From: an uncultured Gammaproteobacteria bacterium
GTDB taxonomy: Bacteria > Pseudomonadota > Gammaproteobacteria > Pseudomonadales > Porticoccaceae
Assembly: GCA_913060555.1 (NCBI GenBank)
Contig: CAJXRS010000019.1
Coordinates: forward strand, 1 to 34,852
Direction of reading: 5' to 3'
DNA length: 34,852 nucleotides
A model generated the notes under the pieces. The model saw only the letters and a list, made by a program, of their open reading frames with translations. It was not told the DNA's origin and did not search any database. The position numbers were made by a program, and so were the translations under genes. Position 1 is the stretch's first letter. Each line of letters begins with the position of its first letter. This document shows, piece by piece, positions 1 to 34,852 of the stretch.

Positions 1-786
1 GACGAAGGGGCCGTACTGGGCGATGGGTTCGTCGAGCGGTTTGCCGGCGAGCAGCAGCAGGCGGGCACCGTCGTTGCCGGCATGCAGGGGAAGCTGCTCG
101 CCGTCATCGAGCAGGGCGGCAGCATGGGTGCCCACGGTATCGCCAGCGATATCGGCGCTGCCTTCGAAGACGTAGACGAAGGCGTTGTGTGACTCTGGCA
201 GCGGGACTGTCAGTGATGCCTTGGCGGCAAGTTCGATATCGGCATAGATCGGCTCGGTGACCGGCGCCGCGATCGGCCCGCGCAGCAGCTGCCCGTCAAT
301 GGTCAGTGTGCCGGCAATCATCTTGATGCGCTGGCCGTTGCCGAGATCCTGCCAGGGCATATCGCTGGCCGGGATATCGCGATAGGCGGCCGGCTTCATC
401 TTGTCCTTGCCGGCGAGGTTGAGCCACAGCTGGAAGCCGCGGATGCGGCCTTCCTTTTGCTGCGGCATCTCCGAATGAATAATGCCGCGTCCGGCGGTCA
501 TCCATTGCACATCGCCGGGGCGCAGATCGCCGCGATTACCCATATGATCTTCGTGCAGCATATGGCCGTCGAGCATATAGGTGACGGTTTCAAAACCGCG
601 ATGCGGGTGCGAGGGAAAGCCGGCGATATAGTCATCGGCGTTGTCGCTGGAGAATTCATCCAGCATCAGAAACGGATCGAGCCGTGCCAGTTGTGACTGG
701 CCGAGGGTACGGCGCAAGCGTACGCCGGCACCATCGCTGGTGTTGACGCCCGGAATCACCCGGCGCACGGTTCGGTTGGTCATCAT
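1..786 (-). CDS. Pirin family protein (3' end cut by window edge)
   Basis: Pirins are bicupin iron proteins; several (E. coli YhhW and YhaK are relatives) have quercetin dioxygenase activity or respond to redox stress. I translated the minus strand from the ATG at 786-784. The cupin motif SHPHRGFETVTY lies at about residues 59-70 (metal ligands H60 and H62), and a later GIIHSEMP motif carries the other His and Glu ligands. The last visible residues, KPLDEPIAQYGPFV, match the conserved pirin C-terminal region, so only roughly 20-30 residues should be missing beyond base 1. The start overlaps the stop of the upstream hydroquinone reductase gene (ATGA), so the two are probably translationally coupled in one operon with azoR. 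Family assignment is secure; the substrate is unknown. Confidence 0.93.
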   Translation of the reverse strand, partial: MMTNRTVRRVIPGVNTSDGAGVRLRRTLGQSQLARLDPFLMLDEFSSDNADDYIAGFPSHPHRGFETVTYMLDGHMLHEDHMGNRGDLRPGDVQWMTAGRGIIHSEMPQQKEGRIRGFQLWLNLAGKDKMKPAAYRDIPASDMPWQDLGNGQRIKMIAGTLTIDGQLLRGPIAAPVTEPIYADIELAAKASLTVPLPESHNAFVYVFEGSADIAGDTVGTHAAALLDDGEQLPLHAGNDGARLLLLAGKPLDEPIAQYGPFV

Positions 787-1808
787 TTTTCTCCGGTAAA
801 TTGTTCTCCGGTAAAGTGCTCTCCGGCAAATTTTTCCGCCCGGTCGTGCGCCTGATCAAGATGCAATGCCGGGCCGATGGGTACGATGCGGGTCGGGTTG
901 ACGCTCGGGTGGCTGCGATAATAGTGCTGCTTGATATGCGTGAAGTTGCAGGTGTCGGCTATGCCCGGCTGCTGATACAGATCGCGCAGGTAGCCGCTCA
1001 GGTGCGGATAGTCGGCGATGCGCTGCCGGTTGCACTTGAAGTGACCGACGTACACCGCATCGAAGCGCACCAGGGTGGTGAACAGTCGCCAGTCAGCCTC
1101 GGTGAGGGTGTCGCCGGCCAGCCAGCGCTGCTGGCCGAGTAACGCATCCAGTGTGTCGAGGCGAGCGAACAACGCGGTGACGGCCTCCTCGTAAGCCGCT
1201 TGTGTGGTGGCAAAGCCGGCCTTGTAGACGCCGTTATTGATTTCATCGTAGATCGGCGCATTGAGGGCATCGATCTTTTCCCGCAACGCCTCGGGATAAT
1301 AATCGCCCGGTGTGGCGCCAATGCCATCGAAGGCAGCATTGAACATGCGGATGATGTCGGCAGACTCATTGCTGACGATGGTTTCCCGCGCGCGGTCCCA
1401 GAGCACCGGCACGGTGACGCGCCCGGAGTAATCCGGGTTGGCTTTCTGGTAGAGCTGATAGAGATGCTCCAGTCCGTAGAGGCGGTCGCCGGTGGCGCCG
1501 GGAAAGTCGTCGTTGAGCGGCCAGCCGCGCTCGAACATCAGCGGGTTGACCACCGATACATCGATCATCGATGCGAGCCCTTTGAGCTGGCGAAAGATCA
1601 GCGTGCGGTGCGCCCAGGGGCAGGCCAGCGACACATACAGGTGGTAGCGGCCGGCTTCGGCGGCGAAACCACCTTCGCCATCCGGTCCGGGGCGGCCATC
1701 GGCAGTGACCCAGTTGCGAAACTGGGCCGCCGAGCGTTCGAAGCGACCGCCGGTACTTTTGGTGTCGTACCACTGATCGTGCCATTGGCCGTCAATCAGT
1801 AATCCCAT
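783..1808 (-). CDS. yqjG: Glutathionyl-hydroquinone reductase (Xi-class glutathione transferase, YqjG/EcmB type)
   Basis: This cytoplasmic enzyme reduces glutathionyl-hydroquinones back to hydroquinones, recycling quinones that have reacted with glutathione. The 341-residue protein has the N-terminal GST fold with the family motif LACPWAHR; the catalytic cysteine is C63. Downstream are the family block NPLMFERGWPL and an all-helical C-terminal domain. Length and motif spacing match E. coli YqjG. It starts 27 bases after azoR and overlaps the pirin start by 4 bases, giving an azoR-yqjG-pirin operon for quinone or electrophile stress. Oddity: the C-terminus is a five-residue tandem repeat (KFAGE, HFTGE, QFTGE) encoded by a 15-bp DNA repeat. 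That tail is probably not part of the conserved fold. Confidence 0.95.
   Translation of the reverse strand: MGLLIDGQWHDQWYDTKSTGGRFERSAAQFRNWVTADGRPGPDGEGGFAAEAGRYHLYVSLACPWAHRTLIFRQLKGLASMIDVSVVNPLMFERGWPLNDDFPGATGDRLYGLEHLYQLYQKANPDYSGRVTVPVLWDRARETIVSNESADIIRMFNAAFDGIGATPGDYYPEALREKIDALNAPIYDEINNGVYKAGFATTQAAYEEAVTALFARLDTLDALLGQQRWLAGDTLTEADWRLFTTLVRFDAVYVGHFKCNRQRIADYPHLSGYLRDLYQQPGIADTCNFTHIKQHYYRSHPSVNPTRIVPIGPALHLDQAHDRAEKFAGEHFTGEQFTGEK
789..833. repeat. 15-bp tandem repeat, three imperfect copies, at the 3' end of yqjG
   Basis: Copies at 789-803, 804-818 and 819-833 share the core CTCCGGYAAA. On the minus strand they encode three successive (K/H/Q)F(A/T)GE pentapeptides immediately before the stop codon. 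The unit length keeps the reading frame. This looks like replication slippage at a gene end. Confidence 0.85.
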
Positions 1809-1835
1809 GATGATGCTCCCGTTGATGGACTGAGT

Positions 1836-2435
1836 TTACAGCGCCAGTTCGGCCACCTCGGCGAGCGCCCGTTGCAGCGCCTGCGCCTTGTGCTCGCTCA
1901 TGTTCATACCTTCGGCAAAGACAAAACGCACTTCGCTGAGACCGATAAAGCCGAGAAACTGGCGCAGGTACGGCACCTGATGATCACTGCCGGTGTCGGC
2001 ATATTGCCCGCCGCGTGCCGCCAGTACGGTGACCGGGGTGTTGTCGAGCAGGCCCACCGGGCCGTTTTCGGTGTAGCGGAAGGTTTCGCCGGCACGTGCC
2101 ACATGATCGATCCACGCCTTGAGCTGGCTGGGAATGCCGAAGTTGTACATCGGCAGACCGATGACGACGTGATCCGCCTGGCGCAGTTCCTCGATCAGCA
2201 CGTCGGACTCGGCAATCACCGCCTGCTGCGCCGCGTTGCGCTCTGCCGCCGGGGTAAAGAAGGCACTGACCCGTTCTGCGTCCAGATGCGGCAGCGCTGA
2301 GCCGGTCAGATCGCGCAGGGTGACCGCGCCGTCCGGGTGGGCCGCCTGCCAGCGCTCGATAAAGGCTGCGGCGAGCTGGCTGCTGTTGCCGTTGTCGCCG
2401 AACAGACTGGCGCGCAGATAAAGCAGGTTGGCCAT
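1836..2435 (-). CDS. azoR: FMN-dependent NADH:quinone oxidoreductase / azoreductase
   Basis: AzoR is a cytoplasmic flavodoxin-fold enzyme that reduces quinones (and azo dyes in vitro) by two electrons using NADH, avoiding semiquinone radicals. The 199-residue protein begins with the family pattern LLYLRASLFGDNGNSSQLA (FMN phosphate-binding loop), followed by IGLPMYNFGIPSQLKAWIDH and VLAARGGQY, both typical FMN-contacting segments. A good ribosome binding site (CAGGGAG) sits just upstream of the ATG at 2435. It is the first gene of the minus-strand azoR-yqjG-pirin operon and is divergent from a LysR gene, which is its likely regulator. The family call is firm; the natural substrate is inferred. 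Confidence 0.95.
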   Translation of the reverse strand: MANLLYLRASLFGDNGNSSQLAAAFIERWQAAHPDGAVTLRDLTGSALPHLDAERVSAFFTPAAERNAAQQAVIAESDVLIEELRQADHVVIGLPMYNFGIPSQLKAWIDHVARAGETFRYTENGPVGLLDNTPVTVLAARGGQYADTGSDHQVPYLRQFLGFIGLSEVRFVFAEGMNMSEHKAQALQRALAEVAELAL

Positions 2436-2551
2436 GAAGAAACTCCCTGAGTGACTGGATCGGGACCAGTATGGGTTCTTCTTTTATGATCATGAAGTGA
2501 ATATATTGGCGCTTATTGATCGAAAAAATAGATAATCCAGAGGCGAAGATC
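2436..2551. promoter_or_regulatory. Divergent promoter region between azoR and the LysR gene
   Basis: This AT-richer 116-bp stretch separates divergent azoR and the LysR gene. On the plus strand TTGGCG (2506-2511) and TAGATA (2529-2534) are 17 bp apart and could serve the LysR gene, which would rule out the TTG at 2516 as its start. An ATGATCAT palindrome (2486-2493) lies near the middle. A LysR-type site is expected here but I cannot define it from one sequence. Confidence 0.45.
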
Positions 2552-3457
2552 ATGCAGCTCAATGTTGCGCTGGAGCAGTGGCGCACCCTGCTGGCGGTGG
2601 TCGATGCCGGTGGCTATGCCGCGGCGGCAGAGGCGTTGAACAAGAGCCAGTCGGCGGTCAGCTATGCGATCCAGAAACTGGAGACCGTGCTTGGTGTGCG
2701 GGTATTTCGCCTCAGCGGGCGGCGCGCGGTGCTCACCGAAGCCGGCCAGATTCTCTATCGTCGCGCCCAGGCGCTGGTGGAGGAGGCCAGCCGCCTGGAG
2801 CTGTCGGCGGAGAATCTGGCCAGCGGCGTCGAGGCGCAAGTGTTGCTGGCGGTGGATGGCATCTATCCGGTGTGGTTGCTGCTGGACTGCCTGAAGCAGT
2901 TTGCTGTCGAGTTTCCGGAAACCCGGGTCGAGCTGATGGAAACCGTGCTCAGCGGTACCGATGAGGCACTGCTGCGCCATGAGGCGGATATCGTCATTAC
3001 CCCGCAGGTGCCGCCCGGTTTCATTGGCAGTGCCTTGATGCGGGCACGTTTTATTGCCGTCGCCCATCCGCGGCATCCGCTGCACCAGCTGGGTCGGCCG
3101 CTGACCTACCAGGACTTGCGCCGGCACCGCCAGCTGGTGGTGCGTGATTCCGGCAGTCGGCGCCTGGATGCCGGCTGGCTCGGCGCCGAGCAGCGCTGGA
3201 CGGTCAGCCACCTCAGCACCTCGATTCGTGCCGCCTGCATGGGGCTGGGCTTTGCCTGGTATCCGCAGGCGAAGATTCGTGCTGAATTGCAGCGCGGTGA
3301 GTTGCAACCGCTGACGCTGGAAGAGGGTGGGGCGCGTTACGCCGAGCTGTATCTGGTCTATGCAGAGGCGGATTATCGTGGGCCCGCAGTGCGGCGGCTG
3401 GGAGAGCTGTTGCTGGAAAAAAGTGCCGCGCTGGGGGGTAACGACAGCTCGCAATAA
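2552..3457 (+). CDS. LysR family transcriptional regulator (YhaJ-like), probable regulator of azoR operon
   Basis: This is a DNA-binding activator or repressor with an N-terminal winged helix-turn-helix (about residues 5-65, core AAAAEALNKSQSAVSYAIQKLE) followed by a periplasmic-binding-protein-like effector domain. I chose the ATG at 2552 because AGGCGAAG lies just upstream; a TTG at 2516 extends the frame by 12 residues but looks worse and may precede the transcription start. The resulting 301 residues are the usual LysR length. It is divergent from azoR-yqjG-pirin. In E. coli yqjG also lies near a LysR gene (yhaJ) and a pirin gene (yhaK), so the grouping has precedent. The effector is unknown; a quinone or other electrophile is the natural guess. 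Confidence 0.92.
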   Translation: MQLNVALEQWRTLLAVVDAGGYAAAAEALNKSQSAVSYAIQKLETVLGVRVFRLSGRRAVLTEAGQILYRRAQALVEEASRLELSAENLASGVEAQVLLAVDGIYPVWLLLDCLKQFAVEFPETRVELMETVLSGTDEALLRHEADIVITPQVPPGFIGSALMRARFIAVAHPRHPLHQLGRPLTYQDLRRHRQLVVRDSGSRRLDAGWLGAEQRWTVSHLSTSIRAACMGLGFAWYPQAKIRAELQRGELQPLTLEEGGARYAELYLVYAEADYRGPAVRRLGELLLEKSAALGGNDSSQ

Positions 3458-3473
3458 AGGATGAGGCCTGCGC

Positions 3474-3502
3474 TTGTCAGGTAGCAGTTTGGCTGGTAGA
3501 TT
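3474..3502 (+). promoter_or_regulatory. Candidate sigma-70 promoter for tRNA-Val
   Basis: TTGTCA (3474-3479) and TAGATT (3497-3502) are separated by 17 bp. The predicted start of transcription would lie a few bases before the tRNA 5' end at 3516. This is a sequence match only. Confidence 0.55.
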
Positions 3503-3515
3503 AGCCGGCCTTTTC

Positions 3516-3592
3516 AGGCACGTAGCTCAGTTGGTTAGAGCACCACCTTGACATGGTGGGGGTCGGTGGTTCGAGTCCACTCGTGCCTACCA
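3516..3592 (+). tRNA. tRNA-Val (anticodon GAC)
   Basis: A 77-nt cloverleaf: acceptor stem AGGCACG (3516-3522) pairs with CGTGCCT (3582-3588), the D arm is GCTC...GAGC, the anticodon stem CCACC/GGTGG encloses TTGACAT with anticodon GAC at 3550-3552, and the T arm contains GGTTCGAGTCC. The CCA end is encoded. It lies about 100 bp upstream of thrS with no obvious terminator between, so the two may be co-transcribed. Confidence 0.97.
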
Positions 3593-3649
3593 AACGATCG
3601 GGTGCGGATAGGCGGACGAGCTTCGCTATCTGTAGTCGGCAATTCGCAC

Positions 3650-3670
3650 GTGGCCTTTGGTAGGGGCCAC
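3650..3670 (+). promoter_or_regulatory. Putative thrS operator hairpin mimicking the tRNA-Thr(GGU) anticodon arm
   Basis: GTGGCC (3650-3655) pairs perfectly with GGCCAC (3665-3670); adding the T3656-G3664 wobble leaves a 7-nt loop TTGGTAG (3657-3663). Read as an anticodon loop, U33 is followed by GGU and then A37, which is the tRNA-Thr(GGU) anticodon. In E. coli, threonyl-tRNA synthetase represses its own translation by binding a leader hairpin that imitates the tRNA-Thr anticodon arm. This hairpin ends 23 bases before the thrS ATG, a suitable place to block ribosome access. A weaker stem, GATAG (3607-3611) with CTATC (3626-3630), lies upstream. The function is inferred. Confidence 0.6.
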
Positions 3671-3693
3671 CACTGAACGCCGGGGTCAATTTC

Positions 3694-5628
3694 ATGCCGA
3701 GTATTTCCCTGCCCGATGGCAGCCGCCGGGAATATCCCGCGCCTGTCACTGTGGCCGAGGTCGCCGCGGATATCGGCGCCGGCCTGGCCAAGGCCGCGTT
3801 GGCCGGACGGGTCGACGGTCGCCTGGTCGATACCAGTTACCCCATCGCGGGTGATGCCGCCCTGGAGATCGTCACTGCCCGGGATTCCGAGGGCGTCGAG
3901 GTCATCCGGCACTCCTGCGCCCATCTGCTGGCGCAGGCGGTGAAGGAGCTGTTTCCCGGCGCTCAGGTGACCATAGGCCCGGTGATCGAGGACGGTTTTT
4001 ACTATGATTTCGCCTTCGATCGCGCCTTTACTCCGGAGGATTTGCAGGCCATCGAGGACCGCATGCGCGAGCTCGCGCAGGCCGATCTGCAGGTCCAGCG
4101 CCGAGAGATGCCTCGCGATGAGGCTGTCGCCCTGTTTCGCGGCATGGGCGAGGAGTACAAGGCGGAAATCATCGCCGCCATCCCGGCAGCGGAGGCGATC
4201 TCCCTCTACAGTCAGGGAGATTTCGTCGATCTGTGTCGCGGGCCCCACGTGCCCAGTACCGGTAAGATTCCTGCGTTCAAGCTCACCAAGGTCGCGGGTG
4301 CCTATTGGCGCGGTGACGCCCGCAACGCCATGCTGCAGCGGATCTATGGCACAGCCTGGCCGAACCGCAAGGAGCTCGACGCCTACCTGCATCGTCAGGC
4401 GGAGGCGGAAAAGCGCGATCATCGCCGGCTCGGCCGCCGCCTGGACTTGTTCCACATCCAGGAAGAGGCGCCGGGCATGGTGTTCTGGCACCCGCGCGGT
4501 TGGATGCTGTATACCGAGATCGAGCGCTACATGCGCGACCGGCAGCGTGCCCACGGATACCGCGAGATCCGCACCCCGCAACTGGTCGACTTCTCGCTGT
4601 GGCAGCGCTCCGGGCATGCCGACAAGTTCGGCGCAGACATGTTTTCGCTGCAGATGGATGAGCGCGCCTTCGCCATCAAGCCCATGAATTGTCCCTGCCA
4701 CGTCCAGGTGTACAATCAGGGTCTGCGCAGCTATCGTGATCTGCCGCTGCGGCTCGCCGAGTTCGGTTCCTGCCACCGCAACGAGCCTTCCGGTTCCCTG
4801 CACGGGCTGATGCGCGTGCGCGGCTTTACCCAGGACGACGCCCACATCTTCTGTACCGAGGCGCAGATTCAGGAGGAGGTGGCGAGGTTCATCGATTTTC
4901 TGCACGGCGTCTATGCGGATTTCGGTTTCGATGAGGTCATCTATCGGCTTTCGACCCGGCCCGAGCAGCGCGTCGGTTCGGATGAGATCTGGGATCGGGC
5001 CGAGCAAGCGTTGGCCGAGGCGCTGAATCACCAGGGGCTCGAGTGGGAGCTGTTGCCGGGGGAGGGCGCCTTCTACGGCCCCAAGATCGAGTTTTCGCTC
5101 AAGGACGTCCTCGGCCGGGTCTGGCAGCTGGGTACCATCCAGGTGGATTTTTCCATGCCCGAGCGCCTCGGAGCCCAATACGTGGCGGCCGATGATTCCC
5201 GCCAAGTGCCGGTGATGCTCCATCGTGCGGTGCTGGGCTCCTTCGAGCGATTCATCGGTATTCTCATCGAGCACTACGAAGGTGCCTTTCCCGCTTGGCT
5301 GGCGCCGGTGCAGGCGGTGGTGCTCAATATTACCGACCGCCAGGCGGATTACGCCAAGTCAGTGACAGAAACCTTGCAAAACAAGGGGTTCCGGGTTGAA
5401 AATGACTTGAGAAACGAGAAGATCGGCTTTAAGATTCGCGAGCACACCCTGCTCAAGACTCCCTATCTGCTGATCGTTGGAGATCGGGAGACGGAAACCC
5501 AATCGGTTGCGATTCGCACCCGTGAAGGTGAGGACCTAGGCTCTCTGAGTTTGGACCGGTTCGTTGACCTTCTCGGCGACAGCGTGCGTGAGCGCGGCAG
5601 GGGCACCAAGACAACTAGCGCGGAGTAG
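3694..5628 (+). CDS. thrS: Threonine--tRNA ligase
   Basis: This enzyme charges tRNA-Thr with threonine and edits mischarged seryl-tRNA. The 644-residue protein has an N-terminal TGS domain (about 1-61), the editing domain with HSCAH (H73, H77) and CRGPH (C181, H185), the class II catalytic core with zinc ligands C333 (MNCPCH), H384 and H510, and a C-terminal anticodon-binding domain from about residue 535. Zinc residues sit within one position of E. coli ThrRS. The ATG at 3694 gives the normal N-terminus (MPSISLPDG). Its ribosome binding site is weak (CGGGG), which fits translational control through the upstream hairpin. It heads the thrS-infC-rpmI-rplT-pheS-pheT-ihfA block; infC begins six bases after its stop. 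Confidence 0.98.
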
Positions 5629-5634
5629 CGGGTT

Positions 5635-6180
5635 ATCAAAAAAAGTTATGGCAAGGGCCAAGGCAAGCGCGCCCGGCTGAACGACGAAATCGACGATGTA
5701 CGTGAAGTGCGCCTGATCGACGGCGATGGAGAACAGGCCGGCATAGTGCCCATCGAGGAGGCGCTGAAGGCCGCTTCGGAGGCTACCCTGGACTTGGTCG
5801 AAATTGCTCCGGATGCGGAGCCGCCGGTCTGCAAGCTGATGGATTACGGCAAGCATATCTTCGAGGCCAAGAAGCAGCAGGCGGCACAACGCAAGAAGCA
5901 GAAGCAGACCCAGGTCAAGGAGATGAAATTCCGCCCGGGTACGGACGAGGCGGATTACCAGATCAAGCTGCGCAACCTGCGGCGCTTCCTCGAACAAGGG
6001 GACAAGGCCAAGGTGACGTTGAGGTATCGGGGCCGGGAAATGGCCCACCAGGAGTTGGGCATGGAGATGCTCAAGCGCATCGAAAAGGATCTCGAAGAGC
6101 TGGGTGCGGTGGAACAGTTTCCCAAGATGGAAGGCCGTCAGCTGACCATGGTGATCGCGCCGCGCAGCAAGAAGAAGTAA
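5635..6180 (+). CDS. infC: Translation initiation factor IF-3, with ATC start codon
   Basis: IF-3 binds the 30S subunit, prevents premature 50S joining and rejects non-canonical start codons. The N-domain (LNDEI...[15 protein letters not shown]...[14 protein letters not shown]), lysine-rich linker and C-domain ([34 protein letters not shown]-like [11 protein letters not shown]) are complete. No ATG, GTG or TTG precedes the conserved N-terminal segment in frame: the frame opens after the thrS stop and the first plausible start is ATC at 5635, with GGAG at 5622-5625 at 9-nt spacing. A GTG at 5707 would delete conserved N-domain sequence. Rare AUU or AUC starts are a known infC trait that lets IF-3 repress itself. 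With the ATC start the protein has 181 residues, like E. coli IF-3. Confidence 0.93.
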
Positions 6181-6250
6181 TCGCCGACCGTGCTCAGCCG
6201 CTTGGCAGGCTGACCGGCGGTTTTATCACTACCCTACCAGGAGGTAGCCA

Positions 6251-6442
6251 ATGCCAAAGATGAAGGTCCATAGCGGAGCCGCCAAGCGGTTCAAGAAAAC
6301 CGCTGCGGGATACAAGCACAAGCGGGCGTTCAAGAGCCATATCCTTACCAAGATGACGACCAAACGCAAACGCCAGTTGCGCGGAACTCAGATTCTGAAT
6401 CTGTCCGACGCGCCCCTGGTCGATCGCATGCTGCGGCGTTGA
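6251..6442 (+). CDS. rpmI: 50S ribosomal protein L35
   Basis: This is a small basic component of the large ribosomal subunit. The 63-residue sequence begins [17 protein letters not shown] and contains the family run [25 protein letters not shown] strong ribosome binding site, CAGGAGG, precedes the ATG. It lies between infC and rplT in the conserved order. In E. coli, L20 represses this gene through RNA structure in the infC-rpmI region. The 70-nt gap here (6181-6250) can form short stems such as CAGCC/GGCTG (6195-6212), but I cannot show an L20 site. Confidence 0.98.
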
Positions 6443-6467
6443 TCGAAACTCGACGGGAGGAACCATC

Positions 6468-6824
6468 ATGGCAAGAGTAAAACGTGGTGTTACCGCGCAC
6501 CGCCGGCACAAAAAGATCCTGCGTCAGGCCAAGGGATATTACGGAGCACGCAGCCGCGTCTTTCGGGTAGCCAAGCAGGCGGTCATCAAGGCAGGGCAAT
6601 ATGCCTACCGCGATCGACGGGTCAAGAAGCGCACTTTCCGGGCGCTCTGGATTACCAGAATCAACGCCCAGGCCCGCGCCGAGGGCATCACCTACAGCCA
6701 GCTGATCGCCGGCCTGAAGCGGGCCAACATCCAACTCGATCGCAGAGTGCTGGCGGACCTGGCGGTGCATGACAAAGCCGCGTTTGCCAGCATTGCCGCA
6801 CAGGCCAAGACCGCTCTGGGCTAA
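6468..6824 (+). CDS. rplT: 50S ribosomal protein L20
   Basis: L20 is a primary 23S rRNA-binding protein needed early in 50S assembly. The 118-residue protein has the standard start [18 protein letters not shown] and the conserved blocks [19 protein letters not shown] and [18 protein letters not shown]; the C-terminal half, which in E. coli acts as translational repressor, is intact. A GGGAGG ribosome binding site precedes the ATG. The rpmI-rplT spacing is 25 bp. A terminator-like hairpin follows at 6858-6889. Confidence 0.98.
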
Positions 6825-7952
<1,128 letters not shown>

Positions 7953-7965
7953 TCCGGGGTAGGCG

Positions 7966-10341
7966 ATGAAATTCAGCAAACGCTGGTTGATGCAGCACCT
8001 GGATGCCGAAATCGGCACGGCGGAACTGGTCGAGCGCCTGACGATGGCGGGGCTGGAGGTGGACGGCGTCGAGCCCGCGTGCGCCGGGTTCAGCGGCGTG
8101 GTGGTGGGTGAAATCGAGGCCGTCGAACCCCATCCGGATGCCGATCAGCTGCGCGTCTGTCGGGTGCGCGGCAGCGGAGCCGTACAGCAGGTGGTCTGTG
8201 GTGCCCCCAATGCAGTCCAGAACCTGAAGGCCCCTTTCGCGGAGCCCGGCGCCCGGTTGCCGGATGGCCTGACCATCGCCGCTGTCAAGCTGCGGGGTGT
8301 GGAGTCCAGTGGCATGTTGTGTTCGGCGGCAGAGCTCGGACTGTCCGCGGACCACCAGGGGCTGTTGGAGCTCGATCCGGCGCTGGTCACCGGCACCGGC
8401 CTGCGGGCGGCGCTGGATCTGGACGATGACATCATCGAGGTGGATCTCACACCCAATCGCGGCGACTGCCTGAGCATCCGCGGCTTGGCGCGCGAGACCG
8501 CGGTGGTGACCGGGACGGCGCTGCGCGATCTTCCGATTGTCCCTGTAGCGCCCGAGATCGAGGATCGTCTGCCGATCCGGCTCCGCGCCGGTGCTGCCTG
8601 CCCACGCTATGCCGGCCGCGTGGTGCGCGGTATCGACCCGGGGGCGCGTACGCCGCAATGGCTGCAGGAGCGCTTGCGGCGCGCCGGCATTCGCACGATC
8701 CACCCGGTGGTGGATGTCACCAACTATGTGATGCTCGAGCTCGGCCAGCCCCTGCACGGCTTTGATCTCGGCCGCATCCAGGGTGGTATCGAGGTGCGTC
8801 TCGGGCTACCCGAAGAGAGACTGGAGTTGCTCGACGGCACCGAGATCGCGCTCGACGCGGAGACCTTGGTGATCGCCGACGACTCCAGGCCGCTGGCGCT
8901 GGCCGGCATCATGGGCGGTAATGACAGCGGAGTGGATGAGGCGACCCGCGACATATTCCTGGAAAGTGCGCATTTCGCCCCCTTGGCGATCGCCGGCAAG
9001 GCCCGCCAGCTCGGGCTGCACACGGATTCCTCGCACCGTTTCGAACGCGGTGTCGATCCGGAATTGCCGCGGCTCGCCCTGGAGCGCGCCACTGCGCTGT
9101 TGCTCGAGATCGCCGGTGGCCGCGCGGGCCCGGTAGAGATAGCGGAGTCGCCGGAGCACCTGCCGACAGCAGCGCAGATTTCGCTGCGGTCGGCACGCGT
9201 GACGCAATTGCTGGGTGCGGAGATTCCCGGGCCTCGGGTGCGGGAGATCCTGCTCAGCCTGGGACTGGCGCAGCTCGCCGAAATCCCCGGTGGCTGGACG
9301 TTTCGGGTTCCCAGCTGGCGCTTTGACTTATCCATCGAGGCCGATCTGATCGAAGAGGTGGCCCGTATCCAGGGTTACAATCAACTACCGGCAATCATGC
9401 CGGCGCTGGCGCCGGAGCTCCGCACTCCCCGGACCTCGCCTGTGGAGGAACTGCGGGCGGCCCTGGTACACCGCGGCTATCGGGAGGCGATTACCTACAG
9501 CTTCGTACCGCCGGAAATCGTGGCGGTGGTGTGCGGCGATGATGCCGGTGTCGCCGTTGCCAACCCGATCAGCGCAGCGATGTCGGTGATGCGGCCGAGC
9601 CTCTGGCCCGGCCTGTTGTTGGCCGCGCGGCACAACCTGAACCGTCAGGTTGGCCGGTTACGGCTGTTCGAAACCGGACTGCGGTTCAGCGGCGAAGCGG
9701 GCTTTGGCCAGCGGCAGACCCTGGCCGCCCTGATCAGCGGTGATCGCGATCCCGAGAGCTGGGCCAATCCCCGCCGGAGGGTCGATTTCTATGCGCTCAA
9801 GGGTGATCTGGAGGCGCTGCTGGAGACCCTGGGCAGCGCCGCTCTGGTGACCGCCGAGCGGGCAGACCACCGCGCCCTGCACCCCGGGCAGTCGCTGCGC
9901 TTGGCGGATGCCACGGGCTGCTGCCTGGGTTACGCCGGCGCCCTGCATCCGGCGGTGGCGCGGGAACTGGAGTTCGATCAGCAGGTGTTTCTCCTGGAGC
10001 TCTTTCTCGATCGCCTGCCCCTGGCCGGTGACCAAGGCTTCAGTGTGCCCAGCCGGTTCCCCGCTGTACGCCGCGACATCGCCGTGGTGGTACCCGTTGA
10101 GACCCTGGCGGAGGAACTGCTGGCGGTAGTGCGCCGCGCCGCCGGCGAGATTCTGGCGGAGGTGAGAATCTTCGACGTTTATCAGGGCGAAGGTCTTGAA
10201 AACAATAAAAAAAGCATTGCCATTGGCTTGACCTTTCAGGACGATGAGCGCACCCTCAGAGATTCGGACGTGCAGGCCGCCGAAGGTGCGGTGGTCGAAA
10301 TGCTCGCCTCCGAGTTGGGTGCCAGATTGCGGGGAGGATAA
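7966..10341 (+). CDS. pheT: Phenylalanine--tRNA ligase beta subunit
   Basis: This subunit carries tRNA-binding and editing functions of PheRS. In the 791-residue protein one can see the N-terminal OB-fold tRNA-binding domain (GEIEAVEPHPDADQLRVCRV, about residues 45-150), the B3/B4 editing region (RYAGRVVRGI, VVDVTNYVMLELGQPLHGFD), the B5 DNA-binding-like fold, the catalytic-like domain (IEEVARIQGYNQLP) and a C-terminal ferredoxin-fold anticodon-binding domain (SRFPAVRRDIAVVVP). Length matches E. coli PheT (795). Its stop codon TAA is directly followed by the ihfA ATG, with GGGGAGG inside the end of pheT serving as ribosome binding site for ihfA. Confidence 0.98.
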   Translation: MKFSKRWLMQHLDAEIGTAELVERLTMAGLEVDGVEPACAGFSGVVVGEIEAVEPHPDADQLRVCRVRGSGAVQQVVCGAPNAVQNLKAPFAEPGARLPDGLTIAAVKLRGVESSGMLCSAAELGLSADHQGLLELDPALVTGTGLRAALDLDDDIIEVDLTPNRGDCLSIRGLARETAVVTGTALRDLPIVPVAPEIEDRLPIRLRAGAACPRYAGRVVRGIDPGARTPQWLQERLRRAGIRTIHPVVDVTNYVMLELGQPLHGFDLGRIQGGIEVRLGLPEERLELLDGTEIALDAETLVIADDSRPLALAGIMGGNDSGVDEATRDIFLESAHFAPLAIAGKARQLGLHTDSSHRFERGVDPELPRLALERATALLLEIAGGRAGPVEIAESPEHLPTAAQISLRSARVTQLLGAEIPGPRVREILLSLGLAQLAEIPGGWTFRVPSWRFDLSIEADLIEEVARIQGYNQLPAIMPALAPELRTPRTSPVEELRAALVHRGYREAITYSFVPPEIVAVVCGDDAGVAVANPISAAMSVMRPSLWPGLLLAARHNLNRQVGRLRLFETGLRFSGEAGFGQRQTLAALISGDRDPESWANPRRRVDFYALKGDLEALLETLGSAALVTAERADHRALHPGQSLRLADATGCCLGYAGALHPAVARELEFDQQVFLLELFLDRLPLAGDQGFSVPSRFPAVRRDIAVVVPVETLAEELLAVVRRAAGEILAEVRIFDVYQGEGLENNKKSIAIGLTFQDDERTLRDSDVQAAEGAVVEMLASELGARLRGG

Positions 10342-10641
10342 ATGGCTGCGCTGACCAAGGCCGAGCTCGCTGAGCTGCTGTACACTGAGCTCGGCCTGAA
10401 CAAGCGCGAGGCCAAGGAGCTGGTCGAGTACTTTTTCGAGGAGATTCGCACCGCGCTGGAATCCAACGACCCGGTGAAGCTATCGAGCTTCGGGAATTTC
10501 GACCTGCGCGACAAGAATCCCCGGCCCGGCCGCAATCCCAAGACCGGAGAGGAGATTCCCATCGCCGCGCGCCGGGTGGTGACCTTCAAACCAGGACAGA
10601 AGCTGAAAGCCAGGGTGGAGAGCCATGCTGGAACCCGGTAA
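10342..10641 (+). CDS. ihfA: Integration host factor subunit alpha
   Basis: IHF-alpha pairs with IHF-beta to make a sequence-specific DNA-bending protein used in replication, recombination and transcription. The 99-residue protein has the HU/IHF fold: start [30 protein letters not shown], then [11 protein letters not shown] and the DNA-intercalating arm [20 protein letters not shown] with its tip proline. It abuts pheT with no gap, as expected for the pheST-ihfA operon. It overlaps the following MerR-type gene by 17 bp. Confidence 0.98.
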
Positions 10642-10981
10642 CAACAGCCAGTTGCCGCCGATCCCCGGCAAACGCTACTTCACCATCGGTGAAGTCAGCG
10701 AGCTCTGCGATGTCAAGCCCCATGTCCTGCGCTATTGGGAACAGGAATTTCCCATGCTCAACCCGGTCAAGCGACGTGGCAATCGTCGTTATTACCAGCG
10801 CCAGGACGTGCTGATGATCCGCCAGATCCGCTCGCTGCTCTACGAACAGGGCTTCACCATTGGCGGAGCACGCCTGCGTTTGGGGGGCGAGCACATCAAG
10901 CAGGAGGCGACCCAGACGCGGCAACTCATCGAGCAGACGGTGAGCGAACTCGAGGACGTGCTGGCCGCCCTGAAGGACTGA
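10625..10981 (+). CDS. MerR family transcriptional regulator (ihfA-linked type)
   Basis: This is a small DNA-binding protein of unknown target that habitually follows ihfA in gammaproteobacteria. The 118-residue protein has a MerR winged helix (about residues 17-85: [22 protein letters not shown], then [13 protein letters not shown]) and a short C-terminal helix suited to dimerisation. It lacks a long effector domain and the cysteines of metal-sensing MerR proteins. The start overlaps the end of ihfA, so the genes are probably coupled. The tRNA-Pro promoter follows directly. Confidence 0.93.
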
Positions 10982-10986
10982 TTTCC

Positions 10987-11014
10987 TTGCTTTAGCCGCC
11001 GCATCGAGTATGAT
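10987..11014 (+). promoter_or_regulatory. Candidate sigma-70 promoter for tRNA-Pro
   Basis: TTGCTT (10987-10992) and TATGAT (11009-11014) are 16 bp apart. Transcription would start near 11020, about 23 bases before the tRNA. Both hexamers are good matches, and the position just upstream of a tRNA is convincing. Confidence 0.7.
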
Positions 11015-11021
11015 GGCGGCC

Positions 11022-11040
11022 TTTCCGGCGACGCCGGAAA
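11022..11040. repeat. Perfect 9-bp inverted repeat ahead of tRNA-Pro
   Basis: TTTCCGGCG (11022-11030) and CGCCGGAAA (11032-11040) flank a single A. The repeat sits at the predicted transcription start and just before the tRNA 5' end. It could be a protein-binding palindrome or a structured 5' leader removed by RNase P. Confidence 0.6.
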
Positions 11041-11043
11041 ACT

Positions 11044-11120
11044 CGGAGCGTAGCGCAGCCTGGTAGCGCACCACACTGGGGGTGTGGTGGTCGTGGGTTC
11101 AAATCCCGCCGCTCCGACCA
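11044..11120 (+). tRNA. tRNA-Pro (anticodon GGG)
   Basis: A 77-nt cloverleaf: acceptor CGGAGCG (11044-11050) pairs with CGCTCCG (11110-11116), the D arm is GCGC...GCGC, the anticodon stem CCACA/TGTGG encloses CTGGGGG with anticodon GGG at 11078-11080, and the T arm contains GTGGGTTCAAATCCCGC. CCA is encoded. Its position after ihfA and the MerR gene follows the pattern I know from Pseudomonas-like genomes. Confidence 0.97.
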
Positions 11121-11150
11121 TTCTTTCCACCCTTATTGCCCGATCCCGGG

Positions 11151-11328
11151 CTATAACCGCGCCGGCAGGAAATCCCGGATTTCTGTCGGCGATCTCGCCA
11201 CCACGTCCTTGGCGATCTCCTGCGCGACCAGTTGCCGGGCTCTGCCTCGAGAGCGCCTTGCGCACCAGGCCGAGCATGTCCGGCTCAGTGATCAGATAGA
11301 GTTTGTCCAGTTCATGGCCGGCCAAGAG
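11151..11328 (-). pseudogene. Decayed 3' fragment of a host-attachment-type protein gene
   Basis: On the minus strand one frame reads LAGHELDKLYLITEPDMLGLVRKAL. After a +1 shift near 11240-11255 another frame continues RQLVAQEIAKDVVARSPTEIRDFLPARL and ends at the TAG at 11153-11151. Together these resemble the C-terminal third of the small 'protein required for attachment to host cells' family (pattern: LVLVAPPRFLGLLR..., then EIDKDLTHLSP.EIR). No N-terminal part is present: upstream lie a strong hairpin and the 3' end of the amidohydrolase gene. I infer a truncated and frameshifted remnant. The family call is from memory and the fragment is short. Confidence 0.5.
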
Positions 11329-11329
11329 G

Positions 11330-11360
11330 TGCTCCCGGCCGCGCACTGCGGCCGGGAGCA
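11330..11360. repeat. Strong 13-bp hairpin downstream of the amidohydrolase gene
   Basis: TGCTCCCGGCCGC (11330-11342) pairs perfectly with GCGGCCGGGAGCA (11348-11360) across a 5-nt loop. It lies 15 bp past the stop of the minus-strand amidohydrolase gene. There is no T-run on either side, so it is not a classical intrinsic terminator, but it may stabilise the 3' end or assist termination. Confidence 0.6.
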
Positions 11361-11375
11361 GGGCAGGTGGGAGGA

Positions 11376-13262
11376 TCAGTGGCCGTTGGCGCGCAATGCC
11401 CGACCCAGGGTTTGCTTGCCCAGTATCGGGGTGAATCGGGAGCCGTTCTCCCAGACCCGCTGGCCATTGATATAGACCTGATCGACCACGCCGTCCGAAC
11501 GGTTGACCAGTACGTCCTGCTCGAACACTTCGTGGAAGATCTTGGTCCGGCCGGTGTTCATATCGTGATTTTTCAGGTTTTCCGGGTCGATCAGAATCAC
11601 GTCGGCCTGGCAGCCCGGGTCGATGCGGCCCACGTCGAGGCCGAAGAACTCCGCCGGCTCCCGGGTGAGGCGGTGAACCGCCTCCGCCACCCGCGCCACA
11701 CCGCGCTTCTGGGCGATGCGCAGGGTGCCCAGGTTGCCGTCGTAGAACGCCAGGTTGGTGAGATGGGCGCCGGAGTCGTTGAAGCCGGGCAAGGCATTCT
11801 TGTCGAACAGGATCTGCTCGACCACGTCTTCATCGGTGTTGGCCACGTCGAACCACCAGCGAAAACCGGTATCGTAGAGACGCAGACATTGCAGCCAGAA
11901 CTCGCGCGGGTCGGTGGCCGATTCGGGAAAGCGGTCGAATTCGGCTGCCTCGGCGGCGTCCTTGGCGCCGTTCTTGCCGCCGCTTTGCTTGTGGAGTTTG
12001 AGGCGCTCCAGCACCTCGGCCAGGGTATCGCCGTTCCAGCTGGGCACTGCACAGTCGTCGAAGTGCATCTTGCCGAAATCCATCTGGAAGGTGGCGCGCT
12101 CATCGGAGCTGCCGCCAATCTGGGTGATATTGGCCGTGGTATTGGTCATCTTCGCCCAGTCGACCTTGAACTCTTCGAGCCACTGGGGATCGTTGAGCAG
12201 CGCCTGCCGGCCGGCGACGTCGTCGGCTTCGCAGGCCACCATCTTGCGGGTCGAGGGCAGTTCTTCGAATACCGGGCAGATCATGCCGTCTGACCACATC
12301 CGAAAGGCGCCGCCGAGGGCCTGGAAGTGGATCTTGCCCTTGAAGATCGGCGAATTGATGACCTTGCCGAGCTTGAGCATCTTCTGCCAGACACCAGGCA
12401 CGGAGACGAAGTCGACCGCGGTCAGGGCAGAGATTTTCAAGGGCTTGCCGCGAAACCGGCCGGCCGACCAGAAGTAGCGCTTCAGGGTGCGCAGCATCTT
12501 CTGCCCGTCTGGATTGGTCTGCCAGACGCCGTTGTTCCTGCGCACGATCTCGATGATCGGACGCAGTTCGTCGTCTTCCGCGAAATGAGAGGGAATACGG
12601 ATCTGTTTGTTGGGATCATTGGCCAGGTAGTGGAACACGATCTGGTCGGTGGACAGGCCCAGGTAACCCTGCTCCATGGCCGCCTCCATGATTTCCGCCA
12701 GCTTGCGCCGCTCCGCCTGGTTGGGGGGGCGGGTGACCGACGTCTGGGTGCCCATGACCTCGATGCGCATCATGGAATGGGGAACGAATGCCGCGATGTT
12801 CGGGCCCAGGGGGAGATCCTGGAAGTGGTTGAGGTAATCGGCGGTGTTGTCCCAGGTGATCTTCTCAATGCACTTCTCGAGCACCCGCTTGGGCATATTC
12901 TCCACCCGGGTGAAGCAGTCGACGATCGGATCTTCGCCGTTCCTGCGCTGGCTGCCGAAGGCGAGGCCCAGGGAGCAGCTGCCCACCACCAAGGTGGTGC
13001 TGCCATGGCGTACCGCTTCGTGCAGTCCCGGATTGACCTCGGCTTCGAGATCCAGATGGGTGTGGATGTCGAGCAGCCCCGGCAGCAGCCACTTGCCGGT
13101 GGCATCGACGATCTCGGCGGGTGCCTGGACCTGCAGGTCGGCGCCGCGGGCCTGGATCTTGCCGTTGCCGATGGCCAGATCCTCGACCTTGGGCATTGCG
13201 CCGCTGCCGTCGAAGACCAGGGCGTTACGGATCAGGATGTCGCATTTATCAAGTTGTTGCAT
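11376..13262 (-). CDS. N-acyl-D-amino-acid deacylase-like amidohydrolase
   Basis: This belongs to the metal-dependent amidohydrolase superfamily, D-aminoacylase branch, whose members hydrolyse N-acyl-D-amino acids. The visible signs are the N-terminal beta-sandwich half (DILIRNALVFDGSGAMPKVEDLAIGNGKI), the metal motif GLLDIHTHLDLE (H67, H69), a late NDSGAHLTN segment near residue 495 and the closing sandwich (GRIDPGCQADVILIDPENL). The frame extends to 13541, but the ATG at 13262 gives the normal N-terminus and follows GGGGGTAA; the extra upstream frame runs into dnaE2. The product has 628 residues. A possible promoter is TTGCTT/CAAAAT (minus strand, 13320-13291). This branch includes many uncharacterised proteins, so the substrate is unknown. 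Confidence 0.88.
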   Translation of the reverse strand: MQQLDKCDILIRNALVFDGSGAMPKVEDLAIGNGKIQARGADLQVQAPAEIVDATGKWLLPGLLDIHTHLDLEAEVNPGLHEAVRHGSTTLVVGSCSLGLAFGSQRRNGEDPIVDCFTRVENMPKRVLEKCIEKITWDNTADYLNHFQDLPLGPNIAAFVPHSMMRIEVMGTQTSVTRPPNQAERRKLAEIMEAAMEQGYLGLSTDQIVFHYLANDPNKQIRIPSHFAEDDELRPIIEIVRRNNGVWQTNPDGQKMLRTLKRYFWSAGRFRGKPLKISALTAVDFVSVPGVWQKMLKLGKVINSPIFKGKIHFQALGGAFRMWSDGMICPVFEELPSTRKMVACEADDVAGRQALLNDPQWLEEFKVDWAKMTNTTANITQIGGSSDERATFQMDFGKMHFDDCAVPSWNGDTLAEVLERLKLHKQSGGKNGAKDAAEAAEFDRFPESATDPREFWLQCLRLYDTGFRWWFDVANTDEDVVEQILFDKNALPGFNDSGAHLTNLAFYDGNLGTLRIAQKRGVARVAEAVHRLTREPAEFFGLDVGRIDPGCQADVILIDPENLKNHDMNTGRTKIFHEVFEQDVLVNRSDGVVDQVYINGQRVWENGSRFTPILGKQTLGRALRANGH

Positions 13263-13369
13263 GAGTTTACCCCCGGGTAGAAAACACTTCATTTTGTTGC
13301 AATCGATTGACGTAAAGCAAGAGATTCCGGGGGTTTCGGTGACCGCTCGAGCTCGCTCCGCGCCCGGGG

Positions 13370-16300
13370 TCAGTGGAAATCCCGAGACCTGATCGCCAGG
13401 TCCGCGAGCAGGACGCTGTGATCGATCAGTTCGCCGGCGATCACGTGGCAGACGCCGTGGCGCTGCTCCAGCACGCCCTTGACCAGCAGCAGCCTGGCAT
13501 TGAGCAGTGCCGAGCGGAAGCGGGTCTGCAGATTCCGCCACACGACCACGTTGATGTTGCCCGTTTCATCCTCCAGGGTGAGGAAGATGACGCCGGATGC
13601 GGTGCCCGGACGCTGGCGACCGGTGACCAGCCCGGCGATGCGGACGAAACTGCCGTTACGCCGGTTCGGCAGCTCCCGCTGGCGGGCGCAGCGGTGAAAC
13701 AGCGGATGGGCGCGCAGCAGAGCCATCGGGTGCGGTCCCAGGGTCAGACCAATGGCGCGGTAGTCGGCGAGCAAATCAGCCCCGGTGGCCGGTGCGGGCA
13801 GGCGGATACCGGGTTCCCGGGTCGGGGCTGCGGCGGTCAGCGGCAGGGGGCGCTCCAGCCCGGCGACGTCCCATTGGGCCTGGTGGCGATGGCCGCTGAA
13901 GGATTGCAGGGCGTTGGCGGCGGCCAGGACGGCGAGCTGGCCGCGGTCGAGACGGGCGCGTCGGGCCAGCTCCGGGAGCCCGGCGAAAGGCCGCCGCTGT
14001 CGCGCGGCGGCGATGCGTTCACCGGCGGCCCGGTGCAGGCCGCGCACCAGGCGCAGGCCCAGGCGCAGCGCCTGCCGCTCATCGGCGGTGGCTTCCAGCG
14101 CGTGGTCCCAGTGGCTGTGAGCCACATCCACCGGGCGCACCTCGACCCCGTGGCGGCGGGCGTCCTGGACCAGTTGCGAGGGGGAATAGAACCCCATGGG
14201 CTGGCTGTTGAGCAGGGCGCAGTAGAAGGCTGCCGGATAATGGCACTTGAGCCAGGCCGAGACATAGACCAGCAGCGCGAAGCTGGCGGCATGGGATTCG
14301 GGGAAGCCATAACCGCCGAAGCCCTTGATCTGCTCGAACAGGCGGCGGGCGAAGTCGGGGTCGTAGCCGCGTGTGGTCATGCCCTCGATCAGCTTGTGCT
14401 CGAAGGCGAGCAGGTGGCCGCTCTTGCCCCAGCTGGCCATGGCGCGCCGCAGGCGGTCGGCCTCGCCGCCACTGAAACCCGCGGCCACCATGGCCAGCTT
14501 GATGACCTGCTCCTGGAAGATAGGCACCCCCAGGGTGCGTTCGAGCACCGCGCGGATGGCGTCGCTGGGGTAGGTGACCGGCTCGCTGCCTGCGCGGCGG
14601 CGCAGGAAGGGGTGCACCATGTCCCCCTGGATGGGGCCGGGGCGCACGATGGCAACCTGGATCACCAGGTCGTAATAGCAGCGCGGCCGCAGCCGCGGCA
14701 ACATCGCCATCTGGGCGCGGGATTCCACCTGAAAGACACCGACGCTGTCGCCCCGGCACAGCATGTCGTAGGTGGCCGGATCGCCCAGGGGGATGGCGTC
14801 GATGCGGTCGATCGGTTCGCCCAGCTCCGCCAGGGTCGCCAGGCATTTGCGGATTGCGGTCAGCATGCCCAGCGCCAGCACGTCGATCTTCATCAGCCCC
14901 AGGGCTTCGAGATCATCTTTATCCCACTGGATCAGGGTGCGCTCGGCCATGGCGGCGTTTTCCACCGGTACCAGGCGGGTGATCGGCCCCCGGCTGATGA
15001 CGAAGCCGCCGACATGCTGGGACAGGTGGCGGGGAAAACCGCGGATCTCCGCCACCAGCCGCACCAGCCAGTCGAGCCGCGGGTCGTCGCCGCCGGCCAG
15101 TTCGCGCAACCGCTGCGCGAGTCCGTCGCTGCGCTCCCAGCGTGTCTGGGCCTGGGCCAGGCGTTCGACCAGCAATGGGTCGAGGCCCAGCGCCTTGCCC
15201 AGATCGCGCACCGCGCTGCGGTGGCGATAGGTGATCAGGGTGGCGGCCAGGGCGGCGCGCTCACGGCCGTACTTTCGGTAGATGTACTGGATGACCTCTT
15301 CGCGTCGCTCATGTTCGAAATCGACATCGATGTCCGGCGGTTCGTCCCGCTCCCGGGAGATGAAACGCTCGAACAGCAATTCGACCTGTTCCGGGGAGAC
15401 CTCGGTGATGAACAGGCAGTAGCAGACCGCGGAATTGGCCGCCGAGCCGCGCCCCTGGCAGAGGATGCCGCGCCCGCGAGCGAAGACGACGATGTCATGG
15501 ATGGTCAGGAAATAGCGCTCGTAGTCGAGTTCGGCGATCACCGCCAGTTCGCGTTCCAGGGTGGCCTGTACCGCCGCCGGCACGCCCGCCGGCCAGCGTC
15601 GGGCGGCGCCCTCGGCGACCAGGGCGGCCAGGTGGGCGGAGGGGCTGGTGCCGGCCGGTACCACCTCGTCCGGGTACTCGTAGCGGAGTTCGTCGAGCGA
15701 AAAGCGGCAGCGCGCGGCGATGGCCAGAGTCTCGGCGAGCAGCTCCGGCGGGTACAGGGCCTGCAAGCGGGGCAAGGGCCGCAGATGGCGCTCGGCGTTG
15801 GCCGCCAGGTGCCGGCCCAGGGCATCGACCGGGGTGTTGCGGCGGATTGCGGTCAGGGCATCCTGGAGCGGCTTGCGCTGAGGGCAATGCATGGTCACCG
15901 CGCCGCAGGCGACGGCGGGAATGTCCAGCAGGGCTGCTGTGCGGCGCTGCGCGGCGCAGGCGTCGTCGTCACCGTCCAGGTGGCGGGCGATGCCGATCCA
16001 CAGGCGCTCCTCGAAGAGCGCGCGCAGCCGGGCGCCGATGGTCGGGTCACAGTCCCGGGTGGGGCGCCAGAGCGCCAGGCAATGCCTGGCGTAGGGGGCC
16101 AGGTCGTCCAATCCCAGGTCGTATTCGCCCTTGACGCTGCGCCGCCGGCCCAGGCTGATGAGGCTGGCGAGATCGCCATAGGCGATCCGGTCCGGTGCCA
16201 GGAGAACCAAGTGGATCCCTTCCTGAAGCCGGAATTCGCTGCCCAGGATGAGTTGGATGCCGCATTCCCTGGCTGCCAGATGGGCGCGTACCACGCCGGC

Positions 16301-16456
16301 CAGGGAGCACTCGTCGGTGAGCGCGATGGCGGCATAGCCCAGTTCTGCGGCCCGTTGCACCAGCTCCCGGGGGTGGGAGGCGCCGCGCAGGAAACTGAAG
16401 TTGCTGATCGCGTGCAGTTCGGCGTACATGGCATCGAGTACCGGCTGAGGTGGCAT
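13370..16456 (-). CDS. dnaE2: Error-prone DNA polymerase III alpha subunit, ImuC/DnaE2
   Basis: DnaE2 is a C-family polymerase that, with ImuA and ImuB, performs mutagenic translesion synthesis after DNA damage. Seen in order: a PHP domain (YAELHAISNFSFLRGASHP), the polymerase core with PPDIDVDFEHERREEV (catalytic aspartates in DIDVD) and GRGSAANSAVCYCL, the helix-hairpin-helix region, and a C-terminal OB fold (VRIAGLVTGRQRPGTASGV) ending SRDFH, typical of DnaE2 rather than DnaE1. I chose the ATG at 16456, giving 1028 residues; the ATG at 16429 is nine codons downstream and equally plausible. The long open frame up to 17008 is a shadow of imuB. It follows imuB by 86 bp and is presumably the last gene of the LexA-controlled operon. 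Confidence 0.95.
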   Translation of the reverse strand: MPPQPVLDAMYAELHAISNFSFLRGASHPRELVQRAAELGYAAIALTDECSLAGVVRAHLAARECGIQLILGSEFRLQEGIHLVLLAPDRIAYGDLASLISLGRRRSVKGEYDLGLDDLAPYARHCLALWRPTRDCDPTIGARLRALFEERLWIGIARHLDGDDDACAAQRRTAALLDIPAVACGAVTMHCPQRKPLQDALTAIRRNTPVDALGRHLAANAERHLRPLPRLQALYPPELLAETLAIAARCRFSLDELRYEYPDEVVPAGTSPSAHLAALVAEGAARRWPAGVPAAVQATLERELAVIAELDYERYFLTIHDIVVFARGRGILCQGRGSAANSAVCYCLFITEVSPEQVELLFERFISRERDEPPDIDVDFEHERREEVIQYIYRKYGRERAALAATLITYRHRSAVRDLGKALGLDPLLVERLAQAQTRWERSDGLAQRLRELAGGDDPRLDWLVRLVAEIRGFPRHLSQHVGGFVISRGPITRLVPVENAAMAERTLIQWDKDDLEALGLMKIDVLALGMLTAIRKCLATLAELGEPIDRIDAIPLGDPATYDMLCRGDSVGVFQVESRAQMAMLPRLRPRCYYDLVIQVAIVRPGPIQGDMVHPFLRRRAGSEPVTYPSDAIRAVLERTLGVPIFQEQVIKLAMVAAGFSGGEADRLRRAMASWGKSGHLLAFEHKLIEGMTTRGYDPDFARRLFEQIKGFGGYGFPESHAASFALLVYVSAWLKCHYPAAFYCALLNSQPMGFYSPSQLVQDARRHGVEVRPVDVAHSHWDHALEATADERQALRLGLRLVRGLHRAAGERIAAARQRRPFAGLPELARRARLDRGQLAVLAAANALQSFSGHRHQAQWDVAGLERPLPLTAAAPTREPGIRLPAPATGADLLADYRAIGLTLGPHPMALLRAHPLFHRCARQRELPNRRNGSFVRIAGLVTGRQRPGTASGVIFLTLEDETGNINVVVWRNLQTRFRSALLNARLLLVKGVLEQRHGVCHVIAGELIDHSVLLADLAIRSRDFH

Positions 16457-16542
16457 GTGGCACACGGCGTCCGTTTTCGCGCTGCCCGATGGGTTGTCCT
16501 GTGTCTTGCATCCGCGCTTCCCGCGACGTGCTCGGCAGGCCG

Positions 16543-18000
16543 TTAGCCGAACAGGCCGTGCAGAAACCAGGCACCGCTGCGGCGGTCCAGATACACCCAG
16601 CAGCGGTGGCCGTGGCTGCTCCGAGCCTGGTAATAGTCGCGGCTCGCGGGGGTGCACCACCAGTGGCCCTCGATGCGCTCCGGGCCGCTCTCCAGCGCCA
16701 GCGGATCTCCCGCCAGGCACGGCCGGCGGCCGTGCACCACCAGTGGCTGCGGCGATTCCAACAGCCACAGCGGTCGCTGTGCCTGTGGTGGGGGCGGGTC
16801 GCTGTGCCCGGCGAACCCGGGTGACGCCAGAATTCCGGCGCGTTCCGGCAGATGTTCGTCGCAGGCCAGCGGGCGTCGGATCGCTTCGGGGCCGAGGCGG
16901 GCACCGAGGCGATCGCACAGGGCCTGAAAGGCAGGGATATCGGCTGTCGTGCCGGACGCGCCGAGCAGATCGGGTTGCGGGCCGGCGGGGGGAGGCAGGT
17001 CGCGGCATTCCAGGCCCAGGGCGGTCACCGGCGCTGGCAGGCGCAGCCCAGCGAAGCCCAGGCGGGTCAGTTCGAGCAGGTGTTGCAGATCGCTGCGGGG
17101 ATGGGTGAGGCGCAGCGGCAGCTCGGTGGCGGTGCCGTCTTCCAGCGTCAGCCGCCAGTGCAGGCTGCCGCAGCAGAGCTGGCGGGCGCGCAGATAACCG
17201 CTCAGTTCCTGCAGCAGCCGGCGGGCCGGGAACAGCAGCATCTCCGCCGCTTCGACCCCGAGGCCGAGTTCGAGGGCGCGCTGGAACGCGGGCGGCAGCA
17301 CCAGGGAGGGCTGCGGATCGGGGCGCCGGCCCTGGATGCGCTGCAGGTAGTGCAGCAGGTCTCTGCCATAGCGCCGGCCCAGGGTTCTGCCCGGCAGCTC
17401 GAGCAGGGCGCCGAGCCTGCGCAGACCGGCCTGCGCCAGGGCCTCGCGTACCGGCGGCGGGCAGTCGAGGGCGGCCAGCGGCAGGCTGTCGAGCAGCCCG
17501 GTGAAGGCTTGGTGCCGGAGCCCGCCGCGATCATCCAGATAGTCGAGCGGGTCCCTGCCGGCATGGGTCAACAGCAGGGCCGCCGCCGGGTTGGCTGCGG
17601 CGCCCAGGGCGGCGGACAGCTGGTGGAGATCGAGCATTGCTCGGAGCTTGGCGAGCAGTGCGGCGGGACCACCGAACAGCCTCAGGCTGCCGCCGATTTC
17701 GAGCAGCAGTGCCGCGGGGGGACGTAGCGTCACTCTGGGCGTGAAGTTATGGCAGGCCATGCCCAGGGCTTCCAGGGCCGCCGTCTCCCGCTGCGGAGCG
17801 CGCGATACGGTCTCCAGTGCCGGACACAGGGCAAGGGCGCTGGCGACAGGCTGGGCCGCGACGACACCCGCCGCCGCGGCGGCGGCATTGCAGGCGCAGA
17901 TCCGTTGCCGGTCCAGCACAGCCAGCGGGCGCTCGGGAGCCTGGTCGACCGCCAGCGCCGCCAGGGGCAGGTCCAGACAGCGGATCCCCAGCCACAGCAT
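16543..18000 (-). CDS. imuB: ImuB, catalytically inactive Y-family polymerase-like protein
   Basis: ImuB bridges DnaE2 to the beta sliding clamp in the SOS mutasome. The 485-residue protein has a Y-family fold. The first acidic metal site is replaced (LWLGIRCLDLPLAALA where active polymerases have HVDMDAFFA), and the SIDEAYLD-like segment reads LLLEIGGSLRLFGG, as expected for ImuB. A QRPLWLL sequence in the C-terminal part is a good beta-clamp-binding motif. The ATG at 18000 overlaps the imuA stop by one base (TGATG), so translation is probably coupled. Alanine, leucine and proline content is high, as in neighbouring genes. Confidence 0.94.
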   Translation of the reverse strand: MLWLGIRCLDLPLAALAVDQAPERPLAVLDRQRICACNAAAAAAGVVAAQPVASALALCPALETVSRAPQRETAALEALGMACHNFTPRVTLRPPAALLLEIGGSLRLFGGPAALLAKLRAMLDLHQLSAALGAAANPAAALLLTHAGRDPLDYLDDRGGLRHQAFTGLLDSLPLAALDCPPPVREALAQAGLRRLGALLELPGRTLGRRYGRDLLHYLQRIQGRRPDPQPSLVLPPAFQRALELGLGVEAAEMLLFPARRLLQELSGYLRARQLCCGSLHWRLTLEDGTATELPLRLTHPRSDLQHLLELTRLGFAGLRLPAPVTALGLECRDLPPPAGPQPDLLGASGTTADIPAFQALCDRLGARLGPEAIRRPLACDEHLPERAGILASPGFAGHSDPPPPQAQRPLWLLESPQPLVVHGRRPCLAGDPLALESGPERIEGHWWCTPASRDYYQARSSHGHRCWVYLDRRSGAWFLHGLFG

Positions 18001-18740
18001 CAGGGCGACACCTGCAGCCGGGGAGGGGGAGCCCCATTCCCGGGTGGCCAGTCCGCCATCTGGAGGGCCGGTTGCCGGCCGAGGAGCTGCGGCGGCCCAG
18101 CCCGGGCAGGGCCGATGGCTGCTGCCGTCGATGGCGCCAGCGATAGGGTCTGACCACTGGGGCCGGGCTGTTTGTGAATGGTCAACCGGGTTCCGTTGCG
18201 GCTGCCCTGCAGCCCGATGCGCAGTGGGGCCGGCGACGCGGCGCGGATCGCCTGTGGCCGGCGGTAGAGGAAGATCGGTGTGGCTGTGGTACGCGCCGTA
18301 CTCTGCAGGCGCAGCAGCTGGGCGTGGCGCCAGGGTTCGCTGCCCTCCCAGAGCATCAGGACGGCACAGGTGCCGGAGCGGAGGATCTGCTCCCCCGCCC
18401 AGAAGCGGTCGCGGCTGGCGGGACAGCGCAGCACCAGCAGGCACTCACCGGGCAATCCCGCCTGGCACAAGGCCTGGGCATGGGGCAGGTGGGGCGGGTC
18501 GATCAGGAACACCAGTCGGCCCGCAACTGTCAGTCGCGCCAGCGCGGGAATCACCAGGCCGAACTCTCCGAGCCCTGGTTCGGCCAGCAGTTCGGTCAGG
18601 GCTGCCGCCGGCCAGCCGCGCCAGTGCAGCAGGGCGTCCAGGGAGGCGTGTCCGGTGGCGATGCCCGGGGACGGAGTCGCAGCCGCCACGGCCGGGCGGA
18701 GGCCGGGATGACGCAGCAGATGGGCGGGGCCTGGGCGCAT
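18000..18740 (-). CDS. imuA: ImuA, SOS mutasome accessory protein
   Basis: ImuA is a small RecA/SulA-like protein that works with ImuB and DnaE2 in damage-induced mutagenesis. The 246-residue protein has the family features ATGHASLDALLHWRGWPAAALTELL (N-terminal region), a beta strand LVFLIDPPHLPHAQALCQAG and FWAGEQILRSGTCAVLMLW. No intact Walker A motif is visible, as is common for the SulA-like type. It is the first gene of the operon, and its start lies 32 bp from a near-consensus LexA box. The C-terminal 30 residues are proline-rich and look disordered. No lexA gene accompanies the cassette in this window. Confidence 0.92.
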   Translation of the reverse strand: MRPGPAHLLRHPGLRPAVAAATPSPGIATGHASLDALLHWRGWPAAALTELLAEPGLGEFGLVIPALARLTVAGRLVFLIDPPHLPHAQALCQAGLPGECLLVLRCPASRDRFWAGEQILRSGTCAVLMLWEGSEPWRHAQLLRLQSTARTTATPIFLYRRPQAIRAASPAPLRIGLQGSRNGTRLTIHKQPGPSGQTLSLAPSTAAAIGPARAGPPQLLGRQPALQMADWPPGNGAPPPRLQVSP

Positions 18741-18772
18741 GGGGAACCATGATCACTGAAGAAGAGCCAAGA

Positions 18773-18792
18773 TACTGTATAAAAAAACAGTA
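18773..18792. promoter_or_regulatory. LexA (SOS) box upstream of imuA
   Basis: The half-sites CTGT (18775-18778) and ACAG (18787-18790) are separated by exactly eight A/T bases, with flanking TA on both sides. This is very close to the E. coli-type LexA consensus. It is 32 bp from the imuA ATG and should repress imuA-imuB-dnaE2 until DNA damage. It is also about 45 bp upstream of a -10 hexamer for the divergent nadK gene. Confidence 0.92.
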
Positions 18793-18837
18793 GTCCAGGC
18801 CGGATCCGCGGGCGCCGGGCCCGTGGAGGGCCTTGTG

Positions 18838-18843
18838 TATAAT
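18838..18843 (+). promoter_or_regulatory. Candidate -10 element of the nadK operon
   Basis: A perfect TATAAT at 18838-18843, with no convincing -35 hexamer 17 bp upstream. The predicted start near 18850 would leave a leader of about 20 bases before the ATG at 18871 and would exclude the upstream GTG at 18823 as start. Confidence 0.5.
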
Positions 18844-18870
18844 CGACCATCATTCGCGCAGCTCCCGTTC

Positions 18871-19788
18871 ATGTTCCCTTTTCGACGCATCGGCGTGGTC
18901 GCCCGGCTTCGCAACCGCGAGGTGGTGGAAAGCCTCAACCGTCTGGTCGCCTTTCTGAAGAGCGACGGCCGCGAAGTGGTGGTCGAACGGGAGACCGCGA
19001 AACTGCTCGATGACCATTCCATCGAGGTGGCCGACGGCCGCACCCTGAAACCCGATGCCGTGGATCTGGTGATCGTGGTGGGCGGCGACGGCAGCATGCT
19101 GGGCGCGATCCGCGCCCTCGCCGGCCTCGACGTGCCCTTGCTGGGCCTCAACCGGGGGCGCCTGGGCTTCCTCACCGATATCCCGCCGGAAGCAATGGAG
19201 CGCGGCATCGGCCGGGTGCTGGCCGGTGAATATCAACTCAGCGAGCGTTTTCTGCTCGAAGCCGAAGTGTGGCGGCAAGGTGCGGTGGTCGCCTCCGGTA
19301 CCGCCGCCAACGATGTCGTGCTGCACCCCGGACGGTCGGTGCGCATGATGGAATTCGAGCTCTACGTGGATGACCAGTTCGTCTACAGCCAGCACTCCGA
19401 TGGCCTGATCGTCGCCACGCCCACGGGCTCCACAGCCTACGCCCTGTCCGCCGGTGGTCCGATCCTGCACCCACAGCTCGATGCCATCGTTCTGGTGCCC
19501 ATGAATCCCCACTCCCTCAACAGCCGGCCCATCGTTCTCGACGGCGACAGCGCCATCGAGATCCGGGTCGGGATACGGGATGAATTGCACGCGGCGATCA
19601 CCTGCGATGGCCAGTACGAACTGCCTACCGAACCGGACGATGCCATCCGCATCCACAAACAGCCGCGGCCGGTGCGGTTGATCCATCCCGTGGATCACAA
19701 TTTCTATCAGATCTGCCGCACCAAGCTGGGTTGGGGCAGCCGTTTGGATTCGGTGCACCACGACGACGGCAACGCGACGGATGACTGA
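18871..19788 (+). CDS. nadK: NAD kinase
   Basis: NadK phosphorylates NAD to NADP using ATP or polyphosphate. In the 305-residue cytoplasmic protein the nucleotide-binding GGDG motif is at residues 71-74 (VVGGDGSMLGAIR), followed by LLGLNRGRLGFLTDI, the NAD-site segment GTAANDVVLHPG and the conserved loop DGLIVATPTGSTAYALSAGGPI. I chose the ATG at 18871 (MFPFRRIGVVAR), which matches NadK proteins; a GTG at 18823 would add 16 residues across the apparent -10 element. It is divergent from the imuA operon. It overlaps the rhomboid gene by 8 bp and likely leads a four-gene transcript. Confidence 0.97.
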   Translation: MFPFRRIGVVARLRNREVVESLNRLVAFLKSDGREVVVERETAKLLDDHSIEVADGRTLKPDAVDLVIVVGGDGSMLGAIRALAGLDVPLLGLNRGRLGFLTDIPPEAMERGIGRVLAGEYQLSERFLLEAEVWRQGAVVASGTAANDVVLHPGRSVRMMEFELYVDDQFVYSQHSDGLIVATPTGSTAYALSAGGPILHPQLDAIVLVPMNPHSLNSRPIVLDGDSAIEIRVGIRDELHAAITCDGQYELPTEPDDAIRIHKQPRPVRLIHPVDHNFYQICRTKLGWGSRLDSVHHDDGNATDD

Positions 19789-20623
19789 TCCCGAACCCTG
19801 GATCACGGTCGCCGAACTGCCGCCGGGCCTGGACGGCGAGATCCTGTCCCTGCAGTTGACCGCGCGCGGTGTCGCCCACCGGATCGAGGGGTCGGGCGAA
19901 CGCCGCTTGCTGCGCGTGGCGCGGCGCGAGGATATTCCCACGGTGCTGCTGGTGCTGCGCGAGTACGGCCAGCGCGTCGCCACGGCACCGCCGGGACTGG
20001 CCGCCCAGGCCCGGGCCGTGCCGATGGTGGTGGCGGTGTTGCTGCTGGGGTTGGCGGGTGCGTTGCTGGTCAGTTTCGCGCCTTATCTGGTGCCCAGTCT
20101 CACCTTCCAGGATTTCACTTTGCTCGGCAGTGGTGAACTGCGTCTGGAGTCGCCGGGCGCCGCCTTTGCCCGTGGCGAATACTGGCGCCTGCTCACCCCC
20201 GCCTTTCTGCATTTCGGCATCTTTCATATCGTCTTCAATGCGCTGTGGATCTGGGAGTTCGGGCGCCGCGTGGAAGTGCTGGTCGGGCACGGCAATTTTC
20301 TGGTGATCTTTCTCGCCACCGCCATTGGCGCCAATGTCGGCCAATATCTGTGGCAACCGGACAGCCTGTTCGGCGGCCTGTCGGGAGTGGTGTACGGCCT
20401 GCTCGGCTATATCTGGGTCCGCCACCGGCTGGCGCCCCATCCGCTGTTGCGGCTCCCACCGGGCATCGCGCCGCTGATGCTGGCCTGGCTGCTGCTGTGT
20501 CTGGTCGGCGTGGTGGACTGGTTCATCCGGGGCGGGGTCGCCAACGGCGCCCATGTCACCGGACTGCTGATCGGCGCCGCGTTCGGCGCCCTGGCCGGGG
20601 TTTCCGCGCGCAGCCGCGCCTGA
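19781..20623 (+). CDS. Rhomboid intramembrane serine protease (GlpG-like)
   Basis: This is an inner-membrane serine protease that cleaves substrates within or near transmembrane helices. The 280-residue protein has a soluble N-terminal domain (about 1-75) like the cytosolic domain of GlpG, then six or so hydrophobic helices from residue 80 on. The catalytic serine is S201 in FGGLSGVVYG and the catalytic histidine H258 in NGAHVTGLLIGA; H149 and N153 in FHIVFNALWIWEFG form the oxyanion side. These positions nearly coincide with E. coli GlpG (S201, H254, H150, N154). It overlaps nadK by 8 bp. Natural substrates are unknown. Confidence 0.95.
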   Translation: MTDPEPWITVAELPPGLDGEILSLQLTARGVAHRIEGSGERRLLRVARREDIPTVLLVLREYGQRVATAPPGLAAQARAVPMVVAVLLLGLAGALLVSFAPYLVPSLTFQDFTLLGSGELRLESPGAAFARGEYWRLLTPAFLHFGIFHIVFNALWIWEFGRRVEVLVGHGNFLVIFLATAIGANVGQYLWQPDSLFGGLSGVVYGLLGYIWVRHRLAPHPLLRLPPGIAPLMLAWLLLCLVGVVDWFIRGGVANGAHVTGLLIGAAFGALAGVSARSRA

Positions 20624-20640
20624 TATCGGAGTCGCACACC

Positions 20641-20907
20641 ATGATGCTCGATGACCTGCTCGCCCGGATCACCCCAGAGCTGTACCAGAAGCTGCAGGAG
20701 GCAGTGGCCACTGGGCGTTGGCCGGATGGCCGCCGGCTGGAGGAAGCGCAGCGCGCCCTGTGTCTGCAGGCGGTGATCGCCTGGGGCGAACGCCATCTGC
20801 CCGCCGAGCAGCGGGTCGGCCATATTGCGCAGCCGCCACACGCCCATTGTGGCGGCCAGGACGAAGACGAGAGCCGGCAGCCGCGCCCGCTGCAGTGGCG
20901 CTCCTGA
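20641..20907 (+). CDS. YeaC-like small protein (DUF1315 family)
   Basis: This 88-residue protein begins MMLDDLLARITPELYQKLQEAVATGRWPDGRRL, which matches the start of the E. coli YeaC/DUF1315 family (MTPEMYQRL...A...GKWADG). The conserved second block CLQAVIAWGERHLPAEQRVGHI follows. The C-terminal 20 residues are hydrophilic and unlike the family. No function is established for the family that I know of. It lies 17 bp after the rhomboid gene and 10 bp before the DUF2797 gene, so it should be co-transcribed with them. Confidence 0.85.
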   Translation: MMLDDLLARITPELYQKLQEAVATGRWPDGRRLEEAQRALCLQAVIAWGERHLPAEQRVGHIAQPPHAHCGGQDEDESRQPRPLQWRS

Positions 20908-20917
20908 GGCCAGGATC

Positions 20918-21772
20918 ATGTCCAGCTATCGAGGGCCCAGCTATCGAGGGCCCAGCTATCGAGGCCATCTCGGCAAGATGCCCAGCGCCCTGGGCGATCC
21001 GGTGCACTACTGGTTGCGGCTGGATGAGCTGCGCCTGCCCCTCAACGAACTGATCGGCGAATCCTTGCGGATCCATTACGCCGGTACCATCCATTGCACG
21101 CACTGCGGCCGCGCCACTGCGAAGAGTTTCGCCGGGGGTTATTGCTACCCCTGCTTTCGCAAGCTCGCCGAGTGCGATCTCTGCGTGCTCAGCCCAGATC
21201 GCTGCCACTTCGCTGCCGGCACCTGCCGGGATCCCGAATGGGCAGCCGGGTTCTGCATGACCGGGCATCTGGTCTATCTCGCCAACTCCTCGGCTGTGAA
21301 AGTGGGCATCACCCGCGCCGAGCAGGTGCCCACCCGGTGGATCGATCAGGGCGCCAGCCAGGCGCTGCCCATCGCCCGCACCCATACCCGCCAGCAGGCC
21401 GGGTTGGTGGAAGCGGCGCTGCGCCGCGAGGTACGGGACACCACCGACTGGCGCGCCATGCTCAAGGGCCCGCCACCGCCGGCGGATCTCGCCGCAATCC
21501 GCGATCGATTGTTCGAGGACTGTGCGGCGGAGCTGGCGGTGTTGACCGGGCGTTTCGGGATTCAGGCGATCCAGCTTGTCACCGACGCCGAGACGGTCAC
21601 GATCGATTATCCGGTGCGCGAATACCCGCTCAAGGCCAAGGCCTGGAATCTGGACAAGACCCCCGAAGTCACCGGGCAGTTGCTGGGTATCAAAGGCCAG
21701 TACCTGATCCTGGATACCGGCGTGCTCAATGTGCGCAAGTTCACCGCTTACGAGGTGGAGGTCGGGTTTTGA
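20918..21772 (+). CDS. DUF2797 family protein (cysteine-rich N-terminus, GIY-YIG-like core)
   Basis: The 284-residue protein is recognised by the family blocks GHLGKMPSALGDPVHYWLRL, IHYAGTIHCTHCGRATAKSF, GGYCYPCFRKLAECDLC and, most characteristic, VYLANSSAVKVGITRAEQVPTRWIDQGA. The latter resembles the start of a GIY-YIG-like fold. At least eight cysteines between about residues 60 and 110 suggest zinc binding. No function is known to me. I chose the ATG at 20918, with CAGGA upstream; the frame is open from 20825 but that overlaps the YeaC-like gene. The N-terminus carries a fresh-looking repeat, SYRGP SYRGP SYRGH. It is the last gene of the nadK operon and converges on the pseudouridine synthase gene 21 bp away. 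Confidence 0.88.
   Translation: MSSYRGPSYRGPSYRGHLGKMPSALGDPVHYWLRLDELRLPLNELIGESLRIHYAGTIHCTHCGRATAKSFAGGYCYPCFRKLAECDLCVLSPDRCHFAAGTCRDPEWAAGFCMTGHLVYLANSSAVKVGITRAEQVPTRWIDQGASQALPIARTHTRQQAGLVEAALRREVRDTTDWRAMLKGPPPPADLAAIRDRLFEDCAAELAVLTGRFGIQAIQLVTDAETVTIDYPVREYPLKAKAWNLDKTPEVTGQLLGIKGQYLILDTGVLNVRKFTAYEVEVGF
20924..20964. repeat. 15-bp tandem repeat at the 5' end of the DUF2797 gene
   Basis: Two perfect copies (20924-20938 and 20939-20953) of AGCTATCGAGGGCCC and a partial third copy (from 20954) begin at the third codon of the gene. They encode SYRGP twice and then SYRGH, where the conserved RGHLGK motif starts. The frame is maintained. Confidence 0.92.
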
Positions 21773-21793
21773 TGCACGCCGGTGTGGGGCGAG

Positions 21794-22492
21794 TCAGAAG
21801 TTTTCTTCGGGCTGCAGAAACCGCCACTGCCCCGGCGGCAAGGTGCCGAGTCGCACGCGGCCGATGCGCACCCGCTTGAGGCCGGTCACCTTGAGTCCGA
21901 CCAGCTCACACATGCGCCGGATCTGGCGCTTGCGGCCCTCGCGCAACACGAAGCGCAGCTGATCCGCATTCACCCGCTCGACCCGGGCCGGGCGCAGCGG
22001 CCTGCCGTCCAGGGCGAGTCCGTGGTTGAGCAGCTCCAGGCCGCGTTGGTCGAGCCTGCCGGCGATGCGCACCAGATATTCCTTTTCCACCCGGGAGTCC
22101 GCGCCGATCAGCTGGCGCGCGACGCGCCCGTCCTGGGTGAGCACCAACAGCCCGGTGGAGTCGATGTCGAGCCGTCCCGCCGGCGCCAGTCCCCGGAGAT
22201 GTGCGGCGCGCCGGCGCGGTTGGTCGCCGGGCAGCTGGTTGGCGGCGGTGATCAGCGTCGTGGCCGGCCGGTAACCGCCCTCGGCCTGCCCCGAGACATA
22301 GCCCACCGGCTTGTGCAGCAGAATGGTGGCCTGGCGTTGCTGGCGCGCCAGAGCGGGCTTGGCGAGACGGATCTCGGCGCCGGGCGCCACCCGGGTGCCC
22401 AGCTGTGTGACCCGCTTGCCGTCGACGAACACCAGGCCCTCGGCGATATAGGCATCCGCTTCGCGGCGCGAGCACAGCCCGCGCTCGGCCAT
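21794..22492 (-). CDS. rluF: rRNA pseudouridine synthase, RsuA/RluB/RluE/RluF family (RluF-like)
   Basis: Such enzymes isomerise specific uridines in rRNA to pseudouridine. The 232-residue frame has an S4 RNA-binding domain ([28 protein letters not shown]), HKPVGYVSG, the catalytic [14 protein letters not shown] with its aspartate, KEYLVRI and a C-terminal [23 protein letters not shown], closest to RluF. The ATG at 22492 removes the first S4 residues: in-frame codons upstream encode VRVSKL, the normal S4 beginning, but no ATG, GTG or TTG lies there. A CTG near 22546 overlapping the stop of the LLM gene, or a frameshift in this stretch, may explain this. The target uridine is unknown. Confidence 0.88.
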
Positions 22493-22542
22493 CAGTTTGG
22501 AGACCCGGACGCCGGCGGCGTCGGGCGTTTGGCCATTACCGC

Positions 22543-23583
22543 TCAGGCGAAGATCTCCGCCATCAGCTCCACGGCATCCAGGTTGGCGTCGGACAGCAGC
22601 AGGGTGCCGACCTGGCCGCGCTTGGCGGCTGCCGCCCAGCGCTGGGCGCGATCGCGGATGCGCGCCGGCGGACCGACCAGATTGCAGGCATCCACCAGTT
22701 CGTCGGGCACCGCAGCGGCAGCCTCTTCCTTGCGGCCGGCGAGGTACAGATCCTGGATGGTCTCCGCCGCGGACTCGTAGCCCAGGCGTTTGGCGTAGTC
22801 GTTGTAGAAGTTCTTGTTGCGCGCGCCCATGCCGCCGATATAGAGCGCCAGGTGGTTTTTCAACGGCCGCATGCAGGCGGCGAGGTCATCGCCGATGACC
22901 ACGCGCACGAAGGGTGCGACATCGAAATTCGCCAGTGACTTGCCGCCGCCGGCGGCGGCAAAGCCCTCTCTGATCGGCTGTTCGAAGATATCGAAGCGTT
23001 CTGGATCCATCCACACCGGAAAGAAGCCGTCGGCGACCTCGGCGGCGGCGCGGACCCCGGCCGGAGTGATGTTGGCGCTGTAGATGGGGATCTCCGTATC
23101 ACAGTGCAGGATGCTCTTGAGAGGTTTGCCGAGTCCGGTGGCGCCGGCGCCCCGGTAGGGCAGTTGATACATTTCACCGTCGAAGCTGGCGGGCGCTTCG
23201 CGGGCGAAGATCTGTTGCATGATCTGGATGTATTCCTTCAGTCGGGTCACCGGCTTGCCGTAGGGCACCCCGTGCCAGCCCTCCACCACCTGGGGCCCGG
23301 AGGCGCCGAGACCGACGATGAATCGGTTGTCGGAGAGGTGCGCCAGGGTCATGGCGGTCATCGCCGCCATGGCGGGAGTGCGTGCCGGCATCTGCATGAT
23401 CGCGGTACCGGCGCGAATGCGGTTGGTATTGGCGAGAATCCAGGTCGCGGTGGTGACGGCATCGGCGCCATAGGCCTCCGCCGTCCACACCGAGTCGTAA
23501 CCCAGTGTTTCGGCGTGGCGAATGACGTCCAGCGGTACCCTGGCCCTGCTGCCGGAATAACCGGCCATCAATCCGAGTTTCAT
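22543..23583 (-). CDS. LLM class (luciferase-like) oxidoreductase, probably F420-dependent
   Basis: The 346-residue protein belongs to the bacterial luciferase-like superfamily (TIM barrel), in the branch whose actinobacterial members use coenzyme F420. Typical features are [35 protein letters not shown], the nonprolyl-cis-peptide region [36 protein letters not shown] and [27 protein letters not shown]. It is divergent from npdG and the F420 synthesis operon across a 195-bp shared intergenic region. That location strongly favours F420 over FMN as cofactor. The substrate is unknown. Its stop lies just before the RluF-like gene, so the two minus-strand genes may be co-transcribed. Confidence 0.88.
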
Positions 23584-23778
23584 GGTCGTTCCCCGATGGT
23601 GTTGTGCGCTGCGGCGCGCGGCCGGTGGTCGGGGCTACCATAGCAGAACGCCCGCCGCGCCAGACAGTGGCGGCGGGGCGATTCGCCCTGCCGGGCCCTG
23701 CTATCATGGGCTATTGTCCGTGCCGCGGTTGCCGGCGGATTCCCCACGGGCCTCTTTCAGATCAGATAGGAAAGCACC
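23584..23778. promoter_or_regulatory. Divergent promoter region between the LLM gene and npdG
   Basis: This 195-bp region must hold promoters for the LLM gene (minus) and the F420 operon (plus). TATCAT at 23702-23707 is a possible -10 for npdG, and the complement of ACCATA (23637-23642) reads TATGGT for the other strand; neither has a clear -35 partner. A ribosome binding site, AGGAAAG, precedes npdG. No regulator gene is nearby. Confidence 0.4.
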
Positions 23779-24450
23779 ATGAGTGATTCTTTGCCCAGGC
23801 TGGCCATCCTCGGCGGCAGCGGCGATCTCGGCGGTGGACTCGCGTTCCGCTGGGCGCGGGCCGGCTATGCCGTGATCATCGGTTCGCGCAGTGCCGACAA
23901 GGCGGCGGAGGCGGCCGCTGCGCTGCAAGGCAGGGGGGTGTCGGGGCCGCTACAGGGCATGGCCAACGAGGCGGCGGCCGCGGCCGGCGACATCGTCGTG
24001 CTGACCGTGCCCTTTGCCAATCAGAAGCCGACGCTGGAGGCGGTCAGGGAATCGCTGCAGGGCAAGATCCTGATCGACGTCACCGTGCCCCTGGTGCCAC
24101 CCAAGGTGGGCGCCGTGCAACTACCCAGCGAAGGCAGCGCCGGTCAGATCGCCCAGAATCTGCTGGGCGAGGGCGTGCGTGTCGTTTCCGCGTTTCAGAA
24201 TGTCGCTGCGGCCCACCTCGAGGATCCGGAGCACGACCCGGACTGCGATGTGCTGGTATGCGGCAACGACGCCGATGCCTGCCGGCAGGTGGTGGAACTG
24301 GTCGCGGCGGCAGGCATGAGAGGCTGGCACGCCGGCCCCATTGCCAATGCAGCGGCCGCAGAAGCGCTGACCTCGGTGCTGATCACGCTGAATCGCCGTT
24401 ACCGGATTCCCGGTGCGGGTTTTCGCATCACGGGTCAGCCGCAGGCGTGA
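23779..24450 (+). CDS. npdG: NADPH-dependent F420 reductase (F420:NADP oxidoreductase)
   Basis: The enzyme transfers hydride between NADPH and coenzyme F420, supplying F420H2 to F420-dependent enzymes or draining it. The 223-residue protein starts with a Rossmann NADP-binding motif LAILGGSGDLGGGLAFRWA (about 8-26) and IIGSRS, whose arginine/serine suits NADP. It continues with DIVVLTVPF, DVTVPLVPPKVGAVQLP, RVVSAFQNVAAAHL and IANAAAAEALTSVLITLNRRY, all as in archaeal Fno and bacterial NpdG. It leads the F420 biosynthesis genes; its TGA overlaps the GTG of cofE. The linkage to F420 genes makes the assignment strong. Confidence 0.94.
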   Translation: MSDSLPRLAILGGSGDLGGGLAFRWARAGYAVIIGSRSADKAAEAAAALQGRGVSGPLQGMANEAAAAAGDIVVLTVPFANQKPTLEAVRESLQGKILIDVTVPLVPPKVGAVQLPSEGSAGQIAQNLLGEGVRVVSAFQNVAAAHLEDPEHDPDCDVLVCGNDADACRQVVELVAAAGMRGWHAGPIANAAAAEALTSVLITLNRRYRIPGAGFRITGQPQA

Positions 24451-25265
24451 AGCCATTCGCGGGGTCGCTGGCTGCCGTGTCTGCTCTGGAAGTGTCTGCT
24501 CTGGAATTGATTGGACTGCCGGGGATTCCCCGGGTGGCGCCCGGGGACGATCTGGCCGCGCTGATTCTCGCCGGATTGCGCGAGGCCAGGATCGAGCTGT
24601 GTCGCGGGGATATCCTGGTGGTCGCCCAGAAAGTGGTCTCCAAGGCGGAGAACCGCTATCGGCGCCTGGCCGACGTGGTGCCTTCGGCGCGGGCGCTGAA
24701 GATCGCCGCGGTGGTCGACAAGGATCCGCGTGCTGTGGAGGTGATCCTGGAGGAATCGCGCGCGGTATTGCGCCAGGTCCCCGGAGTGTTGATCGTCGAA
24801 CACCGGCTGGGATTCGTGATGGCCAACGCCGGGGTGGACGCCTCCAATATCGAACAGCAGGGCCTCGAGGGCGAGCGCCTGCTGCTGCTGCCCGAAGACC
24901 CCGATGGCAGCGCCGCCCGGCTGGCGGAAGCGCTCGGTCAGCGGACGGGCGTAACTCCGGGGCTGGTGATCAACGACAGCGTTGGCCGTGCCTGGCGCAA
25001 TGGCACTGTGGGTATGGCCCTGGGCAGCGCCGGCTTTCCCGCGCTGCTCGATCGGCGCGGGGAGCGCGATCTGTTCGGCCGCGTGCTCGAGGTTACCGAA
25101 GTGGCGCTGGCCGATCAGCTGGCCGCTGCCGCGGCCCTGGTGCAGGGCGAGGCCGACGAGGGTCGACCCGTGGTGCTGGTGCGCGGCCTGCGTTGGCCGG
25201 ATGCGGCTCCGCCGACCCCGGCTGGCGTTCTGGTGCGGCCCAGGGAGCGGGATCTGTTTCGATGA
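24447..25265 (+). CDS. cofE: Coenzyme F420-0:L-glutamate ligase
   Basis: CofE adds glutamates to F420-0 using GTP, the last step of F420 synthesis. Family features are [91 protein letters not shown] and [22 protein letters not shown]. The protein stops after about 260 residues, so it is the single-domain form and lacks the C-terminal flavin reductase domain of actinobacterial FbiB. I list the GTG at 24447, which overlaps the npdG stop (GTGA, 272 residues). The GTGs at 24477 and 24492 are alternatives, each beginning one copy of a duplicated VSALE sequence. The cofD ATG overlaps its stop. Confidence 0.93.
24477..24506. repeat. Perfect 15-bp tandem duplication at the 5' end of cofE
   Basis: GTGTCTGCTCTGGAA occurs twice without gap (24477-24491 and 24492-24506), encoding [10 protein letters not shown] just before the conserved LIGLPGIP. 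Each copy begins with an in-frame GTG that could be a start codon, so the duplication may have duplicated the translation start. Confidence 0.93.
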
Positions 25266-26194
25266 GTGACGCCCGGGTTCTGGCGCTGTGCGGCGGTGTC
25301 GGTGGCGCCAAGCTGGCGCTCGGCCTCTACCGCCTGCTCGGCAGCGAGCTCACCCTGGTGGTCAATACCGGCGATGACTTTGCCCATCTCGGCTTGCATG
25401 TCAGCCCGGATCTGGACACGGTCACCTACACCCTGGCCGGGCGCGTCAATCCGGCTACCGGCTGGGGGCTCGCCGAGGACAGCGGACACTTCATGGCCGC
25501 GTTGACGGAGCTGGGTGGCGAGCACTGGTTTTTCCTCGGCGATCGTGATCTCGCCCTCCACGTCGAGCGCACCAGGCGCCTCGCCGCCGGTCAGACGCTC
25601 GCCGAGATCACCGCCAGTGTGGCGCGGACGTTCGGTATTCGCGCGCGGCTGTTGCCCATGTCCGATCAGTTGGCGCCGACGCTGGTGGAGACCGACGGCG
25701 GCCCCCTGGCCTTCCAGCACTATTTCGTCCGCGAGCGCTGCCAGCCGGCGATCCGTGCGCTGCACTATGGCGGCGCCCAGGCTCGCCCGCATCCGGAGTT
25801 TCTCTCGGCGCTCGCCGATCCGAATTGGACGGCCATCGTGCTCTGCCCATCCAACCCCTGGTTGAGCCTGGATCCCATGCTGGCGCTGCCCGGAGTGCGC
25901 GACGCGCTGCGCGCTGCCCGGGTGCCTGTGGTGGCGGTGTCGCCCATCGTCGGCGGGCGGGCGATCAAGGGGCCGACCGCGAAGATCATGGCCGAGCTGG
26001 GGCTCGAGGTATCGGCGCGGGCCATCGCCGCGCATTACGGTGACTTTCTCGACTGCCTGATTCTCGATCGCCGCGATGCGGCCCTGGCGGCGGACTTGCC
26101 GGGAAGCCTGGTGGCGGATACCGTGATGCATGATGAAGGCGACAAGATCGCCTTGGCGAAGACCATTCTGGCCGCCGCGCACGGCGGCCGATGA
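25262..26194 (+). CDS. cofD: CofD/FbiA phospholactate-type transferase of F420 synthesis
   Basis: CofD joins the activated phospho-organic acid (from GTP-lactate, GTP-PEP or a glycerate analogue) to the deazaflavin Fo, giving F420-0 or its dehydro form. The 310-residue protein has the GTP/Fo-site motif ALCGGVGGAKLALGLYRLL (residues 8-26), VVNTGDDFAHLGLHVSPDLDTV (33-54), WFFLGDRDLALHVERTRRL, VLCPSNPWLSLDP and PIVGGRAIKGPTAKIM. These are the standard blocks. The start ATG at 25262 overlaps the cofE stop (ATGA). Sixteen bases separate its stop from the cofC GTG. Which phospho-acid it accepts depends on CofC and cannot be read from sequence by eye. Confidence 0.96.
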   Translation: MSDARVLALCGGVGGAKLALGLYRLLGSELTLVVNTGDDFAHLGLHVSPDLDTVTYTLAGRVNPATGWGLAEDSGHFMAALTELGGEHWFFLGDRDLALHVERTRRLAAGQTLAEITASVARTFGIRARLLPMSDQLAPTLVETDGGPLAFQHYFVRERCQPAIRALHYGGAQARPHPEFLSALADPNWTAIVLCPSNPWLSLDPMLALPGVRDALRAARVPVVAVSPIVGGRAIKGPTAKIMAELGLEVSARAIAAHYGDFLDCLILDRRDAALAADLPGSLVADTVMHDEGDKIALAKTILAAAHGGR

Positions 26195-26210
26195 TTCAAG
26201 AGGGGGAGGG

Positions 26211-26906
26211 GTGAGCGGTTCGACCTGGATCCTGATTCCGGTCAAGCCTCTGGCGGAGGCCAAGACCCGCTTGGCCCGGCTGCTGGGGGCCGGGGAGCGT
26301 CGCGTGCTTGTCCAGCGGATGCTCGACGATGTGTTGGCGGCCGTTACCGAAGTGGCCGGCATCACCGGGGTTGCGCTGGTGACCGCCGACCCGGAAGTGG
26401 CCGGGCGGGGTAGAGCGCGCGCTTTGCGCGTGCTGCCGGAGCCGCAACCCGGTCTCAACATGGCCCTGCGTCATGCCACCGAGACGTTGGTGCGGGAGGG
26501 CGCCGAGCGGTTGCTGATCCTGCCCGCCGATATTCCCCTGGTGAATGCGCGGGCCGTACAGTGTCTCCTCACTGTGGAGGGAGCAGCGCCGGCGGTGACC
26601 CTGGTTGCGGCCAGCGCCGATGGCGGTACCAATGCCCTGTTGATGGCGCCGCCCGGATTTCTGAATCCGGCCTTCGGCGCCGGAAGCTGTGCCCGCTATG
26701 TACAGGTGGCGCGCGAGAAGGGCGTCGAGCCAAGGTTGCTGGACATACCGGAAATTGCGCTCGACATCGACCGCCCGGAAGATCTGCAGGCACTCCGGAG
26801 CCGGCCGGGCGCAGAGCGGACCCGGGAATATCTCGACCGCATCCAGGGCTGGGCTCGACTGCGCCCGGCCGAGCAAGGCACCGCCATGGCGAGGCAGGCA
26901 TCATGA
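26211..26906 (+). CDS. cofC: CofC/FbiD phosphoenolpyruvate or phospholactate guanylyltransferase
   Basis: CofC activates the three-carbon phospho-acid (2-phospholactate in archaea, PEP in mycobacteria, 3-phosphoglycerate in Paraburkholderia-type bacteria) with GTP. The 231-residue protein has a nucleotidyltransferase fold: WILIPVKPLAEAKTRLARLL (about 6-25) with the GTP-binding lysines, LLILPADIPLVNARAV with the metal-binding aspartate, DGGTNALLMAPP and LDIPEIALDIDRPEDLQAL. I chose the GTG at 26211 because an excellent GGGGGAGG ribosome binding site precedes it; the frame extends further into cofD. Its stop overlaps the fbiC ATG (ATGA). Substrate choice is unresolved. Confidence 0.94.
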   Translation: MSGSTWILIPVKPLAEAKTRLARLLGAGERRVLVQRMLDDVLAAVTEVAGITGVALVTADPEVAGRGRARALRVLPEPQPGLNMALRHATETLVREGAERLLILPADIPLVNARAVQCLLTVEGAAPAVTLVAASADGGTNALLMAPPGFLNPAFGAGSCARYVQVAREKGVEPRLLDIPEIALDIDRPEDLQALRSRPGAERTREYLDRIQGWARLRPAEQGTAMARQAS

Positions 26907-29257
26907 ACCAGCGTTTCCGCCCGAATTCCGCATTGCCCTGCCGGGGAGAAATCGACGCCTGGCTTGCCGAAACTTCCCTCGAGGCGCTGATGACGCGTGC
27001 CGCGGCACTGCGCGATCGCGGCCACGGCCAGAGAGTTTCCTTCTCCCGCAAGGTCTTCATTCCCCTGACCCGGCTGTGTCGGGACGTGTGCCACTACTGC
27101 ACTTTCGCCACCACGCCGAGCCGGCTGGACAAGCCGTTCATGACCCCCGACGAGGTGCTGGATCTCGCCCGGCAGGGTGCCGCAGCGGGCTGTCGAGAGG
27201 CGCTCTTTACCCTGGGTGACAAACCCGAACTGCGTTATCCCGCCGCCCGCCGGGCGCTGGAGGAACTGGGCTACCCCTCGACCCATGACTACCTGGTGGC
27301 CATGGCCGGACTGGTGTTTGCGGAGACCGGCCTGCTGCCGCATCTCAATCCGGGGGTGATGACGGCCGCAGAATTGGCGGCGGGACGCTCGGTATCGGTC
27401 TCCCAGGGCATCATGCTGGAGAGCAGCGCGGCTCGCCTGGGCGCGCGCGGCGGCCCTCATTACGGTTCGCCCGACAAGGATCCCGCCCTGCGCCTGGCCT
27501 GTATCGCCGCCGCCGGCGAGTTGGGCATTCCCTTCACCAGTGGCATTTTGATCGGCATCGGCGAGACCCGGGGCGAGCGCCTGGATGCCCTGTTTCTGCT
27601 GCGCGAACTGCACCAACGTCACGGACATCTGCAGGAAATCATCATCCAGAACTTTCGCGCCAAACCCGGCACCCGCATGGCTGGCGCGCCGGATGCGCCC
27701 CTCGATGAGTTGCTCTGGACCATCGCCGCGGCCCGGGTCATTTTGGGGCCGGCAATGAACCTGCAGACGCCGCCCAACCTCAACCCGGGGGTACTGCCCC
27801 GGCTGATCGACGCCGGCATCAACGATTGGGGCGGCGTCTCTCCGGTGACCCCGGATTACGTCAATCCGGAAAAGCCCTGGCCACACCTCGAGGAACTCGC
27901 CGAGCATACCGCCGCCGCCGGCAAATTACTGGTCGAGCGCCTCGCGCTCTACCCCGCCTATACCCGGGAGCTGTCGCGCTGGCAGGAGCCCGCGATGGCC
28001 ACTGCGCTGCGCCATGCCATGGACAGCGACGGCCTGGCGCGCCGCGATCCCTGGAGTCCGGGTTCGGAACAGCCGCCGGAGTTTGCGGCCGAGCGCGAGG
28101 GTTGGCAGTGTGCGCCACCGCCGGTCGGTGCCGAGGTGCTTGGCATTGTCGATCGGGCGTGCGCCGGCGCGCGCCTGGATCCGGCGGAGATCGAGCGCCT
28201 GTTCGAGGCGCGTGGCGCCGAATTCGACGCGGTCTGCGCTGCCGCCGACGCCTTGCGCGGCGAACGCTGTGGTGATGTGGTCACTTACGCGATCAACCGC
28301 AATATCAACTACACCAATATCTGTCTGCACGCCTGTAGTTTCTGCGCCTTCTCCAAGGGCAAGACCCACGAGGATCTCCGCGGCAAGCCCTACCGCCTCG
28401 ACCTCGACGAGATCGCCGCGCGCACCCGCGAGGCCTGGCAGCGGGGCGCTACGGAAGTCTGTATGCAGGGTGGAATCCACCCGGACTACACAGGCGCGAC
28501 CTATCTGGAAATTTGCCGCGTGGTGAAGGCCGCGGTGCCGGAGATGCACATACACGCCTTCTCACCGCTCGAAGTCACCCAGGGCGCGCGTACCCTGGGG
28601 CTGTCGCTGCGCGATTACCTCAGCCATCTCCGCGACGCTGGCCTCGCGACCCTGCCCGGCACGGCCGCCGAGATCCTCGACGATGAGGTGCGGGCACTGA
28701 TCTGCCCCGACAAGGTGAACACCAACGAATGGCTTGCAGTCATGGAAACTGCCCATGAGCTGGGCCTGCGTTCGACCGCTACCATCATGTTCGGCCATCT
28801 CGACCGTCCCGGGCACTGGGCCCGCCACCTGCTGCAGATCCGGGATCTGCAGGCGCGGACCGGGGGTTTCACCGAGTTTGTGCCGCTGCCCTTCGTGCAT
28901 ATGGAGGCACCGCTGTATCGTCGCGGCGGCGCCCGCCGCGGGCCGACCTTTCGCGAGGCGGTGTTGATGCATGCGGTGGCTCGGCTGGCACTGCACCCGC
29001 TGATCCCCAATATCCAGACTTCCTGGGTGAAGATGGGCCTGGAAGGCGCCGGCGCCTGTCTGCAGGCCGGCGCCAATGACCTGGGCGGCACCCTGATGAA
29101 CGAGAGCATTTCCCGGGCCGCTGGTGCACGGCATGGCCAGGAGATGACGCCGGCACGGATGGAGCAGTTGATCCGCGGGCTGGGGCGCACGCCGCGGCAA
29201 CGCACCACGATTTATGCGGACGCGAAGCAGAGGCTGGTGGCAGCCGCCATGGAATAG
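26903..29257 (+). CDS. fbiC: FbiC, fused CofH/CofG radical SAM Fo synthase
   Basis: Fo synthase builds the deazaflavin chromophore from tyrosine and a riboflavin precursor (5-amino-6-ribitylamino-uracil). The 784-residue protein contains two radical SAM modules. The first has C59, C63 and C66 in LCRDVCHYCTF, the CofG-like half; the second has C474, C478 and C481 in ICLHACSFCAF, the CofH-like half. Both CX3CX2C iron-sulfur motifs are intact. The end contains IPNIQTSWVKMGLEGAGACLQAGANDLGGTLMNESISRAAG, typical of CofH (written here as one stretch of family blocks IPNIQTSWVKMG and GANDLGGTLMNE). The fused form is the actinobacterial arrangement; archaea and many proteobacteria have separate cofG and cofH. 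It closes the operon and converges on uup 13 bp away. Confidence 0.97.
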   Translation: MNQRFRPNSALPCRGEIDAWLAETSLEALMTRAAALRDRGHGQRVSFSRKVFIPLTRLCRDVCHYCTFATTPSRLDKPFMTPDEVLDLARQGAAAGCREALFTLGDKPELRYPAARRALEELGYPSTHDYLVAMAGLVFAETGLLPHLNPGVMTAAELAAGRSVSVSQGIMLESSAARLGARGGPHYGSPDKDPALRLACIAAAGELGIPFTSGILIGIGETRGERLDALFLLRELHQRHGHLQEIIIQNFRAKPGTRMAGAPDAPLDELLWTIAAARVILGPAMNLQTPPNLNPGVLPRLIDAGINDWGGVSPVTPDYVNPEKPWPHLEELAEHTAAAGKLLVERLALYPAYTRELSRWQEPAMATALRHAMDSDGLARRDPWSPGSEQPPEFAAEREGWQCAPPPVGAEVLGIVDRACAGARLDPAEIERLFEARGAEFDAVCAAADALRGERCGDVVTYAINRNINYTNICLHACSFCAFSKGKTHEDLRGKPYRLDLDEIAARTREAWQRGATEVCMQGGIHPDYTGATYLEICRVVKAAVPEMHIHAFSPLEVTQGARTLGLSLRDYLSHLRDAGLATLPGTAAEILDDEVRALICPDKVNTNEWLAVMETAHELGLRSTATIMFGHLDRPGHWARHLLQIRDLQARTGGFTEFVPLPFVHMEAPLYRRGGARRGPTFREAVLMHAVARLALHPLIPNIQTSWVKMGLEGAGACLQAGANDLGGTLMNESISRAAGARHGQEMTPARMEQLIRGLGRTPRQRTTIYADAKQRLVAAAME

Positions 29258-29270
29258 GGGCTGGCGGCTG

Positions 29271-31157
29271 TCAGCCGTGGTTTTCGAGCTCGGTCCAGCG
29301 GACCAGCAACTCCTCCAACTCGGTTTCAATCGCAGTCAGACGCCGGCTCGCCGCGGCGACCCGCTCGGGCTCCGCGCTGTAGAAGGCCGTCGAGCCCATG
29401 GCATCGGCCAATTCCTGCTGCTCTCGCTCCAGCTCCTGGATACGTTTCGGAATCCGCGCCAGCTCCTGGCGCTCGCGATTGTTGAGCTTGGCCCGGGTGG
29501 CCTGCACCGGCGCGCCGGAATCCGGCGAAATCGTCGCCTTGCGCCCCAGCGCCGGGGTTGCACCCCGTGCCGGCGGTGATGGGCGCTGGCGGAGATAATC
29601 CCGATAGCCCCCGACATATTCGCGCACCGCGCCGTCCGGATCGAAGGCAATCAGACTGGTAACCACGTTGTCGAGGAATTCCCGATCGTGGCTGACCAGC
29701 AGCAAGGTGCCCGGATATCCGGCGAGCAGATCCTCCAGTACATCGAGCGTTTCGGCATCGAGATCGTTGGTAGGTTCGTCCAGCACCAGCAGGTTGGCCG
29801 GCTGCGCGAACAGCCGTGCGAGCAGCAGGCGATTGCGTTCACCGCCGGACAGCGCCCGCACCGGACCGCGCGCCTGCGCCGGGGAAAACAGAAATTCCCC
29901 CAGATAGCCCAGCACCGATTGTTCTCTGCCCTGGATTTCGATCGCGGTGCGACCCTGCCCCACGGTGTCGATCAGGCTGGCCTCTTCGTCCAGCGTCGCC
30001 CGCAACTGATCGAAGTAAGCGATCCTCAGTTTGGTGCCGTGGCGGATCGATCCATACTCTGGGGGTAGTTCTCCCAACAGCAGGCGCACCAAGGTGGTCT
30101 TGCCGCAGCCGTTGGGCCCGAGAATGCCGATCCGATCGCCCCGTTCGATACGGGTGGAAAAATCGCGCAGTAGCATTCGCTCGGCAAATCCGTGGCCGAG
30201 TTGTTCGGCCTCGATGACCATCTCGCCGGAGCGCTCGCCGGCATCGAGGCGCAGATTGACCTGGCCGGCGCGTTCCCGGCGCGCGGAGCGCGCGTTGCGC
30301 ATGGCCTCCAGGGCGCGTACGCGGCCCTGGTTGCGCGTGCGGCGGGCCTTGATGCCCTGGCGGATCCAGGTTTCCTCGGCGGCGAGCCGTTTGTCGAACA
30401 GTTCCTGGTGGCGCTGCTCGGCCTCCAGCGCCGCGGCGCGATCCTGCAGGTAGCGGTCGTAGTTGCAATACCAGAGGCTCAGCTTGCCGCGATCCAGCTC
30501 CGCGATGGAAGTCGCCACACGCCGCACCAGGGCGCGATCGTGGCAGGTGAAGACCAGGGCACCGGAAAATTCCTCGAGAAATTTCTCCAGCCATTCGATC
30601 TGCCGAATGTCGAGATGGTTGGTCGGTTCATCGAGCAGTAACAGGTCGGGCTCTCCGGCCAGCGCCCGGGCGAGCAGCACGCGGCGCTTGAAGCCGCCGG
30701 AAAGATGCTCTGTGCGATCGCTGCCATTCAGCTCGAGCCGCTCCAGCAGGGCATCGCGGCGGACCTCCATGCGCCAGCCGTCGACGGCTTCGATGCGGTC
30801 CTGCAGGGTCGCCAGCTGCAGCTGGCTGGCAGGATCGTCGCGTCCCGAATGAATCAATTTGTGATGTTCGGAGCGCCATAGCGCGAGCTCGCCGAAGCCG
30901 GCGGTGACCACCTCTGTAACCGAACCCTGAAGGTGCACGGGCACCTCCTGGGGCAACCAGGCGAGGCGTTGGCTGTCCGGCCGGACGATGCGCCCGGAAT
31001 CCGGCGGGAATTGTCCCGCGAGCAGTCGCAGCAGGGTGCTCTTGCCGGCGCCGTTGCGGCCCACCAGAGCGGTCTTGTCCCCGGCACGGATGTGCCAATC
31101 GATGCCATCGAGGAGCGCAAGCGCTCCGAAATGCAGGCTGATTTGATGGAGTTGCAC
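29271..31157 (-). CDS. uup: ABC-F family ATPase Uup
   Basis: Uup is a cytoplasmic ABC-F protein with two ATPase domains and no membrane part, linked to DNA-junction processing and ribosome-related functions. Domain 1 has Walker A GRNGAGKST, signature HLSGGFKRR and Walker B LLLLDEPTNHLD. Domain 2 has GPNGCGKTT, ALSGGERNR and LLVLDEPTNDLD. A linker and a C-terminal coiled coil (LNNRERQELARIPKRIQELE to the end) identify Uup. The frame is open to 31262, but the GTG at 31157 gives the usual N-terminus (VQLHQISLHFG) and 628 residues, against 635 in E. coli. No strong ribosome binding site marks either start. Confidence 0.93.
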   Translation of the reverse strand: MQLHQISLHFGALALLDGIDWHIRAGDKTALVGRNGAGKSTLLRLLAGQFPPDSGRIVRPDSQRLAWLPQEVPVHLQGSVTEVVTAGFGELALWRSEHHKLIHSGRDDPASQLQLATLQDRIEAVDGWRMEVRRDALLERLELNGSDRTEHLSGGFKRRVLLARALAGEPDLLLLDEPTNHLDIRQIEWLEKFLEEFSGALVFTCHDRALVRRVATSIAELDRGKLSLWYCNYDRYLQDRAAALEAEQRHQELFDKRLAAEETWIRQGIKARRTRNQGRVRALEAMRNARSARRERAGQVNLRLDAGERSGEMVIEAEQLGHGFAERMLLRDFSTRIERGDRIGILGPNGCGKTTLVRLLLGELPPEYGSIRHGTKLRIAYFDQLRATLDEEASLIDTVGQGRTAIEIQGREQSVLGYLGEFLFSPAQARGPVRALSGGERNRLLLARLFAQPANLLVLDEPTNDLDAETLDVLEDLLAGYPGTLLLVSHDREFLDNVVTSLIAFDPDGAVREYVGGYRDYLRQRPSPPARGATPALGRKATISPDSGAPVQATRAKLNNRERQELARIPKRIQELEREQQELADAMGSTAFYSAEPERVAAASRRLTAIETELEELLVRWTELENHG

Positions 31158-31300
31158 GGTGATGGGCGGAACCGAAGTGGAGTTCTTGAATAGCTGGGCA
31201 TCCGCGGGTGTGCGGAGGTCTCTGGAACCATTGTCCCGCTTTCCCGTCGAAAAACCTACCACCTGCGGGTGAAATCAAGCTCAGAATGGAGGACGGATAT

Positions 31301-31513
31301 ATGTCGAAACCAGAGAACGAAGGCGAAGGCAGCCGCACCGCGGCCCGGGCGTACAACAAGGGTGTCAAGGAAACTGTCGACTCCGGGAAGGTCGAGGAAA
31401 AAGCTCGCGAGGCGAAACCTGAGTCCGAGCAGGAGAAGAACAAACTGCGCGAAGCAGAGCAGGCCGGCAAGGCTCGTGCCAAGGAAGAGGACCCCGCTGT
31501 CAAACGGGATTGA
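31301..31513 (+). CDS. Small, highly charged hypothetical protein
   Basis: A 70-residue protein with an excellent ribosome binding site (GGAGGA at 31288-31293, seven bases before the ATG). It is almost entirely hydrophilic: lysine, glutamate, arginine and alanine dominate, and there is no membrane segment, signal peptide or cysteine. The middle reads YNKGVKETVDSGKVEEKAREA, a pattern I have seen in other unannotated small proteobacterial proteins. It is probably helical or disordered, and a stress-related role is only a guess. It lies divergent from uup and 106 bp upstream of the nitroreductase gene. Confidence 0.75.
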   Translation: MSKPENEGEGSRTAARAYNKGVKETVDSGKVEEKAREAKPESEQEKNKLREAEQAGKARAKEEDPAVKRD

Positions 31514-31619
31514 CCCGAGTGCTGTGGCAGAGGCTACAGTGAATAGCGGCGCCACTGCTAAACTGGCATCCCACCGGCGTGCCGCACCTGGGCGCGCAAG
31601 GCCTGTCGAGGAGCCCGTC

Positions 31620-32180
31620 GTGGATGCCATTGCCGCACTGCACAACCGCAGATCCGAAGCCGCGCTCGGAGATCCGGCGCCGGGGGACGCGGTGCTGGAA
31701 AACATTGAGCTCGCGGCGCTTGCGGCCGCGGATCATGCCACATTGACCCCTTGGCGGTTTCTGCGGGTTCGCGGCGAAGCCCGGCATCGGCTGGGCGAAT
31801 TGTTCGTGCACGCCCGGGAGGCCGCCGAGGGCCCGCTTTCGACGACGGAGCGTGAGCGCACCCGCAATCGACCTTTGCGCGCGCCGCTATTGATCGTCGC
31901 GATCGCGTGCTGTCGAACCAACACCAAGGTCCCGGAAATCGAGCAGATCATCTCCGCCGGCGCCGCCGCCCAGAACATGCTCAACGCCGCCTACGCCCAG
32001 GGCGTGGGGGCGATCTGGCGCACCGGTGGTTTTGCCTATGATGCGCAGGTCAAGGTCGGACTGGGATTGAGTGCTCACGAGCATATCGTGGGGTTTCTGT
32101 ACCTGGGTACGGTCACCGCGCAGCGGCCGCCGCGGCCGCCCCGCGCGCCCGAGGCATTCTTCCAGGATTGGACCGGCTGA
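31620..32180 (+). CDS. Nitroreductase family flavoprotein (YdjA-like)
   Basis: This is a small FMN-dependent reductase of the nitroreductase superfamily, YdjA branch. The 186-residue protein starts VDAIAALHNRRSEAALGDPAP (flavin-binding arginines in NRRS) and has ADHATLTPWRFLRVRG, APLLIVAIACCRTNTKVPEIEQIISAGAAAQNMLNAAYAQGVGAIW and IVGFLYLGT, all aligned with YdjA blocks. I chose the GTG at 31620, with GAGGAG six bases upstream; no ATG fits. Physiological substrates of YdjA proteins are poorly known. Its proximity to the F420 operon is interesting because actinobacterial FbiB uses a fused nitroreductase-fold domain to reduce dehydro-F420-0. YdjA-type proteins occur widely without F420, so the link is speculative. 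Confidence 0.9.
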   Translation: MDAIAALHNRRSEAALGDPAPGDAVLENIELAALAAADHATLTPWRFLRVRGEARHRLGELFVHAREAAEGPLSTTERERTRNRPLRAPLLIVAIACCRTNTKVPEIEQIISAGAAAQNMLNAAYAQGVGAIWRTGGFAYDAQVKVGLGLSAHEHIVGFLYLGTVTAQRPPRPPRAPEAFFQDWTG

Positions 32181-32189
32181 AACCTTGAT

Positions 32190-32218
32190 TTGCCGGTGTG
32201 CCGTGGCTTGGTTAGAGT
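32190..32218 (+). promoter_or_regulatory. Candidate promoter for thrH
   Basis: TTGCCG (32190-32195) and TAGAGT (32213-32218) are 17 bp apart, placing a start near 32225, upstream of the thrH GTG at 32251. Each hexamer matches four of six consensus bases. Confidence 0.35.
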
Positions 32219-32250
32219 AGCGCCCGCCGTATCAGCCCAGAGAGCCGCCT

Positions 32251-32868
32251 GTGGAAATTGCCTGTCTCGATCTCGAAGGCGTGCTGATCCCGGAGATCTG
32301 GATCGCCTTCGCCGAGGTTACCGGTATCCCCGAGTTGCGCGCCACCACCAGGGACATTCCCGACTATGATCAACTGATGCGCCAGCGTCTGGACCTCCTC
32401 GCCCGCCACCATCTGGGGCTGCGGGAGATTCAGGATGTCATCGCGACATTGGCGCCGCTGCCCGGCGCGGGTGAGTTCCTCGACTGGCTGCGGGAACGCT
32501 TCCAAGTGGTGATACTGTCCGACACCTTTTACGAATTTGCGCAACCCTTGATGCGCCAGCTGGGTTTCCCGACGCTGCTGTGTCACTGCCTGGAGATCGA
32601 CGAGGCGGGCCGCGTGGCCGGTTACCGGCTGCGCCAGCCGAACCCCAAGCGGCAGGCGGTGCTGGCGCTGCAGACGCTGTATTACCGCGTCATTGCGGCC
32701 GGGGATTCCTATAACGACACCACCATGCTCGCCGAGGCCGACGCCGGCATCCTGTTTTCGGCGCCGGCCAATGTGGTGGCGGAATTTCCCCAGTTTCCTG
32801 CGGTGGAAACCTACGCCGAACTCAAGGTTGCCTTCGTCGAGGCCAGCGCGCGTTCGTTGACCCTGTAG
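32251..32868 (+). CDS. thrH: ThrH, phosphoserine phosphatase / phosphoserine:homoserine phosphotransferase
   Basis: ThrH is a HAD-family enzyme that dephosphorylates phosphoserine and can move the phosphate to homoserine, linking serine and threonine synthesis in Pseudomonas. In the 205-residue protein the HAD motif I is CLDLEGVLIPEIW (D7 nucleophile, E9), motif II is VVILSDTFYEFAQPLMRQLG, the lysine motif is NPKRQAV, and motif III is IAAGDSYNDTTMLAEADAGILF. The DLEGVL variant and the 205-residue length are typical of ThrH rather than SerB. The start is GTG at 32251, giving MEIACLD as in homologues. It is a stand-alone gene between the nitroreductase and a minus-strand exported protein. Confidence 0.95.
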   Translation: MEIACLDLEGVLIPEIWIAFAEVTGIPELRATTRDIPDYDQLMRQRLDLLARHHLGLREIQDVIATLAPLPGAGEFLDWLRERFQVVILSDTFYEFAQPLMRQLGFPTLLCHCLEIDEAGRVAGYRLRQPNPKRQAVLALQTLYYRVIAAGDSYNDTTMLAEADAGILFSAPANVVAEFPQFPAVETYAELKVAFVEASARSLTL

Positions 32869-32916
32869 TAGCCCCGCTCCGCACCCGGGCGCGCCTGTGG
32901 CGGAGGGCCCGGCCCA

Positions 32917-33321
32917 TCACTCTTCGTCGGGATGAATGCTGACACCTTCCACGGTGTTGGAGGCGATCGCCAGGCCGAAGTCGGCCGCGCCTTCCAGCTT
33001 CTTGACCAGTACGTCTTCACCGTCGTCGCGTTCGACATGGTAGGCCTCGGGCGGCAACTGGGCCTGCAGCCCCAGTGTCACGGCCTGGGCGACTCCGTTT
33101 TCGTCGGTGTCGTCCGGGATGGTCACCACGGCGTCGATGGGCACGCCGCCCAGGGGGGTAATCCGGAAGATGATCTCGCCGCCCGATTCGGCGTCGCCGC
33201 TGAACTCGAGCCGCCATTTGTTGGCAACATCGGCGAGCGCGGCGCTCGATAGCACCAGCAAGCCGGCGGCACCGGCTTTGATGGCGATCAGCCAATTGGC
33301 GACGGGGGTCTTCTGCTTCAT
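32917..33321 (-). CDS. Small exported hypothetical protein
   Basis: The 134-residue protein begins with a signal peptide: positively charged MKQKTPVANWLIAIK, hydrophobic AGAAGLLVLSSAALA, and a probable cleavage after ALA at about residue 30. The mature part (about 104 residues) is acidic, with alternating hydrophobic strands (WRLEFSGDAESGGEIIFRITPLGGVPIDAVVTIP) that suggest a small beta-rich periplasmic protein. It lacks cysteines and lipobox. I chose the ATG at 33321 for its GGAGAG ribosome binding site and the signal peptide; the frame extends to 33417. I do not recognise the family. It is divergent from putA and convergent with thrH. Confidence 0.75.
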   Translation of the reverse strand: MKQKTPVANWLIAIKAGAAGLLVLSSAALADVANKWRLEFSGDAESGGEIIFRITPLGGVPIDAVVTIPDDTDENGVAQAVTLGLQAQLPPEAYHVERDDGEDVLVKKLEGAADFGLAIASNTVEGVSIHPDEE

Positions 33322-33560
33322 GATGGACTCTCCTTTGCGGCCAGTGGTCGTCGAGCGAGGGCGAGCAGCCCTGAGGCCCGGTTGAATGAAGTATCCGGGG
33401 TATCTCGGGCACATCACCCCGATTCGAAGTTTGAGAGTGCGTGCCAGGTGATTGGTTCATCGTTCGGCGCTCGGCGCGTTTTCTGGACCCCGCAGCCCCG
33501 CGGCGCTACATTCGATGCATCGGACGCTGTCCAGACAGTGCGGAACCTTCGGGGGAGACG

Positions 33561-34805
33561 ATGGCGGAGTTTGTTTTTCCTCAATCCTCCAACATACCCG
33601 CCCATTCGTTCCTGACCCATTGTCGGGCCGACGAGAATCCGTTGGTGGCAGCGTTACTTGCAGAGGCGGAAGCCCACGCCCTGCCGCCCGCGCAGGCGAC
33701 AGCGCGCGCTACTCACTGGATCCAGGAGGTGCGCGCCGATGCCCGCGAACATCGGGGCCTGAATGCGCTGCTGCGCGAATATGATCTCTCCACCGCCGAA
33801 GGGGTCGCGCTCCTGTGCCTGGCCGAGGCGCTGTTGCGGGTCCCCGATGCCAACACCGCGGATCTGCTCATTCGCGACAAGCTGACCGCGCCCCACTGGG
33901 AGGCGCACCTGGGCCACAGCGATTCGCTGTTCGTCAATGCCGCCACCTGGGCGCTGCTGTTCGGCGAGCGTCTGGTGGACGTGCCCGAGCAAGGCGGGTT
34001 GCGCGGCGTATTGCATCGGTTGGCCGCCCGGCTGGGTGAGCCGGTGATCCGCGTTGCGAGCCGGCGGATGATGGCCGAGCTGGGCGAGGTCTTCGTGCTG
34101 GGAGCCGACCTGGATGAGGCGCGACGGCGCGCGGCACGGCAGGCGGACGCGGGATATCTGCATTCCTTCGATATGCTCGGCGAGGCGGCGCGCACCGCAG
34201 CCGACGCCGCGGCCTACCTGGCCGCCTACCGGGAGGCGATCGCGGCTGCGGGTGCCCTGGGCGGTGCCAGCCTGCGCGAGCGGCCGGGGGTCTCGGTCAA
34301 ACTCTCTGCACTGCACCCGCGCTATGAGTTCGCGCAGCGCGGGCGTGTGCTTGCCGAGTTGCTGCCGCGCCTGCGGGAGCTGTGCCGGGCGGCCCGGGAC
34401 GTCGGCGTCGCGCTCACCATCGACGCCGAAGAGGCCGACCGCCTGGGCCTGCAGATCGAGTTGCTGGAGGCCGTCGGCTCGGACCCCGAGCTGCGGGATT
34501 GGCCCGGTCTTGGCCTTGCGGTGCAGGCCTACCAGAAGTGCGCGCTGCCGCTGCTCGATCACCTCGCCGGTTGGGCCCGAGCGGCGGGGCGGCGGTTGCA
34601 GGTGCGGCTGGTCAAGGGCGCCTACTGGGACAGCGAAATCAAGCACGCCCAGGAGCAGGGCCTTGCCGACTACCCGGTATTCACCCGCAAGGCGGCGACG
34701 GATCTGCACTACCTGCTCTGCGCGCGGCGTTTGCTGACAGCAGCGGAGAGTTTCTATCCCCAGTTCGCCACCCACAATGCCCATACGTTGGCCGCGGTGC
34801 TGGCC
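33561..34805 (+). CDS. putA: PutA, proline dehydrogenase domain (3' end missing)
   Basis: PutA oxidises proline to glutamate in two steps, by an FAD proline dehydrogenase and an NAD-linked P5C dehydrogenase in one chain. The 415 visible residues cover the N-terminal helical arm and most of the proline dehydrogenase barrel: GVSVKLSALHPRYEFAQ, VALTIDAEEADRLGLQIELLE, GLGLAVQAYQKCALPLLD, VRLVKGAYWDSEIKHAQEQGL and FATHNAHTLAAVLA. No N-terminal ribbon-helix-helix domain precedes, so it is the non-repressor type. The start at 33561 follows GGGGGAGA. The genuine sequence stops at about 34805. Whether a P5C dehydrogenase domain follows cannot be seen, but the arm region fits bifunctional PutA. The in-frame stop at 34824-34826 is adapter, not gene. 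Confidence 0.93.
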
Positions 34806-34852
34806 CTGTCTCTTATACACATCTGACGCTGCCGACGAATAGAGAGGTGTAG
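34806..34852. other. Illumina Nextera adapter sequence left on the contig end
   Basis: Bases 34806-34824 (CTGTCTCTTATACACATCT) are the 19-bp Tn5 mosaic end. Bases 34825-34838 complete the Nextera read-1-side adapter in reverse complement. Bases 34839-34846 (ATAGAGAG) are the reverse complement of the i5 index CTCTCTAT (S502/N502), and 34847-34852 (GTGTAG) begin the P5 sequence. This is library artefact and should be trimmed. Confidence 0.97.

Follow-up and report, generated by a model that had tools for sequence, protein, structure and literature searches.

The 34,852-nucleotide stretch of DNA analysed here (the window) ends in residual Nextera sequencing adapter, which truncates the putA gene; adapter of the same kind is found at many other contig ends of the same genome, where the ends that were read share one index pair and the junctions bear a Tn5 cut-site signature. 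In the draft genome, G000, which comprises 2.95 Mb in 199 contigs with 398 contig ends, the window makes up contig C19. Its 47 terminal bases (34806-34852), up to the last base of the window, are a Nextera i5-side read-through. They begin with an exact copy of the Tn5 mosaic end used in the Nextera kit, 19 bases long (34806-34824, plus strand), followed by the rest of the i5-side arm GACGCTGCCGACGA (34825-34838, plus strand), the i5 index as read through, ATAGAGAG, which is the reverse complement of S502 CTCTCTAT (34839-34846, plus strand), and GTGTAG, the six bases with which the reverse complement of P5 opens (34847-34852, plus strand). Even with three mismatches allowed, the window has no second copy of the mosaic end, and no match to it was found in 100 dinucleotide shuffles of the window. 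An earlier reading of the sequence alone had described this end as untrimmed Nextera adapter with a readable i5 index, a description upheld by the assignment of all 47 bases. It had further labelled the final six letters as the first six bases of P5; they are indeed derived from P5, but are the reverse complement of its last six bases, as read-through expects.

Published kit sequences were in agreement with this assignment. Appendix B of PMC7589761 lists S502 as CTCTCTAT and N706 as TAGGCATG, and in its primers the P5 part ends in CTACAC directly before the index, the S502 primer reading CTACAC and then CTCTCTAT. In an excerpt of PMC6460022, the mosaic end and both arms served other authors as strings for read filtering. 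All 47 bases of the window end agree with the Nextera or Nextera XT read-through adapter (i5 side, S502), the arm and mosaic end according to the excerpt of PMC6460022 and the index and P5 end according to Appendix B of PMC7589761. The mosaic end is followed directly by the arm, and the arm by a valid kit index and then the P5/P7 complement, here that of P5. The sequence is identical to the kit adapter, and the only difference is that it has been kept, untrimmed, in an assembled contig.

The sequence-only reading had proposed an adapter screen of the contig and its sister contigs; a search for the adapter sequences found both Nextera arms on sisters, with one index pair across the readable ends. 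The mosaic end (at most one mismatch) was present in 130 copies in G000, while the same sequence written backwards, used as a control, gave 0. Relative to the 398 contig ends, about one third of the ends of this genome bear adapter. The exact i5 33-mer (mosaic end plus arm) was found in 39 copies and exact i7 arms in 70. Reading of individual ends covered 123 of the 130 copies, 7 lying outside it; 127 copies were retrieved, leaving 123 once repeats of the same end were removed. All 123 start within 54 bases of a contig end, and the same set was obtained with and without a 120-base end filter. They comprise 70 full i7 arms, 39 full i5 arms, 13 copies stopping within the mosaic end or arm and 1 mismatched i7 arm. 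Among these 123 copies, the i5 index was ATAGAGAG in 35 of 35 readable cases (C19 included) and the i7 index was TAGGCATG in 65 of 65. A single dual-indexed library, N706 plus S502, accounts for every index read, and no second, unrelated index pair was found among the readable ends of the 123 copies.

In the P5 reverse complement, longer sister ends run on as GTGTAGATCT. The longest adapter ends of the 123 read, at 54 and 53 bases, are those of contigs C11 and C84 (loci L007 and L104), which carry changes resembling read errors. The left ends of five contigs that were fetched (C4, C6, C7, C10 and C12) contained no mosaic end, as predicted by the genome-wide scan, and the exact i5 33-mer was absent from three other genomes of the same genus.

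The genomic bases beside the adapter carry the signature of Tn5 cutting. The Tn5 target consensus is given as AGNTYWRANCT in an excerpt of PMC8525568, and an excerpt of PMC9330563 describes for Nextera XT a symmetrical motif, AT-rich in the centre and with Gs and Cs on the outside. In the window, the presumed target site of Tn5 is GTGCTGGCC, which covers the last nine genomic bases ahead of the adapter (34797-34805, plus strand); it scores 5 of 7 on the consensus, a score reached by 4% of window 9-mers. Across the 123 junctions the mean score was 3.50, compared with 2.34 in a background of all window 9-mers on both strands (Mann-Whitney p 4e-24, a nominal value since these 9-mers overlap) and with 2.26 and 2.41 at internal control positions. 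Five of the seven consensus positions were enriched (p 2e-4 to 1e-9), namely C at -1 (69/123 junctions; background 0.33), R at -4 (85/123; 0.50), W at -5 (75/123; 0.34), Y at -6 (86/123; 0.50) and G at -9 (60/123; 0.33). No significant enrichment was seen across the 123 junctions for T at -7 (27/123, p 0.09) or A at -3 (28/123, p 0.06). All five enriched positions occurred together at 8 of 123 junctions versus 1.1% of the background. Since the nine flanking bases fit the target preference of Tn5, the junctions are tagmentation cut sites.

The adapter interrupts a gene for PutA (proline dehydrogenase/P5C dehydrogenase). In the longest frame, opened by a GTG, the real 5' part of putA occupies 33441-34805 on the plus strand; the ATG at 33561 is a likelier start than this GTG. 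With the adapter included, the frame spans 33441-34826 and encodes 461 amino acids. The junction falls on a codon boundary (33441 plus 455 codons gives 34806), and the terminal residues LSLIHI with their TGA stop (34806-34826, plus strand; TGA at 34824-34826) are therefore entirely adapter. The trimmed frame matches the NCBIfam model PRK11904.1 with an E value of 3.9e-156 over profile positions 13-417 of 1042, falling below the curated cut-off because it is truncated, and its match to Pfam Pro_dh ends at profile position 210 of 278. The six adapter residues shift the PRK11904.1 and Pro_dh scores by only about 2 bits. Full-length PutA has a complete proline dehydrogenase domain and a complete aldehyde dehydrogenase domain, a complement that the trimmed frame lacks.

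In all 11 relatives aligned, which are 47-55% identical to the PutA of the window, the frame runs on beyond the junction, by no fewer than 262 residues inside the loci compared, and the motif FQRLHGMG lies just past the junction point. Most PutA frames of relatives are open for 880-1332 amino acids versus 461 here. The contention that LSLIHI and its stop codon are artefacts is thus borne out by the adapter codons and by the 11 relatives that continue. The companion claim, that a false complete putA had been created, stands as far as the stop is concerned, but at 461 amino acids the frame is far below the PutA frames of relatives. A PutA match was detected in 31 of the 61 genomes of the family sample, G000 counted, and in none of the other three genomes of the genus.

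Searches of the bin for the rest of putA did not recover it. The PutA family search gave 10 places, C19 and nine with aldehyde dehydrogenase only, matching from profile position 558 on. The C-terminal 497 residues of the PutA of a relative found the same nine places at 25-34% identity, leaving the first 146 residues of the query uncovered. A search for contigs overlapping the last 406 genomic bases of C19 gave nothing beyond C19 itself and one weak match of 37 bases. Three of the nine aldehyde dehydrogenase places, on C61, C94 and C96, were checked with Pfam. Contig C61, which has adapter at its start, was considered as the other half of putA and rejected, as it carries a complete, ordinary aldehyde dehydrogenase. 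On C96 (locus L039, 1474-2373, minus strand), an open reading frame combines the opening part of a glycerophosphodiester phosphodiesterase with the C-terminal half of an aldehyde dehydrogenase and has the look of a chimeric misjoin; no mosaic end was found within it. On C94 (locus L044, 3-890, minus strand), an aldehyde dehydrogenase N-terminus is fused to a phosphate acetyl/butyryltransferase, which likewise looks like a misjoin.

Three other accounts of the contig end were weighed. The mosaic end is derived from the ends of Tn5, and the flanks show the target preference of this transposon, both of which would suit a natural Tn5 or IS50 element inserted in putA with the contig ending at its terminus. 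Set against this, the mosaic end differs from the natural outside end at 3 positions and from the natural inside end at 4, and kit arm sequence follows it in the 123 copies read, none of which enters transposon DNA. The arm, index and P5 sequence refute a natural element, and we consider it extremely improbable. A genuinely short PutA ending in LSLIHI would account for a frame that is open and closed by a stop, yet it would have to end on adapter codons, with Pro_dh broken off at 210 of 278 and in disagreement with all 11 relatives, and its probability is next to nothing.

The remaining account supposes that the contig was misbinned, so that its putA, and perhaps the whole of C19, belongs to another organism. 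The absence of a PutA match from the three other genomes of the genus is in its favor; the shared index indicates only a common library, and other organisms of the sample would share it too. Against misbinning, all three same-genus genomes have a counterpart of a DnaE-type polymerase gene of the window at 66-82% identity, and the G+C content of the window (0.659) fits that of 30 other end loci, whose mean is 0.658 (sd 0.042). Because of this gene and the typical G+C, C19 was taken as native, and misbinning is very unlikely.

The preferred explanation, which we hold with near certainty, is that a Tn5/Nextera cut in putA was followed by untrimmed read-through and that the contig ended within adapter. 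Under this explanation, Nextera-loaded Tn5 transposase cut the DNA within putA, beside base 34805; the fragment would have been shorter than the read, and the second read would probably have run through into the i5-side adapter. The reads would presumably have been trimmed incompletely, and adapter k-mers, being common to very many fragments, could then have formed a hub in the assembly graph, at which the assembler may have gone down the adapter branch, so that the contig stops within adapter.

The lengths of the adapter ends offer a view of this last step. Among the 123 ends, adapter length was 45-51 bases in 86, 40-44 in 17, 28-39 in 8, 19-27 in 10 and more than 51 in 2, with 83 clustered at 46-50 bases and 8 at 23-27. 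This pattern would suit a SPAdes-type graph built at k = 55 and 33: at k = 55, adapter branches would merge after a length of k less a few flank bases shared by chance, and the shorter group would come from k = 33. Against the graph model, ends below 40 bases number 18 of 123, and the 17 ends of 40-44 bases would need an extra cause, for example a read error that forks the graph. Further, a 48-base end at k = 55 needs about 7 flank bases in common with another adapter fragment, and the longest flank shared within the bin was mostly 2-4 bases, with just 6 of 123 cases reaching 7 or 8. With so few shared bases within the bin, the model must invoke the rest of the metagenome.

Tail length was also compared among assemblers in public collections. 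Labels were taken from contig names for 44 of the 80 rows listed (at least 119 stretches), together with L156 and L213; 38 CAJX rows were taken as SPAdes-style, some of their titles ending before the NODE name, 4 were MEGAHIT-style and 2 were contig-70, and ERZ and other names were excluded. Among the matches listed, ends of 45-51 bases made up 30 of 44 with NODE or CAJX names versus 0 of 6 with MEGAHIT- or contig-70-style names, a comparison with a tiny second group that is only suggestive. The NODE-named isolate contigs L156 and L213 carry far longer, poly-G tails.

The same adapter is widespread in public sequence. The genome collection contains the exact i5 33-mer in at least 119 stretches and the viral collection in at least 120. 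Among the matches listed, the stretch stops no more than 70 bases beyond the 33-mer in 120 of 125 cases for the former and 116 of 120 for the latter. Of the nine longer tails among the matches listed, five, judged by eye, turn into poly-A once P5 is passed and two become G-rich sequence of low complexity; the remaining two are those of L170 and L263, described below. The public i5 matches listed bear many different kit indices, five of which are named in PMC7589761. The excerpt of an FCS-GX preprint (PMC10246020) lists adaptors among common contaminants, and the tail described here is of the same kind as the adapter contamination of public assemblies addressed by VecScreen and the NCBI contamination screens. 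Its density appears high, at 130 mosaic ends per 398 contig ends, as counted in G000 alone. The translated ends LSLIHI and VYKRQ occur in a myc transposon insert, according to an excerpt of PMC4106830, and the excerpt of PMC8172020 deals with trimming methods only. A limited literature search found neither a paper on G000 nor a survey of assembled genomes for Nextera ends.

Collectively, the tail is confirmed as an ordinary artefact of a known kind, present at high density and of little biological interest, and its value lies in data hygiene. Genes at the adapter-bearing ends of G000 probably often have false tails, which would pass into protein collections; the false-tail peptides met were LSLIHI, VSYTHLTLPT and CLLYTSPSPRD. 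Trimming would remove the adapter from contig ends. There is an even chance that adapter ends could serve as labels in deposited genomes, with the index pair marking the library, the flank the cut site and the length perhaps the k of the assembler. Should this hold, such labels could trace provenance and expose contigs binned from another library.

The sequence-only reading had also warned that adapter could seed false joins. No adapter-bridged join was found in G000 among the 123 of 130 copies read, but another public record contains one. In the contig JAUCQE010000132.1 of a public metagenome-assembled genome (locus L170, about 3882-3943), adapter and part of P5 are followed by other genomic sequence, joining DNA adjacent to an alpha-amylase gene to a fragment resembling elongation factor G, the matches to which are slightly under the Pfam cut-offs (E values of 8e-6 and 5e-5). 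The false open reading frame across this adapter reads VSYTHLTLPT. In the viral contig IMGVR_UViG_3300000510_000121 (locus L263, 2141-2186), an adapter remnant lies beside an NN gap in the middle of the contig.
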